The notes under the pieces: model-generated | What the model saw: only the letters and a program-made list of their open reading frames with translations | Told to the model about the DNA's origin: nothing | The model's database searches: none | Made by a program: the position numbers and the translations under genes | Shown: positions 1 through 64,000 of the stretch, piece after piece | Layout of the letters: every line of letters starts with the position of its first letter | Numbering within the stretch: position 1 is the first letter of the stretch | DNA from: Clostridia bacterium | GTDB taxonomy: Bacteria; Bacillota; Clostridia; Monoglobales; Monoglobaceae | Length of the DNA stretch: 64,000 bases | NCBI GenBank assembly: GCA_017546145.1 | Contig: JAFYXN010000009.1 | Location: 1-64,000 of the forward strand | Direction: 5' to 3'

Positions 1-2
1 AA

Positions 3-278
3 TGGCAGGAAGGCGATGAAACAGGTGCTCACATAATATTTGGCGATGTGTTAGTGCCTCACATAATAGAATTAGTTGAAGAACAGGAGAGTGAATCACT
101 TAAAAAGATTTTCGAATTTATTGAACACCTTCTTTCGCTAGGTGACGAATATGCGGAAGAAGTTGTTATGTTAAGTGTTATTGAAAGCTTATATTACCGA
201 CTGGAAAATTTTAGTGCAGTATATTTGCCTATGAAGGAAAAGACAAGGTTGTGTTTTGAAAGACTCAAACAAGGTTAA
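3..278 (+). CDS. C-terminal part of small acidic protein (DUF7674-like, possible immunity protein), truncated at left edge
   Basis: The reading frame is open from base 3 with no stop upstream, so the gene starts outside the window; an in-frame GTG at 48 is probably not the real start. The visible 91 residues are acidic and helical. The string FGDVLVPHIIEL followed by LKKIFEFIEHLL, a DE pair and VIESL looks to me like the DUF7674-type helical family often found beside polymorphic toxins. That family assignment is from memory of the pattern. The gene lies directly upstream of a polymorphic toxin and a terminator-like repeat, so it could be the immunity gene of a preceding, unseen toxin. Confidence 0.5.
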   Translation, partial: WQEGDETGAHIIFGDVLVPHIIELVEEQESESLKKIFEFIEHLLSLGDEYAEEVVMLSVIESLYYRLENFSAVYLPMKEKTRLCFERLKQG

Positions 279-377
279 AAGCAAATTGTGGTAAAAAGAT
301 TAATCAAGTGACGCGATGTTTTATAAAGCCGATATAGTGAGAGGCTAAACTACTGGCATCTAAACCATTCGGCTCTT

Positions 378-403
378 CCACCAAAAACAAGCACGATGTG
401 CTT
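378..403 (+). repeat. 26-bp direct repeat, copy 1 (also terminator stem)
   Basis: Bases 378-403 are identical to 2109-2134. The repeat starts CCACCAAAAAC and contains the stem AAGCAC-GAT-GTGCTT; in this copy the stem extends to ACAAGCAC/GTGCTTGT and runs into seven T, giving a good intrinsic terminator for the upstream gene. Copy 2 follows the immunity gene, so the toxin-immunity pair is exactly bracketed. Confidence 0.85.
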
Positions 404-411
404 GTTTTTTT
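386..411 (+). terminator. Intrinsic terminator after the first putative immunity gene
   Basis: ACAAGCAC (388-394 region) pairs with GTGCTTGT across a GAT loop, followed by a T-run to about 411. It separates the truncated gene at the left edge from the toxin gene. No gene is seen in 279-477 apart from this hairpin; a TATAAT at 442-447 could be the -10 of the toxin promoter, without a clear -35. Confidence 0.7.
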
Positions 412-477
412 ATGTCTAAAAGTTGTCCGCTTTTACAGATGTATAATATAGTTATACCAAAAGAAAGGGGAAAGGTT

Positions 478-1704
478 ATGGTAAAAACGGATGAAAAACT
501 AAAGAAGGAGGTGGGTAAGCTATATTTATTTGCAAATCTTATGTATGGTGATGTAGTAGATAGTATTGCCAAAAAGAAAACTATCGGGATTGAAGAAGAA
601 AGACTTTTGGAATATGTTAATAAATCTGTCGAAAGCTATTTTGAGAATTTTAAAATTGACGAAAGGCTTTTTGAAAATTTTAATAAAACACAAAGGAATC
701 ATCTCGTTAATTTAAGCAAGAATATTGATGAGGTAAAGGAAAATACGATAGAGGATATTCTTGAAGAAATCTTCACACCACTTGGTAAGGATGAAACTAC
801 TATCGAAAGACAAAAGTCTTTGGAAATCGAAACAGAAAAAATTATAAATTCTGTAAACAACTCCTTCGAAAGTATCAATAGACAAATTGGTTACTGTATG
901 GTATTATATAGTTATGAGAATAAGGGCTACAAAAAATATCGCTTAAAGCCGGGAGAGACGGCTTGTAAAGAATGTAAAGAGCGAGGAAGACATACATATT
1001 CGATAGGCAACCTCAAAGATGCAGAATTTTTACCGCTTGTGCACCTAAACTGCAGATGCTCTGTTGAAATCCTTGATGACAAAAACAAAGCTGTTACCAC
1101 GGTTGACAGCAAAGCTATCGAAGAATATCTGGGCAAGGCAGAAAGCACCAAAGGAATGAGCTTTTTGGATTATGTAAGCTCGTTGCTTTCGGCGGCGGCA
1201 CTTATTCCGGGAATTGACAGTATTGTAGATTTAATTTCAATACCTGTTGATTTGCTTAGGGGCGACTTGGTTTCTGCGGGCTTTGATTTAATGGGAATAG
1301 TTCCATTTGTTGGCGAAGTTGGTGATACTGGTAAGGCTCTCAGAATAGCAGATAAGGCAAGTGATGTGGCAAAGGCTGTCGATAAAGGTTCGAGTTTTAG
1401 TGGTTTTTCTAAAGGATTACATTTGGGTAAGCAAGGAAAACACATAGTAGGTCATAATAATTATCAAGATGGAAAAAGCATACTTGAAATTTCTATAGAT
1501 GAAGCTCAAGACTTAATAAACAAATATAGTGGAAAAGGTCAGAGAATTGGAATAAATAGAGAACGAATCAATTTTGAAAAAATAATTGGTGATTACATAG
1601 ATCCACAAACGGGTGAATCTTATAAAACAACAGTCGGAACAATACATTATTCAAAAACAGGAACACATATTGTTCCTGAACGACCAATTGATTGGAGGGA
1701 TTAA
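478..1704 (+). CDS. Polymorphic toxin: MuF-like Zn motif, pre-toxin helical region, C-terminal type-50 toxin domain (Ntox50)
   Basis: I start this 408-residue protein at ATG 478, preceded by AGGGGAAAGG, rather than the ATG at 412, which lies inside the upstream terminator. Residues 1-155 are charged and helical. C163-x2-C166, H189, C192-x-C194 match the metal-binding CxxC...HxxCxC end of phage MuF-type minor head proteins, a known leader module of some polymorphic toxins. Residues about 229-300 form a hydrophobic, Gly/Ala-rich pre-toxin segment. The last ~95 residues (GKHIVGHNNY... then IHYSKTGTHIVPERP) match the pattern I know for polymorphic toxin type 50 (Pfam Ntox50), a predicted RNase. 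No signal peptide or LXG domain is visible, so the export route is unknown. The gene is followed after 2 bp by a probable immunity gene. Confidence 0.78.
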   Translation: MVKTDEKLKKEVGKLYLFANLMYGDVVDSIAKKKTIGIEEERLLEYVNKSVESYFENFKIDERLFENFNKTQRNHLVNLSKNIDEVKENTIEDILEEIFTPLGKDETTIERQKSLEIETEKIINSVNNSFESINRQIGYCMVLYSYENKGYKKYRLKPGETACKECKERGRHTYSIGNLKDAEFLPLVHLNCRCSVEILDDKNKAVTTVDSKAIEEYLGKAESTKGMSFLDYVSSLLSAAALIPGIDSIVDLISIPVDLLRGDLVSAGFDLMGIVPFVGEVGDTGKALRIADKASDVAKAVDKGSSFSGFSKGLHLGKQGKHIVGHNNYQDGKSILEISIDEAQDLINKYSGKGQRIGINRERINFEKIIGDYIDPQTGESYKTTVGTIHYSKTGTHIVPERPIDWRD

Positions 1705-1706
1705 AT

Positions 1707-2021
1707 ATGTATTTTTTAAACGAAAAAGAAGAGAAAGTAATCGGTAAATTCTTAAATAGTACTAATAGCATTCAAGGGAAAGAACTAAATCTAATATGGG
1801 ATGATGGTAGTCATGTGCACGCACTATATGATTCTTATATAGAAGATGAATCGGATTTTGAAATGGATGAAGATGGTTATGAAGAATTCTGGTCATTTGT
1901 TTTCAAGGTAATTTGTGCTGATGCTAATGCCCCCATTGAGATTACAGAAGATGATTATTTTTTGATAAATTATCGCAATTTTCCTAAAGAAATTATTATT
2001 AATGGTGAAAAGATTAATTAA
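1707..2021 (+). CDS. Small acidic protein, putative immunity protein for the type-50 toxin
   Basis: This 104-residue protein starts at ATG 1707 behind GGAGGGA (1694-1700); a TTG at 1692 is in frame but sits in the ribosome site. It begins 2 bp after the toxin stop, so the two are translationally coupled. It is very acidic (IEDESDFEMDEDGYEEF in the middle) with alternating hydrophobic segments and no signal peptide or membrane segment, typical of immunity proteins that bind a basic nuclease. I do not recognise the family. The assignment rests on position, size and charge. Confidence 0.6.
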   Translation: MYFLNEKEEKVIGKFLNSTNSIQGKELNLIWDDGSHVHALYDSYIEDESDFEMDEDGYEEFWSFVFKVICADANAPIEITEDDYFLINYRNFPKEIIINGEKIN

Positions 2022-2108
2022 GTAATATGATGGATTATAAACTGAAAAATCTTTACAATAATTGCAAAGCCTTTGGACAAAACACTGCATCTATTATGTA
2101 TCCGAAAG

Positions 2109-2134
2109 CCACCAAAAACAAGCACGATGTGCTT
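2109..2134 (+). repeat. 26-bp direct repeat, copy 2 (terminator-like)
   Basis: Identical to 378-403. Here the stem is AAGCAC-GAT-GTGCTT followed by TTTTAT, a shorter terminator than copy 1. The flanking 2022-2108 carries no gene; a few shared bases (GCATCTA) precede both repeats 15-25 bp upstream, hinting that the homology once extended further. Confidence 0.85.
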
Positions 2135-2169
2135 TTTTATACAACAAAACTGATTTAATGTTATAAAAA

Positions 2170-3420
2170 CTATATGTGTCCAATATCTGAGAACTCTTCT
2201 TGAGTTATATCTGTAGGAATCAAAGAATCGTCAAAATGGATAATAACGTTTTCGTCTTCAAGCTTTTTCTGCAAAGCAGGAATATCAATGTCATAAACAG
2301 GCTTTTGTATATCAATTGCCAAGGCTGCGGCAGCACCTGCTGCCTGACCTGTTATGATTGCAGGAGGAATTACTCTTAGGATATCCCATGCATAGTCCTT
2401 GCCAGAGGTAACCCTGCCTGCTGCAATAATGTTGTCAAACCCTGTTTTAACCATTGTCCTGTATGAGATTTCAAACAGGAAGTCTTTTCTGTCAAAATCG
2501 CATATTGCACCAACAGAGTCTTCAAAATGTTTGTAAGCGTCTTCGACGGTCATTGTGTAATCTCCGTCAATGTGTCTTGTGGTGCGGAACTGGGGCATTA
2601 TGGGAAGAAGAGTAATATCTCTTTGGGTTCGGTCTTCACCTTTTATGCTTTCAAGAAGCTCAAGCTGATTAGTCTTTAAATACTCATTAATGTCATCTGA
2701 GTTTGTGCCGTCCCACAGCTTCATTCCCTCAGGATGTCCCTTGCCGTAAAGGTTTGCACCGCCGCCTGCACGCTGAGATACAAGCTTTGAAATATCGTTG
2801 CTTTCAAGTGCGGCAGCACATTCTTTCAGATTGGTATAGAATGCAATGTATGTATGATAGTTTCCGCCTGTAACAGTCGGAACTCCTGCAAAATGAAGGA
2901 CATCGGCATCACCTGATGCGTCAATAATTATATCTGCCTCGTAATATTCAAATCCACTTTTGGTGTAAACAGTTATACCGTTTATGTGACCATTTTCTGC
3001 GTCTGCTCCGGTGATAACGGTATCAAATTTTATATCAACGTTTAACTCGGTTAAAAGCTCTGTCAGTGCAAGTGAAAATATAGGAGCAGAGTATCTGGTA
3101 ACATATCTTTGGTTTGTATTATAAAGCCCCGGTTCGCCGTCCTTCCAGTCGGATGGTATGGTATCAAATCCGTATTTTATCGAAAGACGCAAAAATTCTT
3201 CTGCCATGCCTTTGATAATCTGAACACCTCTGCCGTTACACATTGGAACAAACAGATTGATTAGACCAATTGTAGCAAGACCTCCAAGCTGAACTGTTTT
3301 TTCAAATAGTACAACCCTTTTTCCTGCACGTGCTGCCTCGACTGCTGCAGCGCACCCTGCAACGCCGCCGCCGGCAACAATAATGTCATATTTCCCTTTG
3401 CTTTTAACCTTGTTTACCAT
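2170..3420 (-). CDS. FAD-dependent oxidoreductase (GG-doublet, FAD_oxidored type)
   Basis: A 416-residue soluble protein starting at ATG 3420 after AAGGAGG. The N-terminus carries a Rossmann FAD-binding signature (IIVAGGGVAGCAAAVEAARAG, then FEK) and a GG doublet (QLGGLATIGLINLF), as in the FAD_oxidored/fumarate-reductase-like superfamily. A second conserved stretch (IIAAGRVTSGKDYAWDILRVIP...GQAAGAAAALA) is the C-terminal FAD-binding motif. The substrate cannot be told from sequence; related proteins are often annotated simply as FAD-dependent oxidoreductase, some in carbohydrate-degradation loci. It appears monocistronic, with a consensus promoter of its own. Confidence 0.85.
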   Translation of the reverse strand: MVNKVKSKGKYDIIVAGGGVAGCAAAVEAARAGKRVVLFEKTVQLGGLATIGLINLFVPMCNGRGVQIIKGMAEEFLRLSIKYGFDTIPSDWKDGEPGLYNTNQRYVTRYSAPIFSLALTELLTELNVDIKFDTVITGADAENGHINGITVYTKSGFEYYEADIIIDASGDADVLHFAGVPTVTGGNYHTYIAFYTNLKECAAALESNDISKLVSQRAGGGANLYGKGHPEGMKLWDGTNSDDINEYLKTNQLELLESIKGEDRTQRDITLLPIMPQFRTTRHIDGDYTMTVEDAYKHFEDSVGAICDFDRKDFLFEISYRTMVKTGFDNIIAAGRVTSGKDYAWDILRVIPPAIITGQAAGAAAALAIDIQKPVYDIDIPALQKKLEDENVIIHFDDSLIPTDITQEEFSDIGHI

Positions 3421-3472
3421 TGCTTTGCCTCCTTAGCTGAGCTAAAACAAATATTTAGAAATAAGTCATTTT

Positions 3473-3501
3473 ATTATAAATTAATAAAAAGAGGTTGTCA
3501 A
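3473..3501 (-). promoter_or_regulatory. Consensus SigA promoter for the FAD oxidoreductase gene
   Basis: On the minus strand TTGACA (3496-3501), a 17-bp spacer and TATAAT (3473-3478): a perfect match to the housekeeping consensus, about 50 bp upstream of the start codon. Confidence 0.85.
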
Positions 3502-3524
3502 TATAAGAAAAGGAAGATTATGTC

Positions 3525-4076
3525 TCAAATTTTGTGTTTTTTTGAAAAAAGAAAAGGCAAAAAAGCAGCAACTATTGTACTTGCCGTACAGGCTATCATA
3601 TCCCACATGGTGTCGCTCAGAGAAGCGTTTTGCGCAAATGTTCCAAATAATTTATCGCTGGTAAATTCAAAAATCTCCCACAAGCAGGCTGTTGAAAGCG
3701 CAAAGCAAAAAGAAAAAAAGTTAATCAGAAAAATGTTTTTTGAATTACCTTTAAGCCTTGTATAAAGTTGTCTTCCTGCAGGCACAGCCACAAATCCCGA
3801 TAAAAAGTGCAGCAGTTTGTCCCAAAACGGAATGCTTGAGTAAAAACCGAGTGTGCGCCCCGCAAAAGCAGATAACAGAATAAATGTTATAATTGCATAA
3901 TATGTTCCTTTTTTAAAAAGAAGAAATTTTTTGTTAATAAATATAAACACTGCTATACATAATGCAGAAATTGCAGAGCTTATGGCAGTGCTGTACTGTT
4001 TTGAAAATATGCTGTATATGGTGTAAAGAATTGGAAATGCAAGAAAAACAAATCCCGGTTTTGATTTAATATACAT
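3525..4076 (-). CDS. DUF2238-like (YjdF-like) integral membrane protein
   Basis: A 183-residue hydrophobic protein with about five predicted membrane segments. The segment FWDKLLHFLSGF, a later CLWEIFEFTSD and the SLSDTMWDMI string reproduce the family signature WDk-lHf-G ... wEifE ... DTmxD of DUF2238/YjdF inner-membrane proteins. Biochemical function of the family is not established. It lies upstream of and in the same direction as the FAD oxidoreductase, but that gene has its own promoter in the 104-bp gap. Confidence 0.7.
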   Translation of the reverse strand: MYIKSKPGFVFLAFPILYTIYSIFSKQYSTAISSAISALCIAVFIFINKKFLLFKKGTYYAIITFILLSAFAGRTLGFYSSIPFWDKLLHFLSGFVAVPAGRQLYTRLKGNSKNIFLINFFSFCFALSTACLWEIFEFTSDKLFGTFAQNASLSDTMWDMIACTASTIVAAFLPFLFSKKHKI

Positions 4077-4165
4077 AAAGCTACCATCCTGAAATATTTT
4101 TAATATATTATGCGTAAAACTGAGGGAAATGATAATAAAAAATATAATAAAATGACTATTTTTTA

Positions 4166-4194
4166 TTGACTTTTAATGTTAAAAGTTGTATTAT
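4166..4194 (+). promoter_or_regulatory. SigA promoter upstream of the CLC gene
   Basis: TTGACT (4166-4171), 17-bp spacer, TATTAT (4189-4194). Transcription would begin near 4201, leaving a leader of about 100 nt before the CLC start codon at 4301. Confidence 0.8.
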
Positions 4195-4222
4195 TAATAA
4201 AGTTGTGAAATTGAAGCGAAGA

Positions 4223-4262
4223 CATACAAAGGCCCTTAGCGTCAGCTAAGGCGCTTTTTTTG
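4223..4262 (+). terminator. Leader terminator/attenuator upstream of the CLC gene
   Basis: The stem CCTTAGC-GTCA-GCTAAGG is followed by CGC and seven T, about 25-40 nt downstream of the predicted transcription start and before the ribosome site. This is placed like an attenuator. I could not fit the short upstream segment to the fluoride riboswitch or any other riboswitch consensus I know. Confidence 0.6.
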
Positions 4263-4300
4263 CGAATACATATCAGAAAGACGGGAAGAAGGAGGAATGC

Positions 4301-5557
4301 ATGACAATGAGTAACACGATTAAAGCTTCGGTTGATTATGTTAAGACACTGGCAAAGTGGATTATTCTTGCGGCTTTGGTTGGATTGGTCGGAGGCGTGG
4401 TCGGCAGCGTTTTTCATTTAAGTATTGATTTTGTAACAGAGCTGCGAGGTGAAAAGACCTGGTTGATTTGGCTTCTTCCGTTAGGCGGTCTTGTGATAGC
4501 TGTGCTTTATGCTGTGTTTAAAAAGCAGGGCAGGATTGATACCAATCGCGTTATTGATTCTGTAAGGACCGAAAGTGCCGTACCGTTTGTGATGGCACCC
4601 TTGATTTTTGTAAGCACTGTGATTACCCATCTTGTGGGCGGCTCTGCAGGCCGTGAAGGCGCAGCACTTCAGCTTGGAGGCAGCCTTGGATATGCTATAG
4701 GCAAACTGGTCAGACTGGATAAAAGCGATAAGCATATAATTGTTATGTCCGGTATGAGCGCTGTATTTGCGGCTCTGTTTGGGACACCGGTTACTGCTAT
4801 GTTTTTTGCCCTTGAGGTAACAAGCGTTGGAGTCATGTATTATGTTGGGTTGGTGCCGTGCGTAATTTCGGCGTTTGTTGCATCAAGGACAGCACTTGCC
4901 TTTGGCCTTTCGCCTGTAAGGTTTAATAATGTTTCGTTATATGAGGTTGTTTCCATAAGTGTAATGGCAAAGATTATTGTTCTTGCGGCTTTGTGTGCAT
5001 TGGTTAGTATTTTGTTTTGTCTTGCAATTAAAAGATGTGAACACTACAGCAAAAAGCTTATCCCAAACCAATATCTGCGCGCATTGCTTGGCGGTGCAAT
5101 ACTTGTATTGCTTACTGTTTTGGCAGGGACAACAGATTATAACGGCGCAGGGATGGATGTAATAAGCCGGGCAATGTCAGGTCAGGCAAGGTGCGAGGCG
5201 TTTTTGATTAAAATTCTGTTCACTGCAATTACAATTTCAGCCGGATTTAAGGGTGGAGAAATTGTTCCTACATTTTTCATAGGCTCAACCTTTGGCTGTG
5301 TTGCGGCAGAACTTTTGGGACTTGACCCGTCATTTGGTGCGTCGATAGGGTTTGTTGCATTGTTTTGCGGTGTGGTCAATTGCCCTGTTTCGTCGTTTGT
5401 GCTGGCACTTGAAGTGTTTGGCGGCAATGCGATTCTTACCTTTGCAGTTGTATGTGCGGTAAGCTATATGATGTCGGGATATTCAAGCCTTTACAAAAGT
5501 CAAAGGATTATGTATTCAAAGCTTAAGGATGAATACATAAATAGTGCTACAAAATAA
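4301..5557 (+). CDS. CLC-family anion/proton antiporter (possibly fluoride-type)
   Basis: A 418-residue polytopic membrane protein; start ATG 4301 behind GGAGG, with ATG 4307 an alternative. GGSAGREGAALQLGG around residues 113-127 holds the CLC gating glutamate (E119), and GFKGGEIVPTFFIGS is the later conserved CLC filter region. The GSGIP motif of chloride CLCs is absent; the equivalent stretch reads near DTNRVIDSVRTE, which resembles my recollection of the CLC-F fluoride exporters. There are no C-terminal CBS domains. It precedes a cation antiporter with its own promoter. CLC membership is firm; ion specificity is not. Confidence 0.85.
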   Translation: MTMSNTIKASVDYVKTLAKWIILAALVGLVGGVVGSVFHLSIDFVTELRGEKTWLIWLLPLGGLVIAVLYAVFKKQGRIDTNRVIDSVRTESAVPFVMAPLIFVSTVITHLVGGSAGREGAALQLGGSLGYAIGKLVRLDKSDKHIIVMSGMSAVFAALFGTPVTAMFFALEVTSVGVMYYVGLVPCVISAFVASRTALAFGLSPVRFNNVSLYEVVSISVMAKIIVLAALCALVSILFCLAIKRCEHYSKKLIPNQYLRALLGGAILVLLTVLAGTTDYNGAGMDVISRAMSGQARCEAFLIKILFTAITISAGFKGGEIVPTFFIGSTFGCVAAELLGLDPSFGASIGFVALFCGVVNCPVSSFVLALEVFGGNAILTFAVVCAVSYMMSGYSSLYKSQRIMYSKLKDEYINSATK

Positions 5558-5591
5558 TTTGTAAATGACTTGTTTTTTGTGAAAAATTTAA

Positions 5592-5620
5592 TTGACTTTT
5601 ATGACGCATAGATGTATAGT
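5592..5620 (+). promoter_or_regulatory. SigA promoter of the cation:proton antiporter gene
   Basis: TTGACT (5592-5597), 17-bp spacer, TATAGT (5615-5620), 43 bp upstream of ATG 5664 and in the 106-bp gap after the CLC gene. Confidence 0.8.
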
Positions 5621-5663
5621 ATGTATGGTCATTTAAATATTACATCAAAAGGAGATTTTTGAT

Positions 5664-6962
5664 ATGAATACATTATTATCTGTTTCAATTGCGCTTTTGG
5701 CAGGATTGCTTATGACAAGAGCGTTTAAACCTTTTAAGCTTCCGTCGGTAACGGCATACCTCATTGCCGGTGTACTTATAGGACCCTATTGCCTGGGCGC
5801 ACTTGGAATTGAAGGTCTTGGCTTTGCCTCGGGCGAATCGGTAAGCCACCTGTCGCTGATTTCGGAGGTAGCACTTGGATTTATCGCCTTTTCAATTGGT
5901 AATGAATTTATAGTTGACGACTTGAAAAAAATAGGAAAGCAAGCATTTGTTATTGGCATATTTCAGGCTCTTGTGGCAACCTTGCTGGTTGATTTAGCTT
6001 TGCTGGTTGTGCATATTATAATGCCGGACAAGCTGACTGTTCCGCAGTTTCTCACTCTTGGAGCAATTGCAACGGCTACAGCTCCGGCGGCAACACTTAT
6101 GGTTGTTCGTCAGTACAAAGCAAAAGGCCCTCTTACAAGCTTGCTGCTCCCTATAGTTGCATTGGATGACGCGGTTGGACTTATTGTTTTTGCAGTGTCT
6201 TTTGGTATTGCAAAAAGTCTTATGGTAGGCGCAGTAGATATGGTTTCTATAATTGTGAACCCAATTGTTGAAATAGTATGCTCATTAACTTTGGGTGCAG
6301 TGATGGGCTGGATTTTAACTCAGCTTGAAAAACTGTTCAACTCAAATACCAATCGTCTTAATATGACAATTGCTTTTGTGTTTCTTACAGTGTCACTTTC
6401 AATGATTGATTTTCACATTGGTGCGGTACACATCAGTTTTTCTTCACTTCTTGTTTGTATGATGCTTGGAACAGTATTTTGTAATATCTGTTCGCTGTCG
6501 CATGACCTTATGGCAGGCGCTGACAAATGGACTTCGCCGCTGTTTGCACTTTTCTTTGTTATAAGCGGTGCAGAGCTGGAACTTGGTGTGTTTACCGATG
6601 TAGCAATTGTGCTGATTGGTGTGGTATATATAATCTTCCGTTCAGTAGGTAAATATATCGGTTCTTTTGCAAGCGCAAAAGCCACAAATTGTGCGCCTGA
6701 AATCTGCAAGTATTTGGGTATTACACTTCTGCCGCAGGCAGGTGTTGCACTGGGAATGTGTGCAACAGCAATGCAGCTGGGCGAGCAAGGTAATTTAATC
6801 AGAAACATAACCCTTTTTGCGGTTCTTATATATGAGCTTTTCGGACCGCTTCTTACAAGACAGGCACTTACTGCCGCAGGCGATATTAAGCCTATGCCTG
6901 ATGAAGTTAAAATGCGCCGTCAGACAAAGCTTGCAGAAGCCGAAAAAAGAAAACAACAGTAA
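5664..6962 (+). CDS. CPA2-type cation:proton antiporter (Na+/H+ exchanger fold)
   Basis: A 432-residue membrane protein with about twelve hydrophobic segments, starting at ATG 5664 after AAAGGAG. KLPSVTAYLIAGVLIGPYCLG near the N-terminus and the TATAPAATLMVVRQY...LPIVALDDAVGLIVFAV region match the Na_H_Exchanger (Kef-type) core, with the DD pair characteristic of electrogenic exchange. There is no C-terminal TrkA-N/TrkA-C regulatory domain; the protein ends in a basic tail. It probably exchanges Na+ or K+ for H+ in the cytoplasmic membrane; which ion cannot be read from sequence. Confidence 0.85.
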   Translation: MNTLLSVSIALLAGLLMTRAFKPFKLPSVTAYLIAGVLIGPYCLGALGIEGLGFASGESVSHLSLISEVALGFIAFSIGNEFIVDDLKKIGKQAFVIGIFQALVATLLVDLALLVVHIIMPDKLTVPQFLTLGAIATATAPAATLMVVRQYKAKGPLTSLLLPIVALDDAVGLIVFAVSFGIAKSLMVGAVDMVSIIVNPIVEIVCSLTLGAVMGWILTQLEKLFNSNTNRLNMTIAFVFLTVSLSMIDFHIGAVHISFSSLLVCMMLGTVFCNICSLSHDLMAGADKWTSPLFALFFVISGAELELGVFTDVAIVLIGVVYIIFRSVGKYIGSFASAKATNCAPEICKYLGITLLPQAGVALGMCATAMQLGEQGNLIRNITLFAVLIYELFGPLLTRQALTAAGDIKPMPDEVKMRRQTKLAEAEKRKQQ

Positions 6963-6985
6963 AGTCAAAAACAAAAAGCTATACA

Positions 6986-7017
6986 AAAAAGCCTCCTGTG
7001 AAAGCAGGAGGCTTTTA
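6986..7017. terminator. Bidirectional terminator between antiporter and fucI
   Basis: GCCTCCTG (6991-6998) pairs with CAGGAGGC (7005-7012) across TGAAAG. An A-run on the left and TTTT on the right make it usable from both strands, between convergent genes. Confidence 0.85.
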
Positions 7018-7033
7018 AAGTACATTGGTTTAA

Positions 7034-8836
7034 CTATCTTATATTCTTATACAGGGGACCATAAGCTTGACAAGCACGATAGTCCTGACCTTCCTTATCC
7101 ATACCAAATGCGTTCCAGGCAGCGGGTCTGAATACCTTTTCTTCAGGAACGTTGTGCATACAAACCGGGATTCTGAGCATAGAGCAAAGAGTGATAAGGT
7201 CTGCACCGATATGACCGTAGCTGATAGCACCGTGGTTTGCACCCCAGTTGTTCATAACATCATAAGCGGTTTTAAATGCACCTTCTCCGGTTACTCTTGG
7301 AGCAAACCATGTGCAGGGCCATGTATAGTCTGTTCTCTTCCAAAGCTTGTCAGAAACTTCGTCAGGAAGATTGATTGTCCAACCCTCTGCAATCTGAAGA
7401 ACAGGGCCAAGACCTTTTACCAGATTAAGTCTTATCATTGTAGCAGGCATTTCTGCTCTTGTTAAGAATCTTGAAGAATAGCCGCCACCACGGAAGTAGC
7501 CAAGGTCTGCCATGTTCCATGTGGTAGATGCCATAACTGTATCGCAGTCAGCATCTGTCATGTCGTACCATTCTTTCATAACACCATTGCCGTTTTCGTC
7601 CTTAACTTCGCCACAGGCATCAAGACAGCAAGCACCTGAGTTGATAAGGTGAATAAAGCCGTCAGCCTCTTTTGCCTTACCTTTGATTTCATAGCCGGTT
7701 GTGCGCTTTACAGCATCGCCGCTCCAGTATGTTCTAACATCGGCAAACATCTGCGCTCTGTTTGTAAGAAGCTTGCCAAACAGCATGCCCATACCGTTGA
7801 GAACATCGTTCTCGGTTGCAAGAATGTATGGCTCTCTTGCACCGTTCCAGTCAAATGATGTGTTGAGCATTGCTTCGGGGAAGTCACAGTTGGGATAAAA
7901 GTCTGTCCACTGTCTTTGACCCTGAAAGCCGGCTGCAATTGCGTTGTGGCCAACCATTTCTTCTTCGCAGCCTTCGGGAAGGTTGGGGTTGCCGTTCATA
8001 AGGTCCTTGATGATACAAGCCATCTTTACAACAAACTCAAACTGTTCTTCCTTTTCTTTGTCACTTCTCTGCATATCTTCCGGGTTCTTGTCAAAGCCCA
8101 TATTGCATTTTTCCTTAGCCCATTTAAGTGCTTTCTGGAATTCAGCTTCGTCATAGATCCCCTCTGACATTCTTCTGATAACTTCTACCTCGTCAACAGA
8201 CTCAACTCTCATGCCGAAGTATTCTTCCATAAATGCAGTATCAATAATTGAACCGCCGATACCCATACAGATTGAACCAATCTGGAGGTATGACTTGCCG
8301 CGCATTGTAGCCGCTGCAACTGCAGCACGGCCAAATCTAAGAAGCTTTTCCTTTACATCCTCAGGGATGGTTGTATCGGTAAGGTCCTGAACATCGTGAC
8401 CGTAAATGCCAAATGCAGGAAGGCCCTTCTGTGCGTGTGATGCCAAAACTGCTGCAAGATAAACCGCACCGGGTCTTTCTGTTCCGTTAAAGCCCCAAAC
8501 GCCTTTGATTGTCATGGGGTCCATATCCATTGTTTCTGAGCCGTAGCACCAGCAGGGGGTAACTGTCAGTGTAATGTCAACGCCTGCCTTCTTGAATTTG
8601 TCAGCGCAAGCAGCAGCCTCTGCAACACGGCCTATTGTTGTGTCTGCAATAACAACCTTTACAGGCTCGCCGTTTGAGTATTTAAGATTTTCTTCAAACA
8701 GCTTTGCTGCGTTCTTTGCCATATTCATTGTTTGTACTTCAAGTGACTCTCTTACCTTAAGCGGGCCTCTGCGTCCGTCAATTGTAGGACGAATGCCGAT
8801 TACCGGATAATCGCCAATAAGTCTTGATTTTGCCAT
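7034..8836 (-). CDS. fucI: L-fucose isomerase
   Basis: A 600-residue protein matching the full length of L-fucose isomerase (about 590 residues), which interconverts L-fucose and L-fuculose (also D-arabinose/D-ribulose) with Mn2+. The start [20 protein letters not shown] after AAGGAGG, and motifs such as [44 protein letters not shown] and [18 protein letters not shown], are those of FucI. No fuculokinase, aldolase or permease gene is adjacent, so the rest of the pathway must lie elsewhere. A divergent AraC-type regulator suggests control by the sugar. Confidence 0.95.
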
Positions 8837-8894
8837 TTTTAAATTCCTCCTTGTTATATGTAAGCTTAAAACATATTTTTCTTAATATAATTAT

Positions 8895-8928
8895 ATACTT
8901 GCATTATCTTAAATACTTGTGCTATAAT
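8895..8928 (+). promoter_or_regulatory. araC-type gene promoter with overlapping direct repeats (candidate operator)
   Basis: TTGCAT (8899-8904), 18-bp spacer, TATAAT (8923-8928) form a SigA promoter for the regulator. Overlapping it are two direct repeats beginning ATACTTG at 8895-8907 and 8913-8925, matching at 10 of 13 positions with 18-bp periodicity. AraC-family proteins bind direct repeats spaced near two helical turns, so autoregulation and control of divergent fucI is plausible. I found no clear -35 for fucI on the other strand. Confidence 0.6.
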
Positions 8929-8968
8929 AGAAAAAAATATAACAATATTCAGTTTTTTGGAGAATACA

Positions 8969-9811
8969 ATGATTTACAATGAACTAAAGCCGCGCGGTAC
9001 TGCAGATTTCCCTATTGAATACTATTACATAGATAAGAACCATACCAGATACGATATGTCTTCACACTGGCACTCAGAGCTTGAAATTATAAGGATTTTA
9101 GACGGAGAGCTTAACGTCAAGCTTGACAATGAAAGCTATACTGCCCAAAAGGGTGATATAATAATTGTAAACCCCGAAACGGTGCATGGTGCAATACCTG
9201 CCGCGTGCGTGTATGAATGTCTGGTTTTTCACATGGAGTTTTTATATGTTGATACATACAGCTGCAGATTTTTTATTGAAAGCATTTTAAACCGTGAATA
9301 TGTTATAAAAAGCTATATTCCACTTGAAGACTCTGAATTTCATTCGGCTGTAAATGCTGTATTTGATGCAATGAGCCATAAATCATCAGGATATAAGTTC
9401 ACGGTAATAGGAGCATTATACAGACTTTTCGGGATAATTGTTGATGAACACCTATACAGCACTGCAAGCGGTGACAGAGGAATGTCAAGTGACAAAAACC
9501 TTCCTAAGCTGAAAAAGGTTCTCAGCTTTATCAGAGGTAATTATGACAAGCAGATTGCTCTTGGTGATATGGCAACGTCTGCAGGGATGTCATCAAAATA
9601 CTTTTGTTATTTTTTTAAGGAAATGACCGGAAAAACGCCTGTAGAATATCTTAATGGCTACCGCATAGAAAAAGCGTCGCAAAAACTGCTTAATACCGAT
9701 TTAAGCGTTACGGATATAGCGTATTCCTGCGGATTTAATGATTTGAGCTATTTCATAAAAACATTTAAGGCTCAGAAGGGGATTTCACCTACAAAATTCA
9801 GAAAGGCATAA
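8969..9811 (+). CDS. AraC-family transcriptional regulator (cupin sensor), likely controls fucI
   Basis: Start ATG 8969 with GGAG 6 bp upstream; the TTG at 8957 overlaps that site. This 280-residue protein has an N-terminal cupin (SSHWHSELEIIRILDGELNVKLDN...GDIIIVNPETVHG, roughly residues 30-80) and a C-terminal AraC DNA-binding domain with two helix-turn-helices (LGDMATSAGMSSKYFCYFFK and VTDIAYSCGFNDLSYFIKTFK). The layout is that of sugar-responsive AraC/XylS regulators. It is divergent from fucI across 132 bp, so an L-fucose or D-arabinose response is the simplest inference. Confidence 0.88.
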   Translation: MIYNELKPRGTADFPIEYYYIDKNHTRYDMSSHWHSELEIIRILDGELNVKLDNESYTAQKGDIIIVNPETVHGAIPAACVYECLVFHMEFLYVDTYSCRFFIESILNREYVIKSYIPLEDSEFHSAVNAVFDAMSHKSSGYKFTVIGALYRLFGIIVDEHLYSTASGDRGMSSDKNLPKLKKVLSFIRGNYDKQIALGDMATSAGMSSKYFCYFFKEMTGKTPVEYLNGYRIEKASQKLLNTDLSVTDIAYSCGFNDLSYFIKTFKAQKGISPTKFRKA

Positions 9812-9840
9812 AAAGAGCATTCCGCTCTTTTTATGCCTTT
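9802..9840. terminator. Perfect 17-bp inverted repeat carrying both convergent stop codons
   Basis: AAAGGCATAAAAAGAGC (9802-9818) pairs perfectly with 9824-9840 across ATTCC. Both convergent genes end inside it: the AraC gene stops with TAA at 9809-9811 and the HAD gene with TAA (minus) at 9831-9833, each encoding Lys-Ala-stop from the same arm sequence. The inner GAGC/GCTC stem with T5 in either direction acts as a bidirectional terminator. Confidence 0.9.
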
Positions 9841-10613
9841 AAAAACTCAAGCAGGCTTTTTATATTGTCAAAAATATAATCAGGCTTGGTTTCGCTGTTT
9901 TTAACATCATCAATTGCAGCTTCGCCGCTTAAAACAAGAATTGACGAAATTCCGGCGTTCAGACCGCAGGCAATGTCGGTGTAAAGCCTGTCACCGATTA
10001 AAACTGATTCTTCAGCCGTAAATCCTGTTTTTTCAAGAGCAAGATATACCATATCGGGCTGAGGCTTGCCAATAAATCTGGGTTGGCGTCCGGTTGCGTT
10101 AAAAAGCATATCGCTTACACTGCCGCAGTCAGGAACATATCCGTAGCTTGTGGGGCAAACATAGTCAGGATTTGTTGCAATATAGTCAACTCCGCGACCA
10201 AGCAGTATGCATGCATCTTCAAGCTTTTGAAAGGTCAGCTCGGTATCAAAGCCCATCAGCAGACAATCAATGTCGTCTTCAAGCTTGACTGTTATGGGGA
10301 AGGCTGCAAGCTGTTCTTTTAGTGCTTTTGTTCCGAAAACATATATTTTTTTGTACTTGTTCTTGATTTGACGCTCAGTTGCGTTTACTGAAGTCAAAAA
10401 ATCGTCGCAGCCGGCATTTATGCCAAGCGATGCAAGCTTTTCAACATATTTTTCAACACTTTTTGAGGAGTTGTTGGTTAGGAAGAGGTATCTTCCGCCG
10501 ATTTCTCTTATGTATTCCAAAAACTCAGGGACACCTTCAAATAAATCATTGTCAAGATAGATTGTTCCGTCCATATCAAGAAGAAAAAGTTTTTTTGTTT
10601 TTAGCTTTTCCAT
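9831..10613 (-). CDS. HAD-IIA family sugar-phosphatase (NagD-like)
   Basis: A 260-residue cytosolic hydrolase. FLLDMDGTIYLDNDLFEG near the N-terminus is motif I with the nucleophile/acid aspartates; FLTNNSSKS is motif II (T/N variant of HAD-IIA); the cap domain contains DCLLMGFDTELTF; GKPQPDMVYLALE (motif III lysine) and LIGDRLYTDIACGLNAG (motif IV) complete the site. HAD-IIA enzymes such as NagD and AraL dephosphorylate sugar phosphates or p-nitrophenyl phosphate; the physiological substrate is not predictable. A promoter is seen immediately upstream. Confidence 0.85.
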   Translation of the reverse strand: MEKLKTKKLFLLDMDGTIYLDNDLFEGVPEFLEYIREIGGRYLFLTNNSSKSVEKYVEKLASLGINAGCDDFLTSVNATERQIKNKYKKIYVFGTKALKEQLAAFPITVKLEDDIDCLLMGFDTELTFQKLEDACILLGRGVDYIATNPDYVCPTSYGYVPDCGSVSDMLFNATGRQPRFIGKPQPDMVYLALEKTGFTAEESVLIGDRLYTDIACGLNAGISSILVLSGEAAIDDVKNSETKPDYIFDNIKSLLEFLKA

Positions 10614-10640
10614 ATTCCAATCTCTGTATCTTAATATTTT

Positions 10641-10668
10641 ATTATAAAATTAGTTTTATTAATTGCAA
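10641..10668 (-). promoter_or_regulatory. SigA-like promoter of the HAD-IIA gene
   Basis: Minus strand TTGCAA (10663-10668), 16-bp spacer, TATAAT (10641-10646), 28 bp upstream of the start codon and immediately downstream of the MgtC-like gene. Confidence 0.65.
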
Positions 10669-10671
10669 ATG

Positions 10672-11388
10672 TTAAATTTTAACCGAAAGGATACTGTTGT
10701 TTTTATAAAGCTTTTCGGCAAGAGCCACCTTGTCGACCTCGTGATTGACTACAGCAGTTATGTAGACGTCAAGTGAGTCTTCGGTTTTCTTTTTAAATTC
10801 AATGGCTGTGATTGTAATATCATATTCACAAAGAACATCAGTGACAAAAGAAAGTGAATTTTCCTCGTTTGCAATGGTAAAGATAAATTCAATTTCGGTA
10901 GGGGTCTGAAGAAATTTCAGATTTTTGTGGAGGATAATCTGTACCACAACAATTATTATGGTTGTTGCAATACTGATAAAGTACATACCTGTACCGATGG
11001 ACATTCCAATGCCTGCTGTTGCCCATATACCGGCTGCAGTTGTAAGACCGGTTACTGCACGCTTTTGTATAAATATCATACCTGCACCCAAAAAGCCAAT
11101 ACCCGAAACAATCTGTGCACCAATTCTTGACGGGTCAACGCGAGTATCCAACCCCATGGACGAATAGCGTGAAATAAAGTCGCTGAAGCCATACTGAGAG
11201 ATTATCATAAGAAGGCATGATGCAATGGCAACAATTGTATGGGTGCGCATTCCCGCACCTTTGCCGCGGTTTTTTCTTTCATAGCCGACAATGCAGCCGC
11301 AAAGACCTGCAATAAAAATGCGAAGCAAAAGCTCAATCTGAAACAGCCAGTCAGAGTTATGAAAGTATGATACAATAAAGTTAATCAT
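10672..11388 (-). CDS. MgtC/SapB family membrane protein
   Basis: A 238-residue protein with four to five hydrophobic N-terminal segments and a soluble C-terminal domain. RIFIAGLCGCIVGYERKNRGKGAGMRTHTIVAIASCLLM, then DPSRIGAQIVSGIGFLGAGMIF and VTGLTTAAGIWATAGIGM, are the conserved MgtC/SapB core. The C-terminal part (residues ~155-238) looks ACT-like. MgtC proteins are linked to growth in low Mg2+ and to modulation of the F-type ATPase; direct Mg2+ transport is doubtful for the family. Strong ribosome site (AGAGGAGG). Its leader carries a hairpin with a T-run, suggesting attenuation. Confidence 0.88.
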   Translation of the reverse strand: MINFIVSYFHNSDWLFQIELLLRIFIAGLCGCIVGYERKNRGKGAGMRTHTIVAIASCLLMIISQYGFSDFISRYSSMGLDTRVDPSRIGAQIVSGIGFLGAGMIFIQKRAVTGLTTAAGIWATAGIGMSIGTGMYFISIATTIIIVVVQIILHKNLKFLQTPTEIEFIFTIANEENSLSFVTDVLCEYDITITAIEFKKKTEDSLDVYITAVVNHEVDKVALAEKLYKNNSILSVKI

Positions 11389-11407
11389 TTATGTAAGCCT
11401 CCTCTAA

Positions 11408-11454
11408 AAAAATACAGCCTAACAAAGCAGAAACAATGTCTGTTTTGTTACGCC
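11408..11454 (-). terminator. Leader terminator/attenuator upstream of the MgtC-like gene
   Basis: On the minus strand, TAACAAAACAGA (within 11439-11454) pairs with TCTGCTTTGTTA (within 11417-11431) as a 12-bp stem with one G-U pair, followed by GGCTGTA and seven T, then the ribosome site of the MgtC gene. The hairpin lies between promoter and start codon, the position expected for transcription attenuation. The ~80-nt leader is too short for the classic M-box. Confidence 0.6.
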
Positions 11455-11477
11455 TTTGAAATCTTCTGATTTCATAT

Positions 11478-11506
11478 ATGATACACCCGATATAATGTTT
11501 TGTCAA
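11478..11506 (-). promoter_or_regulatory. SigA promoter of the MgtC-like gene
   Basis: Minus strand TTGACA (11501-11506), 17-bp spacer, TATCAT (11478-11483). Transcription would start near 11471, about 80 nt before the start codon. Confidence 0.8.
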
Positions 11507-11551
11507 GTGCGTAAAAAAGTGAGAGAGTATGCATAAATTGCTGTAATTTAA

Positions 11552-11580
11552 TTGACTGGTTTTGTGGTTTGTGATATAAT
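11552..11580 (+). promoter_or_regulatory. SigA promoter of the radical SAM/DUF4430 unit
   Basis: TTGACT (11552-11557), 17-bp spacer, TATAAT (11575-11580). The leader to ATG 11687 is about 100 nt and holds no recognisable riboswitch; a seven-codon reading frame starts at ATG 11593 but shows no ribosome site. Confidence 0.85.
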
Positions 11581-11686
11581 TTAATTTGCTGATGACACTT
11601 TATGCGCTGTGGTGAATTTAGAAATCTTTTGGTGGCAACTTGTCGCGCGAATGAATGACAGACTGCTAAAAAGAGGATGGTGTGCA

Positions 11687-12589
11687 ATGAAAATAAGCGA
11701 TTTTATATATTTCTCTAAATTTGGTTTAAAAACAGTCTTATTTAAAAAGAAAGACCCCATACTTGGAACGATTATTTTAACTGATAAATGCAATTTATCG
11801 TGTAAGCATTGCTCTGTTAACAATTTAACTGCTGTAATCTATCCTTATGCGCAGATTGTTGAAGAAATGAAGATATTATATGACATGGGTATTAGAATAC
11901 TGTTTTTTTGCGGCGGAGAAACATTTCTTTGGGCAGATAACGGCAAAACGCTGAGGGACTTAGTGATAGAAGCAAAAGAAATGGGTTTTCTGATAGTAAA
12001 TGTTGTTACTAATGGTACATATAAAATAGACTTGACCGAAGCGGATTTGATTCTTTTGAGCCTTGATGGTGACAGAGAACGGCACAATATTATTCGCGGA
12101 GATACCTTTGATAAAATTATGGAAAACATTAATAATGCAACTTCCGATAATATATGCTTTTATATGGCGGTAAACCAAATCAACAAAGATACTATTCCAT
12201 TTGTATGCAACCTTGCAAAGAAAACAAAAAATGTTCGTGCAGTATCCTTTAATTTTCATACTCCGTATCCCAATACAAAGGAATTGGAGCTGTCAAGGGA
12301 GGACAAGGTTAATTGTTGCAATATTATCAGGGATATGATTAAACAAAAAATGCCAGTTTTTAATTTAAAAAGCGCACTGCCGTATATAATTGATAACAGT
12401 TTTCCGACGCCTTGCTATCAATGTGTGGTGATGGAAAACGGTAAATTAAGTGTTTGCGGCAGATGCATTGATATTGATGGCCTTTGTGAAAGATGCGGAT
12501 ATTTCTTTGTTGCTGAATATACACTCTTGTTTAATGGAAATATAAAAATAATGATGGAAATGCTTGCTACGTATTTAAAATATGTATGA
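11687..12589 (+). CDS. Radical SAM protein with C-terminal triple CxxC cluster
   Basis: I start at ATG 11687 (GAGG 10 bp upstream); in-frame ATG 11651 and GTG 11609 lack ribosome sites. The 300-residue protein has the radical SAM cluster motif C35-x3-C39-x2-C42 (LTDKCNLSCKHCS), a FFCGGETFLW SAM-binding segment (variant of GGEP) and a TNGTY strand. Near the C-terminus, CX2C-X10-CX2C-X6-CX2C (CYQC, CGRC, CERC) could ligate an auxiliary Fe-S cluster or zinc, reminiscent of but not identical to SPASM/twitch domains. The reaction is unknown. It is followed 13 bp later by a second, different radical SAM gene. Base composition is visibly more AT-rich than its flanks. Confidence 0.82.
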   Translation: MKISDFIYFSKFGLKTVLFKKKDPILGTIILTDKCNLSCKHCSVNNLTAVIYPYAQIVEEMKILYDMGIRILFFCGGETFLWADNGKTLRDLVIEAKEMGFLIVNVVTNGTYKIDLTEADLILLSLDGDRERHNIIRGDTFDKIMENINNATSDNICFYMAVNQINKDTIPFVCNLAKKTKNVRAVSFNFHTPYPNTKELELSREDKVNCCNIIRDMIKQKMPVFNLKSALPYIIDNSFPTPCYQCVVMENGKLSVCGRCIDIDGLCERCGYFFVAEYTLLFNGNIKIMMEMLATYLKYV

Positions 12590-12602
12590 TATTGGTGAAG
12601 CT

Positions 12603-13856
12603 ATGAGTATAATTACATCTGCTACAAGAATGTGGCTTACAAAAAGCACAAAACCATTCAGGTTTGTAAATATATCTGATGAAAAGCTTGAATATGACAA
12701 CGAGCAAAATATGGGACTTTATGTGCACATTCCTTTTTGCCGACAGATATGTGATTTTTGTCCTTATTGTAAAGAAATATACGACCGGAAAAAATGCAAT
12801 AAATATATTGACAGCTTAATTCAGGAAATACATATCGTAGGCAAAATGCATAAAGGAAAAAAACAGGTAACAAGTCTGTATTTTGGCGGTGGTTCTCCGG
12901 CTTTGGCGGTTGAACGGATAGAAGAAATAATCAATACAATAAACATATATTTTTATATAACCGAAGGTATCGGAATAGAGCTTCACCCATCTGATTTGGA
13001 GGTTTCAAAGCTTACAAAACTTAAAAAGGCAGGAGTTACAAAAATATGTATTGGAATCCAGTCCTTTAACGAAAAGTTTCAAGCCTTGCTTGGACGGTGC
13101 AATGCAAATGCAAAGGTTATAAGTCAAGTGCTGAATGATGTGGAATTTGAAACTGTTTCAATGGACTTTATTTTTGCCTTGCCCAGTCAAACCTTTGAGG
13201 ATTTAAAAAGTGATATTGACACAGCATTTGAATGCGGTGCAAATCATATTGCTGTTTATCCTTTTATTGACTTCACATTTACAAAAAGCAAAATAAAAGG
13301 TATGAAAAGCAAGAAAAAAAGAGAACTGCTTGATCTGATAACAGAATATTGTTACTCGAAGGGCTACAGACGCGATTCAATATGGACATTTTCAAAAAAT
13401 CACACAGCAAAATACTCGTCCATGACAAGAGATAATTTTTTAGGGTTTGGGTGTTCTGCGACAACTCTTTTAAAAGACCGGTTCAAAATAAACACATTTT
13501 CGGTTGAAGAATATATAAAAAGAATAAATAAACATATATTGCCCACATCTCTTACTATAAAGTTTACTTTAAGACAGCGGATGATATATTATCTGTTTTG
13601 GTCTGCATACAGTACAAAGGTTGATTCGGCTGAGTTTGAAAAATTTTTTGGAATCCCTTTAAAAAGAATGTATGGATTGGAACTGTTTCTGGCAAAGCTT
13701 TTCGGCTTTGTTACCGAAAAGGACGGAGTATATTCAATGACATTAAAGGGGGCATTTTATTTTCATTACTATGAGAGCTTCTACACGCTTTCGTATATTG
13801 ATAAGATGTGGGGCATAATGAGGACTAATGCGTTTCCGGACGGTATTAGCCTTTAA
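12603..13856 (+). CDS. HemN/HemW-like radical SAM protein
   Basis: A 417-residue protein; I choose ATG 12603, which has GGTGAAG just upstream, over ATG 12582, which overlaps the previous gene without a ribosome site. GLYVHIPFCRQICDFCPYC gives C46-x3-C50-x2-C53 plus C56, the hallmark of the coproporphyrinogen III dehydrogenase-like family. LYFGGGSPALA and IGIQSFNEKFQALLGR are further HemN/HemW motifs, and GFGCSATT corresponds to the family GxGA motif. A winged-helix-like C-terminal part follows. Homologues include HemN, the heme chaperone HemW and heme-degrading ChuW-type enzymes, so porphyrin/heme chemistry is possible, but many members are unassigned. AT-rich like its partner. Confidence 0.82.
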   Translation: MSIITSATRMWLTKSTKPFRFVNISDEKLEYDNEQNMGLYVHIPFCRQICDFCPYCKEIYDRKKCNKYIDSLIQEIHIVGKMHKGKKQVTSLYFGGGSPALAVERIEEIINTINIYFYITEGIGIELHPSDLEVSKLTKLKKAGVTKICIGIQSFNEKFQALLGRCNANAKVISQVLNDVEFETVSMDFIFALPSQTFEDLKSDIDTAFECGANHIAVYPFIDFTFTKSKIKGMKSKKKRELLDLITEYCYSKGYRRDSIWTFSKNHTAKYSSMTRDNFLGFGCSATTLLKDRFKINTFSVEEYIKRINKHILPTSLTIKFTLRQRMIYYLFWSAYSTKVDSAEFEKFFGIPLKRMYGLELFLAKLFGFVTEKDGVYSMTLKGAFYFHYYESFYTLSYIDKMWGIMRTNAFPDGISL

Positions 13857-13892
13857 AATAGACACAAAAGGAAATTAATTGGAGGAAGATAA

Positions 13893-14369
13893 ATGAAAAC
13901 TTTAAATAACACTGATGATATGAAAAAATCCAGCATAGCACCTATGCTTCATGGCTTTATTATATATATAGTTTTGACGGCTGCTGTGTGTTTGGCTTTG
14001 TCTGCGTGCAGTAATTCGGGGCAGCAGAGTGATTTGTGGGAAAATGCAATTTATACACAGGATACAGAATTGGGAAGCGGAGCAAAAACAATAGCAGTTG
14101 AGGTCAAAGCAGAGGAAAAGGCAGTAACCTTTAAAATCAATACCGACAAGAAAACGGTTGGCGACGCACTTTCAGAACATAAGTTGATTTCTGGTGAAAA
14201 AAGTGCATACGGACTTTATGTAAAGTTTGTAAACGGAATTGAGGCGGATTATAACAAGACAAAAAGCTTTTGGGCATTTAGCAAAAACGGTGAGAGTATG
14301 ATGACCGGGGTAGACGGTGAAGAGATAACAGACGGCAGCCACTATGAGTTTGTTTATACAAAACAATAA
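13893..14369 (+). CDS. DUF4430 lipoprotein (transcobalamin-like C-terminal domain)
   Basis: A 158-residue exported protein after GGAGGAAG. A 20-residue charged N-terminus precedes a hydrophobic segment (FIIYIVLTAAVCLALSAC) ending in a lipobox-like LSAC, so it should be a lipoprotein anchored at Cys39. The mature domain (VTFKINTDKKTVGDALSEHKLISGE...GLYVKFVNGIEADYNK...SFWAFSKNGESMMTGVDGEEITDGSHYEFVYT) matches the DUF4430 pattern, related to the beta domain of cobalamin carriers and found in many Firmicute surface proteins. As the third gene of the radical SAM unit it may bind the substrate or product outside the membrane; that is inference. Confidence 0.78.
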   Translation: MKTLNNTDDMKKSSIAPMLHGFIIYIVLTAAVCLALSACSNSGQQSDLWENAIYTQDTELGSGAKTIAVEVKAEEKAVTFKINTDKKTVGDALSEHKLISGEKSAYGLYVKFVNGIEADYNKTKSFWAFSKNGESMMTGVDGEEITDGSHYEFVYTKQ

Positions 14370-14385
14370 TAAACGGACTGTAAAT

Positions 14386-14464
14386 GCAATCAGGCTTTCA
14401 GTGTCAGAAAGCCTGATTGCGTTATCTTATAGGAAATTACTACTTTTTTGTTGTAATTTCCTAT
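14386..14464 (+). terminator. Tandem hairpins after the DUF4430 gene
   Basis: Two inverted repeats: GCAATCAGGCTTTC (14386-14399) pairs perfectly with 14407-14420 (14 bp, loop AGTGTCA); ATAGGAAATTAC (14429-14440) pairs with 14453-14464 (12 bp, loop containing six T). A third weaker stem, AAGTG/CACTT at about 14516-14533 followed by TTTTATT, borders the rqcH stop. Together they fill most of 14370-14538 and should stop transcription from the radical SAM unit. Confidence 0.7.
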
Positions 14465-14538
14465 ATTACACAAAAGTGTACCTTAATCCCTTCAAGATTG
14501 AGGAGTAGGTGAGTTTAAGTGCTTAATCAAACACTTTT

Positions 14539-16302
14539 TTATTCTGTAACTCTTAAGTTTTCAACTAATTTCTCGTCGGGTGTGACATATACGGTATAGT
14601 TTGTTTCATAAATTACAAACCCCGGCTTTGAACCGTTTGGCTTTCTGATGTTCTTGACAAGGGTATAGTCAACCCCCACGCCTGTCGCCTTTTGTGCCTT
14701 GCTGTAATATGCGGCGATTGTCGCTGCCTCTATCAGGGTTTGGTCGGGGATTTCTCCGGTGCCGCCTGTGCGGATAAGCGTATGCGAGCCGGGTATATTT
14801 TTGGTGTGCAGCCACATATCGGTCGAATATGCTGTTTTAATGGTCAGCTCATCGTTTTGCTTGTTGTTTCTGCCCACTAAAATCGTATAGCCGTCAGAAG
14901 AAATAAATTTTAATGGCTCGGATTTTTTTCGGGATTTTTTCTTTTTGGATGCCGCTGCAGAAATATATCCCTGCTCCGCAAGCTCTTCGCGGATTTCTGA
15001 GATGTCGTTATAGCTTGATGCTCTGCAAACGCTGTCCAAAACAGATTCAAGATACGCCTTTTCCATAATAGCCTCGTCAAGCTGTTTTTTTGAGTGATCC
15101 TCGGTTGCCTTTGCTTTATTATAAAGCTTGTAGTATCTTTGGGCATTTTTAGACGGTGAAAGCTCAGGCTTTAAGGGTATTTCAATGTCTGACAAATCAG
15201 CCGAGTAGTAGTTTTGAACCACAACCTTGTCTGCATTTGGCTGTAGTTGGTAAAGGTTTGCCGTCAGCAAATCTCCGTATATTTTGTATTTGTCACGATT
15301 TTTTGCGTTCTTTATATTTTCTGTATGAAGGTTAATCTTTTTTTCGCAGCGCTCAATGTTGTTGTTTATTATTTTGATTGTTCCTGCAGACTTTTGGGTA
15401 AGCCTGTCATGCATATCGCGCACGGCAAAGAATGTTTCAACAGCTTGGCTAAGAGATTTACACATTTTTATTTTTCCAAGACCCTGATATTGCAAAAGCT
15501 CAACAGATGAAAACGCAACAGGCTTGTCTGTGGCAGAATCCAAAACTACGCATCCGCCGCAAGGGTTTGCAAGAGCACTTTTTATAAAAGCTGCTGTGTG
15601 GTTTGCAAATTCACTTAAATCGACGTCAGACACAAATGACTTTGTACTGCCGGTGTGACGAAAAACAATTTCACGTGCCATAAGAGGGCTCATTCCGGTA
15701 AATTCCAAGAGCAAAAGCTTGTCTAAAAGCATATCGCCGGGGGCGTCTGTCAGCTTATCATATAACAGATTTTCGTTAAGCTGTTGAGGGTTGGATTTGT
15801 CCTGAGAGGGCGGCAGCTCGTAAAAAAGTCCCGGAAGCACCTGCCGTACGGCACTGGTGGTAAAATCTATATGCTTTATGCTGTCAATGATTTTGTTGTC
15901 GTTTTGAATAAGAATAATATTGCTGTGCCTGCCCATAATCTCAATAATAAGACTCTTTTCGGTCAGGTCGCCCATTTCGGTATAGCATTCGATGTCAAAC
16001 CTTATAACACGGTCAAATCCTGCTTGAGATATATTTTTGATTTTTCCGCTCGTCAGATGCTTGCGCAGTATCATACAAAAAAGCGGAGCGGTTATGGGGT
16101 TTTCACGGTTAATTTCGGTGAGATGCAATCTTGGATTTGAGGTAGCGGCAGAAAGGACAATGCGAAAAAGACCATCCCGTGTGCGGACAGATACGGTAAG
16201 CTCGTCCTTTTCGGGCTGGTGGATTTTGTCTATTTTGCCTTCAAGCAGTTTGGATTTCAGTTCTGCTGTGATTGAGTGTGTTACAAATCCGTCAAATGCC
16301 AT
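14539..16302 (-). CDS. rqcH: Rqc2/RqcH-type ribosome quality control NFACT protein
   Basis: Start ATG 16302 (MAFDGFVTHSITAEL) preceded by AAAGAGG; the longer frame upstream lacks a ribosome site. The 587-residue protein has NFACT-N (residues 1-~200), with D97 and R98 at the positions essential for alanine-tailing in Bacillus RqcH, and an EIMGRHSN motif; a coiled-coil middle; and a C-terminal NFACT-R domain with DMWLHTKNIPGSHTLIR. It binds stalled 50S-peptidyl-tRNA complexes and recruits tRNA-Ala to add C-terminal alanine tails that mark the chain for proteolysis. Formerly annotated fibronectin-binding protein. Divergent from yicC, as in the yloA-yloC neighbourhood of Bacillus. Confidence 0.95.
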   Translation of the reverse strand: MAFDGFVTHSITAELKSKLLEGKIDKIHQPEKDELTVSVRTRDGLFRIVLSAATSNPRLHLTEINRENPITAPLFCMILRKHLTSGKIKNISQAGFDRVIRFDIECYTEMGDLTEKSLIIEIMGRHSNIILIQNDNKIIDSIKHIDFTTSAVRQVLPGLFYELPPSQDKSNPQQLNENLLYDKLTDAPGDMLLDKLLLLEFTGMSPLMAREIVFRHTGSTKSFVSDVDLSEFANHTAAFIKSALANPCGGCVVLDSATDKPVAFSSVELLQYQGLGKIKMCKSLSQAVETFFAVRDMHDRLTQKSAGTIKIINNNIERCEKKINLHTENIKNAKNRDKYKIYGDLLTANLYQLQPNADKVVVQNYYSADLSDIEIPLKPELSPSKNAQRYYKLYNKAKATEDHSKKQLDEAIMEKAYLESVLDSVCRASSYNDISEIREELAEQGYISAAASKKKKSRKKSEPLKFISSDGYTILVGRNNKQNDELTIKTAYSTDMWLHTKNIPGSHTLIRTGGTGEIPDQTLIEAATIAAYYSKAQKATGVGVDYTLVKNIRKPNGSKPGFVIYETNYTVYVTPDEKLVENLRVTE

Positions 16303-16354
16303 AGATATACCTCTTTTTACTGATTTTTTGGTAGTTTTTTTAGTATTCTCTAAC

Positions 16355-16420
16355 AGTATACAATAAAAGTTTAAATTTTTCAAATAATTATTTGATTTTT
16401 TCGGAAATATATGGTATACT
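16355..16420. promoter_or_regulatory. Back-to-back SigA promoters for rqcH (minus) and yicC (plus)
   Basis: Minus strand TTGAAA (16378-16383)-17 bp-TATACT (16355-16360) serves rqcH; plus strand TTGATT (16392-16397)-17 bp-TATACT (16415-16420) serves the yicC operon. The two -35 boxes are only 8 bp apart, so the promoters may compete. Confidence 0.8.
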
Positions 16421-16482
16421 CATATTTAAGTATTTAAAATGGCGGAAAATGTGTGCAAAAACCGCTGAGGGAGGCATTACAA

Positions 16483-17358
16483 ATGCTTAAAAGTATGACA
16501 GGCTTTGGCAGAGCCGAAAAAATGATTGATGGCTTTGAGATAAAGGTTAACTTAAAATCTGTTAATCACAGATACATGGATGCGTCAATCAGAGTGCCAA
16601 AGTATTATACATTTGTTGAGGACAAAATTCGTCAGGCTGCTGCAAAGTATATCTCACGCGGCAAGGTCGAAATCTTTGTTTCGGTTGACCGTACAGAAGG
16701 CAGCGGAAAAACTGTTGCAATTGACAGCGAGGTTGCTGAAAATTATATAAACGCATTAAAAAGCCTTGCAAAGTTTGGTTTGGAGGATGACGTTAAGATT
16801 TCTACAATATCTCAGTATCATGATATTTTCAAGATTGAAAATGACGAGGATGATGAAGAAAAAATTACCGCAATGATAATTGAGGTATTTTCTGAGGCGG
16901 CAGAAGACTTCGTGAATATGCGTATTAACGAAGGCAAAAACATGGAAAGAGATATTCTTTCGCATCTGGATTGCCTTGCCCAAAATCTTGCATTGGTTGA
17001 GGAAAGGTATCCGCAAATTGTTGAGGAATACAGAGCGCGTCTTGAAAAAAAGATTGCAGAGGTCTTGGATGATAAAAATGTTGATGAAGCAAGAATAGTT
17101 ACCGAGGCTGCAATTTTTGCCGAAAGGTCGGATATAGGCGAAGAAACTGTCAGACTTGCAAGTCACATTAAGGAATTTAAAAAAATGATAAATACCGACC
17201 AGCCAATCGGCAAAAAGCTTGACTTTATGGTTCAGGAAATGAACCGCGAAACAAACACCATGGGTTCAAAAGCAAACGATGTCCAGATTGCAAAGCTGAT
17301 TGTCAACATGAAATCCGAAATCGAAAAAATAAGAGAACAGATTCAGAACATAGAATAA
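16483..17358 (+). CDS. yicC: YicC/YloC family endoribonuclease
   Basis: Start ATG 16483 after GAGGGAGG; the GTG at 16453 is unsupported. The 291-residue protein begins with the family signature [12 protein letters not shown], continues with [17 protein letters not shown] (YicC-like N-terminal domain), and ends in the DUF1732 region: [29 protein letters not shown] and [23 protein letters not shown]. coli YicC is an endoribonuclease implicated in RNA turnover. First gene of the yicC-remA-gmk-rpoZ operon, a classic Firmicute order. Confidence 0.93.
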
Positions 17359-17408
17359 TTCACCCTGCCGCACAGCGGACGGAGAATATATATAAAAAGG
17401 TGAAAGTT

Positions 17409-17693
17409 ATGAAGCTTATAAACATAGGATTTGGAAATATTGTATCCGGTGACCGTGTGGTTGCGATTGTCAGCCCCGAATCTGCGCCGATTAAGCGTAT
17501 TGTTCAGGATGCCCGCGACAAGGGACTTCTTATAGACGCTTCCTGCGGAAGACGCACCCGTGCTGTTATCATTACCGACAGTGACCATATTATTTTGTCG
17601 GCAATCCAGACCGAAACAATTGCGGGCAGAGCTGCCGTGAAGGAAGATGTGACAGAAACACGTGACGAGGGAGAAATTGAAAATGAAGAATAA
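17409..17693 (+). CDS. remA: RemA-like regulator (DUF370)
   Basis: Start ATG 17409 with AGGTGAAA upstream; a GTG at 17400 overlaps the ribosome site. The 94-residue protein [21 protein letters not shown]...[43 protein letters not shown] is the DUF370/RemA pattern. In Bacillus RemA is a ring-forming DNA-binding activator of matrix and osmoprotection genes; in non-biofilm Clostridia its targets are unknown. The C-terminal ~20 residues are acidic and extend slightly past the usual length. Its 3' end overlaps gmk by 11 nt. Confidence 0.93.
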
Positions 17694-18252
17694 AGGCAGA
17701 CTTTTTGTCATTTCAGGGCCTTCAGGTGTGGGCAAAGGTACGGTTTGCAGAATGCTTCTTTCAAGAAATGACGATTTAAAGCTTTCGGTTTCGGCTACAA
17801 CGCGCGCACCGCGAAGCGAGGATACCGAGGGTGTGACTTATTACTTTAAATCCAAGCCTGAATTTGAAAAAATGATTGAGGAGTCGGCTTTCCTTGAATG
17901 GGCAGTATACAACAATAATTATTACGGAACACCACTTTCGGCACTTGAGGAAAAACTGAATCAGGGAATAAGCGTGATACTTGAAATTGAGGTGCAGGGA
18001 GCACTTAAAGTGATGCAGAAGCGTCCGGATGCTGTGTCAATATTTATTGCACCGCCTGATGAACAAACTCTTTTTAAGCGGCTCAAGGGTCGCGGTACCG
18101 AGGGCGACGAAGAAATTTTAAGGCGTGTAAAGGCTGCCGGGTGGGAGCTTAGCCAAAAAGAACATTATGACTATATCGTTGTAAATGACGATTTGGATAC
18201 TGCAGTTTGCGAAATAGAAAAAATAATGAAAGATGAAAAGGAGAAGATGTAA
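17683..18252 (+). CDS. gmk: Guanylate kinase
   Basis: Start ATG 17683, inside the remA 3' end, with GAGGGAG upstream; GTG 17662 would cover that site. The 189-residue protein has the P-loop GPSGVGKGT at about residues 11-19, the GMP-binding [15 protein letters not shown] segment and an [15 protein letters not shown] stretch with the conserved acidic residues. It phosphorylates GMP/dGMP to GDP/dGDP, and in Firmicutes is a (p)ppGpp target. Member of the yicC operon. Confidence 0.96.
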
Positions 18253-18253
18253 A

Positions 18254-18499
18254 ATGATGATTTATCCACCAATTACCGAGCTTGTAAAGAAGACCGGCAG
18301 CAGATATGCGCTGGTAATAGAAACTGCTAAAAGAACCAGACAGCTGGTTGAGGGCGCACAAAAGCTTTCGGACGTAAAAACTTCAAAGGATGTTACCGTT
18401 GCGGTTAACGAAATCTACGAAAACAAAATTGAGGCTGTGGCAACGGCAAAATCAGATAGGCCTGAAATTGCCGAAACCGGCTTTGATGCGGAACTGTAA
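18254..18499 (+). CDS. rpoZ: RNA polymerase omega subunit
   Basis: Start ATG 18254 (a second ATG follows immediately) with AAGGAG upstream. The 81-residue protein MMIYPPITELVKKTGSRYALVIETAKRTRQL...VNEIYENKIEAV matches Firmicute RpoZ, including the conserved RYALVIETAKRARQ-like helix. It binds beta-prime and assists RNA polymerase assembly. It is the last gene before a terminator; coaBC, which follows rpoZ in Bacillus and many Clostridia, is not present here. Confidence 0.93.
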   Translation: MMIYPPITELVKKTGSRYALVIETAKRTRQLVEGAQKLSDVKTSKDVTVAVNEIYENKIEAVATAKSDRPEIAETGFDAEL

Positions 18500-18511
18500 T
18501 TTGATACGTCG

Positions 18512-18541
18512 GGGACTGCTTTGCTTAAGTAGTCCCATTTT
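18512..18541 (+). terminator. Intrinsic terminator after rpoZ
   Basis: GGGACTGCTT (18512-18521) pairs with AAGTAGTCCC (18527-18536) with one G-U pair, followed by ATTTTAAT. It marks a break between the yicC operon and priA where coaBC would normally lie. Confidence 0.75.
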
Positions 18542-18626
18542 AATATTGCCGTAATCCTCGCAAAGCAAATATATTATAAAATTTTGCAGAAATTAACGTG
18601 AATACTGATTTGCAGAGAGATATATT

Positions 18627-20864
18627 ATGATTGTAAAGGTAGTTCTCAACAACAAAGAACAGAATATAGACCGAACATTTGATTACGAAGTCCCTGAAGG
18701 CCTTGAAGATAAAATGGCCGTGGGGATGCGTGTGCTTGTGCCCTTTGGCTTCCGCAATAAGGGGGTTGAGGGTATTGTTGTTGCTATGCCTCAAACAAGT
18801 GAATTTGACGTGCTAAAGCCGGTAAGTAAAATCATTGGTAAAGAGCCGGTGTGCTCACCCAAAACCCTTGAACTTTGTCTTTGGATAAGCAAAAAATATT
18901 TCTGCTCTCTTTATCAGGCAATACGGCTGACAACGCCACCCGGCATGACATCCGGCATAGGTGAAAAAACAGCAAAATTTGTAAGCCTTGCAATTGACCG
19001 TGATACGGCGTTTGAAATCAAAGACGAGCTTCGTGCAAAGAACAACACTGCCCGGGCAAGAGTGCTTGAGGCACTTATAATGTCTGACAACATCCCTCTT
19101 GCAAAACTGATAAAGGAGCGCGGAGGCTCATATACTGCGGTGCATTCTTTGCAGGAAAAAGGATATATCCGGGTAGACACCGAGCAAATAGTGCGTGAAG
19201 CATACAACGAAAAAAAGTACGAAAGAACTACAGCGTATACCCCTACAAGTGAGCAAAAGGTCGTAATTGACCACTTGTATTCCTGCATAGACGAAAACCG
19301 TCACGAGAAAATCCTGCTTCGGGGAGTTACAGGCAGCGGAAAGACAGAGGTTTTTCTGCAGGCGATTGAACGTGTAATAAAAATGGGCAAAAATGCAATT
19401 ATGCTTGTGCCCGAAATTTCTCTTACACCCCAAATGGTTCAGCGCTTTGTAGGCAGATTTGGCAACCGTGTTGCTGTTATTCACAGTGCGCTGTCAGTAG
19501 GCGAGCGTTTTGATGAGTGGAGCCGTATAAAAAAAGGCGAGGTCAATGTTGTGGTGGGTGCGCGCTCTGCGATTTTTGCACCCATGGAAAATATCGGCAT
19601 AATAATTTTAGATGAGGAACACGAAACCAGCTATAAATCCGAAACCACGCCAAGATACCATGCGATTGAGGTTGCGGAGAAAATGTCCGAAACAGAAAAT
19701 TGTGTTCTGCTGCTTGCTTCGGCAACGCCTTCTGTAACCGAGTATTATAAAGCAAAGATTGGCGTGTATACCTTGCTTGAAATGACAAAACGCTACAATG
19801 AAGGGGCTATGCCCAATGTTAAGATTGTGGATATGCGCGGTGAGCTTTTTGATAATAAGAACCGCTCACCAATCAGTCTTGCTTTGCAGGCAGAAATTAA
19901 AAGAAATCTGTTTGTAGGGCAAAAAACCATATTGTTTTTAAATCGTCGCGGCTATTCTACGTTTGTTTCATGCAGAGAATGCGGTGAGGTTATAAATTGC
20001 CCTGATTGCAGCATTGCAATGACCTATCACAAAAAGTCGGACTCGTTGTCCTGTCACTACTGTGGCTACACAATGCGCAATGTAACAGCGTGCCCCGAAT
20101 GCGGCTCAAAATATGTGAGGTACTTTGGTACGGGTACGCAAAAAATTGAGGAAGAGCTTAATAACCTGTTTCCGGATGCCAAAGTGCTTAGAATGGATAC
20201 TGACACAACATTTCAAAAAGGCGGTCATGAAAAAATCCTTGATAAATTCAAAAACGAGGATGCGGATATTCTGCTTGGTACGCAGATGGTTACCAAGGGT
20301 CTTGATTTTCATGAGGTAACCTTGGTCGGAGTTTTGGCTGCAGATACCGCGCTTGCGGTGGACGACTTCAGGGCAAACGAAAGAGGGTTTTCACTTCTTA
20401 CGCAGGTTTGCGGCAGAGCTGGACGCGGCGATGTGCCCGGACGCGCGATAATCCAAACGTATCAGCCCTTTAATGCAACCATAAAATTTGCAAAAGAGCA
20501 TGATTATGAGGCGTTTTATAAAAATGAAATACTGCAAAGAAAAAGGTTGAATTATCCGCCGTTTTGTGACATAATATATATTATGGTTACAGGAGAGGAC
20601 GAAAACGCGGTAAAGACGCGGTCGGAGGAAATCGGTGACGAGCTGAAACGCTGTATGAAAAGCGACGGAAATATATTTTCTATATTAGGTCCTGCGCCTG
20701 CACCGATTGAAAAAATACGCAACAATTACAGGTACAGAATACTTCTTAAATGCAAAAACAAAGACGATGCACACGATATATTGGAAAGTATTTATGAATT
20801 GCATGAGAAAAATAACAAAAAAACATTTCTGACCATTGATACAAACCCGATTAATATGTACTAA
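18627..20864 (+). CDS. priA: Primosomal replication-restart helicase PriA
   Basis: A 745-residue protein starting at ATG 18627. The N-terminal 3'-DNA-binding domain (VVLNNKEQNIDRTFDYEVPEGL, VGMRVLVPFGFRNK) is followed by the helicase core with LRGVTGSGKTEVFL (Walker A), ILDEEHETSYKS (DEEH box), and a zinc-binding insertion with paired CxxC motifs (CRECGEVINCPDC, CHYCGYTMRNVTACPEC). VCGRAGRGDVPGRAIIQTY is a late helicase motif. It reloads the replicative helicase at stalled forks. Length is standard. Followed 28 bp later by def. Confidence 0.97.
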   Translation: MIVKVVLNNKEQNIDRTFDYEVPEGLEDKMAVGMRVLVPFGFRNKGVEGIVVAMPQTSEFDVLKPVSKIIGKEPVCSPKTLELCLWISKKYFCSLYQAIRLTTPPGMTSGIGEKTAKFVSLAIDRDTAFEIKDELRAKNNTARARVLEALIMSDNIPLAKLIKERGGSYTAVHSLQEKGYIRVDTEQIVREAYNEKKYERTTAYTPTSEQKVVIDHLYSCIDENRHEKILLRGVTGSGKTEVFLQAIERVIKMGKNAIMLVPEISLTPQMVQRFVGRFGNRVAVIHSALSVGERFDEWSRIKKGEVNVVVGARSAIFAPMENIGIIILDEEHETSYKSETTPRYHAIEVAEKMSETENCVLLLASATPSVTEYYKAKIGVYTLLEMTKRYNEGAMPNVKIVDMRGELFDNKNRSPISLALQAEIKRNLFVGQKTILFLNRRGYSTFVSCRECGEVINCPDCSIAMTYHKKSDSLSCHYCGYTMRNVTACPECGSKYVRYFGTGTQKIEEELNNLFPDAKVLRMDTDTTFQKGGHEKILDKFKNEDADILLGTQMVTKGLDFHEVTLVGVLAADTALAVDDFRANERGFSLLTQVCGRAGRGDVPGRAIIQTYQPFNATIKFAKEHDYEAFYKNEILQRKRLNYPPFCDIIYIMVTGEDENAVKTRSEEIGDELKRCMKSDGNIFSILGPAPAPIEKIRNNYRYRILLKCKNKDDAHDILESIYELHEKNNKKTFLTIDTNPINMY

Positions 20865-20892
20865 AACAAACAGATGAAAAGGAAGATGACTT

Positions 20893-21357
20893 ATGGCAAT
20901 AAGAAATATAGTAAAGCACGGTGACGAGGTACTTACAAAAAAGTGCAGAGTGGTTGAAAAGTTTGATGACAGATTAAACACGCTGATTGAGGATTTATTT
21001 GATACACTTTACGATTCAGGCGGCGCAGGGCTTGCTGCACCTCAGGTCGGAGTTATGAGACGTGTTGCGGTTGTTGATATAGGCGACGGCCCTTACGAAC
21101 TTGTAAACCCTGAGATAATTGCTGTAGAAGGCGAACAGACAGGTGCGGAGGGTTGCCTCAGTTACCCCGGCAAGTTCGGAATTGTGACACGCCCTATGAA
21201 GGTAAAAATCAAGGCTCAGGACCGTCATGGCGAGTGGCATGAATATGAGGGCGAGGAGCTTCTTGCACGTGCTTTTTGCCATGAAACAGACCACCTTGAC
21301 GGAAATATGTTTATGGATCTTGTTACCGAGTGGATTGAAGTTGAAGACGAGGATTAA
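20893..21357 (+). CDS. def: Peptide deformylase
   Basis: A 154-residue protein with the three deformylase motifs in order: GLAAPQVG, EGCLSYPG and the metal-binding HETDHLDG (HExxH). The third residue of the last motif is Thr instead of the usual Ile/Phe, a mild variation. It removes the formyl group from the initiator Met of nascent proteins at the ribosome. Placed between priA and fmt as in Bacillus, pairing formylation and deformylation. Confidence 0.96.
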   Translation: MAIRNIVKHGDEVLTKKCRVVEKFDDRLNTLIEDLFDTLYDSGGAGLAAPQVGVMRRVAVVDIGDGPYELVNPEIIAVEGEQTGAEGCLSYPGKFGIVTRPMKVKIKAQDRHGEWHEYEGEELLARAFCHETDHLDGNMFMDLVTEWIEVEDED

Positions 21358-21388
21358 ACTTGACTTCTAAAGAGAGGAATGAACTAAT

Positions 21389-22318
21389 TTGAAAATTCTT
21401 TTTATGGGAACGCCGGATTTTGCTGTTCCCTGTCTTGATATATTGATAAAAAGCCGTCATGATGTGTGCGGAGTGGTGACTCAGCCGGACAAGCCGCAGG
21501 GCAGAGGCCATAAGCTGACACCGACACCTGTGAAAAAACTTGCGGCAGAGCATCAGATACCGGTATTTCAGCCCGAAACATTAAAGGATTTTGCCTTTGA
21601 AGCAGAGCTTAAGCGGCTTAATCCTGACATGATAGTTGTGGTTGCATACGGTAAAATTCTTCCGGAATATATACTTGATTTTCCTAAATTTGGCTGCATA
21701 AATATGCACGCGTCACTGCTTCCAAAATATCGTGGCGCAGGGCCTATCCAGTGGTCGGTTATAAACGGTGAGGAAAAGACCGGAATAACCTCCATGCTGA
21801 TGGAAAAAGGTCTTGATACCGGAGATATGCTGCTGAAGGTTGAAACCGGGATAGGTGAATACGAAACAGCAGGTGAGCTTCATGACAGACTTATGATTAT
21901 GGGAGCAGAGCTTTTGCTTAAAACTGTTGAAAAGGCGGAAAAAGGCGAGCTTAAGCCGGAAAAACAAAATGATGAGGAATCGTGTTATGCACCTATGATA
22001 AGCAAAGAAACTGCAAAGATTGACTGGTCAAGGTCTGCAAGAGTTGTTTCAAAGCTTATTGCCGGAATGAATTCATGGCCGATTGCACACACTTTATATA
22101 AGGGCGAAATTTTAAAAATATACCGGGCTGTGGTTAAAGGTGCGGCACGCGGCAAAACCGGTCAGATACTGGCAGCTGACGAAAAAGGACTTGAAATTCT
22201 GTGTGGAGACGGAGTAAGTATTTTGGCAACAGAAGTACAGTTTGCCGGGTCAAAGCCTATGAAGGTTCGTGACTACCTTAACGGACACTCGATTGAAGTA
22301 GGAGAGATACTCATCTGA
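21389..22318 (+). CDS. fmt: Methionyl-tRNA formyltransferase
   Basis: A 309-residue protein that must start at TTG 21389: translation as MKILFMGTPDFAVPCL matches the family N-terminus, and GAGAGGA lies about 10 bp upstream, whereas the first ATG would delete the first beta strand. GVVTQPDKPQGRGHKL and NMHASLLPKYRGAGPIQWSVINGE contain the folate-binding and catalytic Asn/His/Asp residues; the C-terminal OB-like domain is intact. It formylates Met-tRNA(fMet). Confidence 0.96.
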   Translation: MKILFMGTPDFAVPCLDILIKSRHDVCGVVTQPDKPQGRGHKLTPTPVKKLAAEHQIPVFQPETLKDFAFEAELKRLNPDMIVVVAYGKILPEYILDFPKFGCINMHASLLPKYRGAGPIQWSVINGEEKTGITSMLMEKGLDTGDMLLKVETGIGEYETAGELHDRLMIMGAELLLKTVEKAEKGELKPEKQNDEESCYAPMISKETAKIDWSRSARVVSKLIAGMNSWPIAHTLYKGEILKIYRAVVKGAARGKTGQILAADEKGLEILCGDGVSILATEVQFAGSKPMKVRDYLNGHSIEVGEILI

Positions 22319-22357
22319 CCCCTTGAAAATAAAAACAACAGAAAGGCGAAGTGATTT

Positions 22358-23065
22358 ATGCTTGGACTTGGATATTTTTACGGAATTGACATGACATATA
22401 TTATACTTGTTATGCCTGCTCTGATTTTTGCAATGTATGCACAAAACAAGGTAAATACCACATTTAACAAATACAGAACAGTAAACAACAGGCATGGCTA
22501 TACAGGTGCACAGATTGCAAGAAAAATTTTGGATATGAACGGACTTCAGAATGTTATTGTTGAAAAAGTCAGCGGCAATCTTACCGACCACTATGACCCA
22601 AAGGCTAATGTAGTAAGACTGTCGGATGCTACCTACAGCAGCACCTCAGTTGCTGCAATCGGTGTTGCTGCGCATGAGGTGGGTCATGCTGTTCAGCACG
22701 CAGAGGGGTATGCACCTATAAAGGTCAGAAACGCAATAGTTCCGGTGGTTCAGATTGCATCTTATGCGGCATGGCCGCTTGCAATATTTGGTATATTGAT
22801 GAGTTTTTCAAGCCTTACAAACTTCGGTATACTTTTGTTTGGGGCTGTGGTTCTGTTTCAGCTTATTACGCTTCCGGTTGAATTTAATGCATCAAATCGA
22901 GCAATCAGGACATTGGGGAATAATGCAATCCTTGACAATGAAGAGCTTGCAGCGTCAAAAAAGGTGCTAAGCGCGGCGGCAATGACCTATGTTGCATCAG
23001 CTGCAGTTGCGATTGCCAACCTGCTAAGACTTCTTTCACTTGCAGGAAGAAACAACAGAGATTAA
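22358..23065 (+). CDS. YugP-like zinc metallopeptidase (membrane)
   Basis: A 235-residue protein with an N-terminal membrane segment (MTYIILVMPALIFAMYAQ), the family string NLTDHYDPKANVVRLSD, the zinc motif HEVGHAVQHAEGYAP, two central membrane segments and FNASNRAIRTLGNN near the end: the Zn_peptidase_2/YugP family (Pfam PF04298). Function is unknown beyond probable membrane proteolysis. It is inserted between fmt and rsmB, an arrangement not found in Bacillus but, to my knowledge, common in Clostridia. Confidence 0.9.
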   Translation: MLGLGYFYGIDMTYIILVMPALIFAMYAQNKVNTTFNKYRTVNNRHGYTGAQIARKILDMNGLQNVIVEKVSGNLTDHYDPKANVVRLSDATYSSTSVAAIGVAAHEVGHAVQHAEGYAPIKVRNAIVPVVQIASYAAWPLAIFGILMSFSSLTNFGILLFGAVVLFQLITLPVEFNASNRAIRTLGNNAILDNEELAASKKVLSAAAMTYVASAAVAIANLLRLLSLAGRNNRD

Positions 23066-23087
23066 TTTTTAGAAAAGAGAACAAACA

Positions 23088-24383
23088 ATGACGTCACGAG
23101 AAGCTGCCCTCAGGGCATTACAAAGTATAGAGGTTCAGGGCGCATACACCAATGCGGCACTGAAAAAAGCCTTGTCCTGCGAGGGCTTGCCTGCGGCAGA
23201 CAAAGGCTTTGTTACCGAGCTTATATACGGCGTTGTTTCAAATAAAAGTGCAATAGATTATATAATATCGCAGTTTTCCAAAACAAAAATCAAAAAGATG
23301 TCAGCTTGGGTTCTGTCAATTTTAAGGATGGGCGTGTATCAGATTTATTATATGGATAAAATTCCCCACAGTGCGGCGTGCAACGAAGCAGTGAAGCTTG
23401 CAAAAAAGTATTCACACGGTGCGGGCTCAGGCTTTGTAAACGGGGTGCTCAGGTCTGTTTCAAGAAGCTGTGATGAAATAAAGTTCCCCAAAACAAATGA
23501 TGCGGTAAAGGATTTATCCTTGGAATATTCGTATCCTGAATGGATTACTCAAAAGCTTGTTGATGAATACGGCGAAGAAAAATGCGCAGAGCTTTATCGT
23601 GAAACGCGCAAGGCACACGGCGTTGGTATAAGAGTAAATACCATTAAAACAACTAAAGAAAGCCTAATTGATGCGCTTTCCATGGAAGGCGTGGAATGCA
23701 GGCAGCTCGAGGGCGTTGAAAATGCTCTTATAGCTTATGGAAAAATAAATATTGAAAATTCTGATGCATACAAAAAAGGACTTTTCTCAATGCAGAATAT
23801 TTCTTCACAAAAGGCGGTTTCGGTCTTAGCACCGCAAAAGGGCGATTTTGTAATTGATATGTGTGCTGCACCGGGCGGCAAAAGCTGTGCCGCAGCAGAG
23901 CAGATGGAAAATGAGGGCAGGATACTTTCTTTTGATATTTTTGACCACAAGATACAGCTTATACAAAATGCTGCCCGTAGGCTTGGTATTGATATAATTG
24001 ATGCCGGTGTCGGGGATGCAACAAAGGTAAATGACAAGCTTGTTGGAAAAGCTGACAGAGTTTTGGCGGACGTTCCGTGCTCGGGACTTGGGGTTATACA
24101 TAAAAAGCCCGATATAAAATGGAGCCGAACCGAAGACGATATAAAAGAGCTTTGCAAAATTCAGAAGAAAATTCTTGAGGTTGCAGCGTCGTATGTTAAA
24201 CCGGGCGGCGTGCTGGTTTACAGCACGTGTACCATTCTTCCCGAGGAGAATAGAATGCAAGTTGAGGAGTTTTTAAAGAACAATGTCGGATTCTCCAAGG
24301 AAACGGAGCTTCAACTGTTAACAAGTGAGATGGGAGAAAGCGGATTTTACATCTGCAAAATGGTGAAATCTTATGAAAACTGA
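23088..24383 (+). CDS. rsmB: 16S rRNA m5C967 methyltransferase RsmB
   Basis: A 431-residue protein. Residues 1-~140 are an NusB-like helical domain ([51 protein letters not shown]), followed by the Rossmann methyltransferase: [13 protein letters not shown] (SAM site), [11 protein letters not shown] with the PC motif, and VLVYSTCT with the catalytic Cys. It methylates C967 of 16S rRNA. Its 3' end overlaps rlmN by 11 nt. Confidence 0.95.
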
Positions 24384-25407
24384 GCTTATAAGTCTTACCC
24401 TGTCTGAGCTTGAAGAGCTTGCCCAAAGCATGAGCCAGCCAAAATTCAGAGGGAAACAGATTTATGAATGGATATATAAGGGCGCAGAAACCTTTGACGA
24501 TATGAAGAATATTCCCAAGGACTTCAGGCAAAAACTTTCCGAGCAGACATATATTGGCGCAGTAAAAATCTGTGAAAAATATGTTTCAGACATTGACGAA
24601 ACACGCAAGTATCTGTTAGAATTAAGTGACGGTAATTTTGTTGAATCGGTTCTTATGAAATATGAGTACGGATATACAATATGTATCTCAACTCAGGTGG
24701 GGTGCCGGATGGGTTGTAAGTTTTGTGCTTCCACAATTGGCGGCAAGGAACGAGACCTCACGGCAGGTGAGCTGTTAAGCCAGATTGTTTGTGTTCAAAA
24801 GGATTTGGGACAAAGAATATCCAATGTGGTTATGATGGGTATTGGTGAGCCGCTTGACAATTTTGAAAATGTTCTTAAATTTATAGAGCTCGTAAATGCT
24901 CCGCAAGGGCTTAACATAGGTCAAAGGCATATATCTTTGTCAACCTGTGGCATTGCGGACAAAATACGTGAGCTTGCGGACAGAAAGTTGCAGATAACTC
25001 TGCTTATATCCCTTCATGCACCCGACAACGAGAAACGCTCCAAGATTATGCCCGTAAACAGAAAGTATCCAATCGAGGAGGTTTTGTCAGCCTGTGATTA
25101 TTACATAGAAAAAACAGGCAGACGAATTTCGTTTGAATACACCTTGATTTCAGGGGTGAACGATTCAATAGACGAGGCAGAAAAGCTTGCTGTGCTTCTT
25201 CTTGGTAGATTGTGTCATGTGAATTTAATTCCTGTAAACAGGGTTGAGGAAACAGGTTTTCAAAAAAGTGCAAAGCAAGGTATAAACGCATTTAAAAATC
25301 ATCTTGAAAAGCGTGGAATTGCGGCTACGGTTCGCCGTGAAATGGGCAGTGATATAAATGCCGCCTGTGGTCAGCTGCGGAAGAAAAAGAACCGTGAAAA
25401 CACTTAA
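24373..25407 (+). CDS. rlmN: Dual-specificity 23S rRNA/tRNA C2-adenosine methyltransferase RlmN
   Basis: A 344-residue radical SAM enzyme. C111-x3-C115-x2-C118 (CRMGCKFC) binds the 4Fe-4S cluster; GIGEPLDNF and [22 protein letters not shown] are RlmN motifs; C332 (INAACGQLR) is the conserved second-methylation cysteine. It methylates A2503 of 23S rRNA and A37 of some tRNAs. The start codon lies within rsmB, with GAGAAAG-like ribosome contacts. Confidence 0.96.
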
Positions 25408-25449
25408 AAAACTACTTAAAGATATAGTCCGGTTACGGACAGAAAGGCT

Positions 25450-26217
25450 ATGATAGATATGTTTGTAAAAGTATGCGGCTTGACGGACATAGGCAAACTC
25501 CGCGAGCTGAATGAAGACAGCTTCAGAATCTGCGGCTTTGAAGACGGACAGCCAAACGGCGTTTGCGTGCTGGCAGACGGTATGGGCGGTCACAATGCAG
25601 GTGAGGTTGCAAGCTTTAAGGCTGCTGAGCTGATAACAGAAGACCTTGCAGGTCGCCTTGACGAGAAAGATGGAAAACAGGTATGTCTTGATATTGCGTC
25701 AGCGATTGATTTTGCAAATTCAGAGATATATAAAACTTCGCTCAGAAATCCGGCTCAGGCAGGCATGGGTACAACCGTTGTTGTTGCGTTTGTCAATGAT
25801 ATGCTTGTAAGAATTGCCAACATAGGTGACAGCCGTGCTTATGTTATTTCGCAGAAGCGAATCCGTAAAATCACAACCGACCACTCTGTGGTTGAAGAAC
25901 TTGTGAAAAGCGGTTCCATCACTGCTGAGGAGGCGCGCAACCACCCTGACAAGAATATTATAACAAGAGCGGTTGGTACAGAAGAATATGTCGACGCGGA
26001 TTTTTATGAATATACGCCGGTTGGCGGCGAAACCATACTCTTGTGCAGTGACGGGCTTTATGAGATGCTGAGAGATAAAGAAATTAAAAATATAATAAAC
26101 CAATATGATAATTTGAATGAGGCGTTAAGTGCCTTGATTGATGCGGCAAACGAAAATGGTGGCGTAGATAATATAACAGTTGTTGCCCTTCAGTTTAAAA
26201 ATGAGGAGAACAGATGA
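25450..26217 (+). CDS. prpC: PP2C-type Ser/Thr phosphatase (PrpC/Stp)
   Basis: A 255-residue PPM phosphatase: GKLRELNEDSF, LADGMGGHNAGEVAS, IANIGDSRAYVI, ITTDHSVVEELV, LLCSDGLYEML and GGVDNITVVAL carry the metal-binding aspartates in the expected order. Start ATG 25450 lies close to its AAAGG; ATG 25459 is an alternative. It dephosphorylates substrates of the neighbouring kinase. Stop and start overlap with the kinase as ATGA (26214-26217). Confidence 0.95.
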   Translation: MIDMFVKVCGLTDIGKLRELNEDSFRICGFEDGQPNGVCVLADGMGGHNAGEVASFKAAELITEDLAGRLDEKDGKQVCLDIASAIDFANSEIYKTSLRNPAQAGMGTTVVVAFVNDMLVRIANIGDSRAYVISQKRIRKITTDHSVVEELVKSGSITAEEARNHPDKNIITRAVGTEEYVDADFYEYTPVGGETILLCSDGLYEMLRDKEIKNIINQYDNLNEALSALIDAANENGGVDNITVVALQFKNEENR

Positions 26218-28121
26218 CTTTGATTGGCAAGGTTCTTGCAGATAGATACGAGATACTTGAAGAAATCGGAAGCGGCGGCATGGCTGTGGTATATAAGGCA
26301 AAATGCAAGCTCTTAAACCGTTTTGTTGCGATAAAGGTGCTTCGTCCTGACCTTCAGAACGATGAGGAATTTGTGCGCCGCTTCAATGTTGAAGCTCAGG
26401 CTGCGGCAAGTCTTACCCATCCAAACATTGTGTCAATATATGATGTTGGAAACCAGGATGGACTGCATTATATTGTAATGGAATATATTCAGGGGATAAC
26501 CCTTAAAGAATATATTGACGAAAAGCATATCCTGCCGTGGCGAGAGGCAGTGGGTTATGCTGTTCAGATTGCAAAAGGTCTGGAAGAGGCACACAGAAAC
26601 TCAATCATACACAGGGATATAAAGCCGCATAATATCATTATGAAGCATGACGGAGTGTTAAAGGTTACAGACTTTGGTATTGCGCGTGCAAATGTACAGC
26701 AGACAATGACCTGTGAGGACAGTGCAATCGGCTCGGTACACTATATTTCTCCTGAACAGGCAAGAGGCGGATACACCGATGAACGTTCGGATATTTATTC
26801 GTTGGGTATAGTTCTTTACGAGATGATTACGGGAACAGTTCCGTTTGACAGCGAAAGACCTGTTACGGTGGCGATTATGCATCTGCAGGAAAAGCCTGTT
26901 CCGCCAAGAGAACATAATTTAAGCATTCCGCTTCCGCTTGAAAGAATTGTCCTTAAGGCAATAACCAAAGAAATCTCCTCAAGATACAAGTCGGTATCAG
27001 AAATGATTGAAGACCTTGATGGTGTTTTAAATGACCCATCGCGTGAGATTGTTCAGGTTGAAGAAACTCCTTTGGTAAAACCCGAGGACATGGGAACAAC
27101 AAAAAAAATGCCTGCAGTGAAGCTGGAATCAATTGAGAAGGTTGAAATTATCGAAGAGCTTGATGAGAACAAGGAGGATTCTGTGAAAAAGAGTAAAAAG
27201 AAGCCTGTTAAACGTACATCAGCTGAAATTGATAAGAAGAAGGAAAAGAAGGTTATTACAATTGCAATTGCTTGTGCGGTTGCTGTTATACTGTTGATTT
27301 CTCTTGCGTTCCTTTCCATTACGGGAATAGCCGGAATGCTTATGGGCAGCGAGAGTGTAGAAATTCCCGAGGTTGAGGGAATGCTCTATGAAGAGGCAGT
27401 AGAAAAGTATGTTGATATTGATGATGAAAACGCAAAATATAAGTTTAACATCATAAAAGGCAAGACAACCGAAAGCAGACTTGAAGAGGGGACTATTCTT
27501 TCTCAGGAACCCGAGGCGGGCAGTAAGGTGAAAAAGAAGGATGTGATTGTCATTACTGTTGAAATCAGCAGCGGAAGCTCGGATATTACCCTGAAAAACT
27601 ATACCAGATATAAAGATTCAAGAAATGTTGAGCTTGAAATTGAAAAACTGGGACTTCGTGCAGAGTTTGTTGAAGAGTTCAGTGACACAATCCCTACAGG
27701 GTCGGTTATAAGTCAGGAGCCTCAGGCTGGTTCAACTGTAAGAAAAGGCGATACTATTACATTCTATGTAAGTAAGGGCCCCGAAGAGGCGGAAAAAGAC
27801 CCCGAAAACCAAGATAATCCTTCTGTAACAGGAAGTCAATCAGGCAACGGACAGACGGGCAGCAATGCAACCACAAATACTGAGCCTGATGTTGAAAAGC
27901 CGCCTGTACAGAAAAAGAGTACCATGCTTACCCTTTATGGTCCAAAAAATAAGGACAGTGCTTTGGTTCAGGTAAACGTAAACGGCTCAACGATTTACAG
28001 TAAAAATCTGGCAAAGGGTACAAGCGACGTGGTAAAGCTTGAGGGTACGTCCAGTACGGTTGAAGTAGAAATTTTCCATGACGGAGTATCACAGCAAAAG
28101 AGCACGGTTAAGCTTCATTAA
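26214..28121 (+). CDS. prkC: PASTA-domain Ser/Thr protein kinase (PrkC/Stk)
   Basis: A 635-residue membrane kinase. Kinase domain residues 1-~270: GSGGMAVVYKA loop, VAIKVL lysine, HRDIKPHN catalytic loop, TDFGIA and SPEQARGG. A basic Lys-rich linker precedes one membrane segment (ITIAIACAVAVILLISLAFL). Outside are two PASTA-type repeats, each ending in a QEPxAG motif (ILSQEPEAGSKVKKKD, VISQEPQAGSTVRKGD), then a Ser/Asn/Pro-rich linker and a C-terminal beta domain of about 75 residues. It senses muropeptides and phosphorylates cell-division and translation factors; in Bacillus it also triggers germination. Coupled to prpC. Confidence 0.95.
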   Translation: MTLIGKVLADRYEILEEIGSGGMAVVYKAKCKLLNRFVAIKVLRPDLQNDEEFVRRFNVEAQAAASLTHPNIVSIYDVGNQDGLHYIVMEYIQGITLKEYIDEKHILPWREAVGYAVQIAKGLEEAHRNSIIHRDIKPHNIIMKHDGVLKVTDFGIARANVQQTMTCEDSAIGSVHYISPEQARGGYTDERSDIYSLGIVLYEMITGTVPFDSERPVTVAIMHLQEKPVPPREHNLSIPLPLERIVLKAITKEISSRYKSVSEMIEDLDGVLNDPSREIVQVEETPLVKPEDMGTTKKMPAVKLESIEKVEIIEELDENKEDSVKKSKKKPVKRTSAEIDKKKEKKVITIAIACAVAVILLISLAFLSITGIAGMLMGSESVEIPEVEGMLYEEAVEKYVDIDDENAKYKFNIIKGKTTESRLEEGTILSQEPEAGSKVKKKDVIVITVEISSGSSDITLKNYTRYKDSRNVELEIEKLGLRAEFVEEFSDTIPTGSVISQEPQAGSTVRKGDTITFYVSKGPEEAEKDPENQDNPSVTGSQSGNGQTGSNATTNTEPDVEKPPVQKKSTMLTLYGPKNKDSALVQVNVNGSTIYSKNLAKGTSDVVKLEGTSSTVEVEIFHDGVSQQKSTVKLH

Positions 28122-28132
28122 TGAGGTGACGG

Positions 28133-29008
28133 ATGAAAAGTCTTGAAGGCATTATTATAAAAGGCATAGGAGGTTTTTACTATGTCGATACAGAGATTGG
28201 TATAATTGAATGTCGGGCAAGGGGGATTTTCCGCAAAAAAGGGATGAACCCCCTTGTCGGGGACAGGGTAGAGGTTTCAACCGAAGATGAGATAACGGGC
28301 TCGGTTGATGCTATAAAGCCGCGCAAAAATGAACTTATTCGCCCTGCAGTTGCAAACGTTACGCAAATGGTGGCAGTGGTAGCGCTTGAAAGCCCCAGAC
28401 CAAATCCTTATGTTCTGGATAAGCTGATAGCCTCGGCGGAGTTTGCAAAGCTCAGAATCTCGGTTTGTTTTAATAAAAGTGATTTAACAGATGATACAAA
28501 GCTTGCAGAGGTTTATGCCTCGGCAGGCTTTGATGCGGTTGTTACAAGTGCTGCTGATAACCTTAACATCGACAAGCTGAAGGCTTTGCTTAAGGACGAG
28601 GTTACTGTTTTTGCAGGCAATTCCGGCGTGGGAAAATCCAGTCTTTTGAATCGAATAATGGAGAGGGATTTGTTTGAAACAGGCACGGTGAGCAACCGTA
28701 CTGAACGTGGAAGACACACAACAAGACATTCAGAGCTTGTACAGCTGCCATTTGGGGGGTATATTATTGATACTCCGGGGTTCAGCTCGTTTGAACTTGA
28801 TATGATTCCGCTTGAAATGCTTTCAGGATTGTTCAGGGAGTTTGATGGTCATACAAATGATTGTCGCTTTCTGGACTGCAGACATATTTCAGAGCCGGAT
28901 TGTCGTGTAAGAGAAGCTGTATTAAATGGCGAGATTTCTGAATTGCGTCACGAGAGCTACAAAATGCTATATGACGAAATAAAAAAGGCAAAGCAAAATC
29001 AATTCTGA
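28133..29008 (+). CDS. rsgA: Ribosome small-subunit-dependent GTPase RsgA
   Basis: A 291-residue circularly permuted GTPase: N-terminal OB fold (PLVGDRVEVS), then FNKSDL (G4) before GNSGVGKSSLLN (G1) and DTPGFSSFEL (G3), and a C-terminal zinc site CRFLDCRHISEPDC. It acts in late 30S maturation. Located directly after prkC and before rpe exactly as in Bacillus. Confidence 0.96.
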   Translation: MKSLEGIIIKGIGGFYYVDTEIGIIECRARGIFRKKGMNPLVGDRVEVSTEDEITGSVDAIKPRKNELIRPAVANVTQMVAVVALESPRPNPYVLDKLIASAEFAKLRISVCFNKSDLTDDTKLAEVYASAGFDAVVTSAADNLNIDKLKALLKDEVTVFAGNSGVGKSSLLNRIMERDLFETGTVSNRTERGRHTTRHSELVQLPFGGYIIDTPGFSSFELDMIPLEMLSGLFREFDGHTNDCRFLDCRHISEPDCRVREAVLNGEISELRHESYKMLYDEIKKAKQNQF

Positions 29009-29024
29009 AAAGAGGGCTACAAAT

Positions 29025-29684
29025 ATGGCACAGATAAAAATTGCTCCGTCCTTGCTTGCTGCTGATGCGGCAAACTTGGGCGAGGAACTGAAAAAAATTG
29101 AAAACGCAGGTGCAGACTATGTTCATATTGATGTTATGGACGGACACTTTGTTCCAAATCTGGCATTCTCGCCGGATATTACCAAAATGCTCAGAAAATG
29201 CTCCTCGCTTGTGTTTGATGTACATCTGATGATATCTGAGCCGATGAAGTACATAGATGCATTTGTCGAGGCGGGAGCAGATATTATTACATTCCATCAT
29301 GAGGCAGTTGATAACCCTGCCGAGGTTATAGATTATATCCACAGCCTTGGCGTTAAGGCAGGGGTATCTGTCAAGCCGGCAACCGATGTCGAGGTGGTTT
29401 CCTCTTATCTTGACAAGCTTGATTTGCTTCTTATAATGACAGTTGAGCCGGGTTTTGGCGGTCAGTCGTATATTGAGGCTATGAACGAAAAAATAAAAAA
29501 GGCAAGAGCAATGATTGATGCTTTGAAAAAAGATATTGAACTTGAGGTTGACGGCGGAGTTACAGCAGAAAACATCAATATGCCGGCGGACTGCGGTGCA
29601 AATGTAATGGTGGCAGGGTCTGCAATTTTTAAAGCGCCGGATATTTCCGAAAGAATTGCAAAAATGAGGGCGGCGGTTAAATGA
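29025..29684 (+). CDS. rpe: Ribulose-phosphate 3-epimerase
   Basis: A 219-residue TIM barrel: IAPSLLAADAANLGEEL, YVHIDVMDGHFVPNLAFS, FDVHLMISEP, LLIMTVEPGFGGQSYIEAM and LEVDGGVTAENI are the family signatures with the catalytic Asp/His metal ligands. It interconverts ribulose-5-P and xylulose-5-P in the pentose phosphate pathway. Its stop overlaps thiN by ATGA. Confidence 0.96.
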   Translation: MAQIKIAPSLLAADAANLGEELKKIENAGADYVHIDVMDGHFVPNLAFSPDITKMLRKCSSLVFDVHLMISEPMKYIDAFVEAGADIITFHHEAVDNPAEVIDYIHSLGVKAGVSVKPATDVEVVSSYLDKLDLLLIMTVEPGFGGQSYIEAMNEKIKKARAMIDALKKDIELEVDGGVTAENINMPADCGANVMVAGSAIFKAPDISERIAKMRAAVK

Positions 29685-30304
29685 AATGCTTTATATTTGG
29701 CTCTGCTCCCATAGAGTCGTACGCCTTTCTGAAAAAAACAGATTTTAACAATGCGTTTGTTATATGTGCCGACGGCGGAATAAAGCACGCAGAAGTATTG
29801 GGGATTACTCCGGATGTCTGGCTGGGTGACGGGGATTCTCTTTTGGGGGCAAGCATAAAGGTCAAGGAACGCTATGATTTTCCTGTCCGAAAGGATAACA
29901 CCGATACAGACCTTGCTGTGGAGCTGGCACTTGAGAGGGGTTATAAGGATATTACCATTCTGGGCGGAATAGGTGGCAGACGCGACCATGAATTTTCGCA
30001 TTTTTGTCTGCTGAAAAAAATCCTTGAGCGTGGCGGAACCGGATGCCTGATTGACGAAAAAAACGAAATTACTATGAAGGACAAAAGCTTTGTGTTGCAC
30101 CGAAGTGATAATAAATATGTTTCATTTTTTCCGTTTGGCGGTGATGTGACAAACTTTTCTGTCAAGGGCCTTCGATATGAAGCAGAGGGGATAGTTCTTC
30201 GTTGCGGCGAGGTTCAGGCAAGCAGTAATTGTTTTGACAAGAACTGTGAGGCGCATATTACATTTGACAAAGGGTTTGTACTGGTTATATGCTCAAATGA
30301 TTAA
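29681..30304 (+). CDS. thiN: Thiamine pyrophosphokinase
   Basis: A 207-residue protein. ICADGGIKHAEVLGITPDVWLGDGDSL and KDNTDTDLAVELALERGYKDITILGGIGGRRDHEF are the ATP/thiamine-binding motifs of ThiN; the C-terminal beta-rich thiamine-binding domain is present. It converts thiamine to thiamine diphosphate, the cofactor of transketolase and pyruvate enzymes. Last conserved gene of the block, coupled to rpe. Confidence 0.94.
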   Translation: MKCFIFGSAPIESYAFLKKTDFNNAFVICADGGIKHAEVLGITPDVWLGDGDSLLGASIKVKERYDFPVRKDNTDTDLAVELALERGYKDITILGGIGGRRDHEFSHFCLLKKILERGGTGCLIDEKNEITMKDKSFVLHRSDNKYVSFFPFGGDVTNFSVKGLRYEAEGIVLRCGEVQASSNCFDKNCEAHITFDKGFVLVICSND

Positions 30305-30329
30305 AAATTTAAACCGGAGTTTTATTAAA

Positions 30330-31955
30330 ATGAAAAGATTTATTGCAGGATTTATTTGTTTTGTTTTAATGTTTACAATAAATAGCAGAGTTCTTGCTGA
30401 TGCTACAGCCCAAACAGAGTCAGCGGTTGTATACGACATCGTGTATTCAGGCAGCGGCTTGAAGGTTGAAAAAAACTATACAGCTCATTCAATGGTGGAA
30501 GTCAGAACCGAAGGTGCGGTTACGGAATACAACGTTTTGGCTGTATCTGACACCGGCAATGAAACATGGGTAAAGGTGGAACTGCGTGAACTGCTTTATA
30601 ATGCACTTGAATATGCAGACGAGCAGGCTGAAATTGCGCTAACTATAAAAACCGATATTGCAACTGTCCAAATGACAAGAAGTACAATGGAAGAGCTTTT
30701 TAATGTGGGACGCTATAACAAAGTGTACTTTGAAATAAAAAAATCTGAAAAAATAGAAAACGAAGCTTTAAAGCGCCTTATGGAAGATGCAAGATACGAG
30801 ATTAACTACGGGTTTGGCAGTGCAAGCGGCAAAATAAACGAACTGGAAGGCAATCTTGATGTCTGCGTGCCTTTTGTTTCAAACACGACCCAAAACGTGC
30901 ATATATATGAGGTTCAGGATACCATGGTTGTGGATATGAACGCAGAATACAAAGACAATCTGCTTATATATTCAGGCTCTCCGGTAGCGCATGTATTGGT
31001 GTCGGAAGAAAATCTGCTTGAAATTACAGGCAGAACACTTGATCTTCAGGGAACAATTTCGCTGGTGTTTTATGCAACAATTGAGGGGCTTGAACAAGAC
31101 CGTGTAAAAATGCTCTTTTGGGAAAGCAAGCAGGGAAGGTACACTCTTGATACTGCAGACAGAGTTGTAGGCTGCAGCGGCATAGACAAAAATGGTTATC
31201 GGTTTGAATACAGAAATGTTACATCAAAGGATATGAGCAAGCCGATATATGCAAGACTGGTCGCTGAAAAAGACGATGGAACGCTTAAATACAGCTCGGC
31301 ACCCAGACAACCATACAGTGCTGTACAGTATGCTGAAAATATGATGAAAAATCAAAAGCTAAAACCGCTTCTTATAAAAATGCTTAATTACGGAACGGCA
31401 GCGCAGGAGTATTTCGGCTCTGATAATGAACCTGCAAATTCGGTGCTGAAAGAAGGCGAGCGGTCAACCGACTTCACAAAAACATATTCAAGCACAGCTG
31501 CAACAATTGCCGAGGACAGCGGTAAAAAAACCTCTGCATATATAGCCGGCAAGACAATCTCGCTTGAAGGTGACATTTCGGTAAACTATTATGTGCTTGA
31601 CAATGAAAGTACAGAAGAATCGGGAATGCTTTTCTGGTCAGAATATGATTTTGCAACGACAAAAAATCATGTTTTGGGGACAGAAAGCCGAAGGGTAACA
31701 GAATATGATACCAACGGCGCATACAAAGTGTACTCTTACAAAAATATTGTGTCGCGGCAGATGTATAACTCTATATACGCCAGGGCATATACAAAAGTCA
31801 ATGGAGAATACCGTTACAGTGATATTGACAAATACAGCGTAAAGGATTATACTGCAAACCAGCTTGAAAAGAATGACAACCCCAAGCTGGTTAAGCTGCT
31901 GAGGTGTCTTATGCTGTATGGCGAAGAAGCAAGAAGATATTTTGATTCATTATAA
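30330..31955 (+). CDS. Secreted protein with duplicated C-terminal domain, function unknown
   Basis: Start ATG 30330, 25 bp after thiN; the frame extends upstream but through thiN. The 541-residue protein has a signal peptide (MKRFIAGFICFVLMFTINSRVLADA). Residues ~25-220 are a beta-rich region I do not recognise. Residues ~229-375 and ~400-541 are two copies of one module: both contain G-T-L/I-x-L-x-G-x-I-S-V opening strands, MLFW near position 30, a Y-(R/K)-N-(V/I)-x-S-(R/K)-x-M segment, IYAR, and end in a helix of the type LNYGxAAQEYF / LMLYGEEARRYF. That module is frequent in large secreted Clostridia proteins, as far as I recall, without a known role. No sortase or S-layer anchor is visible. 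Confidence 0.72.
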   Translation: MKRFIAGFICFVLMFTINSRVLADATAQTESAVVYDIVYSGSGLKVEKNYTAHSMVEVRTEGAVTEYNVLAVSDTGNETWVKVELRELLYNALEYADEQAEIALTIKTDIATVQMTRSTMEELFNVGRYNKVYFEIKKSEKIENEALKRLMEDARYEINYGFGSASGKINELEGNLDVCVPFVSNTTQNVHIYEVQDTMVVDMNAEYKDNLLIYSGSPVAHVLVSEENLLEITGRTLDLQGTISLVFYATIEGLEQDRVKMLFWESKQGRYTLDTADRVVGCSGIDKNGYRFEYRNVTSKDMSKPIYARLVAEKDDGTLKYSSAPRQPYSAVQYAENMMKNQKLKPLLIKMLNYGTAAQEYFGSDNEPANSVLKEGERSTDFTKTYSSTAATIAEDSGKKTSAYIAGKTISLEGDISVNYYVLDNESTEESGMLFWSEYDFATTKNHVLGTESRRVTEYDTNGAYKVYSYKNIVSRQMYNSIYARAYTKVNGEYRYSDIDKYSVKDYTANQLEKNDNPKLVKLLRCLMLYGEEARRYFDSL

Positions 31956-31986
31956 AGATAAATCTGCACTATTTTGCGTCCACCCC

Positions 31987-32019
31987 AAAGGAGCTGCCGC
32001 GTTTTGCGACAGCTTCTTT
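31987..32019. terminator. Bidirectional terminator between secreted-protein gene and spoIVFB-like gene
   Basis: AAAG-G-AGCTG-C-CGC pairs with GCG-A-CAGCT-T-CTTT across a GTTT loop (one wobble, one mismatch). The right arm includes the stop codon of the convergent M50 protease gene. Confidence 0.7.
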
Positions 32020-32902
32020 AAATGTCTGAATATTTAACCCTGATACCGTATTTTGTCAGGGCATCAATTACCTGAGTTTCGGTAAGGGTTTTTACAATGT
32101 GTGATGACTTGTCCAGAACATGTACAATGTAAAAACAGTCATAGCTGAGATGCTTTAAAATTCCTGAAGCCGGACGACCTTCATTGACGCAAACGGCTTT
32201 TACAGGCAAATCTCCGGAAATTTCGGCTTTTTGCGAATTTGCAAGAATTTCTTTAAGCGTGATTACGGTCACAGCCTGCTGCTCACAGCATAAGTTCTGC
32301 AAAAGAAAGGCAGATATAAGAATAAGAGAAAAATTGAAATGGCAGACAAAAAATATGATAAGTGCTACTGCAAAAAGACATATAATTGCCACCTTGCTGA
32401 ATTTTAGTATAAGATTGTATGCGCGGATAATACCATACCGTGAGGTGAGAACGGCTTTAAAAATTCTTCCGCCGTCAAGCGGCAGAGCGGGAATAAGGTT
32501 GATAATGCAAATGGCAAGATTGGTATCTGCAATAAATTTCAAGTTTATATCTGTCTGAAAGCGGCTGAGGGCAGTGCATGTCCAAAACATTGCCATGCTG
32601 AATGCCGGACCGCTTAATGCGATTAAAAATTCCTTTTCTGAGCTTCGTATGTATCCGGATTCAAGCCTTGCAGATATTCCAAAAGGATATAATGTTACAT
32701 TGGACACAGACACTCCCAATGCCCTTGCACAAAGGATGTGCGTAAGCTCATGAAGTGCGGCTGATATATATGCAAAAACAAACATATCCCAATATTTGCC
32801 TAATACGGAGCATACGATAACAAATATAAGCCATATATTAATTCTTAAATGCTTGCCCAAAGGTATTTCAAAGATTTTTTTCAGGGTTTGTGGTATCTTC
32901 AT
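32018..32902 (-). CDS. spoIVFB: SpoIVFB-like site-2 (M50) membrane metalloprotease
   Basis: I choose ATG 32902 (MKIPQTLKKIF, GAGGAAG upstream) over ATG 32923 and 32950. The 294-residue protein has H51-E-L-T-H55 in a membrane helix and NLIPALPLDGGRI with D143 as third zinc ligand, then about four more hydrophobic segments and a C-terminal CBS-like tail. Size and layout match SpoIVFB, the forespore-membrane protease that activates pro-SigmaK in the mother cell. Position next to the L21-L27-Obg operon is the same genomic neighbourhood as Bacillus spoIVFB. No sigK is seen in the window. Confidence 0.8.
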   Translation of the reverse strand: MKIPQTLKKIFEIPLGKHLRINIWLIFVIVCSVLGKYWDMFVFAYISAALHELTHILCARALGVSVSNVTLYPFGISARLESGYIRSSEKEFLIALSGPAFSMAMFWTCTALSRFQTDINLKFIADTNLAICIINLIPALPLDGGRIFKAVLTSRYGIIRAYNLILKFSKVAIICLFAVALIIFFVCHFNFSLILISAFLLQNLCCEQQAVTVITLKEILANSQKAEISGDLPVKAVCVNEGRPASGILKHLSYDCFYIVHVLDKSSHIVKTLTETQVIDALTKYGIRVKYSDI

Positions 32903-33176
32903 TGGTATCTTCCTCGTTTTCATTAAAAACTCCCGTGGCTGCAGTTTCAAAAATGCGGCTTAGTGCCGAAGTAAATTTGTTTTTATTAATGGTATAATTT
33001 ATAGCCGCTTTTGCACTCTCTTTTAAAGAAGCAGGCAATACAGGCGCGCATATTACGGCAAAAATCACAATTGCTATAATCAATTGCCGTATAAATTTTT
33101 TACCATAACTGTGTTTTTGTTTTTTGTCGCGAACTGTTTTTGTGCGTCTTCTTTGATATTCACTGTATTCTGCCAT
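32868..33176 (-). CDS. Small single-pass membrane protein in the SpoIVFA position
   Basis: A 102-residue protein with a strongly basic N-terminus (YQRRRTKTVRDKKQKHSYGKK), one membrane helix (LIIAIVIFAVICAPVLP) and a short acidic tail. It overlaps the M50 protease gene by about 35 bp and precedes it, the place of spoIVFA. SpoIVFA normally carries an external LytM (M23-like) domain; here only about 60 residues follow the membrane segment and no LytM motif is visible. It could be a minimal SpoIVFA or unrelated. Confidence 0.6.
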   Translation of the reverse strand: MAEYSEYQRRRTKTVRDKKQKHSYGKKFIRQLIIAIVIFAVICAPVLPASLKESAKAAINYTINKNKFTSALSRIFETAATGVFNENEEDTNEDTTNPEKNL

Positions 33177-33239
33177 AGCTGTTTGTCCTTTCTGTTTGTA
33201 TTCTTTTTAAATTGTATTCGGTTAATTGTAATGTTATGC

Positions 33240-33268
33240 TTGAAAAATACTTATATTTGTTGTATTAT
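33240..33268 (+). promoter_or_regulatory. SigA promoter of the TIGR03960/TIGR03936 pair
   Basis: TTGAAA (33240-33245), 17-bp spacer, TATTAT (33263-33268), 37 bp before ATG 33306. Confidence 0.78.
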
Positions 33269-33305
33269 ATTGAAGAAATAAAAAACACATAAAGGAATTG
33301 AATTT

Positions 33306-35168
33306 ATGAATTGCTATAAATCAAAATTTGAAGCGTGCCTTAAAAAGGTTCAAAAGCCTGCACGCTATATAGGAAACGAGTTTAACAGTGTTCACAAGGA
33401 TGATTTTTCAAACCTTGTTTCGTTTGCATTCTGCTTTCCTGATGTATATGAGGTCGGGATGTCACATCTGGGTATGAAAATTCTTTACCAGATGATGAAT
33501 GAGCGCGAGGATACTGTGTGCGAAAGAGTGTTTGCGCCTTGGGTTGATATGGAGGACGAGCTTCGTAAAAACGGTATTCCGCTGCTTTCGCTCGAAAGTC
33601 ATCTGCCGGTAGCGGATTTTGATATTGTGGGTTTTACGCTGCAGTACGAAATGAGCTATTCAAATGTTTTAAATATGCTTGACCTTGCAGGGATTCCGCT
33701 TAAATCGGCAGACCGCGGTGAGGGAACTGCATTTGTGTGTGCAGGTGGTCCATGTGCATATAACGGAGAGCCTCTTGCTGACATAGTGGACTTTTTTATT
33801 TTAGGCGAAGGCGAAGAGGTAAACAATGAAATACTGGATGCATATAAAGTCTGGAAAGCACAAAAAGGAAAAAGAGTTGAGTTTTTAGAACAAATTTCCC
33901 GCATACAGGGTGTTTATGTACCGGCGTTTTATGATGTAGAATACAATCAGGACTCTACGATTAAATCAATAACTCCAAATCGTGAGGGAGTTCCGGCGAA
34001 GATTAAAAAACGTATAATTAAAGAGCTTGACAATACTTATATACTGGATAAAATGATTGTACCGTTTATGGATATTGTTCATGACAGAATGACATTGGAA
34101 ATATTCCGTGGCTGTATCCGCGGCTGTCGGTTCTGTCAGGCAGGGTATCTTTACCGTCCTGTGCGCGAGCATTCAACCCAAAAGCTTATTGATGCCGCTC
34201 AAAAGCTGATAGACAGCACAGGCTATGAGGAGATGTCCCTTTCATCGCTCAGCACAAGTGACTTTACCTGTCTGCATGAGCTGATAGACGAGCTTCTTAA
34301 AATAACTGTGGATAAACGGATAAATTTATCGCTTCCGTCACTTCGTGTTGACAACTTCTCAATGGAGCTTATGGAAAAGGTGCAGACAGTTAAAAAGAGC
34401 GGACTTACCTTTGCGCCCGAAGCCGGCACTCAAAGACTTCGTGATGTGATAAATAAGAATGTTTTAGAGGAGGACCTGTTAAGAACGTCAAGGATAGCAT
34501 TTGAAGGCGGATATAACCGCATTAAGCTGTACTTTATGATTGGACTTCCAACCGAAACCGAGGAGGATGTTAAGGGGATTGCAGAGCTTGCACAAAAGGT
34601 TATTGATGTCTTTTACTCGATTCCCAAGGAAATCCGCAGGGGCAGGTCGGTAACGGTTACGGTAAGCACATCATCGTTTGTACCAAAGCCGTTTACGCCT
34701 TTTCAGTGGGAACCTCAAAACCGAATTGAAACACTTATCGAAAAACAAAAGCTTTTAAAGGATAATATAAAGACCAAAAGTATTTCATACAACTGGCATC
34801 AAAGCCATGTAAGCTTCCTTGAAGCGGTTTTTGCCAAGGGTGACAGAAGACTTTCCGATGTGTTGATTGCGGCACAGCAAAAGGGATGCCGGTTTGACGG
34901 TTGGGACGAGCATTTTGAATATGAAAAGTGGCTTGAGGCATTTAAAGACTGCGGCGTTGACCCCGAGTTCTATGCGTACAGAAAAATTGACCATGCCGAG
35001 ATTTTGCCGTGGGACCACATTGATATTGGCGTTAAAAAGGAATATTTGATGAAGGAGCATGACAGAGCTTATGAGGAAGTAACAACCCCGTCATGCCGTG
35101 AAAAATGTATGGGCTGCGGTGCGGCAAGCTTTGGAGGAGGTGTCTGCTTTGAGCAAAATCAGGCTTAA
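33306..35168 (+). CDS. TIGR03960-type radical SAM protein
   Basis: A 620-residue protein. The N-terminal half (FPDVYEVGMSHLGMKILYQMMNE, VGFTLQYEMSYSNVLNMLDLAGIP, CAGGPCAYNGEPLADIVDFF) resembles a B12-binding-like fold without a clear B12 histidine motif. C270-x3-C274-x2-C277 (FRGCIRGCRFCQAGYLYRP) is the radical SAM cluster. A C-terminal Cys-rich tail (CREKCMGCGAASFGGGVC) may bind a second cluster. This matches TIGR03960, always paired with a TIGR03936 protein; the product of the reaction is not known, though the locus near L21 suggests ribosome or RNA modification. Overlaps the next gene by 20 nt. Confidence 0.88.
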   Translation: MNCYKSKFEACLKKVQKPARYIGNEFNSVHKDDFSNLVSFAFCFPDVYEVGMSHLGMKILYQMMNEREDTVCERVFAPWVDMEDELRKNGIPLLSLESHLPVADFDIVGFTLQYEMSYSNVLNMLDLAGIPLKSADRGEGTAFVCAGGPCAYNGEPLADIVDFFILGEGEEVNNEILDAYKVWKAQKGKRVEFLEQISRIQGVYVPAFYDVEYNQDSTIKSITPNREGVPAKIKKRIIKELDNTYILDKMIVPFMDIVHDRMTLEIFRGCIRGCRFCQAGYLYRPVREHSTQKLIDAAQKLIDSTGYEEMSLSSLSTSDFTCLHELIDELLKITVDKRINLSLPSLRVDNFSMELMEKVQTVKKSGLTFAPEAGTQRLRDVINKNVLEEDLLRTSRIAFEGGYNRIKLYFMIGLPTETEEDVKGIAELAQKVIDVFYSIPKEIRRGRSVTVTVSTSSFVPKPFTPFQWEPQNRIETLIEKQKLLKDNIKTKSISYNWHQSHVSFLEAVFAKGDRRLSDVLIAAQQKGCRFDGWDEHFEYEKWLEAFKDCGVDPEFYAYRKIDHAEILPWDHIDIGVKKEYLMKEHDRAYEEVTTPSCREKCMGCGAASFGGGVCFEQNQA

Positions 35169-35814
35169 ATTTTCGAAAATGGGAATGGGTAAGTACATTT
35201 CTCATCTGGACCTGCTCAGAACCTTTACAAGGGCAATTCATCGTGCAGGACTTCCTGTGCGGTACAGTCAAGGCTTTAATCCGCATCAGCTTATAACATT
35301 TTCTCTTCCGCTGGCTCTTGGTGTAACAAGCGAAACAGAGTTTGTGGACATTGATTTTGAAGAGGGAACAAGTGCTGTTGAAGTTGTGGAAAAGCTGAAC
35401 GGGAGCCTTCCTCCGGATATAAGAATTTTAAATGCGTCTGAGCCTAAGTGCAAGGCGAATGACATTGTTTCTGCAAGATATATTATAAAAATGGATTTGT
35501 GCGGATTGGTCAGCAAAGCGAGGTTACAGGAATTCTTCAACCTGAACGAAATCCTTGCGGTTAAAAAAACCAAGCGCGGCGAAAAGGAAATCAATCTGCG
35601 TGATTATATCACTATGTATGACCTGAAAGAATTGACAGAGAATACCGCAAAGTTTGAGGTAATACTTTTGGCAGGCGGAGAGAACAATCTGAAGCCGGAT
35701 ATACTTGTTGCAAAGCTTTGCGAATTTTTGGGCAGCTGTGCGACAGAAAGCTATGAGATTCATCGGACAGAGATTTTTTGCAAAGATGGCGAAAAAGTGA
35801 AAAATTTTTATTGA
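35149..35814 (+). CDS. TIGR03936 (DUF2344) radical SAM partner protein
   Basis: The start is TTG 35149: GGAGGAGG ends 8 bp upstream, and the protein then begins LSKIRLKFSKMGMGKYISHLDLLR, the family N-terminus; the ATG at 35098 has no ribosome site. The 221-residue protein continues with AIHRAGLPVRYSQGFNPHQLITFSLPLALGVTSETEFVDI, the TIGR03936/DUF2344 signature. It has no cluster cysteines, so it probably binds substrate for the radical SAM partner with which it is translationally coupled. In many genomes RNase G and L21 follow; here L21 follows directly. Confidence 0.87.
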   Translation: MSKIRLKFSKMGMGKYISHLDLLRTFTRAIHRAGLPVRYSQGFNPHQLITFSLPLALGVTSETEFVDIDFEEGTSAVEVVEKLNGSLPPDIRILNASEPKCKANDIVSARYIIKMDLCGLVSKARLQEFFNLNEILAVKKTKRGEKEINLRDYITMYDLKELTENTAKFEVILLAGGENNLKPDILVAKLCEFLGSCATESYEIHRTEIFCKDGEKVKNFY

Positions 35815-35839
35815 CAAGCATCCTGATTTGTGGTATTAT
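35811..35839 (+). promoter_or_regulatory. SigA promoter of rplU
   Basis: TTGACA (35811-35816), 17-bp spacer, TATTAT (35834-35839). The -35 box overlaps the stop codon (35812-35814) of the preceding gene. Confidence 0.85.
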
Positions 35840-35845
35840 ATTGCA

Positions 35846-35927
35846 GTAACCGCGCGAGAAGGGTTTTAAAAGTCCGATTTCGGCACCTCATTTGGCGAGT
35901 CTTGGGTAATAGGAGGGATTACGAATT
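35846..35927 (+). ncRNA. Putative L21 leader RNA
   Basis: The ~80-nt untranslated leader of rplU is G/C-rich relative to its flanks and contains CGCGCGAGAAGG and GGCACCTC...GGCGAGTC segments that could pair. An autoregulatory L21 leader is known in Firmicutes (Rfam L21_leader); I place this here by position and apparent structure only. Confidence 0.5.
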
Positions 35928-36239
35928 ATGTACGCAATTATCGAAACAGGCGGAAAACAGTACAAGGTTTCAGAAGGCGATTTCGTTTTCGTTGAAAAGC
36001 TTGATGTTGAAGCAGGCAGTGCTGTTACAATTGACAAGGTATTGGTTGTAGCAAACGGTGACGATATCAAGGTTGGTGCACCTTATGTTGAGGGCGCAAC
36101 TGTTGAAGCTTCTGCTGTTAAGAACGGCAAGGAGAAGAAGATTATCGTTTACAAGTACAAGGCTAAGAAGGGCTATCACAAAAAGCAGGGTCACAGACAG
36201 CCTTACACAAAGCTTGAAATCACTAAGATTAATGGCTAA
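35928..36239 (+). CDS. rplU: 50S ribosomal protein L21
   Basis: A 103-residue protein, [25 protein letters not shown]...[28 protein letters not shown], full-length L21, which binds 23S rRNA domain. Ribosome site TAGGAGGGA. Followed after 42 bp by rpmA with no prp gene between. Confidence 0.98.
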
Positions 36240-36281
36240 TTAACTTATAATATTCGAATTTTTCTAAGAGAGGTGAATATA

Positions 36282-37902
<1,621 letters not shown>

Positions 37903-37910
37903 AGCAAATT

Positions 37911-37955
37911 AAAATGGGTATGCAAAATAAAAACATTTTGCATACCCATTTTATA
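37911..37955. terminator. Bidirectional terminator between obg and spoIVA
   Basis: AAAATGGGTATGCAAAAT (37911-37928) pairs perfectly with 37935-37952 (18 bp, loop AAAAAC). It ends in T/A runs on both sides between convergent genes. Confidence 0.92.
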
Positions 37956-37974
37956 TAGATTTTGGAGGCAAATT

Positions 37975-39453
37975 TTAAAGTATAATACAAATAAGACCGC
38001 CGCTGCCTTCGTTAATGATTTTCTGCAATGTTTCCTGCATCTTCATCTGTGCATCATCAGGCATACGGTACAGCTTGTTGTGGAGTCCTTCGTTTACAAG
38101 CTCATGCAGTGATTTGCCAAAGATATTTGATTCCCAAATCTTTTTGGGGTCAACCTCAAATTCATTAAGCAGATAGTGAACAAGCTCCTCTGATTGCTTT
38201 TCTGTTCCTACAATGGGCGAAACCTCGGTTTCAATATCTGCACGAATCATGTGTATTGAAGGTGCAGAAGCCTTTAGGCGTACTCCAAAACGGCTGCCCT
38301 GTTTAACTATTTCAGGTTCTTCAAGAGTCAGTTCGTCAATTGAGGGCGATACAATTCCGTAGCCTTTTTGTGAAACCTCCTGAAGTGCTATTGCAACCTT
38401 GTCGTACTTTTTCTTTATATCCGCCATTTCGCGAAGAAGGTGCATAAGGCTTTCTTCGTTTTTGATGTCAAATCCGGTCATTTCTTCAATTATACTGTAG
38501 AACAACTCCTTGGGAAGGTCAAGAACAAGAGATACTGCTCCGTTTACCATGTTTATATCCGAAACGGTAACGGATGCAACGCAATCGAATTTCCCCAGTG
38601 ATTCGGAAAGAAAATCACTGTCAGACAGCCGCATCGGGCTTGTAATTGTTTCCATAACATACTTTCGAAGTCCGGATTTCAAGGGGTGACTGTCCTCAAG
38701 CGCATCTACCCACTCGGGAAGGGATATTGAAACCTCGGTTATCGGGAAGGCAAGGAGCAGATTTCTTACAATTGAGTTTATGTCATCCATACAAAGCTCC
38801 ATGCAGTTAATCGGCAGAACAGGAACACCGTATTTGTCTTCAAGAAACAGACGATATTCTTCGGTAAGCTCCGAGGCGGGATTAAGCGTGTTTAGGATTA
38901 CAATAAATGGTTTGCCCAAAGCTTTTAGTTCGGCAATTACTCTTTCTTCTGCCTGAGAATAGTCTTCCTTGTCAATGTCTGTTATGCTTCCGTCAGTGGT
39001 TACAACAATTCCTACGGTAGAATGGTCTGTTATAACCTTTTGTGTTCCCATCTCGGCGGCTTCGGCAAAGGGGATAGGACTTTCTGACCATGGGGTCATA
39101 ACCATTCTCGGATTGTCATTTTCGATATATCCCAGAGCGCTGTCTACTATGTATCCAACACAGTCAATAAGTCTTACCTTTAGTGCAAGATTGTCGCCAA
39201 GACGTATTTCAACGGCCTCGTTGGGGATAAACTTCGGTTCGGTTGTCATTATCATTCTGCCGCCTGCACTTTGCGGAAGCTCATCCATTGCCCGCTCGCG
39301 CTTGTGGTCATTTTCGATATTTGGAATAACCATCATATTCATAAAGTTTTTTATAAATGTTGATTTTCCTGTTCTGACAGGTCCCACCACTCCAAGATAC
39401 AAATCGCCGCCTGTTCGCTCGGCTATGTCGCTGTAAATGTTGTATTCAAGCAT
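37975..39453 (-). CDS. spoIVA: Stage IV sporulation protein A (spore coat morphogenetic ATPase)
   Basis: Start ATG 39453 with GGGAGGAAAC upstream; the frame extends 21 codons further without a ribosome site. The resulting 492 residues equal the Bacillus protein. MLEYNIYSDIAERTGGDLYLGVVGPVRTGKSTFIKNFM contains the Walker A GPVRTGKST at 24-32, with K30 as in Bacillus. SpoIVA polymerises with ATP hydrolysis around the forespore to form the coat basement layer. The C-terminus is short and hydrophobic (GGLICIIL), as needed for forespore anchoring. Convincing evidence for endospore formation. Confidence 0.97.
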   Translation of the reverse strand: MLEYNIYSDIAERTGGDLYLGVVGPVRTGKSTFIKNFMNMMVIPNIENDHKRERAMDELPQSAGGRMIMTTEPKFIPNEAVEIRLGDNLALKVRLIDCVGYIVDSALGYIENDNPRMVMTPWSESPIPFAEAAEMGTQKVITDHSTVGIVVTTDGSITDIDKEDYSQAEERVIAELKALGKPFIVILNTLNPASELTEEYRLFLEDKYGVPVLPINCMELCMDDINSIVRNLLLAFPITEVSISLPEWVDALEDSHPLKSGLRKYVMETITSPMRLSDSDFLSESLGKFDCVASVTVSDINMVNGAVSLVLDLPKELFYSIIEEMTGFDIKNEESLMHLLREMADIKKKYDKVAIALQEVSQKGYGIVSPSIDELTLEEPEIVKQGSRFGVRLKASAPSIHMIRADIETEVSPIVGTEKQSEELVHYLLNEFEVDPKKIWESNIFGKSLHELVNEGLHNKLYRMPDDAQMKMQETLQKIINEGSGGLICIIL

Positions 39454-39588
39454 TTTTGTTTCCTCCCTGTTTTGTTCCATGCAAATCTTTTGGTAAATAC
39501 TATGCAGGCAGTCCAATGTTTATGTTAATTTTCTTAAATTCACATGTCTGGCTATGCATAGGGGATTTTTTCTTTTTTTAAAATAGTA

Positions 39589-39617
39589 TTTACTGTTTGA
39601 TATAAATGTGTTATAAT
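39589..39617 (+). promoter_or_regulatory. SigA promoter of the Cof-type HAD gene
   Basis: TTTACT (39589-39594), 17-bp spacer, TATAAT (39612-39617), 18 bp before ATG 39636; short leader. Confidence 0.7.
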
Positions 39618-39635
39618 TCAAAACAAGGTGATAAT

Positions 39636-40412
39636 ATGAAAAATGAATTTAAGCAGTATGCAATATTTCTTGATATAGACGGAACACTTATGGGGTCAGA
39701 CCCTCAGTCGCTTAAGGCAAATATAGACACAATACAAAAGGTAAGGTCGTTGGGACATAAGGTGTTTATAAGCACAGGCAGAGCAAGGTCTTTTTTGCCG
39801 GAGCGGATTAATGTCGCAAGAGATTTTGACGGCGTGTGCTCGGGGGCGGGAACCATTGTAACAATGGGCGAAAAAGAAATCTGGAAAAAGCTGATGCCAC
39901 ACAATATTGTTGAGCTTTTTTGCCGGTTCTCAGCTGAAAGCGGTATAAACAGCATAATTGAAGGTGAAAAAAATCTGTATTATTTTGGCGAAAACTTGGT
40001 TGACAGACCAGGGTGGATAAGGCTCGACAATAAAACATACAATATGGTTGTTACGCAGGAGGTTCCTGTGGAAAAGTTTACTGTAATTGGTACTATTCCC
40101 AAGGAACTTTATGGCATTCTTGAAAAAGATTGTATTATTGTTCAGCACAAAGCTTATGGAGAAATAATACACAAAGAATGCGGCAAGGGCAAAGCACTTG
40201 TCCGTACAGCAGATTATCTCGGTGTACCGGTTGAAAGAACTGTTGCCATGGGTGACAGCATGAACGATTTTGATATGCTTGAGGCCGCAGGAATAAGTGT
40301 TGCTATGGGCAATTCGATAGAAGAAATAAAACAGATTGCGGACTTTACAACAACTGATGTAAATGATGCAGGAGTGGCAAATGCGCTGATTAAAATATTT
40401 AATCTTAAATAA
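39636..40412 (+). CDS. Cof-type HAD-IIB family phosphatase
   Basis: Start ATG 39636 (AAGGTG upstream); ATG 39606 lies before the -10 box of the promoter. The 258-residue protein has FLDIDGTLMGSD (motif I), STGRARS (motif II), GKGKALVRTADYLGVP (motif III Lys) and MGDSMNDFDMLEAAGISVAMGNS (motif IV), the HAD-IIB Cof pattern. Such enzymes hydrolyse sugar phosphates, pyridoxal phosphate or riboflavin precursors; substrate unknown here. 13 bp upstream of the lipid-kinase-like gene. Confidence 0.88.
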   Translation: MKNEFKQYAIFLDIDGTLMGSDPQSLKANIDTIQKVRSLGHKVFISTGRARSFLPERINVARDFDGVCSGAGTIVTMGEKEIWKKLMPHNIVELFCRFSAESGINSIIEGEKNLYYFGENLVDRPGWIRLDNKTYNMVVTQEVPVEKFTVIGTIPKELYGILEKDCIIVQHKAYGEIIHKECGKGKALVRTADYLGVPVERTVAMGDSMNDFDMLEAAGISVAMGNSIEEIKQIADFTTTDVNDAGVANALIKIFNLK

Positions 40413-40425
40413 AGGAGGCGGTTAA

Positions 40426-41313
40426 ATGAGCGGGAAAATGCTGCTTGTTCTTAATCCACGCTCCGGCAAGGGCAAGATAAAGAATAAGCTTTTAGAAATA
40501 ATAGACATTTTTGTTAAACATGGCTGGAATGTTACCGTTCATACAACCCAGAATTCAAGTGATGCCTTTGAAATTGTACACAAAAAAGGCACAAAGTTTG
40601 ACCGGATTGTAGCATCCGGTGGCGACGGGACCCTTAACGAGGTTATCCGCGGATTAATGTCACTGGATTTTGAAAAAAGACCTGCGCTTGGGTATATCCC
40701 GTCAGGAACGGTCAATGATTTTGCCTCCAATCTGCATATTTCAAAGAATATGAAAAAAGCTGCAGAGAATATTATGACAGGCAACGAATTCAGATGTGAC
40801 ATAGGAAGTTTCAATCATAAAAATTTTATATATGTTGCGGCATTCGGTGCATTTACAAACGTATCGTACGAAACGCCTCAGCAAAATAAAAATATCCTTG
40901 GTAATGCGGCGTATATCCTTGAGGGTATGAAACAACTGTCCTCCATTAAGTCATACAAAATGAGAGTCGAGTTTGGTGATAATGCGATTGAAGGGGACTT
41001 TGCTCTGGGAATGGTTGCAAACAGCAATTATATTGCCGGAATGAAGACAAAGGCTCTTAAAGCTCAACTAAACGACGGACTTTTTGAAGTTGTTCTGATA
41101 AAACGTCCAAGAACATTTTTTGAGCTTAACGATATAGTTTCGCACCTTGCGATGCAGGACTTTTCAACCGACTTGTTTTATGTTTTTCGTGCGGAGTATG
41201 TAAAATTCATCTCGCAGGAAGATGTTCAATGGACGCTCGACGGCGAGTTTGGAGGAGCAGTGTCCTGTGCGGAAATCAGTGTTGAAAAGGAAGCGGTAAC
41301 GCTTATAATATAG
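40426..41313 (+). CDS. Diacylglycerol kinase-family lipid kinase (YegS/DgkB-like)
   Basis: A 295-residue protein after AAAGGAGG. LLVLNPRSGKGK, ASGGDGTLNEVIRGL and LGYIPSGTVNDFASNL are the nucleotide-binding motifs of the DAGK catalytic family; VQWTLDGEFGG near the C-terminus is the conserved second-domain DGE motif. It likely phosphorylates diacylglycerol or another lipid at the inner membrane face, in phospholipid/lipoteichoic acid recycling. Forms an apparent operon with the HAD gene and hydF. Confidence 0.88.
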   Translation: MSGKMLLVLNPRSGKGKIKNKLLEIIDIFVKHGWNVTVHTTQNSSDAFEIVHKKGTKFDRIVASGGDGTLNEVIRGLMSLDFEKRPALGYIPSGTVNDFASNLHISKNMKKAAENIMTGNEFRCDIGSFNHKNFIYVAAFGAFTNVSYETPQQNKNILGNAAYILEGMKQLSSIKSYKMRVEFGDNAIEGDFALGMVANSNYIAGMKTKALKAQLNDGLFEVVLIKRPRTFFELNDIVSHLAMQDFSTDLFYVFRAEYVKFISQEDVQWTLDGEFGGAVSCAEISVEKEAVTLII

Positions 41314-41324
41314 GAGATGTGGTT

Positions 41325-42497
41325 ATGGAAAAAACACCGCTTTCTATGCGAAAAAATATAGCAATATTTGGTGAAACAAATGCAGGGAAATCCAGTCTTT
41401 TTAATGCGCTTTTGGGTCAGGATATGTCTATTGTTTCTGAAATCAGCGGAACAACAACAGACCCGGTTATTAAGGCAATGGAGCTTATTCCGTACGGCCC
41501 CGTTACCCTGATTGACACGGCAGGGCTTGGTGATTCGACAGCACTTGGGGAAAGGCGCATGGAAAAAAGCCGTGATGTTCTTGACAGATGTGACCTTGTA
41601 ATTTATGTCAAAGATATAAACAAACAAGTCACAGACATGGAATTTGGAAAGCTGCCGGTAATCAAGGTTTACACTAAGTGCGATATTGCAGATAGAAAAA
41701 CAGTAGAAGCTTTAAAATCAACTGAAAATCAGGCAGTTTTTATAAGCGATTATACAGAAGAAGGACTCTTGGAATTAAGAGAAAAGATGATTTCAGAGCT
41801 TCGCAAGCAGGAACGCGACGACGAAACACTCCTCGGCAAAATTCTGCCTTGCGGAAGCACAGTGGTTTTGGTTATCCCGATTGATGAGGCAGCACCCAAA
41901 GGAAGAATAATTCTGCCTCAGGTTCAGACAATCCGTGATTGCCTTGACCATGGGATAAAGGCTGTCTGCGTTACTCCAAAGCAATTAACCGAAGTGCTTT
42001 CTGAGCTTAAAAAAGTTGACCTTGTGATAACAGACTCTCAGGCGTTTGCAGAGGTCAGTAAGATGGTTCCGCAGGACGTATATCTGACTTCGTTTTCTAT
42101 GCTTTTGGCAAATCAGAAGGGCAGAATACATCAGCTTATAGAAGGAACATATTCGATAAAAAACCTGAAAGACGGCGACGAGATTCTTATGCTTGAAGCG
42201 TGTACGCACAGTACCACTCATGATGATATAGGAAAGGTGAAGATACCGGCACTTTTACAAAAAAAGACGGGAAAGCAACTAAAGTTTACACATCTTTCGG
42301 GGTATGATTTCCCCAAAGATTTGCAGCGTTACAGTCTTGTTATCCAGTGCGGAGGATGTATGGTAAACAAAAAGGCAATACAGACAAGGCTTGATGTTTT
42401 AAAAGAGCAGAATATCCCTGTTACTAATTATGGAGTTGTTCTTGCATACTTAAGCGGAATTTTGGACAGGGCTTCCAAAATTCTCCTTGACAATTAA
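41325..42497 (+). CDS. hydF: [FeFe]-hydrogenase H-cluster maturation GTPase HydF
   Basis: Start ATG 41325 with AGGAG 8 bp upstream; the GTG at 41319 is too close. The 390-residue protein has a TrmE-like GTPase domain (FGETNAGKSSLFNALLGQ, GTTTDPV, DTAGLGD, TKCD), a dimerisation domain, and the cluster motif C-T-H ... C-G-G-C (residues ~287 and ~341). HydF is the scaffold that delivers the 2Fe subcluster made by HydE and HydG. Neither hydE, hydG nor hydA is in the window. Indicates anaerobic H2 metabolism. Confidence 0.95.
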   Translation: MEKTPLSMRKNIAIFGETNAGKSSLFNALLGQDMSIVSEISGTTTDPVIKAMELIPYGPVTLIDTAGLGDSTALGERRMEKSRDVLDRCDLVIYVKDINKQVTDMEFGKLPVIKVYTKCDIADRKTVEALKSTENQAVFISDYTEEGLLELREKMISELRKQERDDETLLGKILPCGSTVVLVIPIDEAAPKGRIILPQVQTIRDCLDHGIKAVCVTPKQLTEVLSELKKVDLVITDSQAFAEVSKMVPQDVYLTSFSMLLANQKGRIHQLIEGTYSIKNLKDGDEILMLEACTHSTTHDDIGKVKIPALLQKKTGKQLKFTHLSGYDFPKDLQRYSLVIQCGGCMVNKKAIQTRLDVLKEQNIPVTNYGVVLAYLSGILDRASKILLDN

Positions 42498-42564
42498 ATA
42501 ACAATAATATAAAATAATAAAGAAAGACAAAACAAATTTTTCTTTAAAGAAAGGCGTGGATAAA

Positions 42565-43422
42565 ATGGAAACTACATTGGTTGTAATGGCTGCAGGCATG
42601 GGCAGCAGATTTGGCGGACTCAAGCAGATGACACCGGTTGGCCCCGGCGGCGAGTTCTTAATGGATTTTTCGGCGTTTGATGCCAAGGAAGCAGGCTTCA
42701 GCAAGGTTGTTTTTGTTATTAAAAAGGAAATGGAAGAGGATTTTAACCGCATTGTTGGTGAACGTGTAAAAAAATACATAGACATTGATTATGTATTCCA
42801 GACAATGGATGAGCTTCCCGAAGGAAGAGTTAAGCCGTTTGGAACAGCACACGCAATCCTTTGCTGCCGTGACAAGGTGACAACACCGTTTGCTATAATT
42901 AATGCGGATGACTACTATGGCAAGCGCGCATACGTTGAAATAAATAACTTCCTTAAAACTGCAAAAAAAGGCGAGTTTGCAATGGTTGCTTATGACCTTG
43001 ACCAGACAACTACCGAAAACGGAACTGTTACACGCGGTGTTTGCAGTGTAGAGGACGGCTACCTTAAGGGTATCCGCGAGACTCAGGGCATTAAAGGCTA
43101 TGAATACTGCGAGGACGGCGAGACAGTTCATCCCCTTCCGGAAGATACAATCGTATCAATGAACCTTTGGGGATTCACACCCGAGATTTTTGATTACCTT
43201 GACAGGGAGTTCAAAAACTTTAAAGAAACAGCTAACATAATGAAGGACGAATATTTAATCCCCGGCGTTGTTGATATTCTTATCAAAAACGGCGAGGCTA
43301 CGGTTAAGGTTCTCAGAAGTCCTGACCGCTGGTACGGAATGACATACCGTGAGGATCAGGAGGCTGTTACCGCAGCGATGAAAGAACTCTGCGACAACGG
43401 TGCATATAACGGTATTTCATAA
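42565..43422 (+). CDS. Nucleotidyltransferase (sugar-phosphate NTP transferase family)
   Basis: Start ATG 42565 with AAAGG 10 bp upstream; GTG 42556 is too close to it. The 285-residue protein opens with LVVMAAGMGSRFGGLKQMTPVGPGGE, an NTP-transferase nucleotide-binding loop, and has FAIINADDYYG as the metal-binding DD motif. PFGTAHAILCC corresponds to the sugar-binding GTA segment. It probably transfers NMP to a sugar or alcohol phosphate; substrate not determinable. Own terminator follows. Confidence 0.82.
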   Translation: METTLVVMAAGMGSRFGGLKQMTPVGPGGEFLMDFSAFDAKEAGFSKVVFVIKKEMEEDFNRIVGERVKKYIDIDYVFQTMDELPEGRVKPFGTAHAILCCRDKVTTPFAIINADDYYGKRAYVEINNFLKTAKKGEFAMVAYDLDQTTTENGTVTRGVCSVEDGYLKGIRETQGIKGYEYCEDGETVHPLPEDTIVSMNLWGFTPEIFDYLDREFKNFKETANIMKDEYLIPGVVDILIKNGEATVKVLRSPDRWYGMTYREDQEAVTAAMKELCDNGAYNGIS

Positions 43423-43440
43423 AATAATTTAAAAAAATTT

Positions 43441-43471
43441 ACACCGGAGAATTTTTCTCCGGTGTTTTTGT
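43441..43471 (+). terminator. Intrinsic terminator after the nucleotidyltransferase gene
   Basis: ACACCGGAGA (43441-43450) pairs perfectly with TCTCCGGTGT (43456-43465) across ATTTT, followed by TTTTG. Confidence 0.92.
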
Positions 43472-43517
43472 ATATACTGATATAAATACTTCTGCAAATT
43501 AAAATGTAAAAAATGTC

Positions 43518-43546
43518 TTTACATTGGAAAAATTTTTTGTTATACT
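43518..43546 (+). promoter_or_regulatory. SigA promoter of the topoisomerase pair
   Basis: TTTACA (43518-43523), 17-bp spacer, TATACT (43541-43546); the ~80-nt leader to 43632 shows no strong hairpin. No gene is seen in the rest of 43423-43631. Confidence 0.7.
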
Positions 43547-43631
43547 GTATATTGTGAAAATTTAACCAGACATTACTATATCTTGTAACGCTTATATATA
43601 AAGCAAGTATTAAACGGAGGTACTAACAAAA

Positions 43632-45611
43632 GTGTGTGCAAAGACTTACAACGATGACAGCATTGTGTCCCTTAAAGGGGCCGACAGAGTCAGAAAACGT
43701 CCGGCTGTTATATTTGGCTCGGACGGAATAGAGGGTTGCCAGCATTCAGTGTTTGAAATTCTTTCAAACTCTATTGATGAGGCTCGTGAAGGCCACGGAA
43801 AGCTTATTTCCGTACGCAGATTTTTGGACAAGTCTGTTGAGGTTGAAGACCAGGGCAGAGGTATCCCCGTGGACTATAATCAAAGAGAAGAACGCTTCAA
43901 CTGGGAGCTGGTCTTTTGCGAGATGTACGCAGGAGGAAAGTACAGGAATAATTCAGGCGAAAACTATGAATTTAGCCTTGGTCTTAACGGACTTGGCACT
44001 TGTGCAACCCAGTACAGCTCTGAATATATGGATGTTGAAATTTTGCGTGACGGCTTTAAGTTTGAACTGCACTTTGAAAAGGGTGAGAATATAGGCGGGC
44101 TTCAAAAAACTGAGTTCAGACACAGACACACAGGCACAAAAATTCGTTGGAAGCCGGACCTTGAGGTGTTTACGGACATAGATATTCCTCTTGAATATTA
44201 CTGCGATGTTATGAAAAAACAGGCGGTGGTAAATTCAGGGGTTAAGTTTGTACTGTACAACGAAACAGAGCCGGGCAAGTTTGAGAAGTTTGAGTTTGAG
44301 TACAGCAACGGAATTGTGGATTATCTTACCGAGCTTTGTGCAGGAAAGGAAAAAACTCTTCCTCACTATATTGAAACAGAGCGCCGCGGTCGTGACCGTG
44401 AAGACAAGGAAGAATACAAGGTAAAAATGAGCTTTGCCTTCTGCATGAATAATGATGTAAATGTGATAGAGTACTACCACAACTCAAGCTTCCTGGAACA
44501 CGGCGGAGCACCTGACAAAGCGGTGCGCAATGCCTTTGTTTATGCGATTGACAAGTATCTTAAGGCAAATGGCAAGTATACCAAAAACGAGTCAAAAATT
44601 CTTTTTGCAGATGTTCAGGACAGCCTTTGCCTTATAAGCAATTCGTTTTCAACGTTGACAAGCTACGAAAACCAGACTAAAAAAGCTATCACAAATAAGT
44701 TTATTCAGGATTCTATGACCGAATTTCTTCGCGAACAGCTGGATGTATACTTTATAGAAAACAAAATGGACGCCGAAAAATTGGCGGAGCAGGTTCTTGT
44801 AAACAAGCGCAGCCGCGAAACTGCAGAAAAAACAAGAACAACAATGAAGAAAAAGCTTGACGTCAAAATGGACGCAGTAAACCGCGTCAAAAAGTTTGTT
44901 GATTGCCGAAGTAAGGATAAGTCAAAACGCGAAATTTACATTGTGGAGGGTGATTCGGCACTTGGTGCGTGTAAGCTTGGCCGTGACAGCGAGTTCCAGG
45001 CGATAATCCCGCTCCGCGGTAAAATTCTTAACTGTCTCAAAGCAGACTATGACAGAATTTTCAAGAGTGACGTAATCGTTGACCTTTTAAAGGTTCTTGG
45101 CTGCGGGGTTGAGATAAATTCAAAAACAAACAAGGATTTAAGCTCGTTTGACCTTGAAAACTTAAGATGGAATAAAATTATAATCTGTACCGATGCCGAC
45201 GTGGACGGCTTTCAGATAAGAACACTTGTGCTTACCATGATTTATCGGTTAGCGCCGACGCTTATCGAAAAGGGCTATGTGTATATTGCAGAGTCACCAC
45301 TGTATGAGATAAACTCAAAAAACAATACCTATTTTGCCTTTGACGAAAGAGAAAAGGCGGATATTATCAAAAAGCTTGAAGGACAGAAATGTACAATTCA
45401 GCGCAGTAAAGGTCTTGGTGAAAACCAGCCTGAAATGATGTGGGAAACCACCATGAATCCCGAAACAAGGCGTTTGATTAAGGTTATGCCTGAGGATGCG
45501 GAAAGGACAAAAGAGGTCTTTGAACTTTTGCTTGGTGATAATTTGGCAGGCAGAAAAGAGCATATTGCCGAAAACGGATATAAATATATTGATTTTACAG
45601 ATTTAATGTAG
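43632..45611 (+). CDS. Divergent type IIA topoisomerase subunit B (GyrB/ParE-like)
   Basis: A 659-residue protein starting at GTG 43632, GGAGG 11-12 bp upstream. GHKL ATPase: LSNSIDEAREG, EDQGRGIPVD, SLGLNGLGTCATQ. TOPRIM: EIYIVEGDSALGACKLGRDSEFQAIIPLRGKILN and CTDADVDGFQIRTLVLTMIYRLAPTLIEKGYVYIAESPLYEI. These keep the catalytic EGDSA and DxD but differ from canonical gyrase/topo IV (EGDSAGGSAKQGRD, TDADVDGSHIRTL). It is likely a topo IV-like paralogue acting with the next gene in decatenation or supercoil control. Identity as gyrase versus topo IV is not settled. Confidence 0.88.
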   Translation: MCAKTYNDDSIVSLKGADRVRKRPAVIFGSDGIEGCQHSVFEILSNSIDEAREGHGKLISVRRFLDKSVEVEDQGRGIPVDYNQREERFNWELVFCEMYAGGKYRNNSGENYEFSLGLNGLGTCATQYSSEYMDVEILRDGFKFELHFEKGENIGGLQKTEFRHRHTGTKIRWKPDLEVFTDIDIPLEYYCDVMKKQAVVNSGVKFVLYNETEPGKFEKFEFEYSNGIVDYLTELCAGKEKTLPHYIETERRGRDREDKEEYKVKMSFAFCMNNDVNVIEYYHNSSFLEHGGAPDKAVRNAFVYAIDKYLKANGKYTKNESKILFADVQDSLCLISNSFSTLTSYENQTKKAITNKFIQDSMTEFLREQLDVYFIENKMDAEKLAEQVLVNKRSRETAEKTRTTMKKKLDVKMDAVNRVKKFVDCRSKDKSKREIYIVEGDSALGACKLGRDSEFQAIIPLRGKILNCLKADYDRIFKSDVIVDLLKVLGCGVEINSKTNKDLSSFDLENLRWNKIIICTDADVDGFQIRTLVLTMIYRLAPTLIEKGYVYIAESPLYEINSKNNTYFAFDEREKADIIKKLEGQKCTIQRSKGLGENQPEMMWETTMNPETRRLIKVMPEDAERTKEVFELLLGDNLAGRKEHIAENGYKYIDFTDLM

Positions 45612-45668
45612 CACCCAAAAGCTTGACTGTAAATGATTGTTTGTTTAGTTTGAAAGGATAAAAGAAAT

Positions 45669-47900
45669 ATGGCAAGAAAAGCAAGTACAAAAAAATCTGT
45701 TGAAAGCAAAGTTGCAAAAGACCCGATTATTGACAATCAACAGATAACATATACTCTTGAGAGCAACTATATGCCCTATGCAATGAGCGTTATAATTTCA
45801 AGAGCCATTCCCGAAATCGACGGCTTCAAGCCATCGCACAGAAAATTGCTGTATACTATGTATAAAATGGGATTGATAAGCGGCTCAAGGATAAAATCTG
45901 CAAATGTTGTGGGCAGAACAATGCAGCTTAATCCCCATGGTGATGCGGCAATTTACGAAACCATGGTGCGACTTACCGAAGGTCATCAGGCGCTTCTTCA
46001 TCCGCTTGTTGACTCAAAGGGAAACTTCGGACGTCAGTATTCAAGGGATATGGCGTATGCCGCAGCACGTTATACTGAGGTAAAGCTGGCAAAGGTCTGC
46101 ACCGAGATTTTTTGCGATATAGACAAAGATACAGTTGATTTTGTGGACAACTATGACGGAAGTCTGAAAGAGCCGACGCTCCTGCCTGTAAGCTTCCCGA
46201 ATATACTGGTTAATCCCAATCAGGGAATTGCCGTGGGTATGGCATCAAATATCTGCAGCTTCAATCTTAGGGAAATCTGTGATGCTACAATTAGGCTGAT
46301 GAAAAATCCGGAAAGTGATATACTGGATGTTCTTAAAGCTCCTGACTTTTCTACAGGCGGTCAGATAATTTATGACGAGCAGGCACTGCGCGAAATTTAT
46401 TCTACAGGTCGCGGTTCGATAAAAATCCGTGCAAAATACGAGTATGATAAAAAAGCAAACTGTATCGACATAAAGGAAATTCCGTATACCACAACAGTTG
46501 AAGCGATTATCGAAAAAATAATTGAGCTGATTAAAGCCGGAAAGCTGAAGGAAGTCGCAGATATACGTGATGAAACAGACCTCAGCGGTCTTAAGGTTAC
46601 AATTGACCTCAAAAAGGGAACAGATCCGCATAAGCTTATGGCAAAGCTCTTTAAAATGACGCCTCTTCAGGATAGTTTCGGCTGCAACTTCAATATTTTG
46701 GTCGAAGGCTCACCTATGGTTTTGGGCGTGACTGATATAATCTGCGAGTGGCTCAGATTCCGCAAAAACTGTATTAAACGCGGTATCAGATACGATATAG
46801 AAAAGAAGAGCGCAAGGCTTCATCTTTTGAAGGGCCTTGAAAAAATTTTGCTGGATATAGACAAGGCGGTAAGAATAGTCCGTGAAACCGAAGAGGATGC
46901 AATGGTTGTTCCCAACCTTATGCAGGGCTTTGGGATTGATGAAATTCAGGCAGAATTTGTTGCAGAAATCAAGCTGAGAAATCTTAACAAGGAATACATT
47001 ATCAAGCAGACAGGCGAAATAAAACGTCTGGAGGACGAGCTTGCAGAGCTGCGTGACACGCTTGAAAGCAACAAAAAAATTGAGAAGATTATAGAAAAAC
47101 AGCTTAAAGAGATTTCAAAGAAGTTCGGTGAAGATAGAAAAACTGAAATCGTTACCGAGGATGTAAGCGAAACAATGGAAGCAGAGCAAGAGGTAGAGAG
47201 CTATCCGGTAAAAATCTTTCGTACAGCCGATGGATACCTTAAAAAAATTTCACTTTTGTCACTGCGTTTCAGCGGCGAGCAAAAGGTAAAGGAAAGTGAC
47301 CGGATTGTTCAGTGCATAGATTCAGATAATACTGCAGAACTGCTTGTATTTTCAAGCTCCGGCGAGGTCTACAAGATAAAAGAGCATGAGGTTCCTGACA
47401 GCAAAGCAAGTCTTTTGGGTGAATATCTGCCCAATCTTTTGCAAATGGGTCCTGACGAAAAGGTGACGGGTATGGTTGTTACCAAGGACTTTGACGGGCA
47501 CATTCTGTTTTGTTTCGAAAATGGTAAGGTTGCAAAGGTTGAGCTGAAGGGGTATCAGACCAAGTTAAACCGCAAAAAGCTTACAAACGCATATTCGGTT
47601 GCGTCACCGCTTGTTGAGGCAATTCAGATAAAAGAGGATTGCGATATTTGTCTTATAAGTAATGCCGGCAAGGCGTTGGTGTTCAACAGCGAAAAGATTG
47701 CTGCCAAAACTACCAAAAGTACGCAAGGCGTCAGTGTTATGCAGCCAACAAAAAACAGCATAGTTGCCGAAGCCAAGCTTGCAGAAATGACAGGATTTAA
47801 AGAACTAAAAGTTTACAGACCCAAGAACATACCTGCAAAGGGAAGCTTTATTCGTCCCGAGGACGAAGGGACAGAACAAATGACTTTGTTTGAGGACTAA
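45669..47900 (+). CDS. Divergent type IIA topoisomerase subunit A (GyrA/ParC-like)
   Basis: A 743-residue protein, 57 bp after subunit B. MPYAMSVIISRAIPEIDGFKPSHRKLLYTMYKMG is the family opening; catalytic Tyr135 lies in DMAYAAARYTEVKLA. In the quinolone pocket HGDAAIYE the Ser of E. coli GyrA S83 is Ala93 and D87 is Glu97. A long coiled-coil (residues ~440-480) and a shortened C-terminal beta-pinwheel-like region follow (blades VYKIKEHEVP, GKVAKVELKGY, GKALVFNSEKI). The canonical gyrase GQR-type box is not seen, arguing for topo IV-like activity. Confidence 0.88.
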   Translation: MARKASTKKSVESKVAKDPIIDNQQITYTLESNYMPYAMSVIISRAIPEIDGFKPSHRKLLYTMYKMGLISGSRIKSANVVGRTMQLNPHGDAAIYETMVRLTEGHQALLHPLVDSKGNFGRQYSRDMAYAAARYTEVKLAKVCTEIFCDIDKDTVDFVDNYDGSLKEPTLLPVSFPNILVNPNQGIAVGMASNICSFNLREICDATIRLMKNPESDILDVLKAPDFSTGGQIIYDEQALREIYSTGRGSIKIRAKYEYDKKANCIDIKEIPYTTTVEAIIEKIIELIKAGKLKEVADIRDETDLSGLKVTIDLKKGTDPHKLMAKLFKMTPLQDSFGCNFNILVEGSPMVLGVTDIICEWLRFRKNCIKRGIRYDIEKKSARLHLLKGLEKILLDIDKAVRIVRETEEDAMVVPNLMQGFGIDEIQAEFVAEIKLRNLNKEYIIKQTGEIKRLEDELAELRDTLESNKKIEKIIEKQLKEISKKFGEDRKTEIVTEDVSETMEAEQEVESYPVKIFRTADGYLKKISLLSLRFSGEQKVKESDRIVQCIDSDNTAELLVFSSSGEVYKIKEHEVPDSKASLLGEYLPNLLQMGPDEKVTGMVVTKDFDGHILFCFENGKVAKVELKGYQTKLNRKKLTNAYSVASPLVEAIQIKEDCDICLISNAGKALVFNSEKIAAKTTKSTQGVSVMQPTKNSIVAEAKLAEMTGFKELKVYRPKNIPAKGSFIRPEDEGTEQMTLFED

Positions 47901-47908
47901 ATAAATTT

Positions 47909-47949
47909 AAGCTATGACAAAATGTTTTGGTTTTGTCATAGCTTTTTTG
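47909..47949 (+). terminator. Intrinsic terminator after the topoisomerase pair
   Basis: AAGCTATGACAAAA (47909-47922) pairs perfectly with 47931-47944 across TGTTTTGG, followed by TTTTT. Confidence 0.94.
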
Positions 47950-47999
47950 TGAATAATACAACCGGTTTCCTTCATAAAATTCACCAAGAGGTGGTTTTG

Positions 48000-48737
48000 A
48001 TGAAAAATAAGACGTGTCGTATTTTTGTTATACCGCGCAGTATAATTTTTGGGCTATCAATAGCGTTGATAGTTTCAGGGATAACGCTTACACTGTTTGG
48101 TGGATTTAATATATATAAAACAACACAGGTGATGGCGGTTCCGTTAGAAGGAAAGGTTATTTTACTTGACCCCGGACACGGCGGCGCGGACGCCGGTGCG
48201 TCTGAGGGAAGTGCTGTTGAAAAAACAATAAATCTTGAGGTCGCAAATTTTCTGAAAGAATATATAGAGGAAAACGGCGGCATAGCATATATGACACGCG
48301 TTGAGGATACCAATACGGCAGACCCAAACCGCCCCAAAGGAATGACGCAAAAAATGTCCGATTTAAAAACCCGAAAGAAAAATATTGATGATTATAATGC
48401 GGACATATTTATAAGTATTCACATGAACAAATTCGGACAGTCGCAGTATAGAGGCTTTCAGGTGTTTTATGACGGAAGCTCGACAGAAAGTAAAAAGCTT
48501 GGTGAGCATTTGCAGCAGTCGGTGTTTGATGTCCTGCAGGACGGTAATACGCGCAAAGCCAAAGCAACAGGCAGCAGTATTTTTGTTCTTAAAGGCAATA
48601 CCGTTCCGTCTGCGTTGGTGGAATGTGGCTTTTTGTCAAACCCTGATGAGAGAAAACTCCTTACCACTCCTGAGTACCAACGAAAGATTGCATGGGGGAT
48701 ATACCTTGGTATAATGAGGTATCTGGCAAAAAATTAA
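48000..48737 (+). CDS. cwlD: Germination-type N-acetylmuramoyl-L-alanine amidase CwlD
   Basis: Start ATG 48000 after AGAGGTGG; the longer frame begins inside the upstream terminator. The 245-residue protein has one N-terminal membrane anchor ([22 protein letters not shown]) and an Amidase_3 domain: [15 protein letters not shown] (EKTINLEVA), ISIHMN and [11 protein letters not shown] give the zinc and catalytic residues. Length and anchor match CwlD, which with PdaA makes muramic-lactam in spore cortex. It is convergent with sigE, stop codons overlapping as TTAA at 48734-48737. Confidence 0.88.
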
Positions 48738-49456
48738 CCGTTAATCATTTTGTTTATATCACGTTTAAGCCGTGACATTATGCGCTTTTCAAGGCGGGAA
48801 ATATAGGATTGTGAGATACCCAGCATGTCAGCAACCTGTTTTTGTGTTTTTTCCTCACCGGATGTATTTATACCAAATCTAAGATTCATTATCCGTTGTT
48901 CGCGATCCGAAAGCTTTTTCATGGCGATATGCAAAAGCTCCTTTTCAACCTCTTCGTCCATCTGGCGGTGGGTTATGTCGCTGTCTGTGCCCAAAATATC
49001 GGACAATAAAAGCTCGTTGCCGTCCCAATCAATGTTAAGCGGTTCGTCAATTGAAATGTTGACGCGTGCGGAGCTGTTTTTTCTGAGGTACATAAGTATT
49101 TCATTCTCGATGCACCGCGAGGCGTAGGTAGCAAGCTTAATGTTCTTGTCAGGCTTAAAGGTGTTGATTGCTTTTATAAGCCCTATTGTGCCGATTGAAA
49201 CAAGGTCTTCAATTCCGACACCTGTGTTTTCAAATTTTTTCGCAATGTATACAACAAGCCTGAGGTTGTGTTCAATAAGCGAAGATTTTGCTGATTCAAT
49301 CTCGCGGTTTTGACGGAGCATGTCTATAAGCTCTTCTTCTGCGTCTGCGGAAAGCGGGGGAGGAAGCGTTTCGGCAGAACCTATGTAATGAATTTCCTGC
49401 GGTGAAAAAAATCTGAGCAGGAATTTTCTTAGCATATTTTTAAAAGCTTGTATCAT
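48734..49456 (-). CDS. sigE: Sporulation sigma factor SigE (pro-sigma-E)
   Basis: A 240-residue sigma-70 family protein. The N-terminal ~28 residues ([25 protein letters not shown]) form the membrane-associated pro-sequence; the cleavage region [13 protein letters not shown] resembles Bacillus pro-SigE. Region 2 ([54 protein letters not shown]) and region 4 ([24 protein letters not shown]) are intact. It directs early mother-cell transcription. Directly follows spoIIGA (4-bp gap). sigG, often the next gene, is not here; cwlD occupies the space in the opposite direction. Confidence 0.95.
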
Positions 49457-49460
49457 AAAA

Positions 49461-50399
49461 TCATATCCTTTCGGCGGAGGTCAAAACGTCTTCTTCTGGC
49501 CTCTGAACTGTTGAATTTATATTTATATCTGTGTGCGGCAAAATATCAGGATTAAAAATTGCATTATATTGACCGTTATCGCAAAGCGGGGATTTGGAAA
49601 CTGTAATAACACAGTTTTTAATTTCGGTATCGTTGATTATAAGCTTATCGGCTTCAAAACCGTACAGAACGCCCGCTTCTTTGTCGATTGTGGAATAGGG
49701 AAGAACAAAGATGCGCTGTTCAAATTTGTATAAGTCATTTGTAATACCGTTGTTAATTGCGGCAAAAATTTTATCAGGCAAAAGCTTTTTTGCGCAGGAT
49801 TTGCTGATGATTACAGCGCTTCTTCTTTGGGTAATATCACAAAGCTTACATCCGGTGTCTGCAAAGGCATAAATTTTAATTTTTTTTGTTTCGAATATTA
49901 TCTCCATAACTGCAAGGTGCATATTTTGCTTTATGTTTTGTCGCCGTATAAACGAAATAACAAACGTTGCACAGTATGCAGGAATTATTGAAAGTAAAAT
50001 TCTTGAGGCAGGGATATTTAGATAAATTTCACCGTTTGATACAGCTGCGCCGACTTTTGTTCCAAAATCGGTTGCAAAAATTAGAGCAAACATAACTCCT
50101 CCAAAAATTGCGTTTACGGCAAAAAATAAAAGTGCGTTTTTTGCAAGCGTACCCAAATTTTTTGCTCCAAAAGCAACCCTGACGCTCAAAAGAAGTATTA
50201 GTATTTTGCCGGCAAGTGAATAAATAACCCCAAGGTTTGGAAAAAACATTATTGATGAATATACAGCAAGTATTGCTGCGGCAAAAGCTGTCCTGATTAA
50301 AGAGGCAGGCCTTTTTAAAAACATTGAAGTGCAGCAAAGAGTGACCGTGTTCATCAAGAAATTCATAAGAAAAAGTAAATCTATGTAAACTACAGGCAT
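49461..50399 (-). CDS. spoIIGA: Pro-sigma-E processing peptidase SpoIIGA
   Basis: A 312-residue protein with five N-terminal membrane segments (from [19 protein letters not shown] onward to ~residue 150) and a cytosolic aspartic-protease domain with F-A-D181-T-G (Bacillus catalytic Asp183), whose dimer cleaves pro-SigE on a signal from the forespore (SpoIIR). Ribosome site AAGGAGG. It is cotranscribed with sigE as in Bacillus spoIIG. Confidence 0.95.
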
Positions 50400-50423
50400 A
50401 GGCGGTCAATCCTCCTTGAAAAA

Positions 50424-50457
50424 ATTATACAACACTGCAAATAAATTTTTTGTCGGT
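50424..50457 (-). promoter_or_regulatory. Candidate Spo0A-dependent promoter of spoIIGA-sigE
   Basis: A minus-strand TATAAT lies at 50424-50429, 25-30 bp from the start codon, without a good -35. Instead TTTGTCGGT (50449-50457, plus strand) resembles the Spo0A box TTTGTCGAA at 7 of 9 positions where the -35 should be. A second partial match is TTCGCCA at 50491-50497. This mirrors the Bacillus spoIIG promoter in which Spo0A binds at -35. Confidence 0.45.
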
Positions 50458-50497
50458 TTTACAGATTGAAACATTTACCCAAAATTAAATTTCGCCA

Positions 50498-50526
50498 TTG
50501 AAATTTGCGTAGGTATGTGATACAAT
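50498..50526 (+). promoter_or_regulatory. SigA promoter of pgi
   Basis: TTGAAA (50498-50503), 17-bp spacer, TACAAT (50521-50526), about 70 bp before ATG 50599. It faces away from the spoIIG promoter. Confidence 0.78.
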
Positions 50527-50598
50527 ATGTAAAATGCATATAAAAGCTTTGCAAAAGTACAGAGCTTTACAAAATAAATTCAGAGAGGAATGGATTAA

Positions 50599-51933
50599 AT
50601 GAGAAACATAGCACTTGACTGCAAAAAAGCAGCAACCTTCTTCAGTGATGAAGAGGTTCAGAACATAAAAAGCCAGGTAAAACTGGCGCATTCAATGCTC
50701 CATGAAAAAACAGGGGCAGGCAATGATTTTTTGGGATGGGTTGACCTTCCCAAAAACTATGACAAAGAGGAATTTGCCAGAATAAAAAAGGCTGCTGAAA
50801 AAATCAGAAGCAATTCTGATGTGTTAATTGTTATTGGCATAGGCGGTTCATATCTTGGAGCAAAAGCTGCAATTGACTTTTTAAAAGGTCCTTTTTACAA
50901 TTTTGAATCAAAGACTCAGATTTTCTTTGCCGGCAACAGCATCAGCCCCAATTACTTAAACGGACTTCTCAGAGCGATTGAAGGCAAGGATGTCTCTGTA
51001 AATGTTATTTCAAAGTCAGGAACAACAACCGAGCCTGCGATTGCTTTCAGAATTTTCAAGGATTATCTTGAAAAGAAGTATGGCAAGGAGGAAGCTAAAA
51101 ACAGAATATTTGCCACAACAGACAAAGCAAAGGGCGCGCTTAAAAATCTTGCAGACAGCGAAGGCTACGAAACATTTGTTGTTCCGGACGATGTGGGCGG
51201 CAGATTTTCTGTTCTTACAGCAGTTGGACTTCTCCCCATTGCGGTATGCGGAGCAGATATTGATAAGCTTATGCAGGGTGCGGCAGATGCAATGGACATC
51301 TACTCAAGCGCTGATTTGGACGAAAATGATTGTTACAAATACGCAGCAGTAAGAAATATCTTATACAGAAAAGGCAAGACTGTGGAAATGCTTGTAAATT
51401 ATGAGCCGGAGCTTCAGTATTTTATTGAGTGGTGGAAGCAGCTGTACGGCGAGAGCGAAGGCAAGGACCAAAAAGGCATATTCCCGTCAGGTGCAAGCTT
51501 CTCGACAGACCTCCATTCAATGGGTCAGTATATTCAGGACGGTCTTCGCAATATGTTTGAAACAGTTATTCACGTGGAAGAAGCCAAAGAGGATATAACA
51601 ATAGCCGAGGATGCTGACAATGTTGACGGACTTAATTTCTTAGCCGGTAAAACGGTTGATTTTGTAAACAAAAAGGCATTTGAGGGTACACTTCTTGCAC
51701 ACACGGACGGCGGAGTTCCCAATCTTGTTCTTAATATTAAGGCGCTTGATGAATACACTTTGGGTCAGCTTATATACTTCTTTGAAAAGGCTTGCGGTAT
51801 AAGCGGATATATGCTTGGAGTAAATCCGTTTAACCAGCCGGGTGTTGAAAGCTACAAAAAGAATATGTTTGCACTTCTTGGCAAGCCCGGCTATGAGTCA
51901 GAGAAGGAAAATTTGGAAAAAAGATTGAAATAA
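50599..51933 (+). CDS. pgi: Glucose-6-phosphate isomerase
   Basis: A 444-residue Firmicute-size [36 protein letters not shown] (phosphate-binding SIS loop), [21 protein letters not shown] and [23 protein letters not shown] with the catalytic Lys are all present. It interconverts glucose-6-P and fructose-6-P in glycolysis. Monocistronic with its own promoter; ribosome site AGAGAGGA. Confidence 0.97.
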
Positions 51934-51946
51934 TTCAAAAAAACTA

Positions 51947-51975
51947 TTGTGAAATTTCAAAATATATGATATGAT
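51947..51975 (+). promoter_or_regulatory. SigA promoter of the small P-loop gene
   Basis: TTGTGA (51947-51952), 17-bp spacer, TATGAT (51970-51975), 65 bp before ATG 52041. Confidence 0.65.
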
Positions 51976-52040
51976 AAAATTACAAATAAGATAAAATACG
52001 CTTTAGGGTGTATTTGTATAAAGGAAAGGCGGTATTTGCT

Positions 52041-52451
52041 ATGATTAAAATTCATATTGGGCTGAAAGGCAGCGGTAAAACAAAAAAGATTATTGATGAT
52101 GTAAACAATGCCATAACTGTTGAAAAGGGTAATGTGGTTTGCATCACCGAAGGCAATCGCCTGATGCACGATATAGACAGAGCAGCAAGAATGGTTAATA
52201 CCGAGCAGTTTGACATAAAGAACTTCGATATGTTTGAAGGCTTGCTTTGCGGAATTATTGCTCAGGACTTCGACGTTACACACATTTTTATTGACAGCGT
52301 TTTCAAAAGCGTACCTTCTGCTACAATGGCTGATATTGATGCCTTTGTTAAAGCGGTTGAAAAGCTTGAAGAAAAGTTTGGCGTATCATTTACTATTATG
52401 GTAAGTGCTGCTGAAACTGAAGCAACTGACCTTGTTAAGAAGTATATTTAA
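52041..52451 (+). CDS. Small P-loop NTPase-like protein, function unknown
   Basis: Start ATG 52041 with AAGGCGG upstream. The 136-residue protein begins with a beta strand and a Walker A loop (IHIGLKGSGKTKKIIDDV, residues 2-19) and has a Walker B-like strand DVTHIFIDSVFK at ~75-86. The fold is reminiscent of the minimal RecA/thymidine-kinase-like core, but the usual sensor and lid regions are missing because of the small size. No signal or membrane segment. I do not recognise the family; own promoter, followed by hairpins. Confidence 0.75.
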   Translation: MIKIHIGLKGSGKTKKIIDDVNNAITVEKGNVVCITEGNRLMHDIDRAARMVNTEQFDIKNFDMFEGLLCGIIAQDFDVTHIFIDSVFKSVPSATMADIDAFVKAVEKLEEKFGVSFTIMVSAAETEATDLVKKYI

Positions 52452-52470
52452 GGTCTGAAACAAAAATTTT

Positions 52471-52540
52471 ATACCAATACATGTTGGTATTGAAGGGAGC
52501 GGCCGTTTGATACAATTCGGCTCTGCTCCTTTCTGCGTTT
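52471..52540 (+). terminator. Two hairpins between the P-loop gene and thrC
   Basis: ATACCAA (52471-52477) pairs with TTGGTAT (52484-52490). A larger stem-loop follows: AAGGGAGC...GCCG (from ~52493) with CGGC...GCTCCTTT (to ~52532). The second looks like a terminator or thrC leader element. No T-box or threonine attenuator peptide is recognisable. Confidence 0.5.
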
Positions 52541-52568
52541 AAATGAAACAGAAAGGAATGTATTGACT

Positions 52569-54068
52569 ATGCAGTATATAAGCACCAGAAACACAGAACT
52601 TCGTGTTAAATCTGCGGCGGCTATAAAAAAAGGACTTTCCGAGGAAGGCGGACTTTTTGTTCCTGAGGAAATTCCTGTTATTTCAGAGGCTGACCTCAAT
52701 AAGCTTGTTAAAATGAACTATACCGAAAGAGCGGTTTTTGTTCTTAAAAAATACCTTACTGACTATTTAGTAAAGGAATTGAGAGAATGTGCAGAAAATG
52801 CTTATGGCGGCGGTAAGTTTGATACCGAAACACCGGCTCCGTTGGTGAACCTTGAAGACGGAATGAATGTTCTTGAACTGTGGCACGGTCCGACCTGCGC
52901 ATTTAAGGATATGGCACTTCAGATTCTTCCGCACTTCCTTACAAAGGCAATGAAGAAGACTGGCGAGGATAAGACGGTTGTTATTCTTGTTGCAACCTCC
53001 GGCGATACAGGAAAGGCGGCTCTTGAAGGCTTCCGCGATGTTGACGGAACAAAAATTATAGTGTTCTATCCAAGCGAAGGAGTAAGCGATATTCAAAAAC
53101 TGCAGATGATTACACAGCAGGGGAAAAACGTCTGCGTTTCGGGTATTGCAGGCAACTTTGACGATGCACAGTCAGGTGTAAAGGCTATATTTACTGATGA
53201 CGCGGCAAATGCCGAGTTCTTGAAGAATGGCTGCGTTATGTCGTCTGCAAACTCCATTAACTGGGGCAGACTTGTTCCGCAGATTGTATACTATGTTTCG
53301 GCTTACTGTGATATGGTTGCAAGCGGTCAGGTTGAAATGGGCGGCAAAATCAATATTTGTGTTCCCACCGGCAATTTCGGAAATATTCTTGCGGCATATT
53401 ATGCAATGAAGATGGGTATTCCGGTAAACAAGCTTATCTGTGCGTCAAACAAGAATAATATTCTTACAGATTTTATAAACACAGGTGAATACAACAGAAA
53501 CCGTGAGTTCCACACAACCATTTCGCCGTCAATGGATATTCTGATTTCCAGCAACCTTGAAAGACTTTTGTTTGACCTTGCGTCAAATGATGCCAAAAAG
53601 GTAAACAAATGGATGAGCGACCTTAAAGAAAAGGGTGAATACACGGTTAGTGCCGATATTAAAAAGAAGCTTTCAAAGCTCTTCTGGGCAGGCTGCTGTG
53701 ACGATTACTTTACAAAAGAATGTATCTACAAGACAAAGCAAAAGTACGGCTACACCATTGATACACACACAGCTGTTGCGGTTGATGTGTACAATCAGTA
53801 TAAAACCGAAACAGGTGATCAAACACCTGCGGTGATTGTTTCAACAGCAAGTCCCTTTAAATTTAATCAGAGTGTGCTTTCAGCACTTGGCAAGGATAAC
53901 GAGGCAAAGGGAATGGACGATTTTGAACTTCTTGACCTTTTGTCAAATGTATCAGAGATGCAAATACCTGAATCTCTTAAAAAACTGAAAGGTGCAGAAA
54001 AGAGATTTGAAGGAGTTTGCGGAAAAGATGAGCTTTTAGATACAGTAAGTAAATTTATCAGAAAGTAA
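52569..54068 (+). CDS. thrC: Threonine synthase
   Basis: A 499-residue PLP enzyme of the longer (type II, yeast/E. coli-like) class: YISTRNTELRVKSAAAIKKGLSEEGGLFVPEEIP opening, LELWHGPTCAFKDMALQILPHFL with the PLP lysine, VATSGDTGKAALEGF, and VPTGNFGNILAAYYAMKMGIPV phosphate-binding loop. Start ATG 52569; TTG 52563 is equally spaced from AAAGGA and cannot be excluded. It converts O-phosphohomoserine to threonine. No hom or thrB adjacent. Confidence 0.95.
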   Translation: MQYISTRNTELRVKSAAAIKKGLSEEGGLFVPEEIPVISEADLNKLVKMNYTERAVFVLKKYLTDYLVKELRECAENAYGGGKFDTETPAPLVNLEDGMNVLELWHGPTCAFKDMALQILPHFLTKAMKKTGEDKTVVILVATSGDTGKAALEGFRDVDGTKIIVFYPSEGVSDIQKLQMITQQGKNVCVSGIAGNFDDAQSGVKAIFTDDAANAEFLKNGCVMSSANSINWGRLVPQIVYYVSAYCDMVASGQVEMGGKINICVPTGNFGNILAAYYAMKMGIPVNKLICASNKNNILTDFINTGEYNRNREFHTTISPSMDILISSNLERLLFDLASNDAKKVNKWMSDLKEKGEYTVSADIKKKLSKLFWAGCCDDYFTKECIYKTKQKYGYTIDTHTAVAVDVYNQYKTETGDQTPAVIVSTASPFKFNQSVLSALGKDNEAKGMDDFELLDLLSNVSEMQIPESLKKLKGAEKRFEGVCGKDELLDTVSKFIRK

Positions 54069-54075
54069 AAGACTT

Positions 54076-54107
54076 GGCTCACTGAAATTGCGGTGAGCCT
54101 TGTTTTT
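54076..54107 (+). terminator. Intrinsic terminator after thrC
   Basis: GGCTCAC (54076-54082) pairs with GTGAGCC (54093-54099), followed by TTGTTTTTG. Confidence 0.85.
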
Positions 54108-54135
54108 GAGTAAAAATGCTTGGAGGTGGTGCTTT

Positions 54136-54828
54136 GTGGCAATATATGCTTTAGCTGATTTGCATTTGTCATTTAATACAGACAAGCCAATGGATGTTTT
54201 TGGCGATGCATGGGGCAACTATACAGAAAAAATCTATGACAACTGGCAAAGCATCGTCAAAGACGAGGATTTGGTTATTATCCCGGGGGATGTTTCGTGG
54301 GCTACATATATGGATGATGCGCGCGAGGATTTTAAGTTTATAAACAATCTCAAAGGCAAAAAGATAATTCTCAAAGGCAACCACGATTACTGGTGGACAA
54401 CTCTTGCCAAAATGAATAAGTTTCTTGAGGAAAACAAGTTTAACACAATCCAAATTTTAAACAATACCGCAGTTGAATATGAGGATACGGCAATCTGCGG
54501 AACACGCGGCTGGTGGGTAAAGGAAGATATGACTGATGAGGATTTAAAAATTCTTGACCGTGAAAAAAAACGCCTTGTTTTGTCGCTTGAAGAAGCGGTC
54601 AGACTAAAAAAGAAAAGGCTGATTGTTGGACTTCACTATCCGCCAATTGATAAATCGGGCCGGTACAGAGAGTTTCTGGATATAATGAAGGCGTATAATG
54701 TTGATACCTGTGTGTACGGGCATCTTCATTCGCACGCTCACAAAACTGCTGTGACAGGTGAGGTGGAGGGTATAAACCTTCAGCTTGTGTCAGGAGATTT
54801 TGTCAGTTTTTCGCCTGTTTTGGTATAA
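54136..54828 (+). CDS. Calcineurin-like metallophosphoesterase
   Basis: Starts at GTG 54136, with GGAGGTGG 6-7 bp upstream; ATG 54100 is inside the terminator. The 230-residue protein has ALADLHLS (D-x-H), PGDVSW (GD), KGNHDYWW (GNHD), GLHYPP and YGHLHSHAH (GHxH), all five metallophosphoesterase motifs. The DYWW and NGTRGWW-like segment suits the YkuE-like/phosphohydrolase group. It is a cytosolic Mn2+-dependent phosphoesterase; substrate unknown. Confidence 0.88.
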   Translation: MAIYALADLHLSFNTDKPMDVFGDAWGNYTEKIYDNWQSIVKDEDLVIIPGDVSWATYMDDAREDFKFINNLKGKKIILKGNHDYWWTTLAKMNKFLEENKFNTIQILNNTAVEYEDTAICGTRGWWVKEDMTDEDLKILDREKKRLVLSLEEAVRLKKKRLIVGLHYPPIDKSGRYREFLDIMKAYNVDTCVYGHLHSHAHKTAVTGEVEGINLQLVSGDFVSFSPVLV

Positions 54829-54877
54829 AACCATAAAAAATTGCAAATTTAAGGCTGAAAAAATATTAAATTGACTA

Positions 54878-54906
54878 TTGTCAATTGAACCCAGATATGA
54901 TATAAT
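54878..54906 (+). promoter_or_regulatory. SigA promoter of tig
   Basis: TTGTCA (54878-54883), 17-bp spacer, TATAAT (54901-54906), about 80 bp before ATG 54986. An overlapping TTGACT-19-TATGAT (54871-54901) is a weaker alternative. Confidence 0.8.
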
Positions 54907-54985
54907 AACCCAAATGATTAAAATTCATAATAGGCGCGTGTGCGCAAATATGCATGTTCAGAGAAGTACAGAGAGGGATGTTCAA

Positions 54986-56260
54986 ATGAGTAAAGTTGAA
55001 AAAACACAGAAGAATATTGTAGAATTTGAGTTTTCTGTAAGCGGAGCAGATTTTTGTGCTGCAATTGAAAAAGCTTACAAAAAGAATGTTGGCAAAATCA
55101 ACGTTCAGGGCTTCAGACGCGGTAAGGCTCCACGTCAGATTGTCGAAAGATACTACGGCAGCGAAGTGTTTTATGAAGATGCAGTAAACATTGTTTTGCC
55201 GGATGCATATGATAAGGCTATAGAGGAGCAAAACATCGAAGCTGTTGCACAGCCCGAAATTGATGTAAAAAGCATCTCAAGAGAAGACGGCGTTGTATTT
55301 ACAGCGAAGGTTACTGTAAAGCCTGATTTTGAGCTTGGTCAGTACAAGGGTGTTGAAACTAAAAAAATCACTCACAGAACAACCGAGAAGGAAGTAAACG
55401 GCGAAATAGAAAAAATCCGTGAGAGAAATGCAAGAATGGTTACAGTTGAAGACAGAGCGGCACAGCTTGATGATACAGTAACTATAGACTTCGAAGGCTT
55501 TGCAGACGGTGTTGCATTCCCCGGCGGCAAGGGCGAAAACTTTGATTTAAAGCTTGGTTCAGGACAGTTTATTCCCGGCTTTGAAGACCAGCTAGTTGGC
55601 AAAAACACAGGCGATGAAGTTGAGGTAAATGTTAAATTCCCAGAGGAATACCACGCAGAAGACCTTAAGGGTAAGGCTGCAGTTTTCAAGGTAAAGATTA
55701 ATGCAATCAAGGCAAAGGAGCTTCCTGAGCTTGATGATGAGTTTGCAAAGGATGTCAGCGAGTTTGATACATTTGAAGAATTTAAGGCTGACATGACAAA
55801 AAAACTTAAGGAACAGAACAAAGAAAAGGCTAAGAAGGAATTAGAAGACAAAATTTTGGAAATAATCTGTGATAACACCGAGATTGATATTCCCGAAGCT
55901 ATGTTTGAAACAGCGGTTGACAATCAGATTCGTGAATTTGCAATGCAACTTCAGTATCAGGGTTTAAGCATTGACCAGTATGCACAGTACACAGGTATGA
56001 CCCTAGATGCAATGAAGGCTCAAATTAGACCTGACGCTGAGAAAAAGGTTAAGACGTCATTGGTTCTTGAGAAGATTGCAAAGGTTGAAGGCATTGAAGC
56101 AAGTGACAAGGATGTTGAAGCAGAGCTTGAAAAAATGGCAGAACAGAGCAAAATGTCAATTGATGATGTTAAGAAGTACATTAATGTGGCAGAACTTAAG
56201 GACAGCAAGACAATTCGGAAAACAGTTGACTTCCTTGTAAAGAACGCTTCTCTTAAATAA
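54986..56260 (+). CDS. tig: Trigger factor
   Basis: Start ATG 54986 after GAGAGGGA; the upstream frame includes the promoter. The 424-residue chaperone has the ribosome-binding signature GFRRGKAPRQIVERYYG (residues ~40-57), the FKBP-type PPIase domain (TVTIDFEGFADGVAFPGGKGENFDLKLGSGQFIPGFEDQL) and a helical C-terminal substrate-binding arm. It meets nascent chains at the ribosome exit. Followed by clpP and clpX as in many bacteria. Confidence 0.97.
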   Translation: MSKVEKTQKNIVEFEFSVSGADFCAAIEKAYKKNVGKINVQGFRRGKAPRQIVERYYGSEVFYEDAVNIVLPDAYDKAIEEQNIEAVAQPEIDVKSISREDGVVFTAKVTVKPDFELGQYKGVETKKITHRTTEKEVNGEIEKIRERNARMVTVEDRAAQLDDTVTIDFEGFADGVAFPGGKGENFDLKLGSGQFIPGFEDQLVGKNTGDEVEVNVKFPEEYHAEDLKGKAAVFKVKINAIKAKELPELDDEFAKDVSEFDTFEEFKADMTKKLKEQNKEKAKKELEDKILEIICDNTEIDIPEAMFETAVDNQIREFAMQLQYQGLSIDQYAQYTGMTLDAMKAQIRPDAEKKVKTSLVLEKIAKVEGIEASDKDVEAELEKMAEQSKMSIDDVKKYINVAELKDSKTIRKTVDFLVKNASLK

Positions 56261-56286
56261 AATTGCTAATAAACATAATACGGGCA

Positions 56287-56312
56287 AAGGTTAATCTCTT
56301 ACGATTAACCTT
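56287..56312 (+). terminator. Hairpin between tig and clpP
   Basis: AAGGTTAATC (56287-56296) pairs perfectly with GATTAACCTT (56303-56312). The T-run is weak (GCTTGCGTTT), so this may be partial termination or processing. A TTGACA at about 56355 lacks a well-spaced -10; no full CtsR site is seen. Confidence 0.55.
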
Positions 56313-56404
56313 GCTTGCGTTTAAAACGGTTTGTCGAATATTGTTGTATTAAATTTTGACAAAACAAACCTATTGTACAAATTCCCAAAATGGAGGTATG
56401 AATT

Positions 56405-56992
56405 ATGAATAACAGTTTAGTACCATATGTAATTGAACAGACAAGCAGAGGCGAGAGGTCGTATGATATTTTTTCACGACTGCTCAAAGACAGAATTATT
56501 TTTCTTTCTGATGAGGTAAATGACGCAACAGCAAGCCTTGTTGTTGCACAGCTGCTCTTCCTTGACAGCGAAGACCCCGACAAGGACATCAACCTCTATA
56601 TCAACAGCCCCGGCGGCTCAATCACCGCAGGCATGGCAATCTATGACACAATGAAGTATACCAAGGCTGATGTTTCGACTATCTGTGTGGGTATGGCAGC
56701 GTCAATGGGTGCGTTTTTGCTTTCTGCAGGTGCAAAGGGCAAAAGATTTGCGCTTCCCAACAGTGAAATTATGATTCACCAGCCTCTTGGCGGAGCTCAG
56801 GGTCAGGCAACCGATATTCAGATTCATGCAGAGCGCATAATCAAAATGAAGGATAAGTTAAACAGAATGCTTGCAGACCATACAGGTCAGCCGCTTGAGA
56901 TTATTCAAAAGGATACCGAGCGTGACAATTTTATGTCTGCTGAGGAAGCCCTCAAGTATGGACTCATTGACAAAATTGTTGAAAAGAGATAA
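56405..56992 (+). CDS. clpP: ATP-dependent Clp protease proteolytic subunit
   Basis: A 195-residue serine protease with catalytic S100 ([10 protein letters not shown]), H125 (MIHQPLGG) and D174 in the expected spacing, and the opening [29 protein letters not shown]. It assembles as tetradecamers with ClpX. Ribosome site TGGAGG. 34 bp before clpX. Confidence 0.98.
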
Positions 56993-57026
56993 TAGATTTA
57001 AGAGTTGATTTAAAGGAGCTTTTGAA

Positions 57027-58331
57027 ATGCCAAATAACAACGATATAAGGCAGCTTCGCTGTTCTTTCTGCGGCAAAACCGAGGATCAGGTAAAAAAACT
57101 TATTGAAGGCCCCGGGGTATATATCTGCAACGAATGTGTAGATTTGTGCTTTGAAATATTTGAGGACGAATTTGAAGATATATCGCCGGAAACCGCAGAA
57201 ACAAAGATGGATGAACTGCCCAAGCCCAAAGAGATAAAAGCATTCTTAGACGATTATATAATTGGTCAGGATGCGGCAAAAAGGGCACTTTCGGTGGCTA
57301 TTTATAACCACTATAAAAGAATAGGCTATAATGTTGAAAATGATGATATTGAGCTGCAAAAGAGCAATATTTTGTTGCTTGGGCCAACGGGAGTGGGTAA
57401 AACGTTTCTTGCCCAAACGCTTGCAAAGGTGATGAAGGTTCCGTTTGTAATTGCCGATGCAACCTCGCTTACCGAGGCTGGATATGTGGGCGAAGACGTT
57501 GAAAATATACTACTCAAGCTTATTCAGGCAGCGGATTACAATATTGAGCTTGCTGAAAAGGGTATTATATATATCGACGAGATTGATAAAATCTCAAGAA
57601 AATCCGAAAATCCGTCAATTACACGTGATGTCAGCGGCGAGGGCGTGCAGCAAACTCTTCTTAAAATTCTTGAAGGAACGGTTGCATCTGTTCCTCCCAC
57701 AGGCGGCAGAAAGCATCCGCATCAGGAATTTATTCAAATTGATACAACAAATATTCTGTTTATTTGCGGCGGTGCATTTGAAGGTATAGACAAAATTATT
57801 GAAAGCCGCGTAAATGCCAAGGCTATGGGTTTTGGTGCGGTGGTTGAAAGCAAAAAGGACAAAAACCGCGGCGAGGTTTTGAAGCATCTTATTCCTGATG
57901 ATTTGTTAAAATTCGGACTTATTCCTGAGTTTATAGGCCGTGTGCCTGTTATTACAACGCTTGACTCTCTTGATAAGGATGCGCTTAAAATGATTCTTAC
58001 CCAGCCGAAGAACGCCCTTGTTAAGCAGTATGCAAAGCTGCTTGAAATGGACAGCGTTGAGCTTACCTTTGATGACGAGGCTGTTGATGCTATTGCTGAA
58101 AAGGCAATCAAACGCAATACCGGCGCAAGAGGACTCAGAACCATAGTAGAAGAGATTATGCAGGACATAATGTTTGAAATCCCTTCAGACCCGACTATAA
58201 AGACCGTAAAGGTTACAAAAGAATGTGTGATAGACAAGGCGGAGCCGGAAGTTACACGCGAAGAAAAGAAACCCGTAAAAAAAGCTACCCGCACAAAAAC
58301 AGCAGTTGAGGACGATAAAACAGCTTGCTGA
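57027..58331 (+). CDS. clpX: ClpX unfoldase ATPase
   Basis: A 434-residue AAA+ protein. N-terminal zinc-binding domain [18 protein letters not shown]...CNECVDLC; Walker [15 protein letters not shown]; pore region and DEIDKIS Walker B; sensor motif TGARGLR near the end. The C-terminus carries an extra Lys-rich tail ([20 protein letters not shown]). It feeds substrates such as ssrA-tagged proteins to ClpP. Confidence 0.98.
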
Positions 58332-58360
58332 TGCGGAAAGGTTACAAAGGAGGTTTTTGT

Positions 58361-58942
58361 ATGAAAACTTTAAGACTTACTTTGGTTACATTAATGTTAA
58401 TATTTGCACTTACAGGCTGCAACGGAAACAACACACAAACTCCTCAGGTTCAGGAGAGTGAAAATGCTTTGCAAAATGAAGCTGTTGTACAGCAGCAGGT
58501 TGTTAGGGCACAAACTCTTCCTGCCGGCATTGCAGGCTTTACCGAGGTAACCTCGTATACGGGCGATGTGGATGCAGATGGCATAGACGAAAGAGTTGTC
58601 CTTTCTACAGAAGCAGAGCGCGAGCCAAACGGTGAATTTTTGTGGAATGATGGTCAGGATTGGGCGCTGTATGTTGAAGATACAAACGGTGTATATGTGC
58701 TGCTTGACCAATACATTCAAGCTGGAAATGCATACTTTGAGGTATCTGATTACTACATGAAGGACGGTGCAGAACCTAAGATTTCTGTCATGATAACAAC
58801 CGGAGCAGGTTTTTCTTTAAAAACCTACGGATTTTCAAAAACCGAAAACGGATATGCTGAAGAAACTGTCTATGATACGGGCTCGGTAACAGAGTCCGGA
58901 ATAAACAGAAGATTTTCATCATTTCCTGAAATTATAAAATAG
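58361..58942 (+). CDS. Lipoprotein with DxDxDGxDE calcium-like loop, function unknown
   Basis: Start ATG 58361 behind AAAGGAGG. The 193-residue protein has a lipoprotein signal (MKTLRLTLVTLMLIFALTGC, lipobox LTGC, Cys20), a Gln/Asn/Glu-rich linker and a beta domain. TGDVDADGIDERVVLST resembles an FG-GAP/VCBS-type calcium-binding loop. No catalytic motif is seen. It lies 29 bp after clpX and may be read through from it, with its own terminator. Confidence 0.75.
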   Translation: MKTLRLTLVTLMLIFALTGCNGNNTQTPQVQESENALQNEAVVQQQVVRAQTLPAGIAGFTEVTSYTGDVDADGIDERVVLSTEAEREPNGEFLWNDGQDWALYVEDTNGVYVLLDQYIQAGNAYFEVSDYYMKDGAEPKISVMITTGAGFSLKTYGFSKTENGYAEETVYDTGSVTESGINRRFSSFPEIIK

Positions 58943-58947
58943 TTATT

Positions 58948-58976
58948 AAAGCCGTCTGCTGATAGCGGGCGGCTTT
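58948..58976 (+). terminator. Intrinsic terminator after the lipoprotein gene
   Basis: AAAGCCGTCTGC (58948-58959) pairs with GCGGGCGGCTTT (58965-58976) with two G-U pairs across TGATA. Confidence 0.8.
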
Positions 58977-59006
58977 AAAGCAATTTACCGAAAAGAGGAG
59001 AAACCA

Positions 59007-59531
59007 ATGAACAAGCTGTTAATTGTTGTGGATATGCAAAAGGATTTTATTGACGGAGCTTTGGGAACACCTGAGGCACAGAGAATAGTTGATAAAGTAG
59101 TAAATAAAATAGAAAATTTTGAAGGCTCTATTATTGCAACCATGGACACACATCGCGATGATTATTCTGAAACACGGGAAGGCAGAATGCTTCCTGTTCC
59201 GCATTGTATAAAAAACACCGATGGCTGGGAAATAAATCGCAATGTTATGTCAGTTCTTAAACATAAAGGCTTTAAAATTGTGGAAAAGCCTACATTTGGT
59301 TCAATGGAGCTGATAAAGATAATAAAAGAAAAGTATGCTTCAAACAAGCTTGAAATTGAGCTTGTCGGTCTGTGTACAGATATATGCGTGGTATCAAATG
59401 CGCTGTTGCTTAAAGCCGCATTCCCTGAAACAGATATAACTGTAGATTCGAGCTGCTGTGCAGGTGTAACTCCTGAAAAGCATAGAGCTGCGCTTGAAAC
59501 TATGGCGTCATGCCAAATCGTGATTAAATAA
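59007..59531 (+). CDS. Isochorismatase-family hydrolase, nicotinamidase-like
   Basis: A 174-residue protein with catalytic triad D9 (LIVVDMQKDF), K94 (EKPTFGS) and C127 (GLCTDICVVS), and putative metal ligands D47, H49 and H66 as in nicotinamidases (PncA). That metal triad favours nicotinamide to nicotinate hydrolysis in NAD salvage over other isochorismatase-like activities. Start ATG 59007 after AAGAGGAG. Confidence 0.85.
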   Translation: MNKLLIVVDMQKDFIDGALGTPEAQRIVDKVVNKIENFEGSIIATMDTHRDDYSETREGRMLPVPHCIKNTDGWEINRNVMSVLKHKGFKIVEKPTFGSMELIKIIKEKYASNKLEIELVGLCTDICVVSNALLLKAAFPETDITVDSSCCAGVTPEKHRAALETMASCQIVIK

Positions 59532-59558
59532 ATTTGCAGATGCAGTTGACTTCCTGTC

Positions 59559-59587
59559 TTTACATTTAAGGGTGTTTGTGTTACAAT
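59559..59587 (+). promoter_or_regulatory. SigA promoter of the DUF896 gene
   Basis: TTTACA (59559-59564), 17-bp spacer, TACAAT (59582-59587), 20 bp before ATG 59607. No LexA box is seen although the Bacillus homologue ynzC is in an SOS operon. Confidence 0.65.
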
Positions 59588-59606
59588 ACAAACAGAGGTG
59601 ATTAAA

Positions 59607-59813
59607 ATGACAGAAGAACTGTTAAACAGAATAAATGAGCTTGCGCGAAAGTCAAGGGCAGAAGGCTTGACAGAATCAGAAAAAGCCGAGCAGGCACAGC
59701 TAAGACAACAGTATATTAAAGGATTTCGTCAGGGTTTTGAAAATACAATGAATAATGTTTATATTATGGATAAAGACGGCAATAAAAGAAAGGTTGAAAA
59801 AAAGAAGAGTTGA
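59607..59813 (+). CDS. DUF896 (YnzC-like) small protein
   Basis: Start ATG 59607 with GAGGTG 6 bp upstream; GTG 59598 is part of that site. The 68-residue protein LLNRINELARKSRAEGLTESEKAEQAQLRQQYIKGFRQGFENTM matches DUF896, a two-helix family that includes Bacillus YnzC. Function is unknown. Monocistronic with promoter and terminator. Confidence 0.9.
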   Translation: MTEELLNRINELARKSRAEGLTESEKAEQAQLRQQYIKGFRQGFENTMNNVYIMDKDGNKRKVEKKKS

Positions 59814-59819
59814 TTATTT

Positions 59820-59842
59820 CCCCACAATGTGGGGATTTTTTT
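59820..59842 (+). terminator. Intrinsic terminator after the DUF896 gene
   Basis: CCCCAC (59820-59825) pairs with GTGGGG (59829-59834) across AAT, followed by ATTTTTTT. Confidence 0.88.
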
Positions 59843-59893
59843 GTAGAGAAAAGTATTGTAACGGTTTTATTATAAAAAATTTTATATATCTAT

Positions 59894-59921
59894 TTGCAAA
59901 TGCTATAAAATGTGTTATACT
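59894..59921 (+). promoter_or_regulatory. SigA promoter of hprK
   Basis: TTGCAA (59894-59899), 16-bp spacer, TATACT (59916-59921), 45 bp before ATG 59967. Confidence 0.65.
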
Positions 59922-59966
59922 TTATTATGAAATATAATGTATATATGTTTTTTTGAGGTGAGTATA

Positions 59967-60899
59967 ATGGGTGAACAAGTATTTACTGTTAAATTAAGCA
60001 AAATAATAGAAGATTTCAGGCTTGAAGAGGTATATGCGCCTGAACGCGATATTTTGATTGACACAACGGATGTAAACAGACCGGGACTTCAGATTGCAGG
60101 ATTTTTTGATTATTTTGACTCAAAACGGTTACAGATTTTAGGTATGGTAGAGCATACCTATCTTGCAGGACTTTCGCAGGAAGAACGATACAAAAAGATA
60201 GACGATTTCTTCAGCAGAGGGATTCCGGCATTAATTGTAACTCGCGGTATTGAGATTCACCCTGAAGTTATAGAGCTTGCAGAAAAATACCGGATAAACA
60301 TTCTCAGGACACAGCTTTCCACATCAAGCTTTATGAGTGCATTGATTGCGTTTTTGAATGTTGAGCTCGCTCCAAGAATTACACGTCATGGTGTATTGGT
60401 TGAAGTTTATGGCGAAGGTGTTCTTATTTTAGGCGAGAGCGGAGTAGGTAAGAGTGAAACAGCGGTTGAGCTTATGAAACGCGGTCACCGCCTTGTTGCA
60501 GACGATGCGGTTGAAATAAAAAGGGTATCCTCAAAAGCCCTTGTCGGAAGCGCGCCTGAGGTAATCCGTCACTTTATAGAGATGCGCGGTATAGGAATTG
60601 TCGATGTTAAAAAAATCTTTGGTATAGGTGCCGTAAAGGATACCGAGAAGATAGACCTTGTAATTCAGCTTGAAATATGGCAAAAGGACAAGCAGTATGA
60701 CCGTCTTGGACTTACTGATAATTACACCAATATTCTTGGCATAGATATACCATCGCTTACAATTCCGGTACGTCCCGGACGAAACCTTGCTGTTATTTTT
60801 GAGATTGCTGCGATGAACAACAGACAAAGACGTATGGGCTACAATGCGGCAGAGGCTCTTAATAACCGTCTTATGGGAATGATGAACGAAGAAAATTAA
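59967..60899 (+). CDS. hprK: HPr kinase/phosphorylase
   Basis: Start ATG 59967 after GAGGTGAG. The 310-residue protein has the N-terminal MurE-like domain, G156-ESGVGKS-163 Walker A, H141 catalytic region (RHGVLVEVYGEG) and the HPrK signature IEMRGIGIVDVKKIFGIGAV. It phosphorylates HPr Ser46 to drive carbon catabolite repression in Firmicutes. First gene of the hprK-murB-whiA-dnaE group. Confidence 0.97.
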   Translation: MGEQVFTVKLSKIIEDFRLEEVYAPERDILIDTTDVNRPGLQIAGFFDYFDSKRLQILGMVEHTYLAGLSQEERYKKIDDFFSRGIPALIVTRGIEIHPEVIELAEKYRINILRTQLSTSSFMSALIAFLNVELAPRITRHGVLVEVYGEGVLILGESGVGKSETAVELMKRGHRLVADDAVEIKRVSSKALVGSAPEVIRHFIEMRGIGIVDVKKIFGIGAVKDTEKIDLVIQLEIWQKDKQYDRLGLTDNYTNILGIDIPSLTIPVRPGRNLAVIFEIAAMNNRQRRMGYNAAEALNNRLMGMMNEEN

Positions 60900-61006
60900 T
60901 ATTTGCTTTCTTAGTGCTTGAAGGCTGGGATATGAATTTTAATAAAAAAACATTCATAAACTATTAATCAGAGAAAGCAACAAAACAACTATTTTGGAGA
61001 TTGATT

Positions 61007-61906
61007 ATGATTAAAATATTTGAGGATATTCTTGGAAAGGAAAATGTGAAGGTGAACGAGCCTATGAGCAGACATACCACCTTTAAAATCGGAGGCCCTG
61101 CTGACATTTTTCTTACTCCTGAAACAGAAGAGCAGACAGCTGAGGCGTTAAAGGCTGCCAAGGCGAGGAATATACCTGTTTTTGTGCTTGGCAATGGCTC
61201 TAACATGCTTGTTGGCGATAAAGGCATAAGAGGAGTTGTTCTCAGCCTTTTTAAAAGGCTTAATAAAATTGAGGTTGCCGGCGAAGAAATATATGCCGGC
61301 GCGGGAGTTCTTCTTTCGGCAGTATCCTCTGAAGCCGCAAAAGCGTCGCTTGAGGGGCTGGAATTTGCCTCGGGCATTCCTGGAACTATTGGCGGTGCAG
61401 TATATATGAATGCGGGAGCGTACGGATTTGAAATTAAAGAGATTATAAAGTCGGTACGCTACATGGACAGAAACGGCAATATATTTGAAGCAGACCGCGA
61501 CGCTTGCGAGTTTGGCTATCGCAAAAGCCGCTTTACCGATACAGATTTAATTATTTTGGGTTGCACTTTAAAGTTAAAGCACGGAAACGAAGCTCAAATT
61601 CGTGAAAGGATAGCTGATTATACTCAAAGACGTGTTTCAAAGCAGCCAATTGACAGACCAAGTGCAGGAAGTACCTTTAAACGTCCTGAAGGAAACTTTG
61701 CAGGCACATTGATTGAAAAAGCAGGTCTTAAGGGAACCCGTGTAGGCGGGGCAGAGGTGTCTGAAAAGCACGCAGGGTTTTTGATCAATACCGGAGCGGC
61801 TACGGCAGATGACGTGCTTGAGCTTATAAAGCTTGTTCAGGATACTGTGTATAAAAAAGACGGAATTATGCTTGAGCCTGAAGTCAAACTTGTGGGTGAG
61901 TTTTAA
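61007..61906 (+). CDS. murB: UDP-N-acetylenolpyruvoylglucosamine reductase
   Basis: Start ATG 61007 with TGGAGA upstream; TTG 61001 is in the same site. The 299-residue type II MurB shows HTTFKIGGPADIF, LGNGSNMLVGD (FAD site), YRKSRF, RPSAGSTFKRP with the catalytic Ser, and C-terminal MLEPEVKLVGEF. It makes UDP-MurNAc for peptidoglycan. In many Clostridia rapZ and yvcK follow; here whiA follows directly. Confidence 0.97.
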   Translation: MIKIFEDILGKENVKVNEPMSRHTTFKIGGPADIFLTPETEEQTAEALKAAKARNIPVFVLGNGSNMLVGDKGIRGVVLSLFKRLNKIEVAGEEIYAGAGVLLSAVSSEAAKASLEGLEFASGIPGTIGGAVYMNAGAYGFEIKEIIKSVRYMDRNGNIFEADRDACEFGYRKSRFTDTDLIILGCTLKLKHGNEAQIRERIADYTQRRVSKQPIDRPSAGSTFKRPEGNFAGTLIEKAGLKGTRVGGAEVSEKHAGFLINTGAATADDVLELIKLVQDTVYKKDGIMLEPEVKLVGEF

Positions 61907-61934
61907 TCACAGTGTTTTTGAGGGAGGATGCAGA

Positions 61935-62810
61935 ATGAAATCATTTTCACAAAAGACAAAAGAGAGCCTTTGCAAGACTGCGATGGGCAGACCATGCTGT
62001 ATTGATGCGGAAATGATGGGCATACTAATCTTTGCAGGAAGGCTGAAGGGCAATACAATCAGGGTTTCATCCGAAAGCAGTCAGATTATGAAACGCTTCG
62101 CAGTGCTGATAAAGAGGTGCTGCGGTGAAACAACCTTGGTTAAGGAATCGAAAAGCAGCTGTTTTTGTAGTATTTCAAATAAAAAGATTATTGACATGAT
62201 ACTTAAATATGAAACAGGCAGTGAAAAAATTTCGGAATTGTTTGCAAAGGATGAGTGCTGCAAAAGCGCCTTCCTTCGCGGTGCGTTTTTGGGCGGCGGA
62301 ATAATTGTTGACCCGAACAAAACATACAACATGGAGTTCATAACATCAAGCGAGAGAATCCATCGGGATTTTAAAGAGCTTCTTGAGGAAATGGAACTTG
62401 ATTTTAAATCTGCAAGACGAAAGGGCAGTTTTGTTTTGTATTCAAAAAGCAGCGATACGGTATGTGATGCTCTTACTCACATGGGAGCGGTCAGCGCTCA
62501 GATGCAGATTATAAATTTGAGGATTGAAAGAGAATTAAGAAGTGACCTTAACCGTGTCAGCAACGGAGAAATAGCAAACATGGACAAGGTGTTTGATGCG
62601 GCAGCACGGCAGCTTGCGGCAATCAACAAAATAGAAGAAACCATGGGAATAAGAAATCTTCCGGATGACCTCCAGGAGGTAGCAGTGGCAAGACTTAACA
62701 ACAAGGATTTAAGCCTTGATGCTTTGGGGAAAAAACTAAGTCCACCGCTTACTAAGTCCGGAGTAAATCATAGACTAAGAAGAATTATAGAAATTGCAGA
62801 AAAACAGTAA
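61935..62810 (+). CDS. whiA: WhiA-type DNA-binding protein
   Basis: Start ATG 61935 after GGGAGGA; the longer frame runs back through murB. The 291-residue protein has N-terminal homing-endonuclease-like domain (SFLQKT-type opening SFSQKTKESLCK, FLRGAFLGGGIIVDPNKTYNMEF) and a C-terminal helix-turn-helix (LPDDLQEVAVARLNNKDLSLDALGKKLSPPLTKSGVNHRLRRI). WhiA regulates cell division/sporulation in actinobacteria and chromosome segregation in Bacillus. Confidence 0.95.
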   Translation: MKSFSQKTKESLCKTAMGRPCCIDAEMMGILIFAGRLKGNTIRVSSESSQIMKRFAVLIKRCCGETTLVKESKSSCFCSISNKKIIDMILKYETGSEKISELFAKDECCKSAFLRGAFLGGGIIVDPNKTYNMEFITSSERIHRDFKELLEEMELDFKSARRKGSFVLYSKSSDTVCDALTHMGAVSAQMQIINLRIERELRSDLNRVSNGEIANMDKVFDAAARQLAAINKIEETMGIRNLPDDLQEVAVARLNNKDLSLDALGKKLSPPLTKSGVNHRLRRIIEIAEKQ

Positions 62811-62861
62811 GATTAAATTTTGCAAACACTTGCAGAATCAGAAAGGACAGGTGTCGGATTT

Positions 62862-64000
62862 ATGGCATTTGCTCATTTACATACGCATACAGCATACAGC
62901 CTTCTTGACGGCGAGGGTACAATAAAAAAGGTTCTTGACCGCGCAAAGGAGCTGGGACAGACCGCTATGGCGATAACTGACCACGGCTGTATGTTTGGAG
63001 TTATTGATTTTTATGAATATGCAAAAAGCATTGGAATAAAGCCTGTTCTGGGCTGTGAGGTTTATGTTGCGGCAAGAGGCAGAAAGGACAAAATTCACGA
63101 ACTTGATTCATCAAGCTCGCATCTGATTCTGCTTGCAAAAAACAATACAGGCTATAAAAATCTTATGAATATTGTTTCAATTGGCTATGTTGAAGGCTTT
63201 TACTATAAGCCCCGAATAGATATGGAGGTCTTGCGCGAGAACAGCGAGGGAATTATTGCGCTCAGCGCTTGTATGATAGGAGTATTATCAAAAAAAATAC
63301 TTGCTGGGAATTATGACGAGGCAAAAAAATCGGCACAGGAATTTATCAGCATATTTGGTCGGGAAAACTATTTTATTGAAATTCAGGACCACGGGATTTA
63401 TGAGCAGAAAATGCTCAACCGTGAGCTTATACGGCTTGCGCGTGAGCTTGACCTTGGTATAGTTGCAACCAATGATATACACTATGTAAAGCAACAGGAT
63501 GCAGAGTTTCAGGATGTGCTTATGTGTATACAGATGGGTAAGACTGTATATGATGAAGACAGAATGAAAATGTCAAGCGACCAGATGTTTGTAAAGTCGG
63601 AGGAAGAGATGTCCGAGCTGTTTTCGTATATTCCGGAAGCGATAGAGAATACGCAAAAGATTGCAGATATGTGTGAGGTCGAAATTGAATTTGGCAAGCT
63701 GCATTTGCCGAAGTTTGAACTGCCCGAGGGTTACACTTCGGTAACATATTTGCGCGAGCTTTGCGAAAATGGTCTTGTAAAGCGTTATCCCGATGCGTGG
63801 GAATCAGTCAAAGAACGTCTTGACTATGAGCTTGCAACAATTGAGAATATGGGATATGTGGATTATTTCCTTATAGTGTGGGATTTTATTCACTTTGCGC
63901 GTCAGAATGGGATAATGGTTGGCCCCGGCAGAGGCAGTGCTGCAGGCAGTATAGTTTCGTATTGTCTTGCAATCACCAATATTGACCCTATTAAATATGA
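62862..64000 (+). CDS. dnaE: DNA polymerase III alpha subunit (DnaE), 5' part
   Basis: Starts at ATG 62862 (AGGTG 8 bp upstream) and is open through the right edge; about 379 codons are visible, roughly a third of a full Dna[19 protein letters not shown] is the PHP-domain opening with the metal-binding Hx[14 protein letters not shown] and GCEVYVA follow; [28 protein letters not shown] is the start of the polymerase palm region. It is the replicative (or error-prone) C-family polymerase subunit. Confidence 0.95.

Follow-up and report, generated by a model that had tools for sequence, protein, structure and literature searches.

Two radical SAM genes, referred to here as r1 and r2, and a gene for a DUF4430 lipoprotein lie in tandem on one strand (Table 1), which raises the question of whether the three open reading frames form one system and on what molecule it would act. 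The window, that is, the whole stretch of 64,000 nucleotides that was analyzed, is contig 27 of a 1.66 Mb assembly that is 90% complete. A sequence-only reading of this DNA had proposed a laterally transferred three-gene unit, delimited by one promoter and a hairpin cluster and comprising two dissimilar radical SAM enzymes, the second of them HemN/HemW-like, and an exported lipoprotein, a combination for which it knew of no described system. The Pfam domains are Radical_SAM in r1 and in r2 and DUF4430 in the lipoprotein.

Table 1. Features of the r1–r2–lipoprotein region (window coordinates).
Feature	Position	Strand	Remarks
Promoter-like site TTGACT-17-TATAAT, TG before −10	11552–11580	+	11/12 consensus matches
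r1, radical SAM protein, 300 aa	11687–12589	+	Relatives 72–78% identical, adjoining r2
r1 CX3CX2C cluster motif (C35, C39, C42)	11789–11812	+	Invariant, 94/94
r1 C-terminal six-cysteine array (C243, C246, C257, C260, C267, C270)	12413–12496	+	Invariant, 94/94
r2, HemN-like radical SAM protein, 417 aa	12603–13856	+	Alternative ATG 12582 gives 424 aa
r2 CX3CX2CX2C cluster motif	12738–12770	+	First three Cys 84/84, fourth 81/84
DUF4430 lipoprotein, 158 aa, LSAC lipobox	13893–14369	+	Same-strand neighbour of r2
Two adjacent strong hairpins, gap between lipoprotein and convergent rqcH	14383–14465		z = −9.66

The proposed boundaries were upheld in part. The double hairpin is likely to mark the end of transcription, and the upstream site is a close match to the promoter consensus, although promoter-like sites in the region are no more numerous than in shuffled sequences. 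The start of r2 is probably the ATG at 12603, 13 nt past the r1 stop, because relatives begin there. The gap between r2 and the lipoprotein gene is 36 nt, and the lipoprotein is probably co-transcribed with r1–r2 in this genome. The leader upstream of r1 shows no structure above that of shuffles (z = +0.4) and no Rfam match, and neither a riboswitch nor, as had been noted before, a precursor peptide was found in it. The sole Rfam match in the window is a ribosomal protein L21 leader (RF00559, 35838–35912, + strand). The GC content of r1 and r2 is 34.0%, with a GC3 of about 32% (window median 39.9%, s.d. 4.1), whereas the lipoprotein gene has 39.2% GC and a GC3 of 38%, and the rest of the window has 41.1% GC. 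The atypical composition, previously ascribed to all three genes, is confined to r1 and r2; that of the lipoprotein gene is near normal.

Relatives of r1 were sought in one genome per species, giving 221 encoding stretches, of which the best 80 are 72–78% identical across all 300 residues. The two genes adjoin in about 80 loci, mostly in gut and rumen Clostridia and also in Erysipelotrichales and Treponema bins, which bears out the view of two dissimilar radical SAM enzymes as a unit. In every locus with sufficient contig, except L097, r2 directly adjoins r1, at a spacing of mostly −5 to +14 nt. The hosts of r1 belong to Lachnospiraceae, Oscillospiraceae, Erysipelotrichales and other Bacilli; three more are Spirochaetota bins, and as a downstream gene of their own is common to two of these, stray clostridial contigs are unlikely. 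An apparent Methanocorpusculum host (L081) was left out, as the neighbours look clostridial and the contig is probably mis-binned. No r1 ortholog was found among the 59 nearest other genomes, where the matches were weak radical SAM matches only, and insertion-site synteny in sister genomes gave no guidance, since most relatives have other genes next to rqcH. Distances between r1 proteins correlate with those between r2 proteins (r = 0.65). Families are mixed in the r1 tree, and the GC content of the cassette, from 33 to 62%, tracks that of its flanks (r = 0.86); both observations indicate that the pair has moved often, mostly long ago, and lateral transfer is likely, as had been suspected. Recent transfer everywhere is ruled out by the agreement with host GC. 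The window copy is atypical, being AT-rich for its genome, and its arrival there may be younger. A phage-borne cassette was rejected because r1 is absent from viral and phage collections; a plasmid collection gave two weak, partial matches to r1 only, and the annotated plasmid matches of r2 are hemN/hemW or `coproporphyrinogen-III oxidase family'. No description of the pair, and no system matching the combination, was found in the open-access literature. The r1–r2 pair is a genuine two-gene module that is apparently undescribed. It occurs in about 3–5% of the sampled genomes of the class and has been gained and lost repeatedly among bacteria of the gut and rumen, a spread that implies a metabolite or modification of importance in animal guts; it is easily missed, as no curated family fits and the genes would receive generic names.

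The surroundings of the pair were characterized by clustering all open reading frames within 6 kb, tallying the Pfam domains of the adjoining genes on either side and comparing 600 nt flanks by tblastx. Within 6 kb, conservation is limited to the pair itself and includes neither a third gene nor a precursor, a leader or a transporter. The largest neighbour family reaches no more than three of about 65 loci, and families seen in several loci mostly reflect related genomes, the exceptions being generic HTH, GNAT and GGDEF proteins; a comparison by eye of the sequences upstream of the loci showed nothing obvious in common. Two individual loci stood out. In L137 (4308–8637), FeoA/FeoB-like genes immediately precede an XRE-type regulator, which is followed by r2–r1. 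In L139 (5025–11671), several radical SAM proteins are clustered with genes for ABC transporters; this may be a RiPP locus and is not related to r1.

The lipoprotein, proposed as the third member and as a possible binding protein for the product of the two enzymes, fared differently from the pair. Homologs with 51–59% identity are kept in five relatives of the same genus that lack r1–r2, with fumarase, an acyltransferase-like gene or other genes next to them, and about 90 further r1–r2 loci have no copy of the lipoprotein. Hosts of the pair show no enrichment of DUF4430, which occurs in 166 of 391 class genomes (42%) compared with 4/13 genomes with r1 and 6/20 with r2. The sequence-only reading had named a lack of co-occurrence in other genomes as grounds for rejecting its unit; r1 and r2 do co-occur elsewhere, but the lipoprotein does not accompany them. 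In favour of a three-gene unit are the short same-strand gap and the common end hairpin in the window, as well as the only other case of DUF4430 adjacency, in which a DUF4430/ECF S-component pair is convergent with r1–r2 in two sister genomes (L048, 8204–9104; L058, 4791–5646); a similar pair is present in L123, where r1–r2 is absent. Against these stand the retention of the gene in relatives without r1, its absence from the other pair loci, its different composition and the lack of enrichment, so that the unit is refuted as a conserved system and is very improbable; a regulatory link peculiar to this genome may still exist. Because relatives without r1 carry it, its GC content is near normal and DUF4430 is not enriched, the lipoprotein is best classed as a resident gene and a chance neighbour outside the conserved module. 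A small reserve is kept for a link of the lipoprotein to heme or cobalamin.

Within the module, the two genes are not equivalent in their distribution. Among the 391 class genomes, 13 have a genuine r1 and 20 have r2; a 14th r1 match (34% identical) belongs to another family and was left out. Eight of the 20 genomes with r2 lack r1, as inspection of their loci bore out, with G116 unsure since its locus is at a contig end, and as many hosts are metagenome-assembled genomes these absences can include binning gaps. The opposite case, r1 without r2, is clear once (L097). In one genus (g90), G129 has r2–r1–topB where G156 and G200 have r2–topB, and the alignment continues on both sides of a gap of ∼960 bp; L136 (2862–3821) compared with L178 and L179 shows that exactly r1 is present or absent between r2 and topB. 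The clean presence/absence site and the eight genomes make r2 as the core of the pair, with r1 as an accessory, the best reading of the distribution. In the g90 family r2 is divergent (33%), r1 is 53–58% identical and r2 precedes r1, and in two of three loci r2–r1 directly follows an XRE-type regulator. The topB gene (topoisomerase III) is found downstream of the pair in L135, L136 and L140, a position seen in the divergent clade as well as in the main one.

Both proteins belong to the radical SAM superfamily, scoring above the Pfam cut-off for Radical_SAM and having invariant CX3CX2C cysteines. The distinguishing feature of r1 is its tail, in which the spacing C243-x2-C246-x10-C257-x2-C260-x6-C267-x2-C270, already pointed out in the sequence-only reading, is exact in all 94 relatives; C157 is also invariant and C75 nearly so. 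No Pfam domain covers this array, and the top curated match of r1, PTO1314, reaches only 43 bits against a cut-off of 306. The predicted model has a pLDDT of 85, dropping to 64–78 in the C-terminal region; such a decrease would not be surprising if the region binds metal, which the model leaves out. Its best fold matches are SkfB and SuiB, and viperin folds are also matched. The resemblance to SkfB and SuiB, radical SAM enzymes with a SPASM/twitch region and likewise with extra C-terminal cysteines, suggests that the end of r1 may be a compact twitch-like domain, and the extra-cysteine region probably accommodates one or two auxiliary Fe–S clusters, or else one cluster together with zinc. However, r1 differs from these enzymes in being shorter and having neither a recognition domain nor a precursor; GKLSVC and six cysteines are present, but their spacing is unlike the CX9–15GX4C plus CX2CX5CX3C of SPASM/twitch proteins.

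The earlier HemN/HemW-like label for r2 holds for the fold and not for the family. The AlphaFold2 model (pLDDT 89) resembles HemN (1olt) with a TM score of 0.71, and the CX3CX2CX2C motif is as previously described, with asparagine in place of the fourth cysteine in 3 of 84 relatives. The HemN motifs GPRYTSYPTA and RNFQGYTT and the HemW motif HNxxYW occur in 0/59 r2 members, and the HemW model gives 144 bits against an NCBIfam cut-off of 205.4; the genome's real HemW (C14) does have HNxxYW. The best model for the window r2 is NCBIfam PRK08629 (NF006385), at 195 bits over residues 5–395, ahead of the HemW, HutW, STM4012 and HemN models; every cut-off is missed, including that of 355 for PRK08629 itself, which is matched by all 59 members. 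This family is presumably Campylobacter jejuni CgdH2 (Cj0363c). CgdH2 binds heme and groups with the menaquinone methyltransferases, in a branch defined by six signature motifs (PMC10320005). The strict form of NxFxxxxY, which is also present in this genome's HemW paralogue, is found in 59/59 r2 members; the other five are strict in 0/59, three of them occurring in relaxed form (K for R, YPFI for QxTxYPLx, CxY for CxF) in 59/59 and two only in part. CgdH2 and MenK/MqnK share with r2 a nearly full-length likeness and the lack of the HemW HNxxYW and HemN motifs, whereas r2 stands apart in its sub-cut-off score, the relaxed form of its other motifs, the absence of UbiA from half of its hosts and its r1 partner. 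On sequence grounds, r2 is thus assigned to neither HemN nor HemW, and the CgdH2/menaquinone-methyltransferase branch is nearest. Two other relatives are more remote. The anaerobic heme-degrading methyltransferases HutW/ChuW have the HemN-like fold in common with r2 (138 bits over residues 25–386 of r2, cut-off 400), but no heme operon surrounds r1–r2. The partner of the HemN-like protein STM4012 (137 bits, cut-off 380) is STM4011, a small member of the radical SAM superfamily; however, STM4011 is not among the best r1 matches and the STM4011–STM4015 set does not surround the pair. Membrane-anchoring N-terminal helices were rejected, the amphipathic moment not exceeding that of shuffles.

HemN binds two SAM molecules without methylating, and a two-SAM pocket alone is therefore not proof of methylation. 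The two-SAM contacts of the class C methylase NocN have been described (PMC12871812). In a mapping read by hand from the HMM alignment, Tyr34, Tyr96 and Asp196 of NocN have invariant counterparts in r2, Arg153 is replaced by Lys or retained as Arg, and Ser225 is replaced by Ala in 58/59 members. As most of the contacts are kept, a two-SAM pocket in r2 is plausible, and r2 might be a methylase. NocN/NosN share the HemN-like architecture and most of these pocket residues; unlike them, r2 has Ala for Ser225 and no RiPP context, and their score to the r2 profile is ∼105 bits, covering the radical SAM domain only.

Endogenously made heme or menaquinone is an improbable substrate: ferrochelatase is found in 1/20 genomes with r2 and UbiA in 10/20, and neither was found in this assembly. 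Since the pair occurs in unrelated gut bacteria without dedicated genes, the substrate would be generally available, such as a common cell metabolite or cofactor or a gut-derived molecule; the candidates are a tetrapyrrole taken up from outside, a widespread cofactor, a site on a tRNA or protein, and an aromatic compound from the diet. The reading that we tentatively prefer, with a probability of about 40%, is a self-contained, horizontally spread two-enzyme module in which r2 would carry out a two-SAM carbon modification and r1 an optional second step. As the committed enzyme, r2 would use two SAM molecules in the manner of the class C methylases. With one SAM cleaved at its [4Fe–4S] cluster and a methyl(ene) group drawn from the second, it would act on an sp2 or aromatic carbon in a small molecule; r1 would perform a second radical step on the r2 product. 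This order, r2 and then r1, is taken only from their asymmetric distribution.

A bolder form of this reading, of somewhat lower probability, is an undescribed two-step radical pathway that makes or breaks a molecule outside the described systems, in which r2 would perform a two-SAM carbon transfer and r1 would contribute a new C-terminal multi-cluster domain. Several alternatives have to be weighed against the module. Salvage of imported heme or another tetrapyrrole, in which r2 would open or carry exogenous heme, r1 would process the product and DUF4430 might help in capture, is unlikely. It is consistent with the nearly full-length HutW match, the presumed identity of the top match as the heme-binding CgdH2 (PMC10320005), two histidines kept in r2, that of YxHxPFC and that of ELHP (the latter invariant and a putative counterpart of CgdH2 His133), FeoB next to the regulator–r2–r1 set in L137 and the DUF4430/S-component genes beside the pair in L048/L058. 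However, neither a heme importer nor a flavodoxin is a conserved partner, HutW scores no higher than HemW, and DUF4430 genes adjoin r1–r2 only in the window and in two sister genomes, with no enrichment in hosts (6/20 versus 42%). We give similarly little weight to maturation of a RiPP, with r1 and r2 acting on a ribosomal peptide from another locus or on some conserved protein of the cell. The r1 fold is closest to the RiPP maturases SkfB and SuiB, and RiPPs are substrates of HemN-like class C methylases, NocN among them (PMC12871812), but no SPASM or recognition domain was hit in r1, and no precursor gene or other conserved small ORF, leader, peptidase or exporter was found near about 70 loci. 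An anti-phage role for a viperin-like or other radical SAM pair would suit the patchy, mobile distribution and the matches of r1 to pVip profiles (about 1e-9) and viperin folds; it is very improbable, given that the viperin match covers the radical SAM core only (30.5 bits against the NCBIfam prokaryotic viperin cut-off of 180), that defence-island neighbours are lacking and that r1 is absent from phage and viral collections.

For the preferred two-enzyme module, the genus in which r1 is cleanly present or absent at a single site provides a natural contrast for metabolomic work. A decayed cassette in G320 (L138, 8318–9015), in which r2 is reduced to a C-terminal piece and r1 has an internal deletion, indicates that the pair is dispensable. 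A partial duplication occurs in G075 (L140/L029), where an intact r1 is preceded by a fragment of 109 N-terminal r1 residues that is 83% identical to the window r1.
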